Assembly: GCF_002159915.1 (NCBI RefSeq)
Contig: NZ_NFJP01000002.1
Coordinates: forward strand, 1-64,000
Origin: Gordonibacter sp. An230
GTDB taxonomy: Bacteria > Actinomycetota > Coriobacteriia > Coriobacteriales > Eggerthellaceae
DNA length: 64,000 nucleotides
Direction of reading: 5' to 3'
In this document: positions 1-64,000 of the stretch, piece by piece
How the letters are laid out: each line of letters opens with the position of its first letter
How positions within the stretch are numbered: the stretch's first letter is position 1
Notes under the pieces: model-generated
The model's input: the letters and a program-made list of their open reading frames with translations, nothing else
What the model was told of the DNA's origin: nothing
The model's database searches: none
Translations under genes and position numbers: made by a program

Positions 1-57
1 CCCCCCCATCGCGACGCGCATCCGACAGACGCTCCCCTGCCCCCGAATGCGCCATCG

Positions 58-94
58 CATAACGCCTCCGCAAAGAAGGCACGGAGACGTTATG
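58..94. other. Hairpin-forming inverted repeat
   Basis: Arms of 13 bases (58-70 and 82-94) pair with a single mismatch around an 11-base loop. It lies downstream of the 3' end of the histidine phosphatase gene on the minus strand, so it may end that transcript, but no T-run follows on either strand. Nothing else is recognisable in bases 1-235. Confidence 0.35.
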
Positions 95-235
95 CGGCGG
101 AAGGCCGAAGCCCCCACTCTTTGCGCTCTTGTCGCTTCGAAGAAGAAACCGACCGGCGCAGACCCGTTTCCGCCGCCCAAGCGCGCCACGCCCTCGTGCG
201 CGCCATCGCCCCGCTCTGGGTGAGCGCGAACCCGG

Positions 236-1087
236 CTATGCGCGCCAAGCGGTGGAGCCGATCTCGCCCAAGACGAAACGCTCGCCGTCATAGCCGATGC
301 GCGTGACGCTTGTGTTGGGTATCTTCACCGGATCGTTCACGCGCGCAGGATCGATGAGGTACACGAGCGTGCGCACAACGAAGGAATGCGTCACCACGAG
401 CACGTTGCCGCCGCCCCGCTCGAGCGCATCGCGCCCCGTGTTGCGAAGGAAGCCCCCGAGCCGGGCCTCGATGGCGTCGAAGCGCTCGGCGCGACCCGAA
501 GAATCGGCATCTGCGATGACGTCGGCCACCTCGGGCAATCGGCGATTGTGCTCCTCGAACGACAGCGAAGCGCCGAAGCCGGCGTCGAGCACGGCGTGCA
601 GAAGCTCCCCCGGCTCGCCCTCCAGATCTCCGTAGCACCATTCACGCAAGCGCGGATCGGACATGGCCGAAAGCCTCGCGTGCAACCCCTCGCCTCGAGC
701 CTGGGCACGGGCTTCGAGCAGCGTCGACGCCGTCTGCACGGCCCGACCGCTATCGCTTGAGAACGCAGCGACAAACTCCACCTCGGCCAAACCCCTGCCA
801 AGCGCCTCCGCGCTCGCCACGCCCTCCGGCGTAAGGGGCGTGTCGCACCAGCCCTGCACCTTGCCCATGACGTTGAACAGGGTCTGCCCATGGCGCACCA
901 CGTAGAACGTCACGGGAGCGTCGTCCGTCGAACCCGGAGCTGCCGAAAAGGCGAGCGGAGCAGCTGCCGCGGACGGGACCGGCGGTGCCAGCGAGGCCGC
1001 CGGGGAACGCTCGACGGACATGGAGGACCCGCCGAGCTTCGCCACGCCAGCAATCGGTCCGCACGCCTGCTCCGCCTTGCCCCTCAT
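236..1087 (-). CDS. Histidine phosphatase family protein (phosphoglycerate mutase-like)
   Basis: The phosphohistidine motif RHGQT is visible at about residues 65-69, a conserved downstream Arg lies in the SSDSGRAVQTA segment, and a late THSF motif provides the second catalytic His; this is the layout of the family. The substrate cannot be read from sequence. The start at 1087 was chosen because its ATG overlaps the stop of the upstream ybaK-like gene (ATGA), which suggests translational coupling. An ATG at 1021 (MSVERS) is a real alternative and would remove part of an unusual Ala/Pro-rich N-terminal extension of about 55 residues. No signal peptide is convincing. Confidence 0.8.
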   Translation of the reverse strand: MRGKAEQACGPIAGVAKLGGSSMSVERSPAASLAPPVPSAAAAPLAFSAAPGSTDDAPVTFYVVRHGQTLFNVMGKVQGWCDTPLTPEGVASAEALGRGLAEVEFVAAFSSDSGRAVQTASTLLEARAQARGEGLHARLSAMSDPRLREWCYGDLEGEPGELLHAVLDAGFGASLSFEEHNRRLPEVADVIADADSSGRAERFDAIEARLGGFLRNTGRDALERGGGNVLVVTHSFVVRTLVYLIDPARVNDPVKIPNTSVTRIGYDGERFVLGEIGSTAWRA

Positions 1088-1551
1088 GGCAGCTTGCACA
1101 CGTCGACCCACGTGCAGGGCTCGGCGCAACGGGCAAGCTCATCGGGCGAAAGCCGCACCGCGCTCGAAGCGCTGCCAGCCGCCGGATACACCACGTCGAA
1201 GCGCCGCAGCGATTCGTCGAGGCACACCTCCACGCCATCGTTCACGGCGAACGGGCACACCCCGCCCACGCCGTGGCCGACGAGCGGCTCGGCCTCCTCA
1301 GCTTTGAGCATCCTCGCCTTGCAGCCGAAGCGTGCCTTGAACTTGGGGTTGTCGATGCGCGCATCGCCCGCCGCCACCACGAGGACGACCCGATCACCCA
1401 CGTGAAACGACAGCGTCTTCGCAATGTGCGCCGGATCGCACCCCATGGCCCGGGCCGCCAGATCCACCGTCGCGCTCGACGTCTCGAACTCGAGCACGCG
1501 ATCCTCCATGCCCAACGCGCGCAGGTGCGCTCTCACTCCGTCGATGGCCAT
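1084..1551 (-). CDS. YbaK/EbsC-family aminoacyl-tRNA deacylase
   Basis: This 155-residue protein matches the YbaK/ProX-like editing fold. It has an N-terminal helix, the segment DPAHIAKTLSF with the conserved Lys of the family, a GDARIDNPKFKARFG stretch and the glycine-rich VGHGVGGVCPF loop. Members hydrolyse misacylated tRNAs such as Cys-tRNA(Pro) in the cytoplasm; the exact substrate here is not determined. It is the first gene of a two-gene unit with the histidine phosphatase. A TATACT box at 1596-1601 on the minus strand could be its -10, without a clear -35. Confidence 0.85.
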   Translation of the reverse strand: MAIDGVRAHLRALGMEDRVLEFETSSATVDLAARAMGCDPAHIAKTLSFHVGDRVVLVVAAGDARIDNPKFKARFGCKARMLKAEEAEPLVGHGVGGVCPFAVNDGVEVCLDESLRRFDVVYPAAGSASSAVRLSPDELARCAEPCTWVDVCKLP

Positions 1552-1698
1552 AGCCGCCCACCCCGCTTTCCCGATGCATATCGTCCTTGCGCCTCAGTAT
1601 AGCGCACGGATCAAAGGCGGGAGGCACCCACAAGCGCAAGGGCGCGCCGCGCCCCGGCCGAACGACGCACGCCGCGCGACCGCCCTTCCCGCATCGCG

Positions 1699-3249
1699 CT
1701 ACGCCAAGTCTCCCGCAGCCTTCACCTTCACACGGTTCGTATGGCCCGGATAGTACGCCAACGGCACATCCTCCGCATCAACGACCTCCACGGTATCGCG
1801 CACGGCGCCCGCCCCCACGGCGGCGTCCACGGCCGCAGCGCGCGCGATGGCCAGCGCCTCGTCGCGCGGCGTAACGTCGTAGTCCACGAGCGCCTCGTAC
1901 ACCCCGCTCACCTTCGAGATGGCCGAACCGATGGCGTTCGCGCAGCCCGCGCGCTCGGGACGCTCCACGCTGGCCGTGCCCGCCAAATCGCGCGGCAGCA
2001 CGATGGCGCCGCCGCCTACGAGCACCACGTCGATGGGATCGCTCGACACCTTCATCGCGTCGACGGCATCCTCCACGAGAGCCCTGATGACGGCCATTGC
2101 CCGCTCGGCCACGTCCTGGGGGATGTCGGCCACAAGCGCGGGATCGCCCACTTCGGCCATGCCGAGGCGCACGGCGACGTCGGTGGCCGTCATCACGTCG
2201 CCGCCGAACACGAGCGCTTTGCTTGCTATCTCGTAACCCACCGAGTCGGGGCCCACGGTGACGCCGCCGTCGTCGGCCACGCGCACGATGGAGCCGCCGC
2301 CCAGGCCGATGGACACCACGTCGGGCATGCGGAAGTTCGTGCGCACGCCGCCGATAGTCACTGCCACGCCGCTCTCGCGTGGGAAGCCGTGCGTCAGAAC
2401 GCCCAGGTCGGTGGTCGTGCCGCCCACATCGATGACGATGGCGTCGGACTTGCGCGTGAGGTAGCTCGCACCGCGGATGGAGTTCGTCGGCCCGCACGCG
2501 ATGGTGAGGATGGGATAGCGGCGCGCGTGTTCCATGGTCATGAGCGTGCCGTCGTTCTGCGACAGGTACACCTCGGCGTTCGCCACGCCCTTGTCGGCCA
2601 GGCTCTGCGCGAAGCCCTCCGTGAACCGGCGCGCCACATCGTACAGCGCCGCGTTCAGGATAGTGGCGTTCTCGCGCTCGATCAGGCCCATCGAGCCGAT
2701 CTCGCTCGAGATGGACACATGCGCGCCCTCGCCCAGCACCTCGCGCGCGATCGCGGCGGCGGCCAGCTCGTCGTCGTTGCGCACTGTGGAGAACACGCAT
2801 GAGATGGCCACGGCCTCCGCACGCCCGCGCACGCCTTCGAAGAACGCGCGGCATGCGGCCTCGTCGAACGACGCCAAGCGCTTGCCGTCGTACTCGAAGC
2901 CGCCCTCTATGACGGCGGAGCCCACGCACACCGCCGCGATGTCGGCGTCCCAGTCCACCATCGGCGGAATGCCCACCGACGCCGGCGCGCCGATGCGCAG
3001 AACGGCTATGGGCGCGAGGCCCTTGCGCTCCACGATGGCGTTCGTGCACTGGGTGGTGCCGAGCATCGCCTGCCCGATGAGCGCGCGATCGACCCCGCTC
3101 TGCTCAAGCACGGCGTCCACCGCGCCCATGATGCCCGTGTAGATGTCGCCGGACGTGGGGTTCTTCACGGCGGCCACCACGCAACGGGCCTCGTCGATCA
3201 GTACGGCATCCGTGTTCGTCCCGCCCACGTCGATACCCAGTTTGTACAT
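1699..3249 (-). CDS. Hydantoinase/oxoprolinase family protein, HyuA-like subunit
   Basis: The N-terminus carries the hydantoinase A nucleotide-binding signature GIDVGGTNTDAVLI, and a second ASKHA-type phosphate loop (IDVGGTTTDLGVL) lies near residue 270, followed by LVGGGAIVLP. At 516 residues it is a stand-alone HyuA-type subunit, shorter than 5-oxoprolinases. Its ATG directly follows the stop of the upstream DUF917 gene (TAAATG), so the two are an operon. Such pairs are usually annotated as ATP-dependent hydantoinase or cyclic-amide hydrolases; the substrate is unknown. No hydantoinase B subunit is present in this window. Confidence 0.85.
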   Translation of the reverse strand: MYKLGIDVGGTNTDAVLIDEARCVVAAVKNPTSGDIYTGIMGAVDAVLEQSGVDRALIGQAMLGTTQCTNAIVERKGLAPIAVLRIGAPASVGIPPMVDWDADIAAVCVGSAVIEGGFEYDGKRLASFDEAACRAFFEGVRGRAEAVAISCVFSTVRNDDELAAAAIAREVLGEGAHVSISSEIGSMGLIERENATILNAALYDVARRFTEGFAQSLADKGVANAEVYLSQNDGTLMTMEHARRYPILTIACGPTNSIRGASYLTRKSDAIVIDVGGTTTDLGVLTHGFPRESGVAVTIGGVRTNFRMPDVVSIGLGGGSIVRVADDGGVTVGPDSVGYEIASKALVFGGDVMTATDVAVRLGMAEVGDPALVADIPQDVAERAMAVIRALVEDAVDAMKVSSDPIDVVLVGGGAIVLPRDLAGTASVERPERAGCANAIGSAISKVSGVYEALVDYDVTPRDEALAIARAAAVDAAVGAGAVRDTVEVVDAEDVPLAYYPGHTNRVKVKAAGDLA

Positions 3250-4353
3250 TTACGCTCCCTTCCGCACGCAGCGCTCTTCAACGGGGATGTAGTCGGCGTC
3301 GATGCCGAAGTAGCGCGGCCCCACCAGCTCGAGACCCGCCGGCGTGCGCCACATGTCGAAGCACTCGAGGCCCACCGCCAGCACGCGCTTGCCGTACTTG
3401 AGCGCGTCGGTGGGCACGGGCGTGAACGTGTCGGGATCCACGAGGCAGATGAGGTCGGGAACCGTGGCCACGATCTCGCCGTCCACCGTGCAGCTGAGGT
3501 TCTCGTTCTGGAACTCCACGGCTGCCCGGCTACCGCGATCCTCGCCGATGCCCTCCAGCACCACCTTGCCGAAGTTAAATGCCCCGCGCGTCTCGCGCAG
3601 CACGTCGACGATCTTGCCCTTGAACAGCTTGTGCCCGCCCGTGAACTGCAGGAAGTACTCCTCGGGCGAAAGACCAGCCGCTGCCGCCTCGTCCTTGGCC
3701 AGGCGGATGGCGCGCCCGATCTCCTCGGAACGCGTCACGATGCCATGCACGCCGTAGTTCTTGCACGTGGCGGCATCCATGCAAAAGAGCGCGATGGTCA
3801 GCGTGCCGCCGCAGGTCATGGTGGCTGCGCGGGCGATGTCCTCGGTCCACTTGTTCGTAACGGTGTCGAGGATGCCCGAGTTGCCCTTCTCGTCGATGAA
3901 CGCCATGGGGGTGGCCGACGCTCCGCCGATGGTGAACGTGACCATCTGCAGCTCGGGGAACGCCCGCCCCATGCCGTCGGCATCCACCATCGGGATGCCG
4001 AGACGCGCGGCCGCCGCGATGGGCAGCATGGAGTTCACGCCGCCGGCCTCCATGGGCATGGTGGCGTACACGGGCTTGCCGTAGTAGCGCGACACCATGT
4101 CGAACAGCTTGGCGAACTCGTTTGCGCCCACGCCCTTCTCGGCGAGGATGGTCGGCGCGCCCATGGACGCCGCCGGCATGATGAACGCGCCCTCGGGCAC
4201 CTCCTCGGCGCTGATGAGGTCCACCTCGCCGCATTCCTTCACCGCGCCGATGGCCGTGAGCTTGCCGATGTAGGGGTCGCCGCCCCCGCCTGCGCCGAGG
4301 AGCGCCGCGCCCAGCGCGATGTCCTCGATCTCTTGGATGCCGATCTTCCTCAT
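3250..4353 (-). CDS. DUF917 family protein
   Basis: This 367-residue protein is full length for DUF917. It begins with the characteristic IEDIALGAALLGAGGGGDPYIG glycine-rich segment (shown split across its first 30 residues) and has a conserved GGVNSMLP region and a C-terminal VGLECFDMWRTP segment. DUF917 proteins are regularly encoded beside hydantoinase A genes, as here, and probably contribute to the same amide or hydantoin hydrolysis, but the biochemical role is not established. The start is supported by an AAGGACG-like ribosome site. A TATCAT box on the minus strand near 4529-4534 may serve the operon; this is weak. Confidence 0.85.
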   Translation of the reverse strand: MRKIGIQEIEDIALGAALLGAGGGGDPYIGKLTAIGAVKECGEVDLISAEEVPEGAFIMPAASMGAPTILAEKGVGANEFAKLFDMVSRYYGKPVYATMPMEAGGVNSMLPIAAAARLGIPMVDADGMGRAFPELQMVTFTIGGASATPMAFIDEKGNSGILDTVTNKWTEDIARAATMTCGGTLTIALFCMDAATCKNYGVHGIVTRSEEIGRAIRLAKDEAAAAGLSPEEYFLQFTGGHKLFKGKIVDVLRETRGAFNFGKVVLEGIGEDRGSRAAVEFQNENLSCTVDGEIVATVPDLICLVDPDTFTPVPTDALKYGKRVLAVGLECFDMWRTPAGLELVGPRYFGIDADYIPVEERCVRKGA

Positions 4354-5016
4354 GCCCGTCCTTCCCGTATGCCATCCGCCGCGCCGTGCGCGACTTCGTT
4401 CGCTTCGGCAGTCTCTTTTGCTGCGAACACGCCGCTTGCCGCATCCGAGCGACGCGCGTCGCCCACGGCGCGCGCGTCGTGCGCAGCGCGCGTGTCATCC
4501 GCATCATCCGCGTCGTGCGCAACGCCGTCTATGATAGCCGATTGCGCGCCCGTAGGCCGGCTGAACACGATGCGTCCGGCGAAGAGCTCGCCGTCCCGAC
4601 GAAAAGCGCCGCATCGAGCGCCGTCGCGCCGAGTTTCCTTTTCCCCAGCTTGCGCCCAGATCGCCCGCACGCGAGGGAAGGGGCAGATTCCCGTTGCGTG
4701 CAAGCCCAACGCTCTTTTTTGGCCACAGATTCCCGCTCTGGCGCAAAAACACGCCGCCGGCTTCCCGCACGCCTGCTAAAGCCCAGGTCGGTTTCTTCAT
4801 GTTTCCTTCGCCGGGCCTTCGAGCGGACAAAACCGTGCCAGAACGGGAATCCATGTCCATTTCGGTATGTTTTCGCAACACGCAAGGCGGCGCAAGCGCG
4901 CATTCACCGACTCGCCGCTCCCAAATCGAACTTTCGCGCACGATGCCGATGCGCCTGCTATCATCGGAGGGTGCCCGGCACAGGGTGCGGGCAGACCAGA
5001 CGAATGGAAGGCGCTC
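4354..5016. other. Intergenic region without a supported gene
   Basis: This 660-base gap separates the divergent DUF917 operon and the alpha/beta hydrolase gene. Short ORFs occur on both strands, but none has a ribosome site or family resemblance. Possible -10 boxes are TATCAT near 4529 (minus strand) and TATCAT near 4965 (plus strand, about 50 bases before the hydrolase start). No strong hairpin or repeat was seen. Confidence 0.5.
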
Positions 5017-5700
5017 ATGGACATCGAACTGCACTGCAAGGAAACCGGTGACGGAGAGCCCCTTGTCCTGCTGCACGGCAACGGCGAGGACGGCACCTAC
5101 TTCGCGCACCAGATCGCGCGCTTCTCGCAGCGCTTCCGCGTATTGGCGCTCGACACGCGCGGACATGGGCAATCGCCGCGCGGGGAAGCGCCCTTCACCA
5201 TCCGGCAGTTCGCCCGCGACCTGCTGGCGTTCTTGGACGCGCGCGGCATCGAGCGCGCGCACCTGCTCGGGTTCTCCGACGGCGGCAACGTCGCGCTCGT
5301 GTTCGCGCTCGCCCATCCTGAACGCGTGGGAAAGCTCGTCCTCAACGGCGCGAACCTGAACGCCCGCGGCGTGAAGCGCTCCGTGCAGGTTCCCATTGAG
5401 CTGGGCTATCGCATAGCACGCCTGTTCGCCGGCCTCAGCGCAAAGGCCCGCGCGAACGCCGAGATGCTGGGCCTTATGGTGAACGACCCGAACGTCGCGC
5501 CCGAGGAGCTGGCTGTGCTCACCGCGCCCACGCTCGTCATCGCGGGCGAAAACGACATGATCCGCGAGGACCACACCCGCCTCATCGCCGAGAGCATCCC
5601 GAACGCGCGCCTTGCGCTCGTCCCTGGCGACCATTTCGTCGCCGCCAAGAACCCTGAAGCCTTCAATCGCGAAGTCGAGCGCTTCCTGCTGGAAGCGTAA
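5017..5700 (+). CDS. Alpha/beta-fold hydrolase
   Basis: This 227-residue protein has the oxyanion-hole motif LLHGNGEDG near residue 20, the nucleophile elbow GFSDGG with Ser87, and the catalytic His in GDHF near residue 206. It is a typical small cytoplasmic hydrolase of the BioH/YcdJ type, with unknown ester, lactone or acyl substrate. The start at 5017 follows a GGAAG ribosome site; the frame is open for 50 codons further upstream but that stretch lacks hydrolase similarity. It is a single-gene unit, convergent with the TetR gene. Confidence 0.85.
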   Translation: MDIELHCKETGDGEPLVLLHGNGEDGTYFAHQIARFSQRFRVLALDTRGHGQSPRGEAPFTIRQFARDLLAFLDARGIERAHLLGFSDGGNVALVFALAHPERVGKLVLNGANLNARGVKRSVQVPIELGYRIARLFAGLSAKARANAEMLGLMVNDPNVAPEELAVLTAPTLVIAGENDMIREDHTRLIAESIPNARLALVPGDHFVAAKNPEAFNREVERFLLEA

Positions 5701-5752
5701 GGCGCACATGCGGGCGCAAGGCGGTGCCCAAACCCGCCCGTCCGCTCGGCCG

Positions 5753-6406
5753 CTATTCCGGGGTGCGCCACTCGCACGGATCGGGCGCCGCAAGGCCTCG
5801 CACACCCATGACGATCATCTCGATGCCGTTTTGGAACGACTCTTCCGAATAGGCAGCACGAACCACCCGCTCCCATGTGGGAAGGTCGTCGTCGACGCCA
5901 TCAAGCGAGATGGCGCGGCGCATCCGCTCCGTTGCGATGGCGTTGGAGTCGAACCCCGTCAAAAACGCATCGACCATGGCCCACGCCTTGGCCAGCACGT
6001 CTTCGGGAATGCCCTGGGAAAGATGCAGTCCCACGATCTTGCGCGTGTGCGCGGCCAGCCCGCGATACGACGCACTCGAATCGAGATCGATATCGTACAT
6101 GTTGGGGTGAGCGCAGAACTCGCGATGGATTGACGTCATCGTGCGCCGCATCGTATCGTCCCAGCGCTCACCGGGGACCGGATCGGTGTCCATAGTCTCC
6201 ATGAAGCGCTCGAGCACTGCGGCAAGCACCTCCTCGCGCGATGAAAAATGCGCGTAGAACGCCATGGCCGACACTCCCAGCTCTGCCCCGAGCGCGCGCA
6301 TCGAGAACGCGCGCATGCCATCCCGATCTATCATACGATAGGCGGCTTCGACGATGATCTCTTTGGTTAACGAACGTTTCGCCAGAGGGTTCGATTCGTT
6401 TTTCAC
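5753..6406 (-). CDS. TetR/AcrR family transcriptional regulator
   Basis: An N-terminal TetR HTH is clear in about residues 15-60: KEIIVEAAYRMIDRDG, then SMRALGAELGVSAMAFYAHFSS. A C-terminal ligand domain of the tetracyclin-repressor-like type follows, with an LTGFDSN segment. Length of about 217 residues fits the family. The start chosen is a GTG at 6406, about a dozen residues before the HTH; the frame is open much further upstream but that part is not TetR-like. No obvious partner gene adjoins it; the 50-base gap to the convergent hydrolase has no clear terminator. Confidence 0.85.
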   Translation of the reverse strand: MKNESNPLAKRSLTKEIIVEAAYRMIDRDGMRAFSMRALGAELGVSAMAFYAHFSSREEVLAAVLERFMETMDTDPVPGERWDDTMRRTMTSIHREFCAHPNMYDIDLDSSASYRGLAAHTRKIVGLHLSQGIPEDVLAKAWAMVDAFLTGFDSNAIATERMRRAISLDGVDDDLPTWERVVRAAYSEESFQNGIEMIVMGVRGLAAPDPCEWRTPE

Positions 6407-6720
6407 TCGGGGCGTCTTTCTTTGCAACGGCTCGCTTTCATCCCCGCCAGTATACGCGCATCCGAAAGGCTCATCGAGCCGACCCCTTTCCGCCACACGA
6501 AAACCAGCGAGCACGATGCGAGAACCGCAAAGGCGCCCGATCGCATGAACGGAAGTAGGCATCCACGCGCATCGAGTGCGACGCGCGTGCAGAGCGCTCC
6601 TTTCGGAAGCCCCCTCGAGCGACATGTCCTCGGCGCACGGCATGCGTACGGCAAAAGCCCACATCGCAGATTCAAGCCAGCAGCCTTGCGCACCAACAGC
6701 GTGCACGCGCAGGGCACGTC
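6407..6720. other. Intergenic region, nothing recognised
   Basis: About 310 bases lie between the TetR start and the 3' end of the triheme cytochrome gene. The short ORFs here are low-complexity shadows without ribosome sites. No hairpin with a T-run was found, so the terminator of the flavoprotein-cytochrome unit is not visible. Confidence 0.4.
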
Positions 6721-7089
6721 CTAATTCCCGGGGTTATGCGGCCAATCGTGGCAATGAAGGCACTGGTTGTCGGTGATTTCCTTGTCGCGCGCATGGCAGT
6801 TGATACACGAGCTGTATCCGCCATGGACGGAGTCATGCGGGTTGCTGGGCCCGTAGGAAGAGGTGACCTCGGCCAACGCCTCGTAAGAGCCGCCATGGCA
6901 GCTCAGGCACTGCTCGTCGGACACGTAAGAGCCCGCGCCGTCGCCAACGGTCCGAGCGGCTGACGCCTGCGAACCGCCGGAAGCCGAATCGGCGGCACGC
7001 GGCGCGCATGCCGCAAGCCCCAAAGCCACGCACAGCACGAGCGCGGCAGCGACCAGAAAGCCAGCCGCAGATCGTCTCACGTTCGCCAT
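6721..7089 (-). CDS. Triheme c-type cytochrome lipoprotein
   Basis: This 122-residue protein has an N-terminal export signal ending in the lipobox LAAC (Cys28) and three CxxCH heme sites at residues 61-65, 95-99 and 110-114. Extra His residues (HDSVHGG, CHDWPH) could be the distal ligands. It resembles the small tetraheme/flavocytochrome electron carriers that feed periplasmic fumarate-type reductases, but with three hemes. The start lies three bases after the stop of the flavoprotein gene, and its ribosome site is inside that gene's last codons. It probably donates electrons from the membrane quinol pathway to the flavoprotein outside the cytoplasmic membrane. Confidence 0.9.
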   Translation of the reverse strand: MANVRRSAAGFLVAAALVLCVALGLAACAPRAADSASGGSQASAARTVGDGAGSYVSDEQCLSCHGGSYEALAEVTSSYGPSNPHDSVHGGYSSCINCHARDKEITDNQCLHCHDWPHNPGN

Positions 7090-7092
7090 GGC

Positions 7093-8790
7093 TTATGCTC
7101 CTCCCACAACATGCTCGGCGGCAACGTAGCCGAACGTGACAGCGCGTCCAATGGACGTTCCCGGAATATGGCGCGGATAGTTGCCCGCGAAGAAATTGCC
7201 CGACGTGTTGCCGACTGCGTAGAGACCCTCTATGACGACGTCGTTGACATCGAGCACACGGCACGACCCGTCAATGGTAAGGCCGCCCGCTGTGGCCAAG
7301 ATGCAGCTATTCGTGGTCAGCGCGAAGAAACGCGCGCCGGTGAGGGGCTTGGCGGCATTCAAGTCTCGTCCGAAGTCCTCGTCCACACCGGCCCTGAAGA
7401 AGCCGTTGTAGCGCTCGACGGTGTCGGCGAGGCCTTGCGGGTCGACACCGCACGACTTCGCAAGCTCCTCGGGCGAGGAACCTTCGAACAGCCAGCCCTT
7501 GCCCTTGAACTCTTCAACGGCGTCCTCCATGCCTTCGAACATGGTCTCGTCGAACACCTCCCAGCAGTTCTTCCCGTAGCCGGGCTGGGCGTTCTGCGCG
7601 TTGGACACGCTCTGGAACGGAAGGTCCTCGCGCACGAAGCGCTTGCCGTCGCCGTTCACCATGATGGCGAAGGAGATGGCGTTCCAAGCGCGCGCGTCGT
7701 AGAACGAATCGGGGCTGCCCCAACGGAAGTTCATGACCGGCTGCGGACAGGGATCCATCTGCGCGCCCACCTTGATGCCCATGAGATGGCCGTCGCCCGT
7801 CGTTCCCCAACCGGGGTTCCACCAACTCGACGTGGCGTAGTCCTCAGGACGCGTCCATGCCTCCATCAACCCAGGGTTCGCATCATAGCCACCCGTTGCC
7901 AAGATGACGCCCTTGCCAGCATTTATCCGCACGTACCCATCGCCGTTTTTCGCGATGACGCCGCTCACGCGTCCGTCGCCCTCGCGGACGAGCTGCACGC
8001 CGGGCGTGTTGAAGCGCAGATCGAGGTTGTCGTAGCCTTTCGCCACTTCCTGCATCTCGAGACACACGTAGATGCCCGAGTAGCCGGAGCGCACGCCTGC
8101 GTCGGGCGGCAGCGACGGGCTGTCGTAGAATCCGAGCTCTGTATCGATAATCGGGGTCGTCGCTGGCATACCGCAGGTGGACGGCGCCTGCTCCACTTTG
8201 GAGATAACGAATCCGTTCGAGCCTTTGTCCAACATGGCCTGCCAGAAGTCCGTGGCCTCGCCCGAACGGTCGACGTAGGTGCGGATAGGCTCGGGGCGCA
8301 CGCGCCAGTAGGCGCTGCGGTACATCTCGTCGAGCAGCGCCACTTTGTCGATGACGCTTCCCTCCTGGCACTTCGCGTTCACGGCGCCGAAGCACTCGAA
8401 GCAACCGCGGCCCTTCGACATCTTCTCGATGCAGACGGCCCTCGCGCCCTCCTCGGCAGCCTTGAGACTGGCCATCAAGCCGGCGATACCAGCGCCGACC
8501 ACAACAACGTCGCACTCCTCGGTAGAAACGATCTCGCTTGCCGAGATGTCGCGGTCTTCGAACCCGATCGGGCCGCGCGGACCCGGACATGCCGCCTTCT
8601 TCACCGGCACGAGGTTCGTGTCGCAAGCGAGCCGACGGTACTGATCCACCTGGTCGCTTGTCGCTGCTGGCGCGCCCTCGTTGGCAAGCGCCACGCCCGC
8701 TGTGCCGAGCGCACCCAGCGCGCTGGCCGACAAGCCGGCCATACCAACCCCTTTCAGGAACGAACGACGCGATACGTCGATTGCCCCCAT
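7093..8790 (-). CDS. Tat-exported FAD-dependent oxidoreductase (fumarate reductase flavoprotein-like)
   Basis: The 565-residue protein starts with a Tat signal (SRRSFLKG, then a hydrophobic stretch ending in ALA-N), followed by the FAD dinucleotide fold VVVVGAGIAGLMAS near residue 105 and, at the C-terminus, the GLYAVGNTSGNFFAGNYP segment typical of the FAD-binding-2/UrdA-like reductases. Such enzymes reduce an unsaturated organic acceptor outside the membrane; which acceptor is unknown. The ATG at 8790 has a strong purine-rich ribosome site, made of six A and six G. It is co-transcribed with the triheme lipoprotein, an unlinked version of a flavocytochrome. The operator-like promoter upstream suggests tight regulation. 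Confidence 0.9.
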   Translation of the reverse strand: MGAIDVSRRSFLKGVGMAGLSASALGALGTAGVALANEGAPAATSDQVDQYRRLACDTNLVPVKKAACPGPRGPIGFEDRDISASEIVSTEECDVVVVGAGIAGLMASLKAAEEGARAVCIEKMSKGRGCFECFGAVNAKCQEGSVIDKVALLDEMYRSAYWRVRPEPIRTYVDRSGEATDFWQAMLDKGSNGFVISKVEQAPSTCGMPATTPIIDTELGFYDSPSLPPDAGVRSGYSGIYVCLEMQEVAKGYDNLDLRFNTPGVQLVREGDGRVSGVIAKNGDGYVRINAGKGVILATGGYDANPGLMEAWTRPEDYATSSWWNPGWGTTGDGHLMGIKVGAQMDPCPQPVMNFRWGSPDSFYDARAWNAISFAIMVNGDGKRFVREDLPFQSVSNAQNAQPGYGKNCWEVFDETMFEGMEDAVEEFKGKGWLFEGSSPEELAKSCGVDPQGLADTVERYNGFFRAGVDEDFGRDLNAAKPLTGARFFALTTNSCILATAGGLTIDGSCRVLDVNDVVIEGLYAVGNTSGNFFAGNYPRHIPGTSIGRAVTFGYVAAEHVVGGA

Positions 8791-8922
8791 GGCTCCCCCC
8801 TTTTTTCGCAGCCTTCCCGAATCGGCGCCTCCGGGACGGTGGCGTCGTGACCGAACGCGCCGCTCGCGAGCGGCGCGTTCGCAGCACACGGCCCCTGCGG
8901 AACCTCACGGAATGGGCATATC

Positions 8923-8981
8923 TTTACGGTGTAAACTTAGAATAGCTCATTATATTTACATTGTAAAGATAGAAGAGTCAA
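8923..8981 (-). promoter_or_regulatory. Promoter with two TTTAC-N3-GTAAA palindromes
   Basis: An AT-rich island in GC-rich DNA upstream of the Tat flavoprotein gene. It holds a consensus TATAAT (8949-8954, minus strand) and a TTGACT (8976-8981) at the long spacing of 21 bases. One TTTAC-N3-GTAAA palindrome (8955-8967) sits between these boxes and a second (8923-8935) just downstream of the -10. Their centres are 32 bases apart, about three helix turns. The arrangement fits an operator pair for a dimeric regulator; the regulator is not identified. Confidence 0.6.
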
Positions 8982-8989
8982 GGAGGTTT

Positions 8990-9560
8990 GCGAACCAGAA
9001 GGGCGCAAGGATGCGGAGCGGGCACGAGGCGAACGGAGGGGGCGAGCACGAGGCGGGCACGGAACGGGCATGGGGCGAACGTGCTTGGACGGCCCTGCGC
9101 AATTGTCGGCAGGCTTGGGGGACGAGCACGAGGCGGGCATGGGGTAAACGGGGACGGACGCGAGTGGGGAATGGGGCGGACGCGGAGCGGGAATGAGGCG
9201 AACGAGGAATGGACGCGAAGTGGGCACGGGGCGGGCGAACGCCCGAAGCGCATCGGCTGCCTGGATTTCCCCAGCGGCGAGCGAATGTTTCACATGAAAC
9301 ATTTGTTCTTGCCGACCGTTCGACTTGCTGACGTCGACGAGCGTTCCAGACGAGGGGGCAAACGACGGTTTCTGACAACGGGTCCGCAAGCTGCCCTGCA
9401 AACGAAGAGCATCAAACACCCCTGTCGCGGGGCGCGAGGCGCCGAAAACCCATCTCCGTATTCGAAGCGCACATTCGCGCATCGCCCTTTAACAGCGCAG
9501 TGTCGGCATCGCGCCGCTCCGACAAAGCCGACAATCCGCACAGCGAGCTCGCCGTGCCCG
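8990..9560. repeat. Intergenic region with purine-rich degenerate tandem repeats
   Basis: Roughly 9000-9250 is built from imperfect, G/A-rich units on the plus strand that share blocks such as gcgggcayg, gacgagcacgaggcgggca (seen twice) and ggcgaacg. The spacing is irregular. Open frames cross it on both strands but none resembles a protein family. The remainder, 9250-9560, holds the parS-like site at 9286-9301 and no gene. Origin is unclear: it could be slippage-generated sequence or a protein-binding or structural region. Confidence 0.45.
9286..9301. other. parS-like ParB-binding site
   Basis: The 16-mer TGTTTCACATGAAACA differs from the bacterial parS consensus TGTTTCACGTGAAACA by one base at the centre; both 7-base arms are intact. 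It is intergenic. Chromosomal parS sites cluster near the replication origin; the dnaX-ybaB-recR block about 12 kb away is often origin-proximal too, but this is only suggestive. Confidence 0.5.
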
Positions 9561-10904
9561 CTACCTCCGCTCGCCCGAAAGCGTCTGCTCGACGATGCTC
9601 TCCATCATGTCGGCGGTGAGCATGCCCGAGACGTAGCCGAACACGTTGCCGTCCTTGTCGATCATGAACGTGGTGGGAAACGACATGATGCCGTATGCGC
9701 CGAAGAGCTGGGTCGAGGTGTCCATGAGCACGGGATAGGTGATGCCCTGCTCGTCGATGAACGCCTTCACCTCGTCCACGCTCACATCGCTGTTCTGCGG
9801 ATGCTCGGGCGTCTTGGGATTGGCCACGCCCAGCACCACGAGATCGCCCTCGTTCTTGCCGCGATCATTGTACAGCGCCTCGATGTCGGGAATCTCGCGC
9901 TGACACGGTCCGCACCAGGTGGCCCAGAAGTTGAGGAAGACCGTCTTGCCCCTGTAGTCGGACAGCTTGTGCTCCACGCCGTTTTGGTCGACCAACGTGA
10001 GGTCGGCGAGCGGAGCCGGCGTCGCGTCAGAATCGGGTTCGCCGGAAGAACCCGATTCGGCATCGGAAGATGCGGCCTCCTGGCCCTCATCGGCTTTCGC
10101 GGCCCCGCCATCCGCGGCCTCGCCGCCCCCGGCGCCCGCGCCCGCCGGCTGCTCCTGCGCAGCCGGCGCCGCGCCGAACGACGACAGGTAGCTCGTCACG
10201 CCGTTCATCCATCCCGTCACGGTCATGAGCCCCATGACGATGAGCAGCGCGCCGCCCACCTTCACCGTGTACTTCACCACGTTGCCGTGCGTGCGGAAGA
10301 ACCGCAGGACCTCACCTGTGAACAACCCCACCGCCAGAAACGGCAGCACGAACCCGAGCGTGTACACGCCCACGAGCGCGTACCCCGCCCAAGCAGAGGC
10401 GCTCGACGACGCCATGAGCAGCACGCTCGCCAGCACCGGCCCCACGCACGGCGTCCACGCGAAGCTGAACGTGAAGCCGAGCACCAGCGCCACGAGCGGG
10501 TTCATCGCGAAGCGGTCGAGCCGGAACGGCAGCCGCCGCTCGGTCTCCACCGCGCGCGCCTTGCCGAACGCCCCCAGCATGTACAGGCCAAACAGCACCA
10601 TGATGACGCCCGCCACCACCGAGAACGCGCGCTGGTTGCCCGTGAAGAACTGGCCGAGCGTCGTGAAGCCAAAGCCCAGCAAGAAGAACGCGAAGCTCAC
10701 GCCGACGACGAAGAACGCGGTGTTCACGAGCACCTTCGCGCGCGGATACTCGATGGTGCCGTCATCGCGCACCTTCGCCGTGCCGCCGGCGAGATAACCC
10801 ACGTACAGCGGTATGAGCGGGAGCACGCACGGCGAGAAGAAGCTCAAAAGCCCCTGCGCGAACACCGTGAGAGCAGAAACGCTCGTCTCGAGGGAAAAAC
10901 CCAT
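9561..10904 (-). CDS. CcdA-TlpA fusion: cytochrome c biogenesis/thiol reductant transporter with thioredoxin domain
   Basis: Residues 1-240 form a CcdA-type membrane domain with about six helices and the paired Cys in FSPCVLPLIP and WTPCVGPVL. A low-complexity Ala/Gly/Glu linker of about 60 residues follows, then a TlpA/ResA-like thioredoxin domain with the active site WATWCGPC and the cis-Pro in SFPTTF. The protein would carry reducing equivalents across the membrane and use its own extracytoplasmic thioredoxin domain for heme-apocytochrome or disulfide reduction. The many c-type hemes encoded in this window are plausible clients. It ends the mobBA-ferredoxin-ccdA run with a 40-base gap and an AAGGAGAT ribosome site. 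Confidence 0.9.
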   Translation of the reverse strand: MGFSLETSVSALTVFAQGLLSFFSPCVLPLIPLYVGYLAGGTAKVRDDGTIEYPRAKVLVNTAFFVVGVSFAFFLLGFGFTTLGQFFTGNQRAFSVVAGVIMVLFGLYMLGAFGKARAVETERRLPFRLDRFAMNPLVALVLGFTFSFAWTPCVGPVLASVLLMASSSASAWAGYALVGVYTLGFVLPFLAVGLFTGEVLRFFRTHGNVVKYTVKVGGALLIVMGLMTVTGWMNGVTSYLSSFGAAPAAQEQPAGAGAGGGEAADGGAAKADEGQEAASSDAESGSSGEPDSDATPAPLADLTLVDQNGVEHKLSDYRGKTVFLNFWATWCGPCQREIPDIEALYNDRGKNEGDLVVLGVANPKTPEHPQNSDVSVDEVKAFIDEQGITYPVLMDTSTQLFGAYGIMSFPTTFMIDKDGNVFGYVSGMLTADMMESIVEQTLSGERR

Positions 10905-10944
10905 GCGATCTCCTTATCCGTTGTCGAGCGTCGAGCCACCGCAC

Positions 10945-12093
10945 CTACCGCTTGAGGCTCGATAGAATGCCGGCGCGCTTCGGGGGGTCGGGCAAGCGGA
11001 TGAGCCGCGGCTCGAAATCGAACAGCTCCTCGGTGCTCACCGTCGAGTCCACCTCGAGGCAGTCTTTGAGGCATGCGTCCGCGCACAGGTTGCACTGCAC
11101 GCAGTCAGCTGTCGAAAACTCCAGGTAGCTGCCCACGCCGTCTTCAGGCGCGACCTCGCTTTTCCTCAGGGCGCCCGTCGGGCAGAACACCGTGCACATG
11201 CCGCACGCCGAGCAGCGCTCGGCATCGATGCGCACGCTGCCGAACAGGCGCGTGTCGATCTCGGGCACCACAGAGGGGCCCAGCGCGTCCATCGCATCGA
11301 GCACGCGCATGCGCCTCTGAGGGTTGAACTGGGGAAGGGTCCCCGCATCCGACATGCGCAGCCGATCGCGCAGCGTCGGAGCCCCGGCGCCTTCGTTTTT
11401 GAACATCATCACCTCGGCCGCCGTACCTGCCGCGTTCTTGGCACGCGAGCGCGCGCTCGCGAAGAACCCGCGGCGCGATTCGCCCAGAAGCGTGCGCCGA
11501 TCCTCCAACAGCACGTTCTCGGGGAACGTCGACGCGCGCCTTACGCGGACATCCGAACCCTGCGCCGCGATGAGGTCGTTGGCCGAGGCCACCACCGCAT
11601 CGATGCCGGAGACGTTCGCACGGAACTTGCACGTGGCGCACGTGCCGTCCACCAGCACGATGTCGCGCACGTCGCGCGCGGCCAAACCCAGAAGCACGCT
11701 CTCCTCCATGCGCGCAAGGCACGGCACCTCGGCGTACTTCGTCGGATCGCCCACGTGCTTCGACGCGATGCGCGCGCACGCGAACACAGCCGTGCCGCCG
11801 GCAGCCGCCACGCCGGCAGCCACCGCAGACGCCAAGTCGTCGTCGAGCGGCTGCAGGGGGATGAGCGCTTCGGTGGGACACGCCGTGGTGCAGGCTCCGC
11901 AGGCCACGCACGCCTCGGCGTCGAGGGAAAGCACGTTGTCGGCGGCGAACACCGCGCCCGTCGGGCACGCCTCCGAGCACTTCGCGCACGATGCATGGCG
12001 GTTGCGCACCACGACGCAGCGGTCGGACGCAAGGTACACCGCCTTCGTCTCAAGCGCTTCGGCCACCTCCACGATGTCGATGAGATTCGGCAT
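10945..12093 (-). CDS. 4Fe-4S dicluster-type ferredoxin protein
   Basis: This 382-residue cytoplasmic protein has two ferredoxin pairs, one near the N-terminus (CAKCSEACP and CVACGACTTACP) and one near the C-terminus (CSACGMCTVFCP and CVQCNLCADAC). A middle domain of about 200 residues contains further Cys (CARI, CLARM, CATCK) reminiscent of heterodisulfide-reductase/hydrogenase iron-sulfur subunits. Similar proteins often accompany molybdoenzyme maturation loci, which agrees with the mobBA fusion directly upstream (12-base gap). The specific electron partner cannot be named. Confidence 0.75.
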   Translation of the reverse strand: MPNLIDIVEVAEALETKAVYLASDRCVVVRNRHASCAKCSEACPTGAVFAADNVLSLDAEACVACGACTTACPTEALIPLQPLDDDLASAVAAGVAAAGGTAVFACARIASKHVGDPTKYAEVPCLARMEESVLLGLAARDVRDIVLVDGTCATCKFRANVSGIDAVVASANDLIAAQGSDVRVRRASTFPENVLLEDRRTLLGESRRGFFASARSRAKNAAGTAAEVMMFKNEGAGAPTLRDRLRMSDAGTLPQFNPQRRMRVLDAMDALGPSVVPEIDTRLFGSVRIDAERCSACGMCTVFCPTGALRKSEVAPEDGVGSYLEFSTADCVQCNLCADACLKDCLEVDSTVSTEELFDFEPRLIRLPDPPKRAGILSSLKR

Positions 12094-12105
12094 CCAAGAA
12101 CCTCC

Positions 12106-13452
12106 TCACTTCTCGAGGAACGACTCCTCGAGGGCATGCAGCTCCTCGGGCGTGTTGGCGTTGATGAAGCATCCCCCCATGGGCTCGGCCTCCAGCACGC
12201 GATCCTGCGTGAACTCGAGCACATCCACCTCGCCGAAAAACGACTGGGCGCGCTTCTCGCCCCGATCGACGGCCGCGCGCACGGCAGGCAGGCAGCTAGC
12301 TCGACGGTAGAGCGCATGGAAGGGCTCGAAGCCGTGCTTGTTCACCGGGACCACCACGTCGGCGCCGGATTCGTTCATGGCCAGCGCTTCGGCCACCACC
12401 AGCGACGCGGACGCGAACACCATGTCGCAAGCCACGACGGCCACGAAGGGATTGCGCGCGGACTCGAGCGCGGTGCACAACCCCGGCAGCGCCCCCCGCA
12501 CGTCGTACACGTCGCGCACAAGCTGGATGCGAAGTTGCGGGAACTCCGCATGGAGAAACGCCAGGTTCTCGGGTTCGTTCGTGGTGATGACCAGATCGTC
12601 CGCCGCAGGAGCCAAGCGCTCGACGATCCGGCAGATGAGGGGTCGGCCCGCGAACGGCACCGTCGCCTTGCTCCGACCCATGCGGCGGCTCTCGCCGCCG
12701 GCCTGGATGACCACCGTCACGCGCGGGCGCACATAATGTTCCTCGACGAAGCCCGCAAGGCCCGCTACGTCGTCGAAGCCGAAGGCCGGCACGCCGTAAA
12801 TCGCCGCCGCCTCGAGCGCCACGTCGATGTCGGTGACCACGGCCACCGTGTTCGCGGTGGGCAGCTTGTTGGAGATGTCGGCGTGGTCGGGGTGCTGGGT
12901 TTTGAAATGCTCGCCCGACGCACGGCCAGCCGCTTCGCGCGAATCGACCTCGGCGCGCCGCAGCGCCTCGCGCGCCTCGTCGTCGGCGTGCGGCACCGCT
13001 CCACGCGTGAACTGCGTGAAGTCCGTACCGAGCGGCCAGCCGCACCGCGCGCCCTCGGCGAACACCTCGGCCACCCTCGCATCGGCCTCGTTTCCCGCGC
13101 GCATGATCTCGACGGTGGGCAGCCCGCTTTTTCGATAGCCCTCGACCACCACGATGTCGTGTCCCGGCATGCCACGCACGATGTCGGCGCACTCCAGCTC
13201 GCCCTCCACCGTCTTGACGCACGCCATCTGCCCCGGCGCCGCGATCACCGTCTCGCTCGCCCCCGCCGCCCGATGACGGTACGAGTCCTTGCCGGGGATG
13301 TCGATGTCGAATCCCACGTGGCTGTGGTGCTTCACGCTGCCCACGTCGTGCCCGCGACGCACGAGCTCCGCGATGAGCCGCTCGATGAGCGTCGTCTTGC
13401 CTGAGTTGTGCCGACCCACGATGGACAGGGCCGGACTGGGAATGTTGATCAT
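12106..13452 (-). CDS. MobB-MobA fusion, molybdopterin-guanine dinucleotide biosynthesis
   Basis: Residues 1-235 are MobB-like, with a P-loop GRHNSGKTTL, a conserved KHHSH motif and the typical C-terminal segment GVPAFGFDDVAGL. From about residue 240 a MobA nucleotidyltransferase domain starts with QAGGESRRMGRSK and includes VVACDMVF. MobA adds GMP to molybdopterin; MobB is a GTP-binding helper. The fused form (448 residues) would supply cofactor to DMSO-reductase-family enzymes. The ATG at 13452 is preceded by a GAGGTG site; a TATACT box lies at about 13481-13486 on the minus strand. It heads a three-gene operon. Confidence 0.9.
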   Translation of the reverse strand: MINIPSPALSIVGRHNSGKTTLIERLIAELVRRGHDVGSVKHHSHVGFDIDIPGKDSYRHRAAGASETVIAAPGQMACVKTVEGELECADIVRGMPGHDIVVVEGYRKSGLPTVEIMRAGNEADARVAEVFAEGARCGWPLGTDFTQFTRGAVPHADDEAREALRRAEVDSREAAGRASGEHFKTQHPDHADISNKLPTANTVAVVTDIDVALEAAAIYGVPAFGFDDVAGLAGFVEEHYVRPRVTVVIQAGGESRRMGRSKATVPFAGRPLICRIVERLAPAADDLVITTNEPENLAFLHAEFPQLRIQLVRDVYDVRGALPGLCTALESARNPFVAVVACDMVFASASLVVAEALAMNESGADVVVPVNKHGFEPFHALYRRASCLPAVRAAVDRGEKRAQSFFGEVDVLEFTQDRVLEAEPMGGCFINANTPEELHALEESFLEK

Positions 13453-13733
13453 GCGCACCTCGCCCTCGTCTGTTCGGCGCCCAGTATAGCAGAAGCCGCC
13501 TCGCCGCTCGCTGCGGCAAGACGACGGAACGACGAGGCGGCAAGCGCAACGCACGCAAACACACCGAGAAGGACGGAAGGGGCGAAGAGCGAAGGCGTAA
13601 GCCACGCCCCCGCGCCACCGTCGCACAGCCCACTGGTCCGCCCCCGCCTCCCTTGCGTCACCGCACCTCCCCGTGGGCCGGTGCGAGCCGCGAGCCGCCC
13701 CAGCAGCCCCGTACAGCTCACCGAAAAAAGATG

Positions 13734-13763
13734 TTGATATTTCATGGAGGGCGATGCTATACT
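13734..13763 (+). promoter_or_regulatory. Sigma70-type promoter for a short transcript
   Basis: TTGATA (13734-13739) and TATACT (13758-13763) are separated by 18 bases. No protein-coding gene follows on this strand; a structured sequence with an intrinsic terminator does, about 100 bases later. Confidence 0.6.
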
Positions 13764-13769
13764 GTGTCT

Positions 13770-13870
13770 CGCTTTACACAAGCTTGACCCTTTCGTGAAG
13801 AAAAGGGTTCTGTTTTTTGGAGGGGGCAGGACCCTTCTTCTTGCTCACGGGACGGCAACGTCCCGTTTTT
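13770..13870 (+). ncRNA. Candidate small RNA or orphan attenuator leader
   Basis: Between the promoter at 13734-13763 and an intrinsic terminator the plus strand can fold in two exclusive ways. Hairpin 1 pairs ACCCTTT (13787-13793) with AAAGGGT (13802-13808) and is followed by a T-rich stretch. Hairpin 2 pairs AAGGGTTCTG (13803-13812) with CAGGACCCTT (13827-13836) and would disrupt hairpin 1. The terminator stem follows. No known riboswitch or RNA family was recognised. The next plus-strand gene is over 3 kb away, so a free sRNA of about 100 nt is likelier than a working leader. Confidence 0.45.
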
Positions 13871-14616
13871 CGTCTCCGGGCGAAATTCCGAACGAAGCGG
13901 ATGCGCGGTCGTAGACGGGCACGGCACGCCAAAGATCGCGAAAAGGGGCGTGCGGCCGCAAAACCCAACCGAACGCCCAAGAACGCCTCCGAAAAGGTTG
14001 CCACCCTGGCAGCCGACGCTCCGCTTGCCACGCTGCGAGATCGAGCGCATCGTCAAGAAACGCCCGATCCGCCTCCACAACTCCCACGACGATGTCAGCG
14101 AGCACGCGGTAGAACCCCGTCTGCACGATGCGGCGCACGTTGGCGGCGAACGCGGGCACCCAGTTCAGCACGTGCTCGTCGAGAAACGCCCGGCGAGCCT
14201 CCAGCATCTGAGCGCGCACGTCCTCGTCCCCCGCCTCGAGCGCATCGACCGCCCGATCCCCCAGAAGCTGCATGAACTCCAGCTCGAACGCCAAATGGCC
14301 CTCGGGCTCGCACACCTCGTCCGTCGAGAAACGCAGCACCCGCTTCGACGAGCGACCACGCCCCCTTCGCGGGGTCGGCCACCACGAAATTGCCGTCGTC
14401 GTCCAAGGGCGGCTCGCAGCCCTCGTCCTGGCAGGCCGTCTGCAGCGCCGCGCGCTCTTCCTCGCTCGGCTCGTACGCAAGCGCGCCGTACCGCTCGAGC
14501 GGCGCGCGCAGCTCCACCGGGCCGTACACCAACCGGTTGCTGCGAAGCACCTCCCCCATCAACTCGTCGAGCCCGGAGGCAGTGCGCGGAACCCGGCACG
14601 CCTCCATCGTCCCCAT
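13845..14616 (-). pseudogene. Frameshifted TorD/DmsD-family chaperone relic
   Basis: TorD-family similarity is split between two frames. The upstream part runs to about 14345 and ends in DPAKGAWSLVE. The downstream part resumes as VLRFSTDEVCEPEGHLAFELEFM and continues through RRAFLDEHVLNWVPAF and TGFYRVLADI, the family's conserved C-terminal half. The frame change falls between about 14340 and 14360. Intact TorD proteins guide folding and cofactor insertion of exported molybdoenzymes. The relic follows directly on a molybdoenzyme fragment, so an old enzyme-chaperone operon has decayed. The 3' end overlaps the plus-strand terminator. Confidence 0.7.
13847..13870 (+). terminator. Intrinsic terminator with GNRA tetraloop
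   Basis: An 8-bp stem (13847-13854 with 13859-13866) closes a GCAA loop and runs into five T. It is a good factor-independent terminator for the plus strand only. Confidence 0.7.
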
Positions 14617-14924
14617 CAGCACCTTCTGGTTGCCTGGAGCGGCCTTGAACGCCTCCTCCAAGTGCCTTTCACGCTCAAGTACTTGTTGCAGCTGGGATTG
14701 TACAGCGCCTAGATGCCCGACAACCCCTTCGCGCACAGGCCGCCGCGACTGATGGGGCTTTCCGGGTTGCCCTCCAGCCGGACGACGCGCCCGTTGCGAC
14801 TGTGGCCTTCACGAACCCCCGCCTCGACACGTTGAGCGCACTCATACACATCGCCTTCCTCTCGTCTCCTCGTGACCCCTCGCGCCAACGCGCTTGCAGC
14901 GAGCATGTCGCAAGGGGCCTTCAC
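14617..14924 (-). pseudogene. Molybdopterin oxidoreductase fragment with nonsense codon
   Basis: The minus strand encodes NGRVVRLEGNPESPISRGG then LCAKGLSGI, the hallmark of the iron-sulfur/molybdopterin N-terminal domain of DMSO-reductase-family enzymes. The next codon is TAG where the family has Gln, and the frame then continues as ALYNPSCNKY, again family-typical. After about 20 more codons similarity ends and the TorD relic begins. More than 90 percent of the enzyme is thus missing and the rest carries a stop. The upstream Cys motif region is also degraded. Confidence 0.7.
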
Positions 14925-15047
14925 GAGAGGGATTGTGCGCGATGCGAGGCGACCCGGCCATCGCCTGAGAGGCGTGAGCCTCGAAGATTCGTGCGTAAGC
15001 TTGAGCAGAGCGCCTCTTCGCCCCGGCCGTCGCCGAAACCCTCCCCG

Positions 15048-16494
15048 TCAGCGGTCAAGGTGCTCGGTGGCGACGGAGAGCTCCTGACGGGTGGGCACCC
15101 CCGTTTTGGCGTAAATGCTGCGGATATGGGCTTTGGCGATGTTGTCCGAGATCACAAGCGCTTCGCTGATCGACTTCGCATCGTGTCCGCGCAGCATGAG
15201 GTCGAACGCCTCGCATTCCCGGGAGGTGAGGTTATGGTCGGCGGCGAACTCCTCGGAGGAAAGGCATCGCTGACCGCTCCCTCCGGGCACGCGGGAAGAG
15301 CGCGGCTCTTCGCCCGCATCGGCAGGCATCCCCCCCCTTCGGACGAAGGGTTGGAAAGGCCGCCTCGCCCAACACGACAGCTCGGCAAGGCCAGTATCTC
15401 CCCGGAAAGCCAGCTCACGTTCGTGATCGTGCGCACATCGCTCTCGCGAAAGATGAGCATGGACACGGCCACGAGAAGAAACGCCAGAACCAAGCCGATC
15501 ACGAACGACCGCGAGCCCTCCAATCCGAACGAGGGATAGCGCTGCCCACCACGAGCCCCATCAGAGAACCCAAGGCGAAGACGGAGCGGCCCCACCCGAA
15601 CACCTGAACCGAGCTCCAGTAGTCGCTGCGCGCCAAATGCGTCAGCAGGCACCACGCGAACAGCGAGAACAGGCTTTACACGAGCATGAACGGATAGTAC
15701 GCCACGCCGAAATCGAACGACTTGGGCAGGTTGCTCACCAACACCAAAGGCGAAGCTAGCGAGGATGACGAGGGATGCCCCCATCGCGCCGCCCGCAAAC
15801 GAGGCCTCGGCATCCTGCAAGGCGAACGCCCCCTTCGACAAGTTGGCCATGAAGGTGAGCAGGAACGCCACCGCAAGAAAACGGACGAACGCCGACGCGG
15901 CCGCCTTGCGAATCGAAGGATCGAGGTCGATCCTTTGGCGGCACGGGCGCTTGCGAAGGCTCTCGGCGTCGTCGAAGTCGAACGGCGTCATAAGCGAGGT
16001 GGCCAACGGCAGCAACGCTGCCACCGACAGCACTATGGTGGGAACGGTTCCCACAACGAAGAAGAAACGAGCCCGGATACCACTTCGGAAAGCGCCGTGT
16101 TCGTCACGGTGACCGCCGGACGAGAGGACACGTATATTTGGCTGGCGCGGACGGTGATGAAGGCGGTGCCGATGCCGGTGAGAAGCGCTCCCGCCACGAA
16201 CAGCACGTCCCCTCCTCCGGAAAACGCGAACGCGCCAACGTACTCCATCAGCATGCCCGGGGACGAGACGGCATCTGCAGCGCACATGACCCTTTTGCGC
16301 GAGAGAAGATCGGAGGTCCTTTCATGGAAAAGCGCCAGGAGCACGGCGACCGCCGCAAAAGCGACGGTCGACCATGCATACATGGTGAAGGAGCGGTACG
16401 CGGCTTGTCCCTGGGCGAGGTGCCCCCAAATCGGCGTCGTGTACACCACGAAGATCCACGAACGCCAGTAACTCGCCGCCGGCCACGCTCTCAT
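15048..16494 (-). pseudogene. Membrane LuxR-family regulator, multiply frameshifted
   Basis: Pieces of one gene can be followed across frames. The start MRAWPAASYW (ATG at 16494, good AGGGGGAG-like ribosome site) leads into predicted membrane helices, which continue after a shift near 16040-16090. A further shift near 15735, an in-frame TAA near 15676 and another shift near 15540 follow. The last piece has a LuxR HTH (LTSRECEAFDLMLRG, then SDNIAKAHIRSIYAKTGV). The HTH frame is joined through a run of eight G at 15330-15337. Divergent to the Tat flavoprotein gene at 16927, which an intact copy probably regulated. Confidence 0.75.
15330..15337 (-). repeat. Poly-G tract (eight) between membrane and HTH parts of the luxR relic
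   Basis: Eight C on the plus strand (G on the coding strand). Upstream the membrane-domain frame reads NPSSE; nine G instead of eight would continue it directly into the HTH frame (MPADAGEEP). Other lesions elsewhere in the gene mean a length change here alone would not restore it. Confidence 0.6.
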
Positions 16495-16822
16495 ATGCTC
16501 CCCCTTGACCTCGCGACGACGGATGCGCATCCCGCAGCAAGCCCGCCTCGCTGCCGACGCCTCGCATTGCATCCCGCTCCATAGGAAATGGCGAAAGGAG
16601 TCGCAGGAGAATTAAACTCGCCTCGGCAGGGAGTAAACTCACCTCTCCGCTCGGGCAGTCCCCCAAAGCAGTCGGTCAGTAGCCCTTCAGCATCGAGGCG
16701 CGAAAACCTACCGCGCCTTGGAGTGCCTTCTTGCCCTCATCTCATGCAGACAGCCTTGCCGAAGCTCCGCGCCTTGCGACCGCAATTCTTCCTATCATCT
16801 GAGCTTTCCCAAAATTCACACC

Positions 16823-16874
16823 GGCAATCACATCGCTGGTGTGATTGCCATCCAACCCTTCGCGCCCCTATAGT
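16823..16874 (+). promoter_or_regulatory. Promoter with perfect 10-bp inverted repeat over the -35
   Basis: TTGCCA (16845-16850) and TATAGT (16869-16874), 18 bases apart, form a plausible promoter about 50 bases before the flavoprotein start. The inverted repeat GGCAATCACA-N7-TGTGATTGCC (16823-16849) ends inside the -35 box. This position suits an activator or repressor dimer, possibly a membrane LuxR protein of the neighbourhood. Confidence 0.6.
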
Positions 16875-16926
16875 CCCCATCGGCCCGCCCAGAAGCGGGA
16901 AAGCGCAACCCCAGGAGGAGGAACCC

Positions 16927-18477
16927 ATGGAGAAAACGGTGTCGAGAAGGACGTTTTTGACGGGAGCCGGCGCGGTGGCTGCAGGCCTAGCGGTCTGCGG
17001 CATCGCGGGATGTGCTCCTTCCAGCAGCAACGAGCCTTCGGCGGATTCGGGAACTTGGGACGAGGAGTCCGACGTTCTCGTTATCGGAGCAGGAGGTGCA
17101 GGCCTCACCGCGGCCATCGTCGCGGCACGCGGCGGCGCGGCGGTCACCGTGCTTGAAGCGGCATCCACGGCCGGCGGAAACACCATCAATTCGTCGGGTG
17201 TCATCCAGGCCGCTGGCACCGAGGAGCAGAAAACGCTCGCCGGCATAAGTGACGACACGCCCGAAAAGCACGCCGAATACTATCTGCAATGCGGAGAAGG
17301 GCAGCTCGACGAAGAGCTTGTGCGCTTCGCGTGCGACCAGGCCCCGTCTTGTATCGAATTCATGAAGGAACTGGGGATCAAGTACGAGGTTGTATATGGG
17401 AACGGCACCGTTCCCAACGTCGATCCCGACGTCATCGCGCCGCGCATCCACCTTGGCGGCACCGATGAAAACGACCTCGTGTACGGCCAAGCCCACGTTG
17501 CCGCACTGCTCAAAGCAGCCGAGGAGGTAGGCGTGACTTTCGTCTACGACACCGCCGCCAAGCAGCTCGTCCAGAACGACCAGGGAACGATAACCGGAGT
17601 GGTCGCCGACGACAAGAAGCGCTATCGCGGCAAGAAAGCCGTCATCTTGGCCACGTGCAGCTACGACCGCAGCGAGGAGTTCGCGCGGGCGTTCAATTAC
17701 CACATGGTGCAAACGCTTGCGGACGGACGCGCGCTGACCGCCGCCACGAACACAGGCGACGGATTGCGCATGGGCATGTCCGTAGGCGCGGCGCTTGAGG
17801 GAATGGGCGGCTTCATCGGCCTCTCGAACAACATCGGAGGCACCCCCACGCTCCCCAACATGCCGGAAGTGCCCGGCATCATCGTGAACAAGTACGGGCG
17901 ACGCTTCGTCAGCGAATCCGACCACTACGCTTGGGTGCTCCGCATGATCTTCGCCCAAGAAGACCACATCGCATGGGGCGTGTTCGATTCAAAAGCGGCC
18001 GCTCTCACCGGCAGCGTGGTGGGCGGAGTGAGTCCGATGAGCGATGACTTCTCCAAAGAGATAGAGGATGGCACCGTGATAGTCGCCGAAACGATCGAGG
18101 AGTTGGCCTCCAAGATCAGCGTTCCCGCCGCAAATCTCACGACCGCGATCGACACGTGGAATTCCGACATGGCAGCCGGACAGAAAGATAGCCAATTCCC
18201 AACGCGCGCATGCGGACTGGAGCCCATCGACGAGCCGCCGTTTTACGCCACGCGAAGCTACGATTACAGCTTGGGAGCCCTCGGAGGCCTGAAAATCAAT
18301 ACCAAAGCCCAAGTGCTCGACACGAACGGAGATCCCATTCCCCATCTGTACGCCGCAGGACAGGTGGCAGGCGGTTTCATGGGTTCCTATTATCCGGGAA
18401 CGGGAACGGGCATCCTCTCGACCCTCGCATTCGGTCGCAGCGCCGGAGAAAATGCGCTTGCCGAAGAGGAAGCCTAA
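16927..18477 (+). CDS. Tat lipoprotein FAD-dependent oxidoreductase (fumarate reductase flavoprotein-like)
   Basis: This 516-residue protein has a Tat signal (SRRTFLTG) that ends in a lipobox (GIAGC, Cys near residue 29), then the FAD fold VLVIGAGGAGLTAAIVA with EAASTAGGNT, and a C-terminal LYAAGQVAGGFMGSYYPGTG segment of the FAD-binding-2 family. No heme motif is present, so electrons must come from another protein. The acceptor it reduces is unknown. The start has an AGGAGGAGG ribosome site. It is divergent from a broken luxR (15048-16494) and convergent with an intact one (18589-20049). Confidence 0.9.
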   Translation: MEKTVSRRTFLTGAGAVAAGLAVCGIAGCAPSSSNEPSADSGTWDEESDVLVIGAGGAGLTAAIVAARGGAAVTVLEAASTAGGNTINSSGVIQAAGTEEQKTLAGISDDTPEKHAEYYLQCGEGQLDEELVRFACDQAPSCIEFMKELGIKYEVVYGNGTVPNVDPDVIAPRIHLGGTDENDLVYGQAHVAALLKAAEEVGVTFVYDTAAKQLVQNDQGTITGVVADDKKRYRGKKAVILATCSYDRSEEFARAFNYHMVQTLADGRALTAATNTGDGLRMGMSVGAALEGMGGFIGLSNNIGGTPTLPNMPEVPGIIVNKYGRRFVSESDHYAWVLRMIFAQEDHIAWGVFDSKAAALTGSVVGGVSPMSDDFSKEIEDGTVIVAETIEELASKISVPAANLTTAIDTWNSDMAAGQKDSQFPTRACGLEPIDEPPFYATRSYDYSLGALGGLKINTKAQVLDTNGDPIPHLYAAGQVAGGFMGSYYPGTGTGILSTLAFGRSAGENALAEEEA

Positions 18478-18537
18478 CGATCTCGCGCCACTCTCCGGTC
18501 AGCCATCCGGGTCGGCTGTTCAGAGACGACAGCGAAC

Positions 18538-18562
18538 GGAGCTCGGCACCACGCCGAGCTCC
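18538..18562. terminator. Hairpin between convergent genes
   Basis: Nine-base arms GGAGCTCGG and CCGAGCTCC around a 7-base loop lie between the 3' ends of the flavoprotein and luxR genes. There is no T-run, so a bidirectional terminator is likely but not certain. Confidence 0.45.
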
Positions 18563-18588
18563 TGCGGCTCAAGACGCCTTTCCCCCGC

Positions 18589-20049
18589 CTAGGCATCGAT
18601 GCCCTTTTCCTTCGGCTCCCCCTCCATGACGCGATCGATGAGCTCTTGCTGCGAATGAATGCCCAGCTTCCGATAGATGTTCTTCATATGGGTGCGCGTG
18701 GTGTTGTCCGATATGAAAAGAGCTTGGGAAACATACGCTCGGTTTCTGCCTCGGGCAAGCAGCTCCAGCACTTCGGCTTCGCGGGCCGACAAGCCGCAGC
18801 GCTCAGCCAAACCAACGCACAACCGACCGACATCCATGTCCTCGTCGTCTGTCGTCGGAGAGGATGTCGAGGCGAAAGGAGCGGTCCTCTGGGCCTTTGA
18901 AGAACGATCAAGCAGAAAGATAGCGGACATCAGCAGAGAGTACACCGCCACGAGGGACACCACGGCCACTGCAGACTCCGATCCGCTCGTCGCCGCAACG
19001 ACAGGCGCACCAACGGCAAGCCCAAGGCCTTCAGCGCCCACTAACGCGAACAAACCGATCACAAAATGCCGAGGCGACACGCCAGCCTCGTCCGACCACA
19101 AAGCCCACACCATGAAATAAAAGCTGTTGAACCCCACGATGCAAAGCGCCTGAATCGCTTCCCAGGCATCGGAAAGCAGAGGAAGCGCAACGAAGGCCAC
19201 ACCCATAACCGGAATGGCCGCAAAGCACACAAGCTTGACAAGACCGCGCGATTCGAGCATCTGCGCCGCAAGCGCTATAAACGCCGCCGACAACACGAAC
19301 GACAGGATCGTCGCCACATCGGCCTGTCCTCCAACATCGCGACCTCCCCCCGCCAAGCGTTGCATCAGCCCGAAGGAAAGCCCCACCACCAGGGGCAGCG
19401 CGACCACGCGCGCCGTGTTAAGGCCGTGCGAACGCCCAACGGCAAGGGAGGACCGAAAGCCCTCCGACGCAAGCGCACGTCGCCCTGCAGAAACCGCAAA
19501 CGGTACGCACACGATAGGCAGAAGCGCCACCAAGATCGAACGGGGCTCCCTGGGTAACAGCACGGACACGGCATCAAGCGCAGAAGCTGCAAACAAGGCG
19601 ATCGCCACATCTATCAGCAACACCTTCGAGCCTTTTCGCGCAAGCACGACCCCTGCAAACGACAAAAGCAGAGCGCTTCCCATCCCGGTCAGCACGACGC
19701 CAACAAGACGTGCGAACCCGAAAGAAAAATCCGCAGGAACGAACACCACCACCAACGTCCCCGCAAGCAGACACGCGCCGAAACCGAAGGCAAACGGAAG
19801 AACGCGCAAGAACAGGGAGCGCAACGCAAACGAAACGACCAGCAGCGTCACCGCTTCGCTCGCAAGCCATAGCGAACGAACCTCAAGAAGTCCGAAGGGT
19901 TCCGACGCACCCGAAAACGAAGAGAGGTCGCTCCAGTAAAGCCCGAACATCCACGAGAGGAGGCTGGCGAACGCCAACCATGACGCAAAGTCTTCCACCA
20001 CATGACGCCACACCGCGTCTGCACGCGACCAGACGTTCTGCCCAAGCAT
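18589..20049 (-). CDS. Membrane-bound LuxR-family transcriptional regulator
   Basis: The N-terminal 400 residues contain about 10-12 hydrophobic helices. After a Ser/Thr/Asp-rich linker the C-terminus holds a LuxR HTH: LSAREAEVLELLARG, then SDNTTRTHMKNIYRKLGIHSQQELID. This architecture is common in Eggerthellaceae, where such genes sit beside reductase genes and are thought to sense small molecules through the membrane domain. The start at 20049 (MLGQNVW) is preceded by GGGAGGGC. Unlike two related genes in this window it has no poly-G tract and is intact. It may control the flavoprotein at 16927 now that the divergent regulator is broken. Confidence 0.9.
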   Translation of the reverse strand: MLGQNVWSRADAVWRHVVEDFASWLAFASLLSWMFGLYWSDLSSFSGASEPFGLLEVRSLWLASEAVTLLVVSFALRSLFLRVLPFAFGFGACLLAGTLVVVFVPADFSFGFARLVGVVLTGMGSALLLSFAGVVLARKGSKVLLIDVAIALFAASALDAVSVLLPREPRSILVALLPIVCVPFAVSAGRRALASEGFRSSLAVGRSHGLNTARVVALPLVVGLSFGLMQRLAGGGRDVGGQADVATILSFVLSAAFIALAAQMLESRGLVKLVCFAAIPVMGVAFVALPLLSDAWEAIQALCIVGFNSFYFMVWALWSDEAGVSPRHFVIGLFALVGAEGLGLAVGAPVVAATSGSESAVAVVSLVAVYSLLMSAIFLLDRSSKAQRTAPFASTSSPTTDDEDMDVGRLCVGLAERCGLSAREAEVLELLARGRNRAYVSQALFISDNTTRTHMKNIYRKLGIHSQQELIDRVMEGEPKEKGIDA

Positions 20050-20524
20050 AAGCCCTCCCCGTTTCGAATATGCGCGACGGCTCCCCGCCTCTCCGCACGC
20101 CATTGCCCTCCTTGCCCCACGCGCCACGATACTTAACCGTCGTCACATCTGCGAACACGATCACATGCGCAATAAGAATTGCATCTATCGGCATCGCAGC
20201 CTTCAAATGGCATTTGGCGAATCCTCGCAAAAGCAGAAGAGATTCACCTGCTCTCTGCTCTTGACGACAGCAATCCACGAAGCGATCACGCGCACCCCAT
20301 ATCGTTTTCAGCCTCGGCTTTTATAATGCGGCCAGCAATCGAAGGAACCCCCGTCCTTTCGGTTCGCTTCTGCTTTCCCCTGAAGCAGAGCCGATGTCGA
20401 AGAGACGCCGCATCATCTCCTCCTTGTGGCCCGGAGGTTCCCTCCTCCGGGCCGGTCCTTTCCTCAAGAACTTCGGATCGCTAGCCTCGCCTCACGGCCG
20501 TGGCGCGCAGGGCTCTCCGCCCCT
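20050..20524. other. Intergenic region with structured segment, possible small RNA
   Basis: No protein gene is supported here. On the plus strand a TATAAT lies at 20322-20327, followed by a hairpin with arms TCTGCTT and AAGCAGA (about 20370-20390) and a perfect 10-bp stem GGCCCGGAGG/CCTCCGGGCC at 20428-20453. Together these could delimit a short plus-strand RNA of about 130 nt. The 10-bp stem could equally be the transcription end of recR on the minus strand. Neither side has a clean T-run. Confidence 0.35.
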
Positions 20525-21121
20525 CTAAACCTCGCGACGGGCTTCGATAGCGCGACCGAGGGTGACCTCGTCAGCGAACTCGAGGTCGCCACCCACGGGC
20601 AGGCCGCTCGCGGGACGGGTGACGCGAATGCCAAGAGGCTTGATGAGGCGCGCGAGGTAGGCGGCCGTTGTCTCGCCTTCGACATTGGGATTCGTCGCAA
20701 GCACAACCTCGGTCACCTCGCCGGAAGACAGGCGCTTCATCAGCTCGACGATGCGCAGATCGTCGGGGCCGATGCCCTCCATGGGCGAGAGCGCGCCGCC
20801 TAGCACGTGGTACACGCCGTCGTAGACGGCGGTGCGCTCGATGGGCGGGATGTCGCGCGGCTCGCTGACCACGCAGATTGTGCGCGCATCGCGCTTGGGC
20901 GACTGGCATATCTCACACAGCTCGCCCTCGGCGTAATTGAAGCACCGGTCGCAGAAACGCACCTGGTCCTTCACCTCCGCGATAGCTTCGGAAAGGCGCA
21001 GCGCCGTCGCTTTGTCGGCGTTCAGTATCCAGTAGGCTATCCGCTGGGCCGACTTTGGTCCGATGCCGGGAAGACGCTCCAGCTCGTCAAGAAGCTTCTG
21101 GATGGACGGCGCTGCATACAT
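20525..21121 (-). CDS. recR: Recombination mediator protein RecR
   Basis: At 198 residues this is full length. It shows the helix-hairpin-helix LPGIGPKSAQRIAYWIL, the four-Cys zinc finger (CDRC and CEIC) near residues 57-72, and the Toprim region from TICVVSEPRD onward with a closing GGDLEFADEVTLGRA segment. RecR works with RecO/RecF in loading RecA on gapped DNA. It is the last gene of the conserved dnaX-ybaB-recR run, 15 bases after ybaB. Confidence 0.97.
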   Translation of the reverse strand: MYAAPSIQKLLDELERLPGIGPKSAQRIAYWILNADKATALRLSEAIAEVKDQVRFCDRCFNYAEGELCEICQSPKRDARTICVVSEPRDIPPIERTAVYDGVYHVLGGALSPMEGIGPDDLRIVELMKRLSSGEVTEVVLATNPNVEGETTAAYLARLIKPLGIRVTRPASGLPVGGDLEFADEVTLGRAIEARREV

Positions 21122-21136
21122 GGCAAACCTCTCCCG

Positions 21137-21445
21137 CTACATCAGACCGGGGATGCTCACGCCGCCCGTGGCCGCGCTCAGGCGCTGGGCGCTCATTTCG
21201 GACACACCCCTCAGCGCTTCGTTCACAGCAGCAGCCACCATGTCCTGCAGCATCTCGACGTCCTCGGAGTCAACCGCCTCGGGATCGATGACGATGCTGG
21301 AAATGGCCATGTCGCCCGTAGCGACCGCCTTCACCATGCCGCCACCAGCCGTGGCCTCGAACGTGAGGTCCTTGATCTCCTCCTGCGCCTTCGCGAGCTC
21401 GGCCTGCATGCGCTGAGCCTGCTTCATCATCTTCTTCATGTCCAT
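21137..21445 (-). CDS. YbaB/EbfC family nucleoid-associated protein
   Basis: This 102-residue protein has the family pattern: an N-terminal Lys/Met/Gln-rich helix (MKKMMKQAQRMQAELAKAQEE), a central GGGMVKAVATGDM beta segment and a closing helical AVNEAL part. It binds DNA as a dimer. The ATG at 21445 was chosen because AAGGAG is nine bases ahead; a GTG three codons earlier is too close to that site. It sits between dnaX and recR in the usual order. Confidence 0.93.
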   Translation of the reverse strand: MDMKKMMKQAQRMQAELAKAQEEIKDLTFEATAGGGMVKAVATGDMAISSIVIDPEAVDSEDVEMLQDMVAAAVNEALRGVSEMSAQRLSAATGGVSIPGLM

Positions 21446-21512
21446 GGGAAACACTCCTTCTCTCTCGTTTTGTCTCTGTTTGCTTCGGCCGGCCCTCTTC
21501 GGCCGTCGAACG

Positions 21513-23954
21513 CTACTCTCTCACTTCTTCGACCACGACGCCCTGCCCAAACCCCGCTTCGAGCACGGCTTGCAGATCGTCGGGCGTCTGCGAGCCCGAC
21601 GACACTGCCGGCGTGGCCGACGTACGCGCGTCAGGGGCCGCAGGGGGCACCGCGAAAGCAGAGCCACTCGATGGCGTAGGCATGTCCGGCGACGGCGAAG
21701 CGTCCGCACTCGACGAACTCCGGTCCGTCGCGGCTCCCACGCTCGCAGTCGACGCAGGGACAGACGGCATCGAACCCCTCGGGGTTTCGGGCAGACTCGG
21801 CGCAACCGCATCCGCTTCGGCCTCGGGAGGAAGATAGTCGTCGTAAGGAACGACTTCGTCATCGTAAGGCACGACATCGTACGGAGGAGCAGGGGCGGGT
21901 ACCGTCGGTGCCGGATCAGGAACGGGCGGGGCCATAGGCGCAGGAACGGAAGACGACGCCTTCGCGCCCGTCGCCGCACCCTCCGCGAGGCCGGCGTTTT
22001 GCCGTTGGGAAGGCGAACGGCCGGATGCGCCGTCCGACGCCGGCAGCCGCTGCCCGGCTCCTACGGCTGGGGAAGTCGAGGCATCCGCAGCCACAGGAGT
22101 CCGAACCGGCTCCGGAGCGGAAGGGGCCGTCGCCGGAACGGACACTGCTCCGCCCTGGGCATAGGAAAATGGCACCGCCTCGCCGCATGCCTGGGCAAGC
22201 GCCTGGCCCACTGCCTCGCGCACCTCGGGCTTCTGCACCGCTTTGAACGCAAACGCGTTCTCCGCGGGAAAATCGATGCGTAGCAAGCCCTTGCTCGCAT
22301 CGTAGACGGCCTTCGTGTTGAGGAACAGCACGCCGTAAGCAGCCTTGCTCTTCTTGAGCGCCGAGAGCGTCGCCTGCCATATGCGCTGCAGGGAGGCAGG
22401 GTTCTGGAAGCTGGCAGCGAGCGTCGAGGACAGGGCTCCCCCCTCGGCAGCTGCGGACGCGGTCGTAACTGACGCCGGAGCGGAAGCCGCTTCGCATGCC
22501 GGAGGCCTCGCCTCGTCTTGCGAAGCGGGCCGAGGCGTTGCGGCCACCGACGTCGGAACAACCTGGGAGGCCGAACCCGCTTGCTCCGCATGCGTCCGCG
22601 CAGCCAGCGGCGCCGCGACGCCATCCTGCGCAGGCGCAGGCGCTTCGCCATCCGCGCGCCCCGTCGCAGTCGAACCGGAAGAAGGCCCCTCCGTCGGCAC
22701 CGCAGGGGACGTCGGCGCACCCGCAGCTCCGCCCCCGGGCATGCCGACCGGCCCACCTGCCGGCATGCTCCCGGGCACGCTGGCGGGCACGCTCGACACG
22801 TGGGCAACCGCCGAATATCCGCTCTCTAAAGCCTCCACACGCTCGGCCAGGGCCTCGAGCGTCAGGTCGGAATCGGGCCGCACCATGCGCGTGAGCGCGA
22901 TCTCGAACGACAGGCGCGGGTTCGTGGACGTCTTGAGTTCAGCCGAGAGGTCGCCCAACACGCCGAGCAACCGCGAAAGCCTATCAGGGCCGAACCACTG
23001 CATCTCGTGAGCCAGCTCGCGACGCACGGCATCGCTCACCTCAAGAGGCACGTCGGAACCCGCAAGCGACAGCACATACAGGTTGCGCACGTGCTCGGCG
23101 AGGTCACGCGTGAACTGAGCGAGGTCGGCTCCCGTTTCGACGAACTCCGCCGTCCAGCGAAAGCACGCCGCCACATCGCGCGTGCCGATGGCCCGCACGA
23201 TTCCCGCAAGGTCGTTTGCATCCACCCCGCCAAGCATGCGCTCGGCCACTTCCAACGTGACCTTCCCCTCGCCGAACGCGATGAGCTGCTCGAGCGAGGT
23301 GAGCGCGTTGCGCATGCCGCCTTCGGCCCGGTGCGCGACAAGGTCGAGCGCCTCGCCCTCGAACTCCACACCCTCCGACACGCACACCGCGCCAAGCCGC
23401 GAGACGAGCGCCTCCTGCGAGATGCGGCGGAAGTCGAAGCGCTGGCAGCGCGAGTGGATGGTCTCGGGCACTTTCTGCGGATCGGTGGTGGCCAGGATGA
23501 ACACGACGTGGCTCGGCGGCTCCTCGAGTGTCTTGAGCAGCGCGTTGAACGCCGCCGTCGAAAGCATGTGGACCTCGTCGATGATGTAGATCTTGTAGCG
23601 CCCGCGCGTGGGGGCGAACTGCACGCGACCGATGATCTCCTCGCGCACGTTCTCAACGCCGGTGCGGCTCGCGGCGTCCAACTCGTAGACGTCCGGATGC
23701 TCGCCGGCGGCGATCATCACGCAATCCTCGCACGTGCCGTCGGGCTCGGGCGTGGGGCCGTGCTCGCACAAAAGCGCCTTCGCCAAAAGGCGCGCGGTGG
23801 TGGTCTTGCCGGTGCCGCGCGGGCCCGTGAACAGGTAGGCATGGCTCACCTTGTCCTGCTCGATGGCGTTTTTGATGGTGCGCTCGATATGCTCTTGGCC
23901 GACCACGTCCTCGAATATCTGCGGCCGGTATTTCCTGTACAGTGCTTCCGACAT
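21513..23954 (-). CDS. dnaX: DNA polymerase III subunits gamma/tau
   Basis: The N-terminal 370 residues are classic DnaX: YRPQIFEDVVGQEH, the Walker A GPRGTGKTTTAR, a zinc-binding Cys cluster (CEHG, CEDC), the Walker B IIDEVHMLS and the sensor ATTDPQKVP. Residues 400-550 and 630-780 are long Pro/Ala/Ser-rich linkers, bracketing a domain V-like helical part (NPASLQRIWQATLSALKKSKAAYG). The total of 813 residues is long for the family because of these linkers. It loads the beta clamp. The start at 23954 is the only ATG near YRKYRP. It leads the dnaX-ybaB-recR operon. Confidence 0.96.
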   Translation of the reverse strand: MSEALYRKYRPQIFEDVVGQEHIERTIKNAIEQDKVSHAYLFTGPRGTGKTTTARLLAKALLCEHGPTPEPDGTCEDCVMIAAGEHPDVYELDAASRTGVENVREEIIGRVQFAPTRGRYKIYIIDEVHMLSTAAFNALLKTLEEPPSHVVFILATTDPQKVPETIHSRCQRFDFRRISQEALVSRLGAVCVSEGVEFEGEALDLVAHRAEGGMRNALTSLEQLIAFGEGKVTLEVAERMLGGVDANDLAGIVRAIGTRDVAACFRWTAEFVETGADLAQFTRDLAEHVRNLYVLSLAGSDVPLEVSDAVRRELAHEMQWFGPDRLSRLLGVLGDLSAELKTSTNPRLSFEIALTRMVRPDSDLTLEALAERVEALESGYSAVAHVSSVPASVPGSMPAGGPVGMPGGGAAGAPTSPAVPTEGPSSGSTATGRADGEAPAPAQDGVAAPLAARTHAEQAGSASQVVPTSVAATPRPASQDEARPPACEAASAPASVTTASAAAEGGALSSTLAASFQNPASLQRIWQATLSALKKSKAAYGVLFLNTKAVYDASKGLLRIDFPAENAFAFKAVQKPEVREAVGQALAQACGEAVPFSYAQGGAVSVPATAPSAPEPVRTPVAADASTSPAVGAGQRLPASDGASGRSPSQRQNAGLAEGAATGAKASSSVPAPMAPPVPDPAPTVPAPAPPYDVVPYDDEVVPYDDYLPPEAEADAVAPSLPETPRGSMPSVPASTASVGAATDRSSSSADASPSPDMPTPSSGSAFAVPPAAPDARTSATPAVSSGSQTPDDLQAVLEAGFGQGVVVEEVRE

Positions 23955-24332
23955 GGGAACGTCATCCTCCACGCGCGTGCAGCCGGACGGCGGGCGTCGC
24001 AATCCGATTCGTCAGTTTTCCACCATTATATCGGCAACTGAGCAGAGAGACACGCAGTGCGGCCAACCACACAGCATCAGCAGCACGCGCGGGAACGGTA
24101 CATCGGCGCCCATCCCTCCCGCCCACGAAAAGACGAACGACGATGAAGGGAGAGACTGCCAAACGCGCCGCAGCGCACGACAAAGACGGATACCAACACG
24201 ACAGCCGAACGCCACCTCGCTCGCCATGGCCGACAGCGCGCAACACACGATACCGCCTACGCCGCCCCCTTGCGCATGTCGCAGACGACCGCCCCGCGAA
24301 GCGCGTCGCCCACGTGCGACAACGCGAGCGCG
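23955..24332. other. Intergenic region, nothing recognised
   Basis: About 380 bases between the dnaX start and the dedA 3' end. Short ORFs are not protein-like. No tRNA, clear promoter or T-run hairpin was seen. Confidence 0.4.
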
Positions 24333-25013
24333 CTACTCGACGTCGCCGCTTTCCCCGGCTCGCTTCGTCCGCACCATCCCCATCTTCGCTTTCACTGCGC
24401 CAGCGATAGCGGGAATGAGCGAGATCACCACGATCCCCACGATAACGAGCTCGAAATGCTCCTGCACGAACGGAATGCCGCCGAAAAAGTAGCCCAGCAG
24501 GATAAAGATGGTCGACCACACAAGCGCGCCGAGCACGTTGAACACAAGGAACTTGCGGTAGTGCATGTGCCCGAACCCGGCGAAGAACGGAACGAACGTG
24601 CGAATGAACGGGAAGAACCGCCCGAGGAAGATGGCGAGCGGGCCGTACTTGTTGATAAGCCCCTCGGTCTTCTCGATGCGCTCGGGAGTCATTGCCTTCA
24701 CCCTGCCCGAATCGATGATGCGCTTGCCGAACTCGCGTCCGATCCAGTAGTTGCACGTGTCGCCGAGGATGGCGGCCACCCACACAACCGGCAGCAGCAC
24801 CATCAAGGCAAGCCCGCCGTCATCGGCCGCGAAGATGCCCGCAGTGAACAGGAGCGAATCGCCCGGAAGAAACGGCATGATGACCACGCCCGTCTCCACG
24901 AACACGATGAGAAAGATAGGCAGATACGCGCCCGCGCCGAGCGCGGCGATCCACCCGGCGATGGCCCCCCGCGGGTCGGACAGCAAGTTGACGAAGAAAT
25001 CGATGATATCCAT
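24333..25013 (-). CDS. DedA family membrane protein
   Basis: This 226-residue integral membrane protein carries the DedA/SNARE-associated signatures: ETGVVIMPFLPGDSLLFTAG near residue 40, then GDTCNYWIGREFGKR and FLGRFFPFIRTFVPFFAGFG, which includes the conserved Arg residues. DedA proteins act as lipid scramblases or flippases such as undecaprenyl phosphate or phosphatidylethanolamine translocators; the substrate here is unknown. It is a monocistronic unit downstream of the SRP RNA gene on the same strand. Confidence 0.93.
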   Translation of the reverse strand: MDIIDFFVNLLSDPRGAIAGWIAALGAGAYLPIFLIVFVETGVVIMPFLPGDSLLFTAGIFAADDGGLALMVLLPVVWVAAILGDTCNYWIGREFGKRIIDSGRVKAMTPERIEKTEGLINKYGPLAIFLGRFFPFIRTFVPFFAGFGHMHYRKFLVFNVLGALVWSTIFILLGYFFGGIPFVQEHFELVIVGIVVISLIPAIAGAVKAKMGMVRTKRAGESGDVE

Positions 25014-25100
25014 GAACGCCTTTCAACTTCCGGACGCGCGACGCGCGCCGAACTCGGCGCGAAGGCCCTCGTGCCGCACGCGTCCCCCGCACACAAAAGT

Positions 25101-25201
25101 ATCTCGGATAGGCAGGGGCGCTCGCCAGCGGTCCCTTATGGCTGCTTCCTCCCGGACCTGACCAGGTTCGGAACATGGCGCCGCCCCGGCCCATCCGAGA
25201 T
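25101..25201 (-). ncRNA. ffs: Signal recognition particle RNA, small bacterial type (4.5S)
   Basis: On the minus strand the ends pair (TCTCGGAT near 25200 with ATCCGAGA near 25102), and the apical domain contains the conserved Ffh-binding elements GGTCAGGTCCGG and GGAAGCAGCC. The total of about 100 nt fits the short SRP RNA. A location near dnaX is common. The exact ends are set from base pairing, not from promoter or terminator evidence. Confidence 0.95.
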
Positions 25202-25373
25202 ACTCTCACGCATGCAGCGCATGCGAGCCACTAGTATAGACGATGGAGCAGCCGCTTGCCGCCCCCTCCCGCACGGGCAACCAAAAGCACACACAGACAA
25301 GCGCGAAAGCAAACGCAAAAGCACGTCGAGAAACCCGGATGCAAGGCGCCCCCTACAGAGATCCCTCGCTCCT

Positions 25374-25880
25374 TCAGCCCTCCATCCTCCACGCCAAAGG
25401 CCAATCGTCGGGTTGAGGCTTCTCGTTAAGCGGAGGAAGGCCGCCCACGATCTCCAACGTCTCCATCGACACGCGCACCACACGTTTCACCAAATCGACG
25501 ATGTAGCGGGGGTCGTCACTGTAATCGTTGGGGTCGTTCACAATGCCGGATGCCTTGTCAGTGCGCACCTGGTAGCGATCCATCAGCCACCCGATGGCGC
25601 TCTTTCCATTAACCACGTAATCATACGCACGCTCGGGAATATTGCGCAGCACCATGTTCTCAGAAACGCACAGCACGGTGACATCCTCGCCCTTGGGATG
25701 CGCGTCGTCCTTCTTGCACTTTCCGAAACGCATCTTCTCGGTGCGCCCGGGGTTCGCGCTATCCCCCTCCTCGACGATGCCATCCCACGGCTCCGCCGTC
25801 ACGCAAGGCAAATACGGGTCGCTCAGCGCACGACCCGCCTTCGAGGATCATGAGAGGTCGCTCTTGCACGAAATGCCCAG
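25374..25880 (-). pseudogene. C-terminal relic of a type ISP restriction helicase
   Basis: The open part encodes KSAIGWLMDRYQVRTDKASG followed by IVNDPNDY, PRYIVDLVKRVV and ETLEIVGGLPPL, a pattern I recognise from the C-termini of large type ISP restriction-modification/helicase proteins. Only about 145 codons are open. Upstream the same frame is interrupted by TGA near 25848, and another TGA lies near 25927. The methylase, helicase and target recognition parts are absent, so this is a remnant of a lost defence gene. Confidence 0.6.
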
Positions 25881-26455
25881 GATCCGAACGACGAGCTCGT
25901 CGCAGAGATCCTTTTCGAACGGCGCTCATCTCTTGAGCGTGTTGCCGACCAGAGCGTGACCCTTCACGATATTCCCGATCGTAGCCGCGTCCATCGGTAA
26001 AAGCGCGTCGCCCTCAGAGAACTCCCACGACAGCCCACCGCGAAGATCGCATCGAGATCGCAAATGACCGCGCATGCGCTCCTCCCGATGAGCCGATGCA
26101 TGCATTTTCCACATGCGCTATTTCATCAAGCTCGCCTGTTTCGGATATACTCTTCAAATGCTTTGAGGCATAAGCCCGGTCGACGCCGAAAACCTTCCTG
26201 CTTCCCTTTAGGCAAGGTGCATGGCGCCATTCATATAGCGAACCAGCACGGACACGTTCGCCCATCGGCTTGGCACCGAACGGTTTCAGCCCGTAGAGGC
26301 TGCCCGTCCCGACATCATCCAAAGCCCCAACCGCCAACCCCCTTGTCCCAAACCGGGTGTCAAAGACCCTTGCCCGCAAAAGGTTGCAAGGAGGAGAGCA
26401 ACGGAAGCGGCAGCAGGAGAACGCCCTGAGCAAACCCGAAAAAGGAGAGGCCTTT
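25881..26455. other. Intergenic region with unrecognised broken frames
   Basis: The base composition is less GC-rich than the neighbours. Minus-strand frames at 25926-26114 and 26014-26469 encode protein-like but unrecognised sequence and are probably further remnants linked to the helicase relic. The last 20 bases hold the AAAGGAGAGG ribosome site of the next plus-strand gene. Confidence 0.35.
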
Positions 26456-28315
26456 ATGCTAGAATCCAACCCATCTCACAGAAGGAGGGGCATTTTGGCG
26501 TTCAAGCGCATATCGCTATCGCTTCTTTGCGACATCCGGCAGTTAAGCATTCCAGCGCGCACCCTCACTGCCTTACTTTCGGTTTTTCTTTCCTTTACCG
26601 GAATATTCGGAACCATCGGCTGGGCCCAGTACCAATCGGGCTCCCTTGCATTCGACGATCATCTCGTTTCCCAATTGGCGGACGCCCTCCCCTTTGCCTT
26701 GCTCTGCTCCGCAGCCCTAACAGCACTGCTGGCAACCCTCTTCGCACGCCTGAAAAAAGAAGATGCAGCGTCTCCTGCAGGTGGCGCATCGCCGGAGACG
26801 AACATTCCCCCTGTCGTCATGCGCCTCGTAGGTGAATTCTCGCATCGGCCCATCGTGCGCTGCACCCTCGTCATCCTTGCATGCTGGTTGCCCTACCTCG
26901 TCATCTACGCACCTGGCATACTGACCTATGATCCCCTATGGTCGCTCACGCAGTGTCTCGGATCGGGAGCCCTTCCCATGATCTCGCCACTCGAAGAAAC
27001 CGGATCCTTCAGCGCCCATAAACCCATCGTCCACACGTGGATTCTCGGAGGATTCCTTCTCGCAGGGGACGCGTTAGGCAGCCAAGCGGCGGGGATTTTC
27101 GTTTTCGTTGCATTGCAAAGCATTTGCACGGCGGCATCGCTTGCGGCAGCGTGCTGCTTCATGGCGAAACTGAATGCCCCCTGGAAACTGAGAATAGCCT
27201 CGCTGGCTTTTTGCGCCCTCTTCCCCTTCGTCCCTTTGTATGCGATCAGCTGCCTCAATGACTCTATGTTCAGCTGGCTGTATATCCTCTGGTTCCTGTG
27301 CGTTATCGAAGTTGTGCGAACGCGGGCAGCAGCTCTATTCCAAACTCGCTTCGTCGCGCTGTACGCCTTTCTGGGCATAGCCCTTTCCTGCACGAAAAAC
27401 CCTGGCATCTATCTTGTGCTCGCTACCGCGATCCTCGAAGCGCTCATATACCGGCGCGCCATCAAGGCGTTCGCCGTCGCCTTCTTCGCCCCCGCGCTTG
27501 TCGCATTCGTCGTGCTCCCCTTCGCCGTCTATCCCGCTGCAGGAGTAGTGGGCAGTTCGAGCCACGAAGCCCTTGGAACGTTTTATCAAGCCACTGCCGC
27601 CTACGTCCTCCGACACGGCGATGAAGTGACTGCTGACGAGCGCAAGGCCATCGACGCGGTCCTCCATTACGACGAACTTGCCGAAACATACGATTTCTCG
27701 ACGCAAGACCCCGTCAAAGCTCTTCAGAGAACCGATGCTCATTCCGAAGACATCATCCGCTATCTCATCACTTGGTTGGAAATGGGAATGAAGCACCCCG
27801 CCACCTATGCATTCGCCATCGGAATCGTCCCCATGCCGTTCTTCTGTCCTGCGGCAGAGTTCACTTACTACGACGATGCGGCACCCAAAGATATCGCATA
27901 CTACCTCGAGGATATCCCCGACGAGCCCGCCGCCCAAGAAGCGGCAAGCAGATTGGACATTCAGAGGAATCCGTCGTTCGACGAAGGAAAGAGGTCGTTT
28001 CACGAGGGCCTTTCGGCTGCGACAGCCGTGCCGATCATCGGATGGACCTTCGGACTGGGTTTTTGGGCATCTTGGTTACCGCTCTTCGCCGCCATAGGCG
28101 TATTCGCGAGCAAACGACACCTGCTGCCCGCCTTCGTTCCCGTGGCCCTTTCGCTTGCGCTTTTGATCATATCCCCTTGGGCTATGGCGCGATACGCGCT
28201 ACCTCTTGTATACACGGCCCCTTTGCTCGCAGCGCTGCTGTTTTCGCGAAGAACCGACTTGCCCGCATCTTTCGACGACAAAGGGAGGACGCAGGATACG
28301 AGCAAGGCGATCTGA
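26456..28315 (+). CDS. Large polytopic membrane protein, DUF6020-like
   Basis: The 619-residue protein has about 12 predicted membrane segments, beginning near residue 30 (TLTALLSVFLSFTGIFGTIG) and including ILACWLPYLVIYAPGILTYD. The latter, with SAHKPIVHTWILGG, recalls the DUF6020/glycosyltransferase-39-like membrane families in which an Asp and His after the first helix are conserved. A long extracytoplasmic loop lies at about residues 380-510. It might use lipid-linked sugars, but this is not shown. The start is fixed by AAAGGAGAGG. Its GC content is visibly lower than that of neighbouring genes, and it lies beside a defence-gene relic, which suggests acquisition. Confidence 0.75.
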   Translation: MLESNPSHRRRGILAFKRISLSLLCDIRQLSIPARTLTALLSVFLSFTGIFGTIGWAQYQSGSLAFDDHLVSQLADALPFALLCSAALTALLATLFARLKKEDAASPAGGASPETNIPPVVMRLVGEFSHRPIVRCTLVILACWLPYLVIYAPGILTYDPLWSLTQCLGSGALPMISPLEETGSFSAHKPIVHTWILGGFLLAGDALGSQAAGIFVFVALQSICTAASLAAACCFMAKLNAPWKLRIASLAFCALFPFVPLYAISCLNDSMFSWLYILWFLCVIEVVRTRAAALFQTRFVALYAFLGIALSCTKNPGIYLVLATAILEALIYRRAIKAFAVAFFAPALVAFVVLPFAVYPAAGVVGSSSHEALGTFYQATAAYVLRHGDEVTADERKAIDAVLHYDELAETYDFSTQDPVKALQRTDAHSEDIIRYLITWLEMGMKHPATYAFAIGIVPMPFFCPAAEFTYYDDAAPKDIAYYLEDIPDEPAAQEAASRLDIQRNPSFDEGKRSFHEGLSAATAVPIIGWTFGLGFWASWLPLFAAIGVFASKRHLLPAFVPVALSLALLIISPWAMARYALPLVYTAPLLAALLFSRRTDLPASFDDKGRTQDTSKAI

Positions 28316-28843
28316 AACCTCCGGATCGCAGGAGAAACGCCTCGAACGCAAGGAGGGCCGCCAGGACGACTCCGCCGGTCGCCATGGGAACGAGCCGACC
28401 GCATCGGTGTCGCCCGAAGCAAACGCGAACAGCGAGATGCGGCCGACCGCGCCGGGCACGAACAGCAGCGCCGCGATTATGAAACGTCCCCGATCAACCC
28501 CTCCTTGCTATTGTCCAACATGGCCCATCTTCAATGACCCTACCCGAAAACTGCGGTCTTTTAGCCGACGCGTCCATTTTATCTTCGGTCCCTCGTCGTC
28601 AAGAAAACTTGAGACGACGGAAAAGGAGCACTCCATGAACGGGGCGTTTGCGCGGAGGTCGCCAGTCGAACCCGTGCGGCCCTTTCCTCACCGCGCTCGC
28701 CCCGAACGTTTCAGTTCCATGACATGAGCAACGGTTCCGCGCCCAACGGGAGCCGCCCTCCCGCTTCGTCTTATCATGAGCGAATCCGAAAGGGACCCAG
28801 CGAAGAGAACGCATCCGGACATCGCACGGAAAAGAGGCAGACG
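28316..28843. other. Intergenic region
   Basis: No gene is supported. An imperfect inverted repeat (CGTCGTCAAG, then CTTGAGACGACG with a two-base bulge) is at about 28587-28615. An in-frame ATG at 28724 could extend the radical SAM gene upstream by 40 codons, but those codons are low complexity. Confidence 0.35.
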
Positions 28844-30286
28844 ATGAAAGCCACCGAACGGTTAAAGCGCGCCGCGCTCGAGAAAGCCCTCGACTACTTC
28901 CTCGCCGATCCCGAACCCAACGCCGCCAAGATCATGGATCTGCTCGACAAGGTGGCGCCAGCCGACCTGTTCCCCAACCAACGCAGCGCGTTTCGCACCG
29001 CCATCGAGCAGAAGAACAACTGGTACCGGCTCATCATGCGCGCGCTCGAAGACACGAACCCCGCCGTGCGCGACCGCCTGGTGAAGACGTTTCTCATCGA
29101 AGGCAACCTTTTGGCCTGGCCCAAGCAGGAGGCCATGCGCGATAAGTACCGCTGCAACATCCCCTGGGCCATCCTCATGGACCCCACGAGCGCCTGCAAC
29201 CTGCGCTGCACCGGCTGCTGGGCCGCCGAATACGGCCACCAGCAGAACCTCTCCTACGACGAGCTGGACTCCATCATCCGCCAAGGCACGGAGCTGGGTA
29301 CATACGTCTACATCTACACGGGCGGCGAGCCGCTCGTGCGCAAGCGCGACCTCGTCAAGCTGTGCGAGGAGCACCCCGACTGCACGTTCCTCTCGTTCAC
29401 GAACGCCACACTCATCGACGAGGAGTTCTGCCGGGACATGCTGCGCGTGGCGAACTTCATCCCCGCCATCAGCGTGGAGGGCTTCGAGGAGGCCACCGAC
29501 GCGCGCCGAGGCGTTGGCACCTACGCCAAAGTGGGCCGCGCCATGAGACTGCTCAAGAGCCACGGCCTGCCCTTCGGCGTGTCCTGCTGCTACACCAGCG
29601 CCAACGCCGACTCCATCGCCTCCGAAGAGTTCTTCGACTGGATGATCGACCAGGGCGTTTTGTTCTGCTGGATATTCACCTACATGCCCGTCGGCGCGGA
29701 CGCCCCCACGGAGCTGATGGTGCGCGCCGACCAGCGCGAACGCCTCTACCGCTTCGTCCGCGCCATGCGCGAGGAGAAGCCGCTGTTCACGCTCGACTTC
29801 CAAAACGACGGCGAGTTCGTGGGCGGCTGCATCGCTGGCGGGCGGCGCTACCTGCACATCAACGCGGCGGGAGACGTGGAGCCGTGCGTGTTCGCCCATT
29901 ACTCCAACGCGAACATCCGCGAGGTCTCGCTGCTCGACGCGCTGCGCTCGCCCCTCTTCATGGCCTACTACGAAGGCCAGCCGTTCAACGACAACCTGCT
30001 GCGCCCCTGCCCTATCCTGGAGAACGAGGGCGTTCTGGCCGACATGGTGGAGGCGACGGGCGCGAAGTCGACCGACCTGCACAAGCAAGAGGATGCACGC
30101 GCGTTCTGCGACAAGTGCGCCCCCTCCATCGCCGAATGGGCACCGGTGGCCGAGCGCATCTGGATCGACCCGAACGACCCGCAGCACGAGAAGCGCCAGG
30201 ATCCCGGCCAAGGCATGGCCGACACCGATAAGCGCAAGCTCGAGCGCATCGGACACGACCGCACGCCCTTGGAGTCCGTTCGGTAA
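28844..30286 (+). CDS. Radical SAM/SPASM-type protein
   Basis: The radical SAM cluster motif CNLRCTGC is at residues 118-125, after a helical N-terminal domain of about 100 residues. The SAM-binding GGEP follows (YIYTGGEPLVR). The C-terminal half has several Cys (GGCIAGG, EPCVF, RPCPI, FCDKC) consistent with auxiliary clusters. The protein of 480 residues is cytoplasmic; its substrate is unknown and no small precursor peptide gene was seen beside it. The start at 28844 follows AAGAGGCAG; an ATG at 28724 is possible. Confidence 0.85.
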   Translation: MKATERLKRAALEKALDYFLADPEPNAAKIMDLLDKVAPADLFPNQRSAFRTAIEQKNNWYRLIMRALEDTNPAVRDRLVKTFLIEGNLLAWPKQEAMRDKYRCNIPWAILMDPTSACNLRCTGCWAAEYGHQQNLSYDELDSIIRQGTELGTYVYIYTGGEPLVRKRDLVKLCEEHPDCTFLSFTNATLIDEEFCRDMLRVANFIPAISVEGFEEATDARRGVGTYAKVGRAMRLLKSHGLPFGVSCCYTSANADSIASEEFFDWMIDQGVLFCWIFTYMPVGADAPTELMVRADQRERLYRFVRAMREEKPLFTLDFQNDGEFVGGCIAGGRRYLHINAAGDVEPCVFAHYSNANIREVSLLDALRSPLFMAYYEGQPFNDNLLRPCPILENEGVLADMVEATGAKSTDLHKQEDARAFCDKCAPSIAEWAPVAERIWIDPNDPQHEKRQDPGQGMADTDKRKLERIGHDRTPLESVR

Positions 30287-30392
30287 AGAGCGACCCTGCA
30301 AGTTCGGCGGTCAGCTGCCGCAACCCTGCAGCCTCTCCGCCTGCCGGACGCGCTCCTTCGTCGCGCGACGCAAAAGGCAGTCCGGATTGAAC

Positions 30393-30432
30393 GAAGGGCG
30401 GAGCCGCGACCTCCATCGCAGCCCCGCCCTTC
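30393..30432. terminator. Hairpin between convergent genes
   Basis: Arms GAAGGGCGG (30393-30401) and CCGCCCTTC (30424-30432) pair perfectly around a 22-base loop, between the 3' ends of the radical SAM and DUF5067 genes. There is no T-run. Confidence 0.4.
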
Positions 30433-30466
30433 AGCCAGCGCTCGCTCCGTTCAACGATCTCGCGAT

Positions 30467-31708
30467 CTACACGGCAACCGCATCCTGTCCTCCCTCGATG
30501 AGGTAGCCGTACTCTTCAACGAACTGCACGCTGTTAGCCACCAGCTCTTCCACCGTGTACGTCTGCTCGAAAACGACTTCCTTGGCATAGTGGTTCTGGT
30601 CGACCATCGTGATGCTGATATCCGATTCGGCATCGTTCAGTTCCCACACGAGAAAGACCGGCATGGTTTGACCCGGCTCGATCCTCTCGTAGTTGTACGA
30701 GCTCGCCCCCTGCAGATACGAGGTTTTGAGCTCATGGCCCCCCTGCATCGCCATGGAAGACAGGGCCGATCCGAAAGACATCGGCTCGTCCGAATTGTTC
30801 GCGAATTCGCACACTAGAATGACTTTCGGCACGTCAGAGTAGCTTTCAGCTCCTACGAGCGCCATTGGCACCTCAAGCGAGTACTTGCTCGACGTGTCCA
30901 CGCTTCCCGCCACTATCACGTCGCCTTCGCCCTCTTCTTCGCTTTTCTCCGCCTGATCAGCAGAGGAAGACGGCGCATCGCCCGTCTCTTCTTCCTGACC
31001 AGAGGGCTGCGTTGCGACCGGGTCAAAGCCCTGCTGTTCGGGTCCCGCAAAAACACCGCTCTGAACGCAAACCAAAACTCCCACCGCCACGACGACCAAC
31101 GTCGCGCAGCACGCCCCAATCGCCACGATCATTTTCTTGCGACTCGCCTTTGCTTGCACCGGGGGAGTCGGAGACGCAAATTGCCCGACCGCAGGTTGGC
31201 CAGGGGGAGGAGGTAAGGGCCCTCCCGCCGGAGGCGCCGGGGGCACGGGCACCTCAGAGGCCGCATCGGACGGCGCGGAGGGTGCGGGCGCCGCCGGAGC
31301 CGCAAGAGGCTCGCCCTCAGAGAGTGCCGAGGGAGCAGGCGACGCGGGAGCCTCCTGGACCGCAGGGGGCGCCGCGGGCGCCTCCGAAGCCGCAAGAGGC
31401 TCGCCCGCAGGGGCCGCCGGAAACGACTCGAGGGGCGCCGGGGGCGCGGGCGACGAGGGAGCCGCAGACACCGCAGGGGGCGCCGCCGGAGCCGAAGGCT
31501 GAGCGACCTCTCCGGAGTCACCGGAGGCTGACGCATCAGATCCCGAGGACGTCCGCTCGCTTGCCGTGGAAGAGCCCGAAACGGAATCGGTTAAGCCGAC
31601 CTCTCCCTGCTGGGCCGTCGAATCGAGCGGCATCGATTGGCCCGAAACACTCTCTTCCTCGCCGTTCGAGGCGGAAGGCTTCCCTTTTTCGAAATCGTTT
31701 CGATCCAT
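30467..31708 (-). CDS. Pro/Ala-rich membrane-anchored protein with C-terminal DUF5067 domain
   Basis: Residues 1-185 are a low-complexity Ser/Thr then Ala/Pro-rich cytoplasmic-type segment with repeated EPLAA and PAPSAP blocks. One membrane helix (KKMIVAIGACCATLVVVAVGVLV, written in part) spans about 192-215. The outer domain from about 265 has a DUF5067-like beta-sandwich pattern: VPKVILVCEFANNSDEPMSFG and the MPVFLVWEL segment. Function is unknown; such domains resemble DUF4352/telokin-like surface modules. It is 11 bases downstream of a lipoprotein with two copies of the same domain type, so the pair is an operon. Confidence 0.8.
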   Translation of the reverse strand: MDRNDFEKGKPSASNGEEESVSGQSMPLDSTAQQGEVGLTDSVSGSSTASERTSSGSDASASGDSGEVAQPSAPAAPPAVSAAPSSPAPPAPLESFPAAPAGEPLAASEAPAAPPAVQEAPASPAPSALSEGEPLAAPAAPAPSAPSDAASEVPVPPAPPAGGPLPPPPGQPAVGQFASPTPPVQAKASRKKMIVAIGACCATLVVVAVGVLVCVQSGVFAGPEQQGFDPVATQPSGQEEETGDAPSSSADQAEKSEEEGEGDVIVAGSVDTSSKYSLEVPMALVGAESYSDVPKVILVCEFANNSDEPMSFGSALSSMAMQGGHELKTSYLQGASSYNYERIEPGQTMPVFLVWELNDAESDISITMVDQNHYAKEVVFEQTYTVEELVANSVQFVEEYGYLIEGGQDAVAV

Positions 31709-31719
31709 GTCGACGCTCC

Positions 31720-32592
31720 TTACGCCGACGCTTCAGGAGCAGGGGTGGAAGTGCCAACCTCAATGGTCTTGTCCAGGAACACGCGCTGATCGAAGCTTGC
31801 CGCGTCGATGAGCTCCATCTCGACCGGAGTCTCAGCATCCACCAGCTCGAAAGCGACCTGCACGGCGAGGCTCGCACCTTGCTTCACATCCGTGTACGTG
31901 TTGCTCGACCTTTCGTTGTCGTAGGCGGGATGGTTGTAAGGCAGATACCCCGACTTCAGCTCCACGCCGTTCTGGAAAAGCGCCGGCCGAACCAGCGAGC
32001 CGAACGAGGCAGCAGAATCGGAGTTGTTCGTGAACGTCATCTCCAAAACGAGAAGGTTCTTCCCTTCGCCGTCGTCGGTCACCAAAACATCGTCCACCGT
32101 CACATCGAACTCGGGCTCCGACTGAACCTTCTCGACGGAGGCCAGATCGATGCTCTGAGAGACAACTTCGACGACGTTGGAGTAGTCGGTCGTCTCGGCC
32201 TCAATCTTGAAGTCAACCGTGCCGTCCTGCTGGGAAAGCACGAACACCGCCTGGTTCTTTCCCGAGCCGCCCGGAGCAATGGCGTCCCCTCCGGAAGCAA
32301 GCGCGCCGGGCACGTCATCAGACAGGAACCCGGACGAAAGCTGCTGGCCGTTTTGCGAGGCCTTCGCGTACGTGAGCCCAACCATACCGGCAGGCATGCT
32401 CATCTCGGAATTGTTCTTCACGTCGAGGTCGACCACCAGCATGGTGCCATCGTAGGTGTCGACGATGAACGTCCTCGTGATGCTCGCCTCGACCATCGGC
32501 GTGGTGCTTTTTGCTGGCGAGCAAGCCAAAAGCCCGCAGGCGAGTACGGCAGCAAGGCACGCGAACATCGCCGCCATTTTGATACGCTTCAT
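31720..32592 (-). CDS. Lipoprotein with two DUF5067-like domains
   Basis: The 290-residue protein has a signal peptide ending in a lipobox (GLLAC, Cys24). Two related beta-sandwich repeats follow: the first includes MLVVDLDVKNNSEMSMPAG, the second LLVLEMTFTNNSDSAASFG. Both keep the 'hydrophobic-x-V-x-N-N-S' strand typical of DUF5067/DUF4352. It is extracytoplasmic and membrane-anchored with unknown function. The ATG at 32592 follows AAGGATGATGG. A strong promoter lies about 95 bases upstream. Confidence 0.85.
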   Translation of the reverse strand: MKRIKMAAMFACLAAVLACGLLACSPAKSTTPMVEASITRTFIVDTYDGTMLVVDLDVKNNSEMSMPAGMVGLTYAKASQNGQQLSSGFLSDDVPGALASGGDAIAPGGSGKNQAVFVLSQQDGTVDFKIEAETTDYSNVVEVVSQSIDLASVEKVQSEPEFDVTVDDVLVTDDGEGKNLLVLEMTFTNNSDSAASFGSLVRPALFQNGVELKSGYLPYNHPAYDNERSSNTYTDVKQGASLAVQVAFELVDAETPVEMELIDAASFDQRVFLDKTIEVGTSTPAPEASA

Positions 32593-32684
32593 TCCATCAT
32601 CCTTCCTATCATGCCCAGATAGGAGCGAAGCACATTCCCCTTCCCCAGGCTTTTCCATAGCGAAAATCGCTTTTGCAGGTATAA

Positions 32685-32733
32685 ATGATATTGAATTGAT
32701 ACTTTATTTTCAATGAGTGCTCATAATTGAGCA
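32685..32733 (-). promoter_or_regulatory. Strong sigma70-type promoter with upstream palindrome
   Basis: On the minus strand TTGAAA (32708-32713) and TATCAT (32685-32690) are 17 bases apart in an AT-rich patch before the DUF5067 lipoprotein gene. A 16-base palindrome TGCTCATAATTGAGCA (32718-32733) lies five bases beyond the -35 and could bind a regulator. Confidence 0.65.
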
Positions 32734-33083
32734 GGCGTCGATCGAAGGAGGCTGCCGGATCGAAAGCGACGACGCCCTTCGCAACGGTCTCGCCGCCCTT
32801 GCAAGGGACGATGCATTCTCGCAAGAGCACCGCGATTTTGGAGCATCGGCCCCGAGCGGCTTTCCGCCGTGATTCGGCATGGGCGAAACACAGCGCGCCC
32901 TGCCGTTTCCCAAACGAGCGCCGACGCGCGCACGACCGCCCTTGAGCGCCGGGCGGGAAACCGCCATCACGAGAAAGGCCACTTCTGCACAAAGTCGGCC
33001 CCCTCCGCGCGTCTCCGCATGCAGAACGGGCAACGAGCCGTTTGCATGCGGAGACGCACTCGAGCAGATTGAAGTCGACAAAG
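32734..33083. other. Intergenic region, no gene supported
   Basis: About 350 bases between the DUF5067 promoter and the aspS terminator. Open frames are compositionally biased shadows without ribosome sites. No other signal was found. Confidence 0.4.
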
Positions 33084-33116
33084 AAAAAGGGGCCGACTCC
33101 CGCGGGAGTCGGCCCC
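33084..33116 (-). terminator. Intrinsic terminator of aspS
   Basis: A perfect 28-base palindrome (33089-33116, starting GGGGCCGACTCCC) is followed on the minus strand by five T and a further T-rich stretch. It lies about 80 bases after the aspS stop. Confidence 0.85.
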
Positions 33117-33198
33117 AGGCACGAAAAGCCGGCGAAGGCAAGCGAAGACGGCCCCGACGCCCCCTCCGCAGCGGAGGGGAGCCTTTCTCGGCCACGTC

Positions 33199-34977
<1,779 letters not shown>

Positions 34978-35324
34978 CTGTGGTTCCTTGCTCCTCAACG
35001 ATGTCCTTCCGCAACGTGCGCGCAAGAACGCTGCTCAAACTCATTTATTGTACTGCATATGATCCGACAAGGGGAAACGGGGTTTCCCGCTTCATGCAAA
35101 CTACGCGCAGAGCAACGGAGGCGAAGGCGGCGAGAAAGACGCGGGACGCAAGAGCACGAGGACGCGAGCAGAGAGCCGACGGAAGGCAGGCGGAAAGCTG
35201 GCGGGAAAATGAGCTGAAAGGGCAAGGCGCCTGCGAGAACGGGCGGAAAAGCCGAAAGTTCGGCGAGAAGCGCAAGGAGTCGCCGGGCAAAAACAAGGTC
35301 GGGACAGAAAGCGCGACGGAGAGG
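34978..35324. other. Intergenic region upstream of aspS
   Basis: It contains the probable aspS promoter (TACAAT at 35047-35052, minus strand, weak -35). The remaining 270 bases show strongly strand-biased composition (A/G-rich on the plus strand) but no gene, and no terminator for the luxR gene that ends at 35325. Confidence 0.4.
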
Positions 35325-36797
35325 TCATCCCTCGTCGACGCGCTGAAGCAGCTCTTCACGCGACGAAACTCCCAGCTTGCGGTAGATGCTCTTCACGTGC
35401 GTGCGCACGGTGCTCTCAGAGATGACGAGCGTCTTCGCCACATACGCGATGCCGTGGCCGCGACCGAGGTACGCGAGGATCTCCGATTCGCGCGGCGACA
35501 AACCACCCTCGCGCGACAGACGCTCGCAACGCTCCTGCAGCACGCCGACACCCTCGACGGGCGCGCACGCATCGTCGACCGGCAAAGCGACCTCGCGACG
35601 CCATGCCGCCACAAGCGGAACCCCCACGAGCAACGCGAAGTACGCCGTGCTCAGCACAAGAAGCACCGGGCCGCCTTGCTGGTACGCGAACAGCGGCAGC
35701 GAGCCGCACCAAATGCCGGCCAGAGACACAAGGGCGAACGCGGCCACGACGAGTCCGTAGATGAGGGGTGCCGAGAACTCGCGAGCGTGAGCCATGGCGC
35801 AAAGACTGGCCAGCGCCAAGATGCCGATGACACCGTAGAACACATACGATACCGAAGCGGCCAGCCACTGCGGTCCCGTGCCCACCGGAAAGCTGTTCAA
35901 CACGACGAGAGCAAGCGCGAACAGCGGCAGCACCACCTGATAGACAAGGGGCAGCAACGGACAACGCATCTCCGCAAGGCTGAGCGGCAGCACGACGACG
36001 GCTGCCACGATGCCGCCAAGCGCTTCGACGTAGATGAGGTCGAACAGCATGAACTTGCGCACGCCCATAAGAAAGCCGAACATGAGCAACCCGACGAGCG
36101 GCATGGCCAGAACCGACGCCATGCGCCTGGCGCTCGACAGCAAACCGACCGCACCGTCAACGGACGCAACCAATTCGGAAGCAAGCGGGTCGGACACGAA
36201 CGCCTCGCCCTCCGCAGCATCACGCACCGTGCGGGAAAGCTCGCCGCGCAGCGCCTTCCAAAGCGGCAGCAGAACGCCCAGCACAAGCAGAAGCGCGAAC
36301 GCTACGAGCCCCACCTGCATCGACACGGCAGAGAGCAGCAGCTCCGCCAACGAGCCCATGCCGACCAGCACGGCGAGCGAGAAGAGAGCCTGCCGCATGT
36401 CGAGCGCTGAAAAGTACGTCCCCCACGCCAAGCACAGCGGCACCACGCCCACCGCCACGGCAAGACCCGCGACGAAGGCGACGACCCCCACCCCAAAACC
36501 CGGCACCGCAAGCGCAAGTGCGAACAGCACGAACCCGCCTACGTAGAACGCCGCTGCCGCCGAGACAGCCGGAAACCCCACAAAGACGGCTCCGCCGCTG
36601 CGCAGCGACGCCACGGCGACGAACAGCCCCGTCACCACCGCAGACAGCATCATCGCGTTCACGAACCACGGCATGACCTCGCCCGAAGCAGGAAACAGGT
36701 CGTTGAACATGACGAGGTTCGGCGAATAGAGCGGCAATGTCGAAAAGAACGCCGCGAACAGCAAGGATTCCAATCTGAACTCCCGTACGACGCGCAT
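35325..36797 (-). CDS. Membrane-bound LuxR-family transcriptional regulator
   Basis: About 12 hydrophobic helices in residues 10-415 precede a LuxR HTH (LSPRESEILAYLGRG, then SESTVRTHVKSIYRKLGVSSREELL). It has 490 residues with an excellent AAAGGAGGGG site before the ATG at 36797. The gene is intact and has no poly-G run. It is divergent from the Tat flavoprotein at 37486, a pattern repeated twice more in this window, so it probably controls that gene. A TATACT box at 36835-36840 (minus strand) may be its -10; the -35 is poor. Confidence 0.9.
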   Translation of the reverse strand: MRVVREFRLESLLFAAFFSTLPLYSPNLVMFNDLFPASGEVMPWFVNAMMLSAVVTGLFVAVASLRSGGAVFVGFPAVSAAAAFYVGGFVLFALALAVPGFGVGVVAFVAGLAVAVGVVPLCLAWGTYFSALDMRQALFSLAVLVGMGSLAELLLSAVSMQVGLVAFALLLVLGVLLPLWKALRGELSRTVRDAAEGEAFVSDPLASELVASVDGAVGLLSSARRMASVLAMPLVGLLMFGFLMGVRKFMLFDLIYVEALGGIVAAVVVLPLSLAEMRCPLLPLVYQVVLPLFALALVVLNSFPVGTGPQWLAASVSYVFYGVIGILALASLCAMAHAREFSAPLIYGLVVAAFALVSLAGIWCGSLPLFAYQQGGPVLLVLSTAYFALLVGVPLVAAWRREVALPVDDACAPVEGVGVLQERCERLSREGGLSPRESEILAYLGRGHGIAYVAKTLVISESTVRTHVKSIYRKLGVSSREELLQRVDEG

Positions 36798-37485
36798 CGA
36801 CCCCTCCTTTCGCTCGCGCGAACCCGTCGTGGCAAGTATAGCCGAAACCCTGCCCTTTGCGCGCCGACCTGCATCCGCCCTCGCGCTCTGATACCCCGAA
36901 TCAACCACCGTCCGAACCGACACGGCGCAAGGGAACCGCCCGACGCATGGCGAACGCATGCACCTCCAAGCCTGCCGCATCGTCTCATGAACGCAAAAAG
37001 GGGAGGGGTTCGCAGCGGCATGAGCCGGCTGCAACGACGCGCGAAGCGCGACAGACGCGCTTCGCCCCCTCCCCGACGGGATCGGCGCGAGCCTTTCCCA
37101 TCCGCGGCTGCATCGACATACTCTGCCACGCCCCCCCTTGCGCCCGCGCCTCAAGCCAGCAAGGCCGCATCCGCGCGCCCTCGGAAGCAACGAACCGCCG
37201 AACTCGCCAATCGCCTTTCATCGCCGCAGATGGAAAGGCTCCCCCAAATCCGCGAGGGCCGAAATGGGCGCATTACCCCATCGCGGCGATTCCGAAGCCG
37301 ACGCGGCGCGCCTATGATCAAAGCGCCGCCCGCACGAAGACGAGCGGCACGGCGCACTCGCCATCCGCGGCACGCGCGCCCAACGGAACATGGGCGTTCG
37401 CGCAAGCACCGCACATCGCATGAGGACGGCGCGCCGAAGCACGCGGAGCCGAATCCGCAGAAGGCAAGGAGCAAGGGAGGAAAAC
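36798..37485. other. Long divergent intergenic region
   Basis: There are 688 bases between divergent luxR and flavoprotein starts with no supported gene. On the plus strand TTCCGA (37290-37295) and TATGAT (37313-37318), 17 bases apart, are a possible flavoprotein promoter, which leaves a leader of about 160 bases. The length suggests several regulatory sites, but no long palindrome was found. Confidence 0.4.
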
Positions 37486-39231
37486 ATGAGCACACGATCA
37501 GGACTGTCCCGACGCACGTTCCTCGGCCTGGGAGCCACCGCCGCCGTGGCGGCGGGCGCAGGCCTTGCAGGCTGCGCGCCCCAATCGAGCACGAGCGCGA
37601 ACGCATCGGGCAAAAGCGCCTCGAACGGCACGTCGGAATCGAGCTGGAAGACCCCGCCCGAGGAGATCACCGAGTTCGCCCAGGAGATCGACTGCGACGT
37701 CGTGGTGTGCGGCCACGGATTCGCCGGCATCACCGCCTGCCGCGAGCTCGCCGAAGAGGGCTACCGGGTCGTCCTCGTGGAGAAGCAGCCCGAAGAGACG
37801 TACGCAGCAGTGGGCAACGAGGCCGGCACGCTCAACGCCTCCATCCTCAAGGAGCGCGGCGTGCCTGAAATCGATCCGGTCGAGTTTTACCAGAACTGGA
37901 TGCTCATCACGGGCAACTACCCCAACCAAGAGCTGGTCATGAAATACGCGCAGAACTCGGGCGCGAACATGGACTGGTACCTGTCCGAGCTGACCGAAGA
38001 GGACTTCGCCACCATGACGACGGCCTTCTTCCCCAAAACCGAGCACCAGCTCGACGAGCTGGGCGGAGTGAAGTTCTGGCCGAGCGTGTGCAGCTTCTAC
38101 GGAGAGTGCAACCAGACGAAGATCCACGGCTACAACCGCGAGGTGGCGAAAGCGAACGGCGCGGAGTTTCTGTTCGGTACCGAGGCGCTCTACATCGTTA
38201 TGAGCGACGGCCAGGTGGCGGGGCTTGTGGCCACCAACGCCGACGGCAACATCAAGTTCACCTGCCGGGCCGTGGTCATCGCGTGCGGCGGTTTCGGCGG
38301 CAACCCCGAGATGCTCGCTGACCTCATTCCCGACATGGCCGGAGCGCTTGTCGGCGAGGAGCAGCTCACCTCCATGTCGGCCAACGACGGCCGCGGCGTC
38401 CAGATGGCCTACTGGGCCGGCGCGCATCTTGAGACGTGCCCCATCCCCGGCATGAACATGAAGGGCCTCTCGGTGCCCGGCAAGATGAACTGCCTGCCCC
38501 AGGCCGTATGGATCGACGAGAACGGCAAGCGCTTCTGCAACGAGTTCTACCCTACGTCGGAGCAGCGCGGTCTGTCCACCGTGTACACCGCCCGCAAGAC
38601 GAAGTTCGCCGTATGCGACGCCAACTTCCCCGAATACCGCCAGTACACCATCCCCCAGCATGCCGGGTTCAACGCCACCGAGGAGAACATCGCCGCATTG
38701 CGGGAGTCGCTCGACGTCGCCTACGCCAAATACCAGGGTACCTACGAGGAGCCCGAGCAGGCCGAGGACGAGGGCGGCCCGGGCGGCAGCGGACCCCAGA
38801 CCACGGTCGAGTTCATCGCCGACGACACGCTCGAAGGCCTGGCCGCGCAGATGGGCCTTGAGGGCGAGGCGGTGGCGAACTTCGTCAAGACCATCGAAGA
38901 CTACAACGCCTACTGCGAGGCGGGTGCCGACCAGCAGTTCGGACGCGACGCCCGGGTGCTGTTCCCGGTGAAGGAGCCGCCGTTTTTCGCCTGCACGTTC
39001 GACCCCGTGCTCGGCGAGACGATGGTCACCTGCGGAGGCATCATCACCGACGGCGAGCAGAACGCGCTCGACGAGAACTTCGAACCCATTCCCGGCCTCT
39101 ACGTGTCCGGCAACGACTGCGGCCGCCGCTTCGGCTACGATTACATAACCCCTATCCCCGGAGTGAGCCTCGGCATGGCCATCACGCTCGGCCGCGAGTG
39201 CGGAAAGTCCGTGGGGGCGTTCCTCGGATAG
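37486..39231 (+). CDS. Tat lipoprotein FAD-dependent oxidoreductase (fumarate reductase flavoprotein-like)
   Basis: It has 581 residues. A Tat signal (LSRRTFLGLG) runs into a lipobox (GLAGC, Cys near residue 30). The FAD fold reads CDVVVCGHGFAGITACRELAEEG, unusual in having H where many members have A. The C-terminus has GLYVSGNDCGRRFGYDY and PGVSLGMAITLGRECGKSVG. An insertion of about 25 residues rich in Glu/Gly (near 425-445) is not typical of the family. It would be anchored on the outer face and reduce an unknown organic acceptor. The ribosome site is GGGAGGAAAA. Probably regulated by the divergent luxR. Confidence 0.9.
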   Translation: MSTRSGLSRRTFLGLGATAAVAAGAGLAGCAPQSSTSANASGKSASNGTSESSWKTPPEEITEFAQEIDCDVVVCGHGFAGITACRELAEEGYRVVLVEKQPEETYAAVGNEAGTLNASILKERGVPEIDPVEFYQNWMLITGNYPNQELVMKYAQNSGANMDWYLSELTEEDFATMTTAFFPKTEHQLDELGGVKFWPSVCSFYGECNQTKIHGYNREVAKANGAEFLFGTEALYIVMSDGQVAGLVATNADGNIKFTCRAVVIACGGFGGNPEMLADLIPDMAGALVGEEQLTSMSANDGRGVQMAYWAGAHLETCPIPGMNMKGLSVPGKMNCLPQAVWIDENGKRFCNEFYPTSEQRGLSTVYTARKTKFAVCDANFPEYRQYTIPQHAGFNATEENIAALRESLDVAYAKYQGTYEEPEQAEDEGGPGGSGPQTTVEFIADDTLEGLAAQMGLEGEAVANFVKTIEDYNAYCEAGADQQFGRDARVLFPVKEPPFFACTFDPVLGETMVTCGGIITDGEQNALDENFEPIPGLYVSGNDCGRRFGYDYITPIPGVSLGMAITLGRECGKSVGAFLG

Positions 39232-39260
39232 CGCCACCTTTCCCTTGTCCTCCCTCCCTC

Positions 39261-39287
39261 GGAAAGCCCGGCGACGCCGGGCTTTCC
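39261..39287 (+). terminator. Strong hairpin after the flavoprotein gene
   Basis: Twelve-base arms (39261-39272 and 39276-39287, GGAAAGCCCGGC type) form a very stable stem with a three-base loop 30 bases after the stop. No T-run follows. Confidence 0.55.
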
Positions 39288-39593
39288 GAGCGCCCGCCGG
39301 ACCTGCCTCCTATCGGGCCGAGCGCCTCTGCTAAGCCGAGCGCCCGCCAGATCGAGCCCCCTCCCCCAATGCCCTTTCCCCACAAGATCAGCATAGCGTC
39401 GGCTTCACCGGGCATCCCCTCGCTCCAAGCAAAGCAGCCACCGGCCCGAGCGCCCCTATCTGGCTCAGCCGGAAAGGGAAACGGACGTGCCGATCAGAAA
39501 GTTTGCGGATAGCGGTCGAGGATCGACACGCGAAAGCAGGCGGGATCCCCAGACTCGAATCCCTTTCGCCCAAGGAGAGGGGCACTGCGAGCG
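39288..39593. other. Intergenic region, nothing firm
   Basis: This separates the convergent flavoprotein and luxR genes. The motif cgagcgcccgcc occurs twice (about 39288 and 39339) and a related gccgagcgcc once between. No gene is supported. Confidence 0.35.
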
Positions 39594-41403
39594 TCACCGC
39601 AAGTTCGACCCGAATAGCACAAGGTCGATGAGCTCCTGCTTCGCGTGGATGTTGAGCTTCTCGTAGACGTGCCTGATGTGCGTCCTTGTGGTGTTGTAAG
39701 AGATATGCAGCTCATCGGCGATGTACTTCGCGCTTCGCCCCATTGCGATAAGGCCGAGGATCTCCACCTCGCGTCGGGTCAGCCCGTTCTCGAATGCAAG
39801 CTTCTGGCAGCATGCAAGGATCTCCGCAGGCACGCCGTCCCCCTGCGAAGCGCCCGAACGCTCTGCGTCGTCCGATTCCGCCACGGCCCTGCATCCGTCG
39901 CCCCTCGTGCCTCCGTATCCGTCGCTCCGCGCTTCTCCTCGTCCAGAACCTCCCGCGCGTGCCGCCTTGCCTACCGCCGCGCCCGCAGCCTCCGCCGCCG
40001 CGCGTGCCGTCGCGCCGTTCGCAGCATCCGAAGCATCCGTCGCCCCCAGCGTCCCCAGCGCCGCGCCGTTCGCCGTCGGCCCCAGCGTCCGCACCGCGCC
40101 CGACGCACGCGTCGCCTCCGCATCCGCGCGCAAAGCCTCTGGGAGCGCCCCCTCCGCATCCCCCACATCCCCCGCGTTCGCCACATCCCCCGCACCCGGC
40201 TCCCGCACGGCCCCGCCCTTCTTCGACCGCGCCTTCTCAGCCCGTCCCCCGCCAAGAACATGACGGCACACGCTCGCAAAGTACAGCAACGTCAAGCCGA
40301 CACCAAGGCACGGCGAAAGCAGGCACCCCCCCCCCGAACGTCGATACGCGCACGACCAGCTGCCCCACGCACATCGCCTCGAACATCACACCCACCGCCA
40401 GCCCCTTCACCGCATAGGGCGACGTGCGGATGTCGTACGCGAAGATGGCAACGATGAGCACCCACACGCTCGTCTCCCACAATGCATCGGGCGAGCGGTC
40501 TGGTATGCCCGCACCTCCCATGACAAGCCCGATGCAGAACAGAGGCGCAACGCACACGCACAACGTGAGCACCGCCGTCCCCCACGCGCTCAAAGCCGAC
40601 CCCTCCCGCGCGAAGCGGCCCATCAACCCGCTGCAGAACACCATGGCCAAAACCGCCAGCGCTTCGAACAGCGCCATGTAGTTCAACCCCGAAGAAAGCA
40701 CGCCGTCCTCGCGCCCCGACAAATACGCCATCACGCTGCACCCCACCGCGAACACCGCCGCCACCACGACGAGCACCCGAAGCGCCTGGGCCCGCTCGCC
40801 CACGATGACGGCGCTGCCGTCCTCCCCCCGTCCGGCCTGGACGATGCACGCGAAGGCCGCAAGCGGAAGCGCCAGGAGAAATCCCTGGGCCACAGCGTCC
40901 GAAAACGTGCTGACCAATCGGAACAGAAAATAAACGGCAACCGCCACCGCAAGCGACGGGTCGACGAAGAACGAATCGGGGTCGGGGCGCGACGCTCGAA
41001 TCGTCGATGTCCAGATGACGGTCATCCAGCCGCACGCAAGCCCCAACAGCGCACCCGAAGCCCAGAACAACCCCACCCCTACCACGGGCAACATAGACAC
41101 AAGCGCAAGCACAGCCCCAACCGCCGCCGCCATGCTGACAGCCGGCACGCCGAACGACGACTCGATGAACAGCCGAGCGCGCAGAAGCGGCTTCGCCACG
41201 AGGTGCGCAAGCGTGACCGCGCAAACGACGATCAAGAAGAACGTCGAAAGCTCCGCGAGCGAGCGATCGACGCCGACGTAGTACATGGTGCGGATGACCA
41301 TATGCGAGGTGAAGAAGTACAGCACCCCTATGCCAACATCGAACACGGTCGGCCTCCCAACGAGCGCAAAGCCGCGCCCCCGCTCGCACATCCCGTTTCG
41401 CAT
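39594..41403 (-). CDS. Membrane-bound LuxR regulator split by a poly-G tract (probable phase-OFF state)
   Basis: Reading from the ATG at 41403 (MRNGMCERG, GGGGAGGC site), about 11 membrane helices run to VVRVSTFGGG, where ten G (40335-40326) push translation into a wrong frame that stops at 40237 without an HTH. The other frame resumes right after the tract as CLLSPCLGVGLTLLYFASV, the missing last helix. A very Ala-rich linker of about 130 residues follows, then a complete HTH (LTRREVEILGLIAMG, NTTRTHIRHVYEKLNI). Nine G would give one intact protein of about 600 residues. No other lesion was found. It is divergent from the Tat flavoprotein at 41658, its likely target. Confidence 0.8.
40326..40335 (-). 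repeat. Homopolymer tract of ten G, candidate phase switch
   Basis: Ten C on the plus strand, that is G on the coding strand, in the last extramembrane loop of the luxR gene. It is the longest single-base run I found in the window. Nine would be in frame and ten is out. A sequencing length error is the main alternative. Confidence 0.7.
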
Positions 41404-41452
41404 GGCGCCTCCCCTGCCCTTTCGCGCGGCCCTCCCGCCACGCGTCCCCGTC

Positions 41453-41482
41453 AGTATAGTGGAGGCAACACCACCTGGCGAA
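41453..41482 (-). promoter_or_regulatory. Candidate promoter of the split luxR gene
   Basis: TATACT (41453-41458, minus strand) lies 50 bases before the luxR start, with a weak TTCGCC 18 bases upstream. The rest of the 254-base divergent region has direct GCGAAT elements (near 41479 and 41510) but no clear promoter for the flavoprotein. Confidence 0.4.
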
Positions 41483-41657
41483 TAACGCATTTCGAGTGAT
41501 TTTAAGAGCGAATTCCCAACCGGCGGCTTTGCTGAGCGAAAAGCCCCTCGAAGCGAGTGATGCGGCGGCGGCAATTGGCCGCTATGCTCGAAAGGCCCCG
41601 AGGAAGGGGACGCCCCACCCTTGCAGGGGCAGGCACAAAAGAACTCGAGGAGGGACC

Positions 41658-43439
41658 ATGAGCATCGAAACACCCATGAACCGCCGCAGCTTCCTCAAGG
41701 GAGCGACCGTCGTGGGAGCCGCCGCGGCGGCCACCGGAGCGCTTGGACTGGCGGGGTGCGCCCCGCAGGGCAAAGGCGACGCGGCCAAAGGAGCCGCCAC
41801 GACCGAGCAGGGAGAATTGATTCTCGACGCCGAAACGTTCCAGAACGCGAAGTGGAACTTCGAGATTCCGCCCGAGCCCGTCGACGAGAGCAAGATCACG
41901 AACACCGTCGAATGCGAGATCCTCGTCATCGGCGCGGGCGTGGGCGGGCTCGTCACCGCCGCGTCCGCCGTCGAGGAAGGCGCCGACGTCGTGCTCATCG
42001 CCTCGAGCGACGGCCCCGTGTCGCGCGGAGGCTCCAACGCGGCCTTCAACACGCGCCTCACCCACGAGCTGGACCTCGACTTCACCCGCGAGGAGATCGA
42101 ACCCATCTTCCAGTCCATCTTCGCCGCAAACAGCTTCCGCCTCGACCAGGAGAAGTGGTGGCTTGTGTTCGACGAGTCCGGCACCGCCATGAACTGGCTC
42201 ATGGACAAGGTGGCGCCCTACGGCATCTCCGCCGTCATCGAGAACAACCAGCGCGACGGCGGCACGAGCTGGTGGGACGGCGGTCCGCTCAAAACGCTCA
42301 ACGTGTCGCACTCCTTCGTGGCCGAGGGCGCCCAGGCGGCCGGCGCGTCGCAGCAGATCGTCGTCGAGGCCTTGGCCGAGGAGATCACAAAGGGCGGCGG
42401 CCGGATCTTCTACAGCACGACAGCCGTGCAGCTCGACCGGGAAGGCGACAACACCGGGCGCGTCACCGGCTGCGTCGCGAAGCACGACAGCGAGTACACC
42501 CGCTATAACGCTTCGAAAGGCGTGGTGCTGGCCACAGGCGACTTCTCGCAGGACAAGGACATGGTGGCGAAGTACTGCCCCATGGCGCTGCCGTTCGGCT
42601 ATGGCGGCGTCTACGACGGCAGCGGCCTCAAGCTGGCGCTGTGGATCGGCGCCGCCTGGCAGAAGTACACGCCGAACGCGCCCATGCTGGCCACGATGGG
42701 CGACGAGGTGCTGCCGTGCCGCTGGTGGGCCGAAGGTGCGCTCACGACGTTCCCCGGCCTGCTCGTGAACAAGAAGGGCGTGCGCTACTCCAACGAGAAC
42801 TGCACGTACGGCTACATGCCCTACCCGCAGCGCGTGCAACCCGACGGATGCGCGTTCCTCATCTGGGACGAGAACTGGGTGCGCGACTCCGCGCCCTGGC
42901 AGAGCGACCGCGTGGGCGGCGAGGCGCGCGACACGCAAGAGGTCTACGACGCCATCCAGGCGCTGTTCGACCCCAACACCGACTGGACCACCACCGAAGA
43001 GTACGCGGGATTCGACGCCACCATGGCCGAGAACGCCGTCAAGGCCGACACCCTCGAGGAGCTGGCCGACGGGCTGGGGCTTCCCCGCGAGGAGTTCCTC
43101 GCCCAGGTGGAGCGGTACAACGGCTACTGCGAGACGGGCCTCGACGACGAGTTCCACAAGGACAAGCGCTTCCTCTTGCCGGTGAAGCAGCCGCCGTTCT
43201 ACGGCATCAAGAACGAGCCCTACACGCTGTGCATCACCGGCGGCCTCAACACCGACATCCAGATGCACGTATGCGATGCCAACAACGACCCCATCCCCGG
43301 GCTGTACGGCGTTGGCACGGTCGTAGGCGACATGTACGGCGACGTGTACGACTACAAAGTGCCGGGCATCAACCTCGGCGGCGCCTGCACCACGTTCGGC
43401 TATCTGCTGGGCAAGAACCTGACCGCCGGCACCTGGTAG
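41658..43439 (+). CDS. Tat lipoprotein FAD-dependent oxidoreductase (fumarate reductase flavoprotein-like)
   Basis: The 593-residue protein has a Tat motif (NRRSFLKG) and a lipobox (GLAGC, Cys near residue 34). The FAD fold is CEILVIGAGVGGLVTAASAVEEG, followed by SRGGSNAAFN. The C-terminus has GLYGVGTVVGDMYGDVYDYKVPG, a variant of the family's usual AAG...G ending. It is anchored outside and lacks hemes. The substrate is unknown. The ATG at 41658 follows GAGGAGGGA. Its divergent neighbour is the poly-G luxR, so expression may differ between cells of one population. Confidence 0.9.
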   Translation: MSIETPMNRRSFLKGATVVGAAAAATGALGLAGCAPQGKGDAAKGAATTEQGELILDAETFQNAKWNFEIPPEPVDESKITNTVECEILVIGAGVGGLVTAASAVEEGADVVLIASSDGPVSRGGSNAAFNTRLTHELDLDFTREEIEPIFQSIFAANSFRLDQEKWWLVFDESGTAMNWLMDKVAPYGISAVIENNQRDGGTSWWDGGPLKTLNVSHSFVAEGAQAAGASQQIVVEALAEEITKGGGRIFYSTTAVQLDREGDNTGRVTGCVAKHDSEYTRYNASKGVVLATGDFSQDKDMVAKYCPMALPFGYGGVYDGSGLKLALWIGAAWQKYTPNAPMLATMGDEVLPCRWWAEGALTTFPGLLVNKKGVRYSNENCTYGYMPYPQRVQPDGCAFLIWDENWVRDSAPWQSDRVGGEARDTQEVYDAIQALFDPNTDWTTTEEYAGFDATMAENAVKADTLEELADGLGLPREEFLAQVERYNGYCETGLDDEFHKDKRFLLPVKQPPFYGIKNEPYTLCITGGLNTDIQMHVCDANNDPIPGLYGVGTVVGDMYGDVYDYKVPGINLGGACTTFGYLLGKNLTAGTW

Positions 43440-43465
43440 GCACCCGCAAGCCCATCCCCCCCTGT

Positions 43466-43490
43466 CGGGCCCGGCGCAGCTCCGGGCCCG
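43466..43490. terminator. Bidirectional hairpin
   Basis: Arms CGGGCCCGG and CCGGGCCCG pair perfectly around seven bases between the convergent flavoprotein and vapC genes. There is no T-run. Confidence 0.5.
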
Positions 43491-43495
43491 ATGCG

Positions 43496-43906
43496 TTAGA
43501 ACTCGTCGTCCGTGAACACGCAGTTCACGCCGTTGTCCGCGCAGAGGCCCTGCAGCTTCCGATCAATCGTGAACAGGGTGGCGCCCAACCTGCGCGCCAA
43601 GACGAAGTACAGCATGTCGTAGACGGGGTGGCCCAGTCGCACCGCCTCGGACAGCGCCTCGACAACAAGCTCCTCATCATCGAAGAACTCCCCCACCAAA
43701 GCCGTAGCTGCCGCAGCCGCTGCGTCAGCCTCGCGTCGGTCCACCATGCCGGCACGAACGCTCTTCCATAAAACATTCGCCAACTCGACCTTGAGAAACG
43801 CGGGTGCGGCGATGCCCTCCCCTTTAAGCAGCAGCGCCTCCAGAGCCTTCCCCTCCTGCGTGCCGCGCACCATGGCAAACGCCGCATTGCAATCGAGCAC
43901 GATCAT
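43496..43906 (-). CDS. PIN-domain ribonuclease toxin, VapC type
   Basis: The 136-residue protein shows the PIN fold with acidic residues at D5 (IVLDCNA), E41 (LKVELANVLW), D97 (HPVYDMLYF) and D115 (LFTIDRKL). VapC toxins cleave tRNA or rRNA when free of antitoxin. The ATG overlaps the antitoxin stop (ATGA), the usual coupled arrangement with toxin second. Confidence 0.85.
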   Translation of the reverse strand: MIVLDCNAAFAMVRGTQEGKALEALLLKGEGIAAPAFLKVELANVLWKSVRAGMVDRREADAAAAAATALVGEFFDDEELVVEALSEAVRLGHPVYDMLYFVLARRLGATLFTIDRKLQGLCADNGVNCVFTDDEF

Positions 43907-44301
43907 GAGACAGCCCCCTCTTCGCGCACCTTGCCGAATTCGAACGTCGCCTCCATGATGCGGTCGGTGCGCTCCTCGCGCCCTTCCCGGACCATTGCCA
44001 CTATCTCGTCCGCCGTCGGTTCCGGTCCCTTCCATGTAAGCTTCCGCATCTCTGCGAACAGCTCCTTGCGCCTCTTGGCGCGCTCGGCGCGGGCGGCCTC
44101 GGTGTCGAAGTCGAAGTAGCGCGGGCGCGGACAGCGAAGGCGCTCGCCGTCCCAATGGTATCCGGGCTCATCGGCGCGCGCGAGCATCTGCTCCACGGCC
44201 ACGATGGTCTGCTGGGCGACGCTGCGATGCTGGCTGGCCGCGTATTCCTTCAACCGTTCGTACAGATCGTCGGGGAAATCGCGCACTTGCAGGGCGGGCA
44301 T
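43903..44301 (-). CDS. Ribbon-helix-helix antitoxin, FitA/VapB type
   Basis: This 132-residue protein starts with MPALQVRDFPDDLYERLKEY then AASQHRSVAQQTIVAVEQML, a FitA-like ribbon-helix-helix DNA-binding domain. The C-terminal half is charged and helical, suited to wrapping the toxin. It is longer than most RHH antitoxins (about 80 residues). The ATG at 44301 follows AAAGGAG. It should neutralise the PIN toxin and repress their shared promoter. Confidence 0.8.
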   Translation of the reverse strand: MPALQVRDFPDDLYERLKEYAASQHRSVAQQTIVAVEQMLARADEPGYHWDGERLRCPRPRYFDFDTEAARAERAKRRKELFAEMRKLTWKGPEPTADEIVAMVREGREERTDRIMEATFEFGKVREEGAVS

Positions 44302-44320
44302 GGCATGCTCCTTTCGCTTC

Positions 44321-44384
44321 ATGCATAGTGCATGCATCATACCTTCTTTTCTTTACATGCGCAATACCTGCATTCAGCATGCAT
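44321..44384 (-). promoter_or_regulatory. vapBC promoter with repeated ATGCAT elements
   Basis: TTGCGC (44359-44364) and TATGAT (44336-44341), 17 bases apart on the minus strand, precede the antitoxin by about 35 bases. ATGCAT-containing elements occur at 44321-44326, 44330-44337 and 44377-44384, around both boxes. They fit autoregulatory RHH operators. Confidence 0.6.
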
Positions 44385-44789
44385 ACTGTCAACAAGCGTG
44401 CGAAAGGAACATCGCGCAACGAAGGCGTGCGCTTCGCGAAGCGGATTCATCCGATTCACCCGACGGACGGAGGAAACCACGCACGTTCGGTCAAAAATCC
44501 GAACTTTTTCGCAAATAATGTACCGAATTGGCAAAGGCGGAAGGGAAAATGCCGCTCGCACCATACGAAGACGCCGCATTTGCAGCCAAGCGGGGCTCCA
44601 AACACCTTAAAACAGCGCGTATCGCATCGAATCGGTAAAATATCGATAAAAGTTTCCGAGTTCTTTACCGATTCGACCGATGACCGCCTTTACGCAGCGA
44701 GACGTTCGAAACGGGCATCGCCCCCTCGGCGGCCGAGTACGACGCGATGCCGACGCCGAACGCGCCGAATGCGCTCGCCCTCCGAACGC
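44385..44789. other. Intergenic region with inverted repeats
   Basis: No gene is supported. Two signals stand out in this relatively AT-rich stretch. One is a small hairpin GTTCGG/CCGAAC followed by five T (44485-44509, plus strand). The other is a perfect 12-base inverted repeat with arms CGAATCGGTAAA (44628-44639) and TTTACCGATTCG (44664-44675) spaced by 24 bases, which could be a paired binding site. Confidence 0.45.
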
Positions 44790-46178
44790 CTAGCCTTCGA
44801 CCGCGGAATCGCCGTCGCCGAAAACGTCCTCGACGCGCACGGCGGCAGCCGCACCGCCCACCGGCTCGCCGCCGAAGCGCGCGAGCAGGGCGAGCATCGC
44901 CTCTAGATCGACCGGGCGCTCGGTATGCGTTCGCATGTTGCGCACCTTGACCTGGCCCGCCGCCACCTCGTCGGGCCCCAGCACGGCCACGATGCCCGCC
45001 CCCAGCTTGTCAGCCAGCTTGAACTGTCCCTTCAAGCTGCGGTGCTGATGGTCCATCTCGCCGGCCAACCCCGCGTCGCGGCACGCCTGAACAAGCGAGA
45101 ACGCCGTCCGGCGCACGGAATCGTCCACGCACGCCACGAACACGTCGCAGCGCGCCGCCGGCGCGAACGCATGGCCCGCCGCCTGAAGCGCGAGCACGCA
45201 GCGCTCGTATCCGAGCGCCCAACCGAAGCCCGGCGTGGGACGGCCGCCCACCTCCTGGGCCAGCTTGTCGTAGCGCCCGCCGCCGCCGATGGCGTTCTGA
45301 CTGCCCATGCCCTCGGTCACCTGCACCTCGAACACGGTGCGCGTGTAGTAGTCCAACCCGCGCACGAGCGTGGAGTCCTCCACATAGGCAAGCTCTGCGC
45401 CGTCCAGGTACCCCTTCACGGCCTCGTAGTGCTCGCGGCACCCGTCGCACAGGTGGTCGGCGATCTTCGGCGCGCCCTCCATGACGGCGGCGCAACCGGG
45501 GTTCTTGCAGTCGAACGCGCGCAACGGGTTGATCTCGGCGCGGCGGCTGCACTCCTCGCACAGCTCGCCCGCATGCGCGGCCATATACGCGCGCACGGCC
45601 TCCCGGTATGCCGGACGGCACGCGTCGCAGCCCATCGAGTTCACCAAAAGGCGCATGGTTTCCGCAGGAATGCCGATGGCCGCGAAGAAGCGCATGAGCA
45701 TGATGATGCCCTCGGCGTCCACGCTGGGGTCTTCCGCTCCCAGGCATTCGATCCCCACCTGGTTGAACTGGCGCTGGCGGCCCTTTTGCGGACGCTCGGC
45801 GCGAAACATCGGGCCGGCGTACATGAGCTTGGCGGGCGCGGCGCCCTGCGGGACGAGGTCGTGCTGCACGACGGCGCGCACGACGCCGGCGGTGCCCTCG
45901 GGGCGCAGGCTCAGACGGCTTTTCGCCTTCACGGTGCCGCCGTTAAGAAGCGTGGCCAGGTTCTGGCCGGAAATGGCCGTGAACATCTCCTTCGACACGA
46001 CGTCGGTGGCCTCCCCGATGCCGCGCACGAACAGCTCCGTCTGCTCGAACAGCGGCGTCTCGATGGGCACGTAGCCGTACCGACCGCACACGTTCGCAGC
46101 CGTCGCCTTGAAATGCGCCCAGAACGCTGCCTCGTCGGGGAGCAGATCTTTCGTTCCTTCGGGAGCTGTGAGTGCCAT
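44790..46178 (-). CDS. hisS: Histidyl-tRNA synthetase
   Basis: The 462-residue protein has the HisRS N-terminus (LTAPEGTKDLLPDEAAFW), motif 2 (AGPMFRAERPQKGRQRQFNQ), the His-specific signature LVRGLDYYTRTVFEV and GGGGRYDKL, then a C-terminal anticodon domain. The ATG at 46178 was preferred over one two codons earlier because AAAGGA is then correctly spaced. A TACAAT -10 candidate is at 46221-46226 on the minus strand, so it has its own promoter although it lies on the same strand behind dsrN. Confidence 0.96.
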   Translation of the reverse strand: MALTAPEGTKDLLPDEAAFWAHFKATAANVCGRYGYVPIETPLFEQTELFVRGIGEATDVVSKEMFTAISGQNLATLLNGGTVKAKSRLSLRPEGTAGVVRAVVQHDLVPQGAAPAKLMYAGPMFRAERPQKGRQRQFNQVGIECLGAEDPSVDAEGIIMLMRFFAAIGIPAETMRLLVNSMGCDACRPAYREAVRAYMAAHAGELCEECSRRAEINPLRAFDCKNPGCAAVMEGAPKIADHLCDGCREHYEAVKGYLDGAELAYVEDSTLVRGLDYYTRTVFEVQVTEGMGSQNAIGGGGRYDKLAQEVGGRPTPGFGWALGYERCVLALQAAGHAFAPAARCDVFVACVDDSVRRTAFSLVQACRDAGLAGEMDHQHRSLKGQFKLADKLGAGIVAVLGPDEVAAGQVKVRNMRTHTERPVDLEAMLALLARFGGEPVGGAAAAVRVEDVFGDGDSAVEG

Positions 46179-46285
46179 GAGCATTCCTTTGTTTTCTCGA
46201 CGATTCGACGGATTGCCCATATTGTAGCGCACTTCGCCTGCCGAAACGACGGGGCACGCGCAACGCGCCATGAAGAGGCAGCGGC

Positions 46286-47695
46286 TCAGCGAGCGGCGTG
46301 GAAACGAGCCGCCGCGTCCACGAAAGAGGGAGCCCAGTCAGGAGAAGCCAGCGCGTTCACATGCAGGTAGCCGGCGATGACGTTCTTGCGGCAAACGCCG
46401 TCGCAGCCGCCGGTTACGCCGCGCCCGCGCTCGTTGCTCAGGGCGAACGTCGAATCCGGATCCAGATCGACCACGGTCGAGTGATGATGCTCGTGGCCGA
46501 TTAGCACGGTGCCGGCCGAAAGCCATCCCGCCCCCGTGGCCACGCCGCGTGCGTAGCCGTGCGCGCGCTGCGCATCGCACATGACCGAGTCGAAGCCCAG
46601 CGCGCCCACCATCGAATGGGTTCGACCTCGATAGGTCAGCGTGCGACCCAAGTACAGCAGGCCGCCGCACTCCGCGAACACCGGCATCCCGCCCTCGATG
46701 CGCTCCCGCACGCTCACCCGCATGTCGGCGTTGGCCGCAAGCCGGCACGCAAACTCCTCGGGAAACCCGCCCCCGATGTACAGTCCGTCGAGGTTGCCAG
46801 GGAGCATGGCGTCACGCATGCTGTCCACGAAAACGAGCTGGGCGCCCGCACGCTCCAGCGCCTCCAGGTTTTCCGGATAATAGAACGAAAAAGCCTCGTC
46901 GCGCATCACGCCGATCGCCGCTCGCGTCACGGCTCGGCATCCATCGAGCGCGATCGGCGCCCCCTGCGCCCCTCCTGTCACAGGGGACGCCGATCGCGCG
47001 ATGGACAACACCGCATCCATATCCACGCAACGCTCCACATGGGCGGCCATGCCATCGAGCATCCGTTCGCGATCGGCTGCCTCGGCGCTCGTCACCAAAC
47101 CAAGATGGCGATCAGGCACGCCCATGCAGCCGTCCTTCGACACCGCGCCCACCACCGGCACACCGCACATGCGCTCGATCACCTCGCTCACCAGTGATCG
47201 CTGCCGCTCGCCACGAACTTTGTTCAAGATCACTCCGGCGATTCGCACATCCGGATCAAAATCGCGCATACCCATCACCACGGCACCCGCGGTGCGCGTC
47301 ATGCGCGTCACGTCCAGAACCAAGATGACCGGCGTGCCCGTGGCCTTGGCGATTTCAGCCGACGACGTGCTGCCCTGCGCGTCCAGCCCGTCGTAGAACC
47401 CCATTGCAGCCTCGATGACGCACACATCGGCCCCCGCCGAAGCTTCGCGCAGCACATGGCGCAACAGATCGGGGGGCATGAAGAAGCGATCGAGGTTGCG
47501 GCCCGTACGCCCGGCCGCCGCCGCATGCCACCCCGGGTCGATGAAGTCAGGGCCCTTCTTGAACGGTTGCACCTCAAGACCGCACCGACGCAAGGCGCGC
47601 ATCAGGCCAAGAGACACGACCGTCTTGCCACTGCGCCCGCTCGGCGCCGCGATCATCACCCTCGGCAGCACCGTCGCTTCGTTGATACCGCTCAT
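46286..47695 (-). CDS. dsrN: Cobyrinic acid a,c-diamide synthase family protein, probable siroheme amidase DsrN
   Basis: The 469-residue protein has a P-loop (AAPSGRSGKT), the CbiA segment KKGPDFIDPGWH and a C-terminal glutaminase domain with the nucleophile Cys in FAECGGLLYLG. CbiA/CobB enzymes amidate corrinoids. The homologue encoded in dsr operons, DsrN, is held to amidate siroheme to the siroheme amide of DsrAB. The position directly after dsrC (45-base gap), with no cobalamin genes around it, supports DsrN here; a cobalamin role cannot be excluded by sequence. Confidence 0.85.
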   Translation of the reverse strand: MSGINEATVLPRVMIAAPSGRSGKTVVSLGLMRALRRCGLEVQPFKKGPDFIDPGWHAAAAGRTGRNLDRFFMPPDLLRHVLREASAGADVCVIEAAMGFYDGLDAQGSTSSAEIAKATGTPVILVLDVTRMTRTAGAVVMGMRDFDPDVRIAGVILNKVRGERQRSLVSEVIERMCGVPVVGAVSKDGCMGVPDRHLGLVTSAEAADRERMLDGMAAHVERCVDMDAVLSIARSASPVTGGAQGAPIALDGCRAVTRAAIGVMRDEAFSFYYPENLEALERAGAQLVFVDSMRDAMLPGNLDGLYIGGGFPEEFACRLAANADMRVSVRERIEGGMPVFAECGGLLYLGRTLTYRGRTHSMVGALGFDSVMCDAQRAHGYARGVATGAGWLSAGTVLIGHEHHHSTVVDLDPDSTFALSNERGRGVTGGCDGVCRKNVIAGYLHVNALASPDWAPSFVDAAARFHAAR

Positions 47696-47740
47696 AGCGA
47701 ATCGAAGACCGCGTCGGCAACCGGCGCGGCCTTCTCCTTC

Positions 47741-48055
47741 CTACACGCAGCCGGTCGGCTTGAGCAGGCCGGCTATCTTGCAAGCTCCCTTGCCCGGACC
47801 GCTCGGGAACAGTTCGTAGATCTCGGCATTGGACTTGCCGGTATCCTTGAGCATCTTGCGCACCATGGGGGCCACGCCGAACTCGGCGTAGTAGTTGCGC
47901 AGGTAGTTGATGACCTCCCAATGCTCAGGGGTCAACTCCACCTCCTCGGTCTTGGCCAGGGCCTCGGCAACTTCCTCGTCCCACTGGCTGGCATCCTCCA
48001 GAAAACCGTCCTCGTCAAGCGCCAGAACGCGGTCGCCGACTACCAATTCAGCCAT
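47741..48055 (-). CDS. dsrC: Dissimilatory sulfite reductase sulfur carrier DsrC
   Basis: The 104-residue protein keeps both redox cysteines of true DsrC at the flexible C-terminal arm: Cys92 and penultimate Cys103, ten residues apart (ACKIAGLLKPTGCV). TusE-type relatives keep only the last. DsrC receives sulfur from DsrAB as a trisulfide, which DsrMKJOP then reduces. The ATG follows TAAGGAGGAG. It lies 130 bases behind dsrP, a gap large enough for its own promoter, although none is clear. Confidence 0.96.
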   Translation of the reverse strand: MAELVVGDRVLALDEDGFLEDASQWDEEVAEALAKTEEVELTPEHWEVINYLRNYYAEFGVAPMVRKMLKDTGKSNAEIYELFPSGPGKGACKIAGLLKPTGCV

Positions 48056-48186
48056 GTTGCTCCTCCTTACGTCGTTGTGCCTGTCCATGCAAATTCTATG
48101 ACCAGTCGACAGGGCCTCCCGCCGATTGATGCCTCCTCTTACGCACGCGCGAAAGTCGTCGTGCGCCTTCCGACGCCCGTGCGCTT

Positions 48187-49431
48187 TTACGCCGCCGGCA
48201 CCTCCTCGCGCGCGCCGTCCGCAGCATCCGGGCGAGCTGCGGAGTCCTCCACGGCCGCAGTCTCCGAGGTCGCCGCATCGCCGTTCTCCGCGCGCACCCC
48301 CGCAGCCACCTTGCACAACACGGTCAACGCGAGCGCTCCGATGCAGTACACCCCCAAGATGACCAAGAGCTCATTAGGGTTGGGAACGTACTCGACCACC
48401 TGCTCAAAAGAGTTGGGCACGAAGCCTCCCAGAACAAGTCCCAGTCCCTTGTCTATCAGGCAGGCGAAAAACACGGCCACAAGCGCAGGTACGAGCGTCT
48501 TGTGCGAACGGCGCCACTTCGGAACCAAGAGAAGCAGAATGCCCACCGCCGCCAGCACCACGGCCAGCCACATGAGCGGAACCAGCTGCGCATGCCCGTC
48601 CAGCCCGAAGAACAAGTACTCAATAGGCGCTTTGTGCCCGGGCATATTGCTGTAAAACGCAGTGAACACCTCGAGCAGATAGAAGAACACATTGGCGATC
48701 ATCGCGTAGCATACGGTTTTAGCCAGCGAATCGATAGCTCGCTCGGGCACGTTGAACGCAAGCGACCGGCGCAGCACGAGGCACAGGATGATGAGCAGCG
48801 CCGGCCCTGCCGCAAACGCCGAGGACAAGAAGCGCGCAGCCATGATGGCCGTCAGCCAATACTCGCGCCCCGCTAAGCCCGCGAACAGGAACGCCGTGAC
48901 CGTGTGGATGCCCACGGCAAGCGGGATGGCCACGATGCTGAGCACATGCGTCCACCGCGGCGGCGGAAAGCCCTTCTTCTCTGCGCCGAGCACCGTCCAC
49001 CCGATCACCAAGTTCACGATAAGGTACGACGAGAGCACGCACATATCCCAAAACAGCATGGAGTTCGGCGTAGGGAACAGAATCACGTTCAGCACGCGCA
49101 TGGGCTGACCCAGGTCAACCACCACGAACAGCACCGCCGTGAGAACCGCCGCCACCGCCATGAACTCACCGATGACGACGATCTTGCCGTAGGTTTTGAA
49201 ATGATGCAGGTAGTACGGGATGGCCACCATCACGCCAGAGGCCGCCACGCCCACCAAGAACACGAACTGGGAGATGTACAGGCCCCACGAGACGTCACGG
49301 CTCATGCCGGTAAGCGTAAGCCCGTTCATCAGCTGATTCGCATAGGCCGCGACGCCAACGGCAATGCCTGCCAGAAGCAGGCCCACCCACACGTAATAAC
49401 CTTTGGAGCCGCGCAAGGCTTTCTCAAGCAC
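48187..49431 (-). CDS. dsrP: DsrP, NrfD-type membrane subunit of the DsrMKJOP complex
   Basis: A polytopic protein of 414 residues with about ten membrane helices and NrfD/PsrC features (GKIVVIGEFMAVAAVLTA, PTPNSMLFWDMCVLSSYL). It exchanges electrons with quinones in the DsrMKJOP complex. The start is taken as GTG 49431 (VLEKALRG), which overlaps the dsrO 3' end and follows GGGAGGAGAG. The C-terminal 45 residues are Ala/Glu-rich and probably dispensable. Confidence 0.92.
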   Translation of the reverse strand: MLEKALRGSKGYYVWVGLLLAGIAVGVAAYANQLMNGLTLTGMSRDVSWGLYISQFVFLVGVAASGVMVAIPYYLHHFKTYGKIVVIGEFMAVAAVLTAVLFVVVDLGQPMRVLNVILFPTPNSMLFWDMCVLSSYLIVNLVIGWTVLGAEKKGFPPPRWTHVLSIVAIPLAVGIHTVTAFLFAGLAGREYWLTAIMAARFLSSAFAAGPALLIILCLVLRRSLAFNVPERAIDSLAKTVCYAMIANVFFYLLEVFTAFYSNMPGHKAPIEYLFFGLDGHAQLVPLMWLAVVLAAVGILLLLVPKWRRSHKTLVPALVAVFFACLIDKGLGLVLGGFVPNSFEQVVEYVPNPNELLVILGVYCIGALALTVLCKVAAGVRAENGDAATSETAAVEDSAARPDAADGAREEVPAA

Positions 49432-50206
49432 GCTGCTCTCCTCCCTTGACGATGTAATACACGCTCGGTCCCGTGCCCAAAGACGCACGGCGCCTCACGG
49501 CGAACGACTCCTCAAGCGCCCGGCTGACCTCGGAATCAGGATCGTTCAGATCGCCGAACAGGATGGTTCCGTTCGACGCCTCCGCACATAAGGGCATCAA
49601 GCCCTTGTCGATGCGATCTGCGCACATCATGCACTTCTCGATCACGCCGCGCGTGCGGACGGGATACTCTGAGTTCACCGTTTCAAGATAGTCGACCGGA
49701 TCGCTGAAGTTCAGGCTGCGCGCACCGTAGGGGCAGGCGGCCATGCAGAACCGGCAGCCGATGCAGCGATGGTAGTCCATCTCCACGATGCCGTCAGCGC
49801 GCTTGAACGTGGCCCTTGTCGGGCACACGCGCACGCACGGCGGCTCTTCGCAGTGGTTGCACATGACTGGCACGGAGGCATCCCTTAAGCTTTCGCCCAT
49901 GTGCTCGTTTGCGTACTCGGCGAACGTCTCCTCGAACGGCTCCCCCCAGATCCACTTGATCTCCTCTTTGGGATTGTCGATACGGGGCACGTTGTGAGCG
50001 CTGTGACACGCTTCGCAAATGGCGTCCAGATCGGCCTTCTCCCTGAACGCCTCCACATCGACGACGAACCCCCAGTGGCGGCCCGCTTCACCGCCGGCCG
50101 ACTCCTGAGCAGATCCCCCGTACGAACTACAGCCGCCCAAACCCAACCCGGCGGCTCCCAGCACGGCTCCCGCTATCAGAAAATCACGTCTTCTCATGAC
50201 CGGCAC
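49424..50206 (-). CDS. dsrO: DsrO, periplasmic iron-sulfur subunit of DsrMKJOP
   Basis: The 260-residue protein starts with a Tat motif (MRRRDFLIAG) and a possible lipobox (GLGGC). Cys motifs for four cubane clusters follow: CEACH, CNHCEEPPCVRVCP, CIGCRFCMAACPYG and CMMCADR. It matches the NrfC/DsrO family that links DsrJ and DsrP on the outer face. The start is a GTG (MPVMRRR read) with GAGG six bases ahead; the next ATG three codons on is possible. Confidence 0.93.
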   Translation of the reverse strand: MPVMRRRDFLIAGAVLGAAGLGLGGCSSYGGSAQESAGGEAGRHWGFVVDVEAFREKADLDAICEACHSAHNVPRIDNPKEEIKWIWGEPFEETFAEYANEHMGESLRDASVPVMCNHCEEPPCVRVCPTRATFKRADGIVEMDYHRCIGCRFCMAACPYGARSLNFSDPVDYLETVNSEYPVRTRGVIEKCMMCADRIDKGLMPLCAEASNGTILFGDLNDPDSEVSRALEESFAVRRRASLGTGPSVYYIVKGGEQRA

Positions 50207-50242
50207 ATGGCTCCTCTCCTCGACTGCGCTACGCTCGCCCGC

Positions 50243-50632
50243 TCACGATTCGGCGGTGTCGTGGCATTCCCAGCAATACGGCTGGACCCCTGCGTAGTCG
50301 TGGCAGGAATCGCAGAACTCCTCGCGGTTCGAATGGCATTCCAAGCAGGTGCCATCCAGGCTCTTCTCGTACACCTGGCCCGACGCGCTCTCGTATTCTC
50401 GCGATCCGGCACGCACCACGTCGTTGCGCCATTCGTCCAACATCTGCATGTGGTTGTCTCGCATGTAGGCTGCATCGGCCACGCACTCTTTTTGGGAAAG
50501 CGCGTTGATGGTTGGCGTGTCGAGGCTCGCCTCGGGCGCCGGCGCAGCATTGGCCAAATTCACGATGAATGGCGACAGGACCACCAGGCAGAACACCGCC
50601 GCGAAGGCGATGATCCTCCCTCCCTTATGCAT
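50243..50632 (-). CDS. dsrJ: DsrJ, triheme cytochrome c subunit of DsrMKJOP
   Basis: The 129-residue protein has an uncleaved-type N-terminal membrane segment and three CxxCH sites at residues 96-100, 107-111 and 120-124, all near the C-terminus as in known DsrJ. A Cys at residue 50 may supply the unusual His/Cys heme ligand of this subunit. The start overlaps the dsrK stop by eight bases, after an AAGGAG site. Confidence 0.93.
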   Translation of the reverse strand: MHKGGRIIAFAAVFCLVVLSPFIVNLANAAPAPEASLDTPTINALSQKECVADAAYMRDNHMQMLDEWRNDVVRAGSREYESASGQVYEKSLDGTCLECHSNREEFCDSCHDYAGVQPYCWECHDTAES

Positions 50633-52301
50633 CGGATCCCACTCCTTCCGCGTCAGCGCCTGCAGCCGCCTCAACCCCCGCGTCTCCCGTGGATGCCGGT
50701 GCAGGCTTTTTCGGCAGCTCCTCCAAGCGCAGGTCGAGCGTGCGCTCCTTTTCGCCATCCAAGACAAGTGCGTTTCCCACCAGCTCGTGCACGCCCATGA
50801 CCTTCGTCCCGGGCACCCAGTAGTCCATGAGAGCCGGGAACGAAGCGCGGTCGAGCGCGCAGATGTTCGCGAGCACGTTCACGCCGTACTTGTCACGCAC
50901 ATGGCGCACGGCGTTTGCGCGCGGGAAGCCGCCGCGCATGCGCAGCTCCATGTTCTCGCCTGCGTTCAGGCCCGATCCGCTGCCGCAGCACAGCGTCTTC
51001 TCGCGGATGGTCTCCTCGGGCATCTCGTGGAAGTGGTTGCACACCTTGTTGATGATGTAGCGCGGCTCCTCCAAAAGGCCCATGGCGCGCGAGGTGTTGC
51101 ACGAGTCGTGGTACGTGACCACCAGGTGGTCGTTGCGGCTCGGGTCCACCTTGATCTTGTCGTGGTACAGCAAATCGGCCGTGAACTCGGTGATGTGCAC
51201 CATCTTCGTGGAGGCCGCGTTCTCGAACCGCGTGCCGGTGATGGGCGACACGGGAACCTCCAGGAAGTCCGCCGGGCCGTTCCACGTGTCCATGTACTGG
51301 TTCACCAGGCGCCACATGTGGCCGCACTCGCCGCCCAGTATCCACTTCACGCCCAGGCGCTTCGCCTCGGCGTACATCTTCGCGTTCAGACGCTTAGCCA
51401 TGTCGTTTGTGGTGAAGAAGCCGAAGTTGCCGCCTTCCGAGGCGTACGTGGACAGCGTATAGTCAAGTCCCAGCTGCTCGAACAGCAGCATGTAACCCAT
51501 GAAGGTGAAGGTGCCGGGTTCGGCGTACAAGTCGCCCGACGGGACCACGAACAAAATCTCTGCGCCCTTGCGATTGAACGAGGGAGTGATGCGCTTGCCC
51601 GTGATATCCTCCAGGTCGTCCATCAGAAACTCGATGTTGCTCATGATGGTCTGGGGCTCCAAACCCACATGGTTGCCCTTCATGTAGCAGTTGGCCACCG
51701 GACCGGCAATCCATTCGGTGTTCAGTCCCAGAAGGTTCAGAAGCTCACGCCCCATGATGGTGATCTCGGCCTGATCGATGCCGTACGGGCAGAACACCGA
51801 GCAACGGCGGCATTCAGTGCATTGGAAGAAGTAGTAGTACCACTCCTTGATGACGTCCTCGGTGAGATCGCGAGCGCCCACCAGTTCGCCGAACATTTTG
51901 CCCGACGTGGTGAAGTAGCGACGGTACACCGAGCGAAGCAGCTCGGCGCGAGCGACCGGCATGTTACGCGGATCGCCTGTGCCCTGATAGAAATGGCACT
52001 TGTCGGCGCACGCTCCGCAGCGCACGCACACGTCCATGTACAGCTTGAAAGAGCGGTACTTCTTCATGAGGTCTTCCATGCCGTTCAGGACGATGTCCTT
52101 CCAACCCTCCGGCAGATGCCAGTCATCGTCAGTCGGTGACCAATCGTGGCCGTTGGGCAGGCCCACCACCTCTAAGTTCTTCGGCTTGGCGCCGTGGCAG
52201 TACATGCCCTCCTTGAATTCGACGGGAGCATGGCGCCAATCCGCACTGGTCGCATCCAGCGAGAAGTCGAGCAGCTCGTCTTGTTTCAGTAGTTTCGCCA
52301 T
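50625..52301 (-). CDS. dsrK: DsrK, HdrD-like catalytic subunit of DsrMKJOP
   Basis: It has 558 residues. Two ferredoxin motifs (CVRCGACADKCHF near residue 95 and CTECRRCSVFCPYG near 165) are followed by HdrD/CCG-type cysteines: GGECGH, DSCNTS and the CCGSGSG motif. This is the cytoplasmic heterodisulfide-reductase-like subunit that reduces the DsrC trisulfide. The ATG at 52301 was chosen; a GTG three codons upstream overlaps the dsrM stop (GTGA) and is nearly as good. The last 30 residues are Ala/Gly-rich. Confidence 0.94.
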   Translation of the reverse strand: MAKLLKQDELLDFSLDATSADWRHAPVEFKEGMYCHGAKPKNLEVVGLPNGHDWSPTDDDWHLPEGWKDIVLNGMEDLMKKYRSFKLYMDVCVRCGACADKCHFYQGTGDPRNMPVARAELLRSVYRRYFTTSGKMFGELVGARDLTEDVIKEWYYYFFQCTECRRCSVFCPYGIDQAEITIMGRELLNLLGLNTEWIAGPVANCYMKGNHVGLEPQTIMSNIEFLMDDLEDITGKRITPSFNRKGAEILFVVPSGDLYAEPGTFTFMGYMLLFEQLGLDYTLSTYASEGGNFGFFTTNDMAKRLNAKMYAEAKRLGVKWILGGECGHMWRLVNQYMDTWNGPADFLEVPVSPITGTRFENAASTKMVHITEFTADLLYHDKIKVDPSRNDHLVVTYHDSCNTSRAMGLLEEPRYIINKVCNHFHEMPEETIREKTLCCGSGSGLNAGENMELRMRGGFPRANAVRHVRDKYGVNVLANICALDRASFPALMDYWVPGTKVMGVHELVGNALVLDGEKERTLDLRLEELPKKPAPASTGDAGVEAAAGADAEGVGSDA

Positions 52302-52306
52302 GGCCC

Positions 52307-53296
52307 TCACTCCGCATCCAGCGGCAGTCCGACTTTCACCATCTTGTCCTTGAACTCTTCCTCATACTCGGCGTACGTGTGCACCGGAAGATCGCGGCTC
52401 CAGGGATTGACATGGCGCACCGACCGGCTGTTGTTCGCCATGTTGCGCGTAGGCGACAAGACAACGCCGCCAGCGTGCATGAGCTTGCTCCACGGGAAAT
52501 AAGCCACGAGCGCGCACGCTAGGAACAGATGGACGTAAAAGATGGTTCCCACGCCGTCAACCACCACCGGATGCAGCGTCACGAGCCCCATCGCCATCTC
52601 CTTGACCGCCTCAACGTCAACGCGCACAAAATAGCGCATGGCAACGCCGGCCGCCACGACACCCAGCAGCAGAAACAGCGGAAAGAAATCGTTTGGCAGC
52701 GACAGCGATCGCACGCGCGGGAGCACCACGCGCCGAACAAACAGAAAAGTGAGAGCGCAGACGATGGTCAAGTCGGTGATGTAGAGCACCGGAAGCCCCA
52801 CCTGCAAAAGCGAGTCGAAACCCTCAAGCGCAGCCAACGGCGCCGGCACAGGCTCCAAGAAAAAGCGTAGATGCCGCAGCACCACAACCAGCATGGACCA
52901 GTGGAACACGAGCGCACCGAACCATAGCCACTTGGCCGATCCCACTCCCAGATTGGCGCCGTGCTTCTCGGTCTTGGTGTTGCGAAACAGCGACCGAAAG
53001 AACAGCACCTCCATGAGCATGCGGCCCACCACCCCAGCGGTCGACGCGGGGTTCTCGATTTTGTTCTGCTTGACCCACGGAAGCGATTTCTGCTGGCCGC
53101 AGGTGGTGGGAATGCGGAACGGCACAGCCGATCTTCCCCATTTCACCAAACGATACACGAACCCGACCACGAAGCTTGCCAGCGCAACGTACGGAACGAC
53201 GATGCCGAACAAACCGTACAGCCCCAGAAGCTGAATCCCCGCCCATGCGATCCCCGCAAGCGCGAGCGTTAAAGCCAAGGGGACGGCTATCTTCAT
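52307..53296 (-). CDS. dsrM: DsrM, NarI-like cytochrome b subunit of DsrMKJOP
   Basis: The 329-residue protein has about six membrane helices. His residues in VFHWSMLVVVLRHLRFF and GTIFYVHLFLACALVAY are placed like the heme b ligands of NarI-type subunits. It would oxidise menaquinol and pass electrons to DsrK. Its ATG overlaps the stop of the upstream RsbRD-N-like gene (ATGA). Confidence 0.92.
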   Translation of the reverse strand: MKIAVPLALTLALAGIAWAGIQLLGLYGLFGIVVPYVALASFVVGFVYRLVKWGRSAVPFRIPTTCGQQKSLPWVKQNKIENPASTAGVVGRMLMEVLFFRSLFRNTKTEKHGANLGVGSAKWLWFGALVFHWSMLVVVLRHLRFFLEPVPAPLAALEGFDSLLQVGLPVLYITDLTIVCALTFLFVRRVVLPRVRSLSLPNDFFPLFLLLGVVAAGVAMRYFVRVDVEAVKEMAMGLVTLHPVVVDGVGTIFYVHLFLACALVAYFPWSKLMHAGGVVLSPTRNMANNSRSVRHVNPWSRDLPVHTYAEYEEEFKDKMVKVGLPLDAE

Positions 53297-53805
53297 CGCC
53301 CATCCCCCTTGAGCCGAGCCCGGTCGCGGGCCTGCCTTGAGTTCATGATCCCCTCACCTCTTCGCATCTCGTCTCGTCTCACTTGAAACAGCTTCTCCCG
53401 AGATTCAGCGTACCGATCAAATGCCAGCAGCGCGATCTCGTCGACACGCTCGTCGAACGCCGCCCACCCATCCGCATCGCCTTTTGCCCCCACGGCATCT
53501 CGGGCAATGCGCTTCAAATCGAAGATCGGACGCAGCGCGCGCGACGGACTGACCTCCTGCACCGCCCTTAAGCGGCACCAATCGTCCAACGACGCAGGCG
53601 CCTCCTCGGAAGGCCGACCGGCCATCAACCAGCTCAGTACGTCGTTCGCGCATTCGCCAGCCAGATAGGCTACCGGCTCCGTAAAACGTCCCGTTTGGCA
53701 AGATGCGGATGGACAGGACGCCTGCGGCCCGGACGCCAACAGGGGTCGCCATGCTTTGAGGATACCCGCACGCCGAGCGCCGATCTCTTCGTAGATCGTG
53801 CTCAT
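53293..53805 (-). CDS. RsbRD N-terminal-like domain protein of the dsr operon
   Basis: The 170-residue soluble, helical protein (MSTIYEEIGARRAGILKAWR) resembles the RsbRD-N (globin-like sensor) domain proteins that I recall preceding dsrM in sulfate reducers. It has a stretch LAGECANDVLSWLMAGRPSE and a closing ESREKLFQVRRDEMRRGEGI. The function is unknown; maturation or sensing for DsrMKJOP is a guess. It is coupled to dsrM by an ATGA overlap and follows dsrD by eight bases. Confidence 0.65.
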   Translation of the reverse strand: MSTIYEEIGARRAGILKAWRPLLASGPQASCPSASCQTGRFTEPVAYLAGECANDVLSWLMAGRPSEEAPASLDDWCRLRAVQEVSPSRALRPIFDLKRIARDAVGAKGDADGWAAFDERVDEIALLAFDRYAESREKLFQVRRDEMRRGEGIMNSRQARDRARLKGDGR

Positions 53806-53813
53806 GGCGCGGT

Positions 53814-54035
53814 CTATTCGGGAGGGGCGACTTTGCCCTTCAGGGCGACAAACGTGGTGGTGATGTAGAGGTACTCCACCTTGTCCTCGAAGGCGAGCTC
53901 CTTGACAGCCAGGTCGACATCGGATTTCGTCTCGGAAATGGCCTTGGCGATCTCTTTGCTCTTGGCCTTCTCCACGGTGTCGAGATAATCGAGAACCTTC
54001 TGCTTGATGACGGGATCTGCAGCGCCTTTTTGCAT
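53814..54035 (-). CDS. dsrD: DsrD, activator of sulfite reductase
   Basis: The 73-residue winged-helix protein reads KQKVLDYLDTVEKAKSKEIA and then VEYLYITTTFVALKGK, matching DsrD (about 78 residues in Desulfovibrio). DsrD is a marker of reductive-type sulfite reduction and is reported to stimulate DsrAB. In Desulfovibrio it follows dsrB; here it heads the dsrMKJOP run instead. The ATG follows GGAGGAGG. Confidence 0.88.
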   Translation of the reverse strand: MQKGAADPVIKQKVLDYLDTVEKAKSKEIAKAISETKSDVDLAVKELAFEDKVEYLYITTTFVALKGKVAPPE

Positions 54036-54378
54036 AACAGCCTCCTCCAAGATGTGATGCGCGCAGGCGCGCCTCGAACGAGGCCGCGTGCCCACCACGC
54101 AATAGAACCAGTAAATCACCCTGTTTGCCACCTGTAAAATAAAAAGGTTTCATCAAAGCATCAAGAAACCGGATGACTATGCATTTCGCCTGATGAAAAG
54201 CATAATATTGACTCGTTGCAGCACGCGGGGATAGCCATGCGCCGAAACGCGTGCGCTACAATGGCGCAAGCGTTTCGGCGCCGTGAAGGCAATCGAACCG
54301 CAGGATGGACGGCTTTCGGTCCGGACGGCGGCCTTGCGAAGCGCCCGGCTCTGCCAGTCGACCGAAAGGAAGAGCACC
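54036..54378. promoter_or_regulatory. Divergent control region between the dsrD operon and the siroheme gene
   Basis: On the plus strand TACAAT (54257-54262) is a candidate -10 for the siroheme gene. It lies in the middle of a perfect inverted repeat with 12-base arms (GCGCCGAAACGC at 54239-54250, GCGTTTCGGCGC at 54270-54281) and inner GCGC pairs. On the minus strand a weak TTGATG-N17-TATTTT and a GATGAAA direct repeat lie at about 54140-54200 in an AT-rich patch. These are candidate regulatory sites for the two transcripts. Confidence 0.5.
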
Positions 54379-55035
54379 ATGCAAACATACCCTGTGTCGC
54401 TTGTGCTCGAAGGGAGCGTCGCCGTGGTGGTGGGCGGCGGCTCCGTGGCAACTCGCAAGGTGGAGGGACTGCTTCCCACGGGCGCAACCGTCGTCGTCGT
54501 GTCGCCCGACGTGTCCGCCCAGCTGGCCGCGCACATCCAAGCCGGCCGGTGCGCCTGGCGCGCGCAGGCCTACGAGGCGAGCAACCTGGACGACGCCGAC
54601 ATCGTGTTCGTCGCCACCGATGACGAAGCAGTGAACGCGCAGGTCCACGCCGACGCATGCGCCGCGCACCTGCCGGTGAACGTGGCCGACCGGCCGGAGC
54701 TCTGCACGTTCTTCCTCCCCTCGGTGCTGCGCCGGGGCAAGCTCACCATCGCCGTGTCCACCGAGGGCGCGAGCCCGCTCACGGCGCGCCGGCTGCGCAG
54801 CGAGTTGGAGGAGCGCATCCCCGCGGGCTTCGAGGCCTACCTCGACCTGCTTGCCGCCTGGCGCCCGCGCGCCATCGCCGCCCTGCCCGACGAGCCCGCG
54901 CGCCTCCGCTTCTGGCAGCAGGCCACCGACGGCCGCGTCCAGCGCCTCGTGCAAGCCGCCGACGAAGAGGCCGCCGAGCGCCTGCTGGAAGAGCTGCTGG
55001 AAGACGAGCGGGCCGCCTGCGCAACCCTCCTGTAG
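54379..55035 (+). CDS. Siroheme synthase, precorrin-2 dehydrogenase/sirohydrochlorin ferrochelatase type
   Basis: The 218-residue protein is the CysG N-terminal/Met8p type. It has the NAD fold VAVVVGGGSVATRKVEGLL, DDADIVFVATDDEAVN with the Asp used for dehydrogenation and chelation, VNVADRPELCTFFLPSVLRRG and STEGASPLTARRLR. It converts precorrin-2 to siroheme in the cytoplasm. There is no fused methyltransferase. It would supply the siroheme of DsrAB. The start has AAAGGAAGAG. It is transcribed divergently from the dsr genes. Confidence 0.92.
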   Translation: MQTYPVSLVLEGSVAVVVGGGSVATRKVEGLLPTGATVVVVSPDVSAQLAAHIQAGRCAWRAQAYEASNLDDADIVFVATDDEAVNAQVHADACAAHLPVNVADRPELCTFFLPSVLRRGKLTIAVSTEGASPLTARRLRSELEERIPAGFEAYLDLLAAWRPRAIAALPDEPARLRFWQQATDGRVQRLVQAADEEAAERLLEELLEDERAACATLL

Positions 55036-55480
55036 AGACGGGGCCTTCTGTCGGCTCCAGCTTCTTTGCATCCGCATAGTTCGGCATACGCGCGGGATGT
55101 TCGGCATACGCGCGGGATGACCCTATATCGCGCGCCGAAAGACGCGCGACGTGCGGCGGTGCGCATGCATGCTCCGCTCAGCGCGCATGCGCTTTCCGAT
55201 AAGCCGCTCGGACATCCTGCCCATAGCCTCTCCGCCAACCCTTTGGCGTTCAATGCGAAAAACGGCGAACTCAAAACATGATGAACAGCAAAGAGCGGAA
55301 CGGAAGGGTTCTGGTTTCGCAAGGATGCGGACCCCGCCCTTCTTGGCGGTCGTACGCGGCTTGACGAGGTTCGATTACCGACGCGAAGATGGCGTGGCGA
55401 TGGCTCCCTCACGGCTTCGAGGTCGTGATGTGAGCATGTTTGCTGGGCGTTGCCCTGCTTAAGAAAGCGCGACCGTCGGC
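55036..55480. other. Intergenic region with a two-copy 20-bp tandem repeat
   Basis: Two perfect head-to-tail copies of a 20-base unit beginning TTCGGCATACG lie at 55080-55099 and 55100-55119, about 45 bases after the siroheme gene. The following 360 bases contain no supported gene and no T-run terminator. Confidence 0.5.
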
Positions 55481-55954
55481 TCAGCGGCGCAGGGACTCCA
55501 GCTGGGGCAGGAACTCCTCCACCAGTGCAGGGTTGGCGGAGGCCAAAAGGTCGGCGGCAGCGATCAGGCTCGGGTGGAACGTGGGCTCGCCGAGAGCGGC
55601 CATGATCAGGTACGAGGCAAACCGGCCGTAGCGTTCGGGCGCGCCGGCCACCACGGCTGCGACGATTTCCGGCGCCGACCACGCCACGTTGCCGCTCTCC
55701 TCGTTCATCTCCCACAGGCTGCGCCGGATGGTCTCCCGGAAGAACTCGGGCATACGCGCCGACCGCTCGCGCGAGAGCATGCGGAAGCACTCGATGGTGC
55801 GCGCGTGATGCGCTGCGTCGGGCGCGCAGGCCAGCCGCTTGAGGAAGCGCTGCACCCGATGCGGGTCCTCGTCGAACAGCGCCAGGATAGCCGTCTCGTC
55901 GCCGGCCTCGACAAGCGCCCGCACCCCTCTTTTCGTGATACCCAAAACCGTCAC
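55481..55954 (-). CDS. HEAT-repeat-like helical protein, possibly DVU0298 family
   Basis: About 157 residues, all helical, with repeats such as EDPHRVQRFLKRLACAPDAA and GRFASYLIMAALGEPTFHP. I associate this pattern with DVU0298-type proteins of sulfate reducers, but with limited certainty. The start is unclear: GTG at 55954 follows GAGAGG too closely, a GTG at 55969 lies within a run of seven G, and the frame is open to 56050. It may form a unit with the gene ending at 56057. Function unknown. Confidence 0.55.
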   Translation of the reverse strand: MTVLGITKRGVRALVEAGDETAILALFDEDPHRVQRFLKRLACAPDAAHHARTIECFRMLSRERSARMPEFFRETIRRSLWEMNEESGNVAWSAPEIVAAVVAGAPERYGRFASYLIMAALGEPTFHPSLIAAADLLASANPALVEEFLPQLESLRR

Positions 55955-56056
55955 ATCCTCTCGAGTCACCCCCCCGAGTTCGGCGCAGGGCGAGCACCTG
56001 ACCCTCGCTTTCACCGCACCTGCGAGAAAAAACGAGGCGGGAATCCGCAAAACCTC

Positions 56057-56911
56057 CTACAGGGCGGCATCCAGCTTCTTCCGCGTCTCCTTCTCCAGCT
56101 GCTTCCTCGCTTCCGCCGCGCACCAGGTGGTGCCGCCGTGCTCCGCCACATAGGCAAGGCGCGCCTGCCGCTCGGCAGGATCGATCAAGCAGCCCGCCGC
56201 CTTCAGCGAGAACAGCACGCGATGAGCGGGGAGGGCCTTGGGGTCGTCGGCAACCTGGAGATACCCGGCCGCTGCCTTTGACTGCTTCCCGTTGACCTCC
56301 TTGGCCAGCAACTCTCGCAGGGCAACGTGCTCGGCAATGTGCGCGGCCGCATCCTTCGACAGCGACTCGCCGGGCAGCTCCCTCAAGATCTTGACCTCGG
56401 CGGTGAGACCTTTGAGGTCGCGCTCGTCCCACGCGCAGTACGCCAGAAGGCTATGGCAGAGGAACAAGCCCTGGGGGTCGGCATCGTCCTCCAGAACTCG
56501 CATGAGCTTGGCCGCCTCGTTCCATTTGCCCTGCCATCGCAGGGCGTAGGCGTAACTGAACAGGCCGCTGCGCGGATCGGCGTTCTTCTTGTCCTTCTCG
56601 AGCAGGGCGAGCGTCCGGCGAGCGCACAGGAGCGGGTCGCAGTCGTCGTCGATGAGGCGCGTGAGCCCCTTGTTCACCGTTCCCCTCATGAACACCCCGA
56701 AGAAAACCGCGACGATCATGAGCGGCAGAAGAACAAGCGTGCTGATGGCGAACCAGGGAGTGCCCGACATTCCCATGATCATCATGAACAGCGCGAAGGC
56801 GGCAGCCCCCGCGATGCGCACCCTGATAGTGTATTTGCGGCGCACCCATTTGCGAGATTCCGCGTCGGCCTCGTCGCCGAGCACCGCCACGATGCGTTCG
56901 TAAGCTCTCAT
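56057..56911 (-). CDS. Membrane protein with cytoplasmic helical-repeat domain, unknown function
   Basis: The 284-residue protein has a short N-terminal cytoplasmic part, two adjacent membrane helices at about residues 33-75 (AAAFALFMMIMGMSGTPWF and on), and a Cys/Ala-rich helical domain resembling TPR-like repeats (SGLFSYAYALRWQGKWNEAAKLM). Ribosome site GGGAGAAGGGG. No family was recognised. It follows the terminator of the yeiH-like unit, so it is likely transcribed separately. Confidence 0.7.
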   Translation of the reverse strand: MRAYERIVAVLGDEADAESRKWVRRKYTIRVRIAGAAAFALFMMIMGMSGTPWFAISTLVLLPLMIVAVFFGVFMRGTVNKGLTRLIDDDCDPLLCARRTLALLEKDKKNADPRSGLFSYAYALRWQGKWNEAAKLMRVLEDDADPQGLFLCHSLLAYCAWDERDLKGLTAEVKILRELPGESLSKDAAAHIAEHVALRELLAKEVNGKQSKAAAGYLQVADDPKALPAHRVLFSLKAAGCLIDPAERQARLAYVAEHGGTTWCAAEARKQLEKETRKKLDAAL

Positions 56912-56945
56912 CTTGGCCCCTTCTCCCTTGCATCACCCCTGTGGT

Positions 56946-56991
56946 GAAAAAGCCGCAGGCAACCCCGTTTTCGCGAGGCCGCCTGCGGCTT
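56946..56991 (-). terminator. Intrinsic terminator of the dsrAB/permease run
   Basis: Arms AAGCCGCAGGC (56950-56960) and GCCTGCGGCTT (56981-56991) form an 11-bp stem with a T-rich tail on the minus strand, 20 bases after the stop of the small gene at 57011. Confidence 0.8.
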
Positions 56992-57010
56992 CAAGCATGA
57001 ACCTCCAGGG

Positions 57011-57382
57011 CTAGATCATGCCCCATTTGCGCGTGTACTCGCTGTAGAGCGCGTAGTCGTTCTCGCTGATCCCCGCCTCTTCGAGCCGGGGCAGGATATC
57101 CTCGCAGATCATCGTCTCCGTCTCCATCCACACCCCGTCCCTCTTGACGGTGATCTTCCAGTCGTCATGGATGCTGAGCAAAAACTCCATGACGGCCGCG
57201 CTGTGCGACATGCACCGATTCGTGTAGGCCGCAAGCTCGCGAATCGCATCTGGAGTCCCCTCGATCTTCTTGACGGACTTCCAAGGCGATTTCCCCCTCC
57301 GGCGCCACTCCCCCGCCTCGAAGAACGGGAGGAAGAAGCAGGCGCTTTGAATGCAGGTTTCCTTCACCTTCGATGCGGACAT
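57011..57382 (-). CDS. Small conserved-type protein of unknown function, operon with permease
   Basis: The 123-residue soluble protein has no recognised domain. It contains KSVKKIEGTPDAIRELAAYT and RLEEAGISENDYALYSEYTR, with two Cys near the N-terminus (CIQSAC). It starts six bases after the permease stop and ends just before a strong terminator, so it is the last gene of the dsrAB-permease transcript. A role tied to the permease or sulfite metabolism is only an inference from position. Confidence 0.65.
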   Translation of the reverse strand: MSASKVKETCIQSACFFLPFFEAGEWRRRGKSPWKSVKKIEGTPDAIRELAAYTNRCMSHSAAVMEFLLSIHDDWKITVKRDGVWMETETMICEDILPRLEEAGISENDYALYSEYTRKWGMI

Positions 57383-57388
57383 GGTCGC

Positions 57389-58756
57389 TTACATCCCCAC
57401 CGACGTCCAGTAGTCGTTCAGCAGGAACACGGAGAGCAAAAAGCCCAGAGCAACGTTGACCACGACGCCGATGGTGAACGCTGCGAACGGCTTCCAGCCG
57501 GTGGCGGCGAGATCCCTGAAACGCGTGGTCAGGCCGATGCACAGGAAGCACAGCACGAAGGCCCATCCGCGCAGGTTCTTAACCGGAGAGATAACCGACG
57601 AATCGATGGCCGCAACCAGATCGGGCGATCCCACAGCCAAGTTCACCAGCGTGACGATGATGGACGCGATGAAAAAGCCGACGACGAATTTCGGGAAGCG
57701 CTCCCAGATGACGCCCGCGCTCGGCTTCTGGCGCGCGCCGTCAGCGGACTTGCCATTCTCCCACATCGTAACGGAGATAACCGCCAAGATGAACGCCCAG
57801 ATGCCCACGAAGATGTCGCGACCGACAACCTTCATCAGCGTGAAAGTCGTCATGGCGCCGTCGCCGAACTGAGCCGCAGCGGCGATGCCAGCCGCATCGG
57901 CGAATTCAGAGGTGCCGATGAGGGCGCCGGAGACGCCGTCGGACAAGCCGAGGGCGCGGCACACGATGGGAAGCAGGAACACCATGATCGTGGCCCAGAT
58001 AACCACCATCGAAATGGACACGGACACGTGGTCCTTCTTGGCATTCACGGAGCTGCCGATGGCGATAGAGGCGGACACGCCGCAGATGGAGCCACCGGCG
58101 CCCAGCGTGGCTGCGAAGGGCTTGTCGATCTTGAACAGCCGCGTTCCCACGAAATAGATGGTCAAAAACGTCGACACGGCCACCACGGTCGCCTGCAGGA
58201 GCGCGACGGGACCGGACTGCAGGATGAGCGTGAACGGAAGCGTGGCGCCCATGAGCACGATGCCGGTTTTGACATAGAACTCAGTGCGCATGCCCGCTTC
58301 GAACCAGTCCGGGATCTTGAGGAAGTTTCCCAAGATGATGCCTACGATCAAGGCCATGACCGGCGCCTCGAGATTGAGCGTTTTGGCCACCTGCCACTCA
58401 CCCAGCACCTGCACGACGATAGCCATGAGGTACAGGACCGTAAAGCCTGCAAGAAAATGGCCCACCTTCTTCTTCATGATGGCCATGGCGATGCAGAACA
58501 CGACGGCCATGATGACGTACAGGACCACCAGTCCCGGAAGGAGCGGAGCGACCATGCCGGGAATCTCGGCCAGATTCTCATAGCTCTTGAAGGACACGGT
58601 GATCGCTTTGAGGGAGCCGCCGAATTGCCACAGCAGCAGGCCGACGATCACGGTTCCCAAGCCGATCCATACGGCCCACCAGTCTTCCTTTAGATACAGG
58701 CTCTTCAGCCCTCCGCCATTGGTTTTGGTGTTGTTCGTTGAAATGTCGTTTGACAT
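57389..58756 (-). CDS. YeiH-family permease, putative sulfate/sulfite transporter, N-terminally extended
   Basis: The 455-residue membrane protein has the YeiH/UPF0324 core from about residue 110: IVGIILGNFLKIPDWFEAGM, TGIVLMGATLPF, LGAGGSICGVSASIAIG and SEFADAAGIAAAAQFG. Typical members have about 340 residues. This one adds about 100 N-terminal residues with two or three more helices. The family is annotated as putative sulfate exporters. Its place directly after dsrAB makes it a candidate for sulfite or other sulfur oxyanion transport. The ATG follows AAAAAGGGGATAAG. Confidence 0.8.
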   Translation of the reverse strand: MSNDISTNNTKTNGGGLKSLYLKEDWWAVWIGLGTVIVGLLLWQFGGSLKAITVSFKSYENLAEIPGMVAPLLPGLVVLYVIMAVVFCIAMAIMKKKVGHFLAGFTVLYLMAIVVQVLGEWQVAKTLNLEAPVMALIVGIILGNFLKIPDWFEAGMRTEFYVKTGIVLMGATLPFTLILQSGPVALLQATVVAVSTFLTIYFVGTRLFKIDKPFAATLGAGGSICGVSASIAIGSSVNAKKDHVSVSISMVVIWATIMVFLLPIVCRALGLSDGVSGALIGTSEFADAAGIAAAAQFGDGAMTTFTLMKVVGRDIFVGIWAFILAVISVTMWENGKSADGARQKPSAGVIWERFPKFVVGFFIASIIVTLVNLAVGSPDLVAAIDSSVISPVKNLRGWAFVLCFLCIGLTTRFRDLAATGWKPFAAFTIGVVVNVALGFLLSVFLLNDYWTSVGM

Positions 58757-58780
58757 GATCTTATCCCCTTTTTATCTAGG

Positions 58781-58883
58781 ATGGCGGCGATGGCCCCGCC
58801 CCGCCGCCATGGGCAGCGGCATCCCGAACGCCAACTAGATGCCGCCGCCCGATCCGTCCGCCGGCCCCGGCGCGGGCCGGCGG
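58781..58883 (-). other. Two stable hairpins in the dsrB-permease spacer
   Basis: Twelve bases after the dsrB stop a perfect 10-bp stem (58858-58867 with 58874-58883) can form. A second, with 9-bp arms (58781-58789 and 58802-58810), lies about 25 bases before the permease start. Neither has a T-run. They could protect the dsrAB message end or lower permease expression relative to dsrAB. Confidence 0.5.
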
Positions 58884-58894
58884 CGTCGATTTCC

Positions 58895-59950
58895 TCAGTA
58901 CTTGAACGCCGCACCTGTGCGGAACGTCTCGCGCGAGAAGATGTAATCGTCGATATGCTTGTCGGTAAAGGGAATACCCGAAAGGTCGAAGAACCGCTCC
59001 CAACCGATGCGCTCGATCCACTCCCCCAGACGCTCGCCTTTGCGAGCGTTCGCGATCCACAGATCGACGATGCCGCGCACCGCTTCGGTGACTTCCGGCC
59101 AACGCGGCGGGTTGTTCGGCAGAAACGGAATGACCATGCGCGAGAACGCAGGCGCCGTGCGGGCATTCGACACCTTGCCGCCAATCAGGATGGCCACGCC
59201 GTCGTTTTTCGCGTCCATGATGTGCATACCGGGAGACATCGTGTAGCAGTTGCCGCAGTACATGCAGCGTTCCTCAACGACCGTCACGCTCTTGTTCTTC
59301 GGATCCGGTCGGATAGCCGCCGTGGGGCAGCATGCCACCAGACTGGGGATCTCGGTGCTTTTGCGAACCGCCTCGTGATCGATGCGCGGCACGGTGCGGT
59401 GCACGCCTACAAGCGCGATGTCGCTCACATGGGCCGCTCCGCACATGTTCAGGCAGCACGCCATGGCGATGCGCAGCTTGTTGGGCAGGTCGTCGCGCTT
59501 GAAGTACTCGAACAGATCGTCCATGACCGCCTTCGTGATGCCCGAGGCGTCGGTCGCGGGCGTGTGGCAGTGCACCCATCCCTGAGTGTGCACAACGTTG
59601 CTGATGGAGGCGCCGGTGCCGCCGACAGGCAGCCCTTGAGCTTCGCACTCCTCGATCAGCGGCTCGACATTCGCCTCGTCGCTCAGCAAGAACTCTATGT
59701 TGTTGCGGCTGGTAAAGCGCAGGTAGCCGTCGCAGTACTTGTCGGCCAGCGCGCACACGTCACGAATGAAGTCGACGCTCACCAGGCGCGGAGATCCCGC
59801 GCGCACGCTATACAGCGCCCCCGCCGGTCCCACGTGCTTCAGCACGCCGGGGCGCGGTGACTCGTGGTACTCCCACTTGCCGTAGTTCTCTTTGACGATG
59901 GGCGGCAGATTAAGACGGTAATCCGGGGGTCCATTGTCGATTTTGGGCAT
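58895..59950 (-). CDS. dsrB: Dissimilatory sulfite reductase beta subunit
   Basis: The 351-residue protein has the DsrB siroheme/cluster cysteines at C128 (TQGWVHCHTP), C165 and C170 (ACCLNMCG), spaced exactly as the ligands known from Desulfovibrio DsrB. A ferredoxin insertion (CCPTAAI and CMYCGNCYTMSPGMH) follows. With DsrA it reduces sulfite by up to six electrons, handing sulfur to DsrC. The ATG at 59950 follows GAGAGGTG. It lies 105 bases after dsrA. Confidence 0.97.
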   Translation of the reverse strand: MPKIDNGPPDYRLNLPPIVKENYGKWEYHESPRPGVLKHVGPAGALYSVRAGSPRLVSVDFIRDVCALADKYCDGYLRFTSRNNIEFLLSDEANVEPLIEECEAQGLPVGGTGASISNVVHTQGWVHCHTPATDASGITKAVMDDLFEYFKRDDLPNKLRIAMACCLNMCGAAHVSDIALVGVHRTVPRIDHEAVRKSTEIPSLVACCPTAAIRPDPKNKSVTVVEERCMYCGNCYTMSPGMHIMDAKNDGVAILIGGKVSNARTAPAFSRMVIPFLPNNPPRWPEVTEAVRGIVDLWIANARKGERLGEWIERIGWERFFDLSGIPFTDKHIDDYIFSRETFRTGAAFKY

Positions 59951-60055
59951 GGAATTCACCTCTCTCAACACATACGGATACGTTTCTGCGCATCGCAGGC
60001 CGGTCGGACGCCGAGGTCCGGCAGGCAGTGCGGAATGCGTGCGAGCACAAGTGCG

Positions 60056-61246
60056 CTAGTTCTCAATCTCGTCTTTCTGCCAGAACACATAGGGGTTCGC
60101 GCGCGGCCGGTACACCATCTGCGGCACGGCGGGAATGCCCGTGGCCCGCAAGAACTCGCCCATGCCCTTGCGGTAGATGAGCTCGCCGATGCGCTCACGC
60201 GTCTTGGCGTTCTCGTCCCACCAATCCCAAATGCGCTCCATCATCTCCTTGAACTCGGTGTAAGGCGGCTCCAGCTTCATGAACGGAACGATGACCCACG
60301 ACATGAAGGCCGACTTCACGATGGTCGACTTGGCGCCGATCATGATGGTGGCGCCCTTCTCCTTGCCCTGCTTGATGGCCTTGCCCATCACGTTGATGCA
60401 GTGCATGCAGCGGGTGCAGTCTTCGGCCCTCACCGAAAGCTCTCCAGCCTCGGCATCGTAAGTCAGGCACCGGGTGGGGCACATGTCGCACACACGGGCC
60501 TGGATGTCCAATCCATCTGCCGCATACTGCTTGACCTCGTCCTGGTCGATGATGATAGAGTCGCGCCAGGTGCCGATGATCGAGCAGTCGGCGCGCGCCT
60601 GGGCCGCCACGCAGTCGTTCGCGCAGCCGGACATCTTGAACTTGAACTTGTACGGCCACATGGGACGGTGGATCTCGTCCTGATACTCGTTCGTGAGGTC
60701 GAAGCACATGTCAAGCGTGTCATAGCAAGCATGCTCGCAGCGGCCGGGACCCACGCAGCAGCTCGGCGAGCGCAGGTCGGAACCGGAGCCGCCCAAGTCG
60801 AACCCGCGGTCGCTGATGTCATCGAAGATGGGCTGAAGCTGCTCGGTCGTCGTCCCTAAAAGGATGATGTCGCCCGTGGAGCCATGCATGTTCGTAAGTC
60901 CGCTGCCGCGCTCCTCCCATACGTCGCAGATCTCGCGCAGCATGTCGGAAGTGTAGAACCAGCCGCTCGGCTGAGCCACGCGCACCGTGTGGAACTCGCT
61001 CAGATGCGGGTACTCTTCGGGCAGGTCGGTGTAACGGCCGATGACGCCACCGCCGTAACCCTTCACGCCCACAATGCCGCCGTGCTTCCAGTGGCCCACC
61101 TTGTCCTCGTAGGACCGCTCGAGAAGCCCCACCAGCTCTTCGGCCATGGGGCTCTTCTCGCCCGCGCGCTTCATCTGGGTGACGAAGCTCGGCCATGGAC
61201 CCTTCTCCAGCTCGTCGAGCTGAGGGGTCTCTCTCTTCTCTGCCAT
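60056..61246 (-). CDS. dsrA: Dissimilatory sulfite reductase alpha subunit
   Basis: The 396-residue protein has the C-X5-C (C164, C170) and C-X3-C (C208, C212) motifs that bind the siroheme-coupled cluster, and an inserted ferredoxin domain (Cys at 253, 256, 260, 277, 280, 283). It is somewhat shorter than the Desulfovibrio subunit (about 437). The ATG follows AGGAGG. It is encoded 33 bases after a ferredoxin gene and before dsrB. DsrAB sits in the cytoplasm and works with DsrC and DsrMKJOP. Confidence 0.97.
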
Positions 61247-61279
61247 AATATCCTCCTGTTTTCGGGGGGTTCGGTGGCG

Positions 61280-61468
61280 TTACAATTCGGTCACGGTGAA
61301 TGCCCCCGCCGGGCACACCGCGACGCAGGCTTCGCAGCCCATGCAATCGCACGGGTCGCCCGCTACCGACGCCTTTTCCCCGTCGAAACGCAGAATGCCG
61401 GCAGGACAACCGTCGGCGCACGAATCGCACCCGGTGCACGCCTCCTCGTCAAAAGAAACCATGTACAT
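61280..61468 (-). CDS. 2[4Fe-4S] ferredoxin
   Basis: The 62-residue protein has two cluster motifs, CTGCDSCADGCP and CMGCEACVAVCP. It is a classical bacterial ferredoxin, encoded directly before dsrA after an AGGAGGTG site, and is a likely electron donor for DsrAB or for its maturation. It lies 61 bases after hemL on the same strand, with no obvious promoter between, so it may share the hem transcript. Confidence 0.93.
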   Translation of the reverse strand: MYMVSFDEEACTGCDSCADGCPAGILRFDGEKASVAGDPCDCMGCEACVAVCPAGAFTVTEL

Positions 61469-61529
61469 TCGAATCACCTCCTTTCGGCGCTTACCTGCAT
61501 CCGAGCCGCAACGCGCGGCACGGCGTGCG

Positions 61530-62819
61530 TCACTTGATCTCATCCATGACGCGCTCCACCTGTTCAAGCGTGAACGCGATGTCATGATCGGTATGGGCCG
61601 TTGACATGAAAGCCGCCTCGTACTGGCTGGGAGCCAAGTACACCCCCGCTTCCAGCATGGCGCGGTAGTAACGCGCGTACCGCTGGGAGTCGGAAGCGCA
61701 GGCGCTTTCGTAATCGGTCACGGGCTCGTCGCTGAAGAACACCGAGAACATGGCGCCGACGCGGTTCACCTGCACGGGAACGCCCGCGCGCCCAGCGATG
61801 CCCTCGATACCGGCCGCCAACGTCTCGGTCGCGTCGACCAACCGCTCGAATACGCCGGGCTTCTGCAACAACCTGAGCGTTGCAAGGCCAGCGGCCACTG
61901 CCAGCGGATTGCCCGAAAGGGTACCCGCCTGGTACACCGGGCCCTCGGGCGCGAGGCCGCGCATGAGCTCGGCTCGGCCCCCGAAGGCCGCAAGCGGCAG
62001 CCCTCCGCCGATAACCTTGCCCAAGCACACCAAGTCGGGCAGCACGCCGTAGTAGCGCACGGCTCCGCCCCTGTCCACGCGGAAACCCGTCATCACCTCG
62101 TCGAAGATGAGCACGGCGCCTTCCGAAAGCGTCAGGGCCCGCAGGTCGAGCAGGAAGCCGGGATCGGGCGGGACCACGCCCATATTGCCTGCGACCGGCT
62201 CCACGATGACGGCGGCGATCTTCTCGTGATAGCGATCAAACAGATCGGCGACGCTTTGGCTGTCGTTGTAGCGAGCCACAAGCGTTTTCTCGGCCACATC
62301 CGCCGGCACGCCGGCCGAGCTCGGCACGCCGTTCGTCAGCGCTCCGCTTCCGGCTTTCACCAGCAGACCGTCCGAATGACCGTGGTAGCACCCTTCGAAC
62401 TTCACGATGTAGTCGCGACCGGTGGCGGCGCGCGCCAGGCGCAGCGCACTCATGGTGGCCTCGGTGCCGGAGTTCACGAACCGCACCATCTCCACCGCGT
62501 CGCACGCCTTGCGCACCTCGAGCGCCAACTCGGTCTCAGCCTCGGTGGGCGCGCCGAACGAACAGCCCGCCTGAGCCGCTCGACACACGGCTTCCACCAC
62601 CTCAGGATGCGCGTGACCACAGATGAGCGGACCCCACGAACCCACATAGTCCACATAGCGGTTGCCGTCCACGTCCTGCACGTGCGCCCCTTCGCCATGC
62701 GCGAGGAACAACGGAGTGCGGCCGACGGCGCGCGCCGCGCGCACCGGCGAGTCCACCCCTCCGGGAATGACCTGGCACGCGCGCCGATAGGCCTGATCGC
62801 TCTTGCACGTTTCGAGCAT
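61530..62819 (-). CDS. hemL: Glutamate-1-semialdehyde 2,1-aminomutase
   Basis: The 429-residue PLP enzyme shows IPGGVDSPVRA at the N-terminus, VNSGTEATMSALRLAR, FEGCYHGHSDGLLVKAG, DEVMTGFR and the PLP lysine in LGKVIGGGLPL. It makes 5-aminolevulinate in the C5 route. It follows hemB with a nine-base gap and precedes the ferredoxin-dsrAB genes, so tetrapyrrole supply and the siroheme enzyme are physically linked. Confidence 0.96.
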   Translation of the reverse strand: MLETCKSDQAYRRACQVIPGGVDSPVRAARAVGRTPLFLAHGEGAHVQDVDGNRYVDYVGSWGPLICGHAHPEVVEAVCRAAQAGCSFGAPTEAETELALEVRKACDAVEMVRFVNSGTEATMSALRLARAATGRDYIVKFEGCYHGHSDGLLVKAGSGALTNGVPSSAGVPADVAEKTLVARYNDSQSVADLFDRYHEKIAAVIVEPVAGNMGVVPPDPGFLLDLRALTLSEGAVLIFDEVMTGFRVDRGGAVRYYGVLPDLVCLGKVIGGGLPLAAFGGRAELMRGLAPEGPVYQAGTLSGNPLAVAAGLATLRLLQKPGVFERLVDATETLAAGIEGIAGRAGVPVQVNRVGAMFSVFFSDEPVTDYESACASDSQRYARYYRAMLEAGVYLAPSQYEAAFMSTAHTDHDIAFTLEQVERVMDEIK

Positions 62820-62828
62820 GCGCTCCTC

Positions 62829-63803
62829 CTAGTCTTCCGAAATCCAGCGGGCGGCGTCCAAGGCGTGGTAGGTGATGATCATGTCCGCTCCTGCACGCTT
62901 GAGGCTCAAAAGCGACTCCGTGACCACGCGCCTCTCGTCGATCCAACCCTGCGAGGCAGCAGCCTTCACCATGGCGTACTCCCCGCTCACGTTGTATGCG
63001 GCCACCGGCAGCCCGCTGGCGCGCTTGGTGCGGTACAGCACATCGCCGTAGGCGAGCGCCGGCTTCACGATGATCAGGTCTGCACCCTCCTCGACGTCGA
63101 GCATCACCTCGCGCAGCGCCTCGTCTCCGTTCGCGGGATCCATCTGATAGGTGAGCCGATCACCGAACTGCGGAGCGGAATCGGCCGCCTCCCGAAAAGG
63201 ACCGTAGAACGACGATGCGAATTTCGCCGCATAGGACATGATCGCCACGTCCTCGAACCCGCAACCGTCAAGCGCGTCGCGAATCGCCGCCACGCGACCG
63301 TCCATCATGTCGGACGGAGCCACCACATCGGCACCGGCCCTGGCATGCGAAACGGCCGTGGCGGCCAAGAGCGCCACCGTCTCGTCATTGAGGACGCGGT
63401 CGCCCTCCACCACGCCGCAGTGACCGTGAGTCGTGTACTCGCACAGGCACACATCCGTGATGACCGTCAACTGCGGGCAGCGCCTCTTAATGAAGCCCAC
63501 GGCCTGCTGCACCACGCCGTTGTCGCACCAAGCTTGCGTGCCTCGATCATCTTTCGACGCGGGCAGACCGAACAGCAGCACAGCCGGTATGCCCAGACCC
63601 TCCACCTCGTCGATCACCGATCCCAACTGATCGACCGAATAGTGAAACACGCCGGGCATGGAAACTACAGGTTCCCTCACCTTTTTCCCGCTGCACACGA
63701 AGAGCGGGTACACGAGGTCGTCGGGTCGCAGGTTATGCTCCCTCACCATGGCCCTCAAGCTGGCGCTGCTCCTCAGACGACGAGGACGCTTTCGCATCAT
63801 CAT
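62829..63803 (-). CDS. hemB: Porphobilinogen synthase (delta-aminolevulinate dehydratase)
   Basis: The protein of about 324 residues has the active-site lysines in YAAKFASSFYGPFR and IVKPALAYGD, and a zinc-type cysteine cluster (DVCLCEYTTHGHCG). The start is the first of three consecutive ATG codons at 63803, because GAAAGGGGG lies just upstream; it overlaps the hemD stop (ATGA). It condenses two 5-aminolevulinate molecules. Confidence 0.96.
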   Translation of the reverse strand: MMMRKRPRRLRSSASLRAMVREHNLRPDDLVYPLFVCSGKKVREPVVSMPGVFHYSVDQLGSVIDEVEGLGIPAVLLFGLPASKDDRGTQAWCDNGVVQQAVGFIKRRCPQLTVITDVCLCEYTTHGHCGVVEGDRVLNDETVALLAATAVSHARAGADVVAPSDMMDGRVAAIRDALDGCGFEDVAIMSYAAKFASSFYGPFREAADSAPQFGDRLTYQMDPANGDEALREVMLDVEEGADLIIVKPALAYGDVLYRTKRASGLPVAAYNVSGEYAMVKAAASQGWIDERRVVTESLLSLKRAGADMIITYHALDAARWISED

Positions 63804-64000
63804 CGCGAACCCCCTTTCCAAAGGGAGCAGATGGCGTCCACCAGCCCCTCAATCGTGTACTCATCGGCTTGCACGGCGGGCTCGAGACCCGCATCGCGCA
63901 GGGTTTTCGTGGTCACCGGCCCGATGGAGCACAGCGCCGCGTCCCTCAAAAGCGCCGTGTCGCCGCCTAGGCAGGCCAACAAGTTCGTCACCGTCGATGA
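63800..64000 (-). CDS. hemD: Uroporphyrinogen-III synthase, C-terminal part (cut by window end)
   Basis: The 67 visible residues read SSTVTNLLACLGGD, ALCSIGPVTTKTLRDAGLEP and EYTIEGLVDAI, the C-terminal signature of HemD. The gene continues beyond base 64000, so whether it is a CobA-HemD fusion cannot be seen. It overlaps hemB by four bases. Confidence 0.9.
   Translation of the reverse strand, partial: SSTVTNLLACLGGDTALLRDAALCSIGPVTTKTLRDAGLEPAVQADEYTIEGLVDAICSLWKGGSR

Follow-up and report, generated by a model that had tools for sequence, protein, structure and literature searches.

A run of ten G residues divides the gene of a membrane-bound LuxR-type regulator in the 64-kb stretch of DNA analysed here (the window), and the reading frame of this gene is probably switched by gain or loss of G residues through slipped-strand mispairing. 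An ON/OFF switch of this kind, as put forward in the initial annotation, is well supported by comparison: the tract is G10 in the window genome (G000) and G11 in a related species, the helix-turn-helix (HTH) domain beyond it is under selection, and sister LuxR genes carry tracts of their own. The similar runs in a related species and in several sister genes make random on/off switching of individual nutrient-sensing regulators probable.

The regulator gene and its tract

The regulator gene occupies positions 39594-41403 on the minus strand and is split by a G10 tract at 40326-40335 (C10 on the plus strand), which is the only G/C run of at least 9 in the 64-kb window. Reading of the frames on both sides confirms the split. 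The 5' part (40336-41403, minus strand) begins with an ATG at 41403, encodes residues 1-356 with 11 hydrophobic windows and is open up to the tract. The initial annotation had described this upstream frame as clean and ending in FGGG, which holds as far as the tract, but the G10 product then continues for about 30 out-of-frame residues (40237-40325, minus strand) to a stop at 40237. The 3' part (39594-40325, minus strand) lies in another frame, also as described, and encodes the last hydrophobic window, an Ala/Gly-rich linker and a GerE (LuxR-type) HTH domain (39621-39782, minus strand; PF00196, E 1.8e-16), with the HTH frame stopping at 39594. The tract falls between hydrophobic windows 11 and 12.

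Nine G residues had been predicted to join the two frames, and a G9 tract read in silico does give a protein of 602 aa with the HTH. A G12 tract gives 603 aa, also with the HTH, whereas G10 and G11 give products of 388 and 370 aa without it. As in a contingency locus, unit changes in tract length toggle the frame between a functional (G9, G12) and a truncated (G10, G11) form.

The joined reading contains 12 hydropathy windows, 11 before and one after the tract, as counted by simple hydropathy and not by a topology program. By its domain content the regulator is a member of the 10-12-TM LuxR family, having a C-terminal pfam00196 HTH, 10-12 N-terminal TM helices and a nearby flavin enzyme, the FAD_binding_2 flavoprotein encoded divergently at 41658. 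Proximity to flavin or molybdenum enzymes is frequent in this family, though not universal, and 50 of the 83 TM LuxRs of Eggerthella lenta DSM 2243 lie near flavin enzymes (Dong et al. 2022, PMC9734109). The Coriobacteriia regulators DadR, HcdR and CadR share with the window regulator the 12 hydrophobic windows with a GerE HTH, the flavoprotein neighbour and the bacterial family; they differ in having catechol dehydroxylase genes as targets, and the available text on them describes no tract or phase switching (PMC9734109).

The flavoprotein neighbour and the intergenic region

The divergent gene (41658-43439, plus strand) encodes a FAD_binding_2 flavoprotein with a Tat signal and is predicted to be the likely target of the regulator; in the 10-12-TM LuxR family, activation of an adjacent gene upon sensing a substrate is typical. 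A divergent flavoprotein adjoins the regulator, or a fragment of it, in 14/14 loci (L053-L066), with 80-98% identity in 12 loci and 59-60% in L063 and L064; none was seen beside the weak regulator matches L067 and L068. At L065 (G010) and L066 (G006) a fragment of the LuxR ortholog adjoins a shortened flavoprotein match, reflecting either deletion or misassembly.

An alignment of 10 regions corresponding to the divergent intergenic region (41404-41657) revealed several conserved elements. AGTATA (41453-41458, minus strand), a possible -10 of the regulator gene, occurs in 9/10. GAGTGA is found twice on the plus strand, as box 1 (41494-41499) in 8/10 regions and as box 2 (41555-41560) in all 10. 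The second box is followed in the alignment by a TAnnnT element, and lies upstream of the possible -10 of the flavoprotein gene (TATGCT, 41583-41588, plus strand). GAGTGA has a background frequency of 0.12 per kb on both strands (464-kb sample), and here two copies lie 61 bases apart. The GAGTGA boxes may bind the regulator. The conserved synteny and the conserved boxes back the earlier naming of the flavoprotein gene as the target, and its control by the regulator is a prediction.

Related genomes and selection on the out-of-frame part

On sequence comparison, Rubneribacter badeniensis is the closest relative of G000 at the regulator locus. Both genomes are drafts, that of G000 comprising 3.88 Mb in 73 contigs. 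R. badeniensis ResAG-85 shares 91% aa identity over the upstream part of the regulator and 86% nt identity over the gene, and its ortholog carries G11 at the equivalent site, which puts it in the other of the two wrong frames (L009, L021, L053 and L263 are copies of one R. badeniensis contig region and were counted once). The initial annotation had looked to different tract lengths between strains as support; a length difference between related genomes, as marks a contingency locus, is seen here at the species level, G10 versus G11, with both genes out of frame.

Further afield, the upstream part of the regulator has matches in 17/138 genomes of the family (E <= 0.001). Seven full-length orthologs from other genera (L054-L060) are intact and open through the HTH, and these have no G runs of 7 or more on either strand. 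In genome G056 the ortholog is divided between two contigs. One of them ends in G14 then C and the other starts with G9 then C; the break falls in another of the loops between helices, close to residue 267. A poly-G tract in another loop of this ortholog is suggestive only, because draft contigs can end in artefactual G runs.

Between G000 and R. badeniensis, dN/dS is 0.19 upstream of the tract and 0.52 for the 3' part as a whole, with 0.41 in its first 30 codons and 0.85 in the linker. The last 75 codons, which make up the HTH, give 0.146 in their own frame. Reading them in either wrong frame raises the value to 2.7 or 1.3, and the downstream region then contains 2-4 stops. The HTH part is under purifying selection although it is out of frame in both genomes. 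Its low dN/dS in its own frame indicates that it was selected there for much of the time since the species split; since dN/dS is an average over time, it would not reveal inactivation that took place very recently in each lineage.

Tracts in sister regulator genes

LuxR-type regulators are abundant in both genomes, with 124 GerE matches in G000 and 90 in R. badeniensis. We examined 127 HTH stretches in G000, 123 of them with at least 1200 bases upstream, and 63 HTHs of the 90 GerE matches in R. badeniensis, where many loci had been chosen for their tract. In-gene tracts of at least 9 were found in at least 6 TM-LuxR genes of G000 and at least 10 of R. badeniensis, the latter figure being a count and not a rate. 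In G000 the tract is out of frame in L134 (G9), L165 (the 40326-40335 tract, G10), L170 (C11) and L313 (G10), and in frame in L145 (G10) and L288 (G9). In R. badeniensis it is out of frame in L263, L372, L375, L130, L219, L221 and L222, and in frame in L228, L256 and L259. These runs of 9-11 lie in TM loops or linkers, and 11/16 are out of frame when orthologs are counted separately, a share near the two thirds that drifting phases would produce. The tally leaves out tracts located at the 5' end of a regulator gene, close to it, or over 1250 bases upstream of the HTH, at loci that include L129, L141, L154, L155, L156, L232, L234, L236, L298, L344, L347, L103, L233 and L319, together with a degenerate HTH fragment (L147) and a second TM-LuxR gene in the window. 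This last gene (15050-16321, minus strand) carries several frameshifts besides C8 (a G8 run) at 15330-15337, and looks decayed.

In three regulator pairs neither species has the gene in frame: the window regulator and its R. badeniensis ortholog, L170/L375 and L313/L372. Downstream of the tract, dN/dS is 0.034 for L170/L375 (20 synonymous and 3 nonsynonymous changes) and 0.019 for L313/L372 (27 synonymous and 2 nonsynonymous changes). One pair, L288/L259, is in frame in both. Homologs of L313/L372 in other genera are without a tract at this site, and one of them (L402) has G10 elsewhere in the matched stretch within a 610-aa open frame. Outside the LuxR family, a PucR-type regulator (L185/L244) carries G10, out of frame, in G000 and G12, in frame, in R. 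badeniensis, with a downstream dN/dS of 0.19.

Slippage of RNA polymerase (or of the ribosome) on the G tract would yield some full-length protein at any tract length, the tract then setting a low, steady dose of the regulator. Recoding of this type would account for selection on the HTH with both genomes out of frame, any length of about 9-11 being sufficient, but it does not require the 5/16 tracts that are in frame, and for the G tract of Bifidobacterium breve replication slippage is reported, tract lengths varying within the population (PMC9187656). We regard it as an unlikely explanation of the tract.

Long G/C runs and mismatch repair

Long runs are a general feature of these genomes, with 158 G runs of at least 9 in G000 and 139 in R. 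badeniensis. In 400 kb sampled from G000, G/C runs of exactly 6, 7, 8, 9, 10 and 11 number 54, 3, 1, 4, 4 and 3, against 100, 22, 5.0, 1.1, 0.25 and 0.06 expected under an order-3 Markov model. The length distribution in this sample is thus bimodal: runs of 7-8 are scarce, and a second peak lies at 9-11. The longer tracts exceed chance, as do the repeats of contingency loci. Among tracts that could be matched between the two genomes, 5/7 differ in length. MutS_I has no match in 3/3 Rubneribacter genomes, compared with matches in 11/14 control genomes, and NucS_C gives one weak partial match in each of the three Rubneribacter genomes.

Most of the runs lie outside genes. Of the placed G000 tracts, 92/98 fall outside called genes, which makes an in-gene run unusual, but a simple gene caller misses frameshifted genes and put the LuxR tract of L134/L073 outside genes. 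A high-threshold codon-score classification also missed frameshifted genes, and a lower-threshold same-strand test with random controls was used instead. With a threshold of 0, coding signal was present on both sides of 4/102 G000 tracts and 14/96 R. badeniensis tracts, as compared with 57% of random positions. Rates so far below those of random positions indicate that long runs are mostly intergenic and are usually avoided by genes. Genome-wide poly-G was considered as the finding in itself and rejected, most runs being intergenic.

Several individual runs deserve mention. An 811-base match between L184 (G000:C19) and L253 (G002:C54) is 99.9% identical, far closer than the approximately 86% of the regulator locus, with G10 in one and G11 in the other, and is perhaps a recently shared element. 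In L087 and L105 the start codon of a LysR-like gene is immediately preceded by G12, a tract of equal length in both species that might affect translation. L076 (the tract at L135:8230) has G10, out of frame, soon after a signal-peptide-like start; its protein has weak EF-hand and LRR matches and is possibly a phase-variable surface protein. Some contigs also end in very long runs (73 G in L095, 31 C starting L344 and 20 G in L182), which are either sequencing artefacts or assembly breaks at poly-G.

In-gene tracts are concentrated in LuxR genes, to an extent that depends on the criterion used. An unbiased sample of 464 kb (20 stretches and the window) holds 12 runs of at least 9, and 3/4 of those in genes are in LuxR genes (P 0.005), the fourth being the L076 tract, a possible in-gene case. 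By the both-side coding test, LuxR genes account for 2/5 in-gene tracts in G000 and, leaving out the ortholog L263, 9/15 in R. badeniensis (P 1e-8 to 4e-7 at an assumed LuxR share of 5-8%); adding genes from further tests brings the G000 figure to 4/9 (P 0.001-0.004). The LuxR share of coding sequence is an estimate that takes 1.5 kb for each gene, and the orthologs among these counts do not represent independent cases.

These results bear on whether the regulators have simply been lost recently, the tracts arising from mutation pressure without MutS and each regulator being knocked out on its own, with no useful return. That mutation pressure by itself produces such runs follows from their abundance and their mostly intergenic position; the genome has more than 120 LuxR-type HTHs that may turn over, and the gene at 15050-16321 looks decayed. 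Recent loss fits poorly, however, with three LuxR pairs out of frame in both species at downstream dN/dS values of 0.15, 0.03 and 0.02, and with the concentration of in-gene tracts in LuxR genes (9/15 in R. badeniensis), and we consider it rather improbable. An error of sequencing or assembly, the true tract being G9 or G12 and the gene intact, is less likely than the switch and altogether very unlikely: both genomes are drafts with implausible contig-end runs (the 73 G and 31 C above), but separate assemblies give different out-of-frame lengths (G10 and G11) both here and at L313/L372, and L288 and L259, each with a run of 9, are in frame.

Proposed switch and its relation to known systems

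In the proposed switch, slipped-strand mispairing at the tract, left uncorrected for want of MutS, would toggle the link between sensor and HTH. Cells with G9 or G12 would have the membrane sensor joined to the HTH and could activate the divergent flavoprotein gene (ON), while in cells with G10 or G11 the sensor would be without an HTH and the flavoprotein would not be induced (OFF). Both sequenced species would then have been caught OFF, in different phases. The position of the tract in a loop or linker should allow an extra Gly or Pro to be tolerated. Switching within a population and its rate, like control of the flavoprotein and any benefit to the cell, are parts of this scheme that we infer. 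A DadR variant of E. lenta that lacks the DNA-binding domain failed to restore induction, with poor expression of the mutant not excluded (PMC9734109), which we count in favour of the switch. Counted against the switch are the abundance of long runs, mostly intergenic, the seven tract-free orthologs, and the dN/dS of the 3' part (0.52) and linker (0.85).

The familiar cases of phase variation by slippage concern pathogen surface structures and a small number of master regulators. In Bordetella pertussis, a C6/C7 change in the coding region of bvgS likewise truncates a membrane regulator through a homopolymer and leaves it non-functional (PMC1891110), but BvgS is a sensor kinase, its C run is shorter, and it is a single master regulator rather than one of several specific one-component regulators. 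The pilus switch of B. breve also uses an intragenic G tract and replication slippage in a gut actinobacterium, its target being surface pili and not regulators (PMC9187656). The poly-C tract of mga in Group A Streptococcus, by the title of a paper cited in PMC11868660, shares slipped-strand mispairing in a transcriptional regulator gene, in another regulator family and another phylum. Capsule-locus inversions are described in an E. lenta preprint (PMC13174815), and PMC10269533 names Rubneribacter in its references alone. Among the matches listed in literature searches on Eggerthella, Coriobacteriia, Actinobacteria and LuxR, there was no earlier report of slippage phase variation in regulators of Eggerthellaceae. 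A homopolymer frame switch is of a known kind; what would be novel is a set of such switches in a gut actinobacterium's membrane LuxR regulators.

With sister TM-LuxR genes carrying their own tracts, cells of one population could differ in their inducible enzymes. The sequences give somewhat better than even grounds for supposing that Rubneribacter has an array of membrane LuxR regulators that vary in phase independently of one another, with a random subset of sensors in each cell and hence a combinatorial bet on enzymes. If the switch is real, slippage affects several specific one-component sensors in a family of gut commensals known for its drug and diet-compound metabolism, and it could explain colony-to-colony differences in inducible metabolism. 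If the array is real as well, each cell would be placing a random bet on inducible respiratory or diet-compound enzymes.
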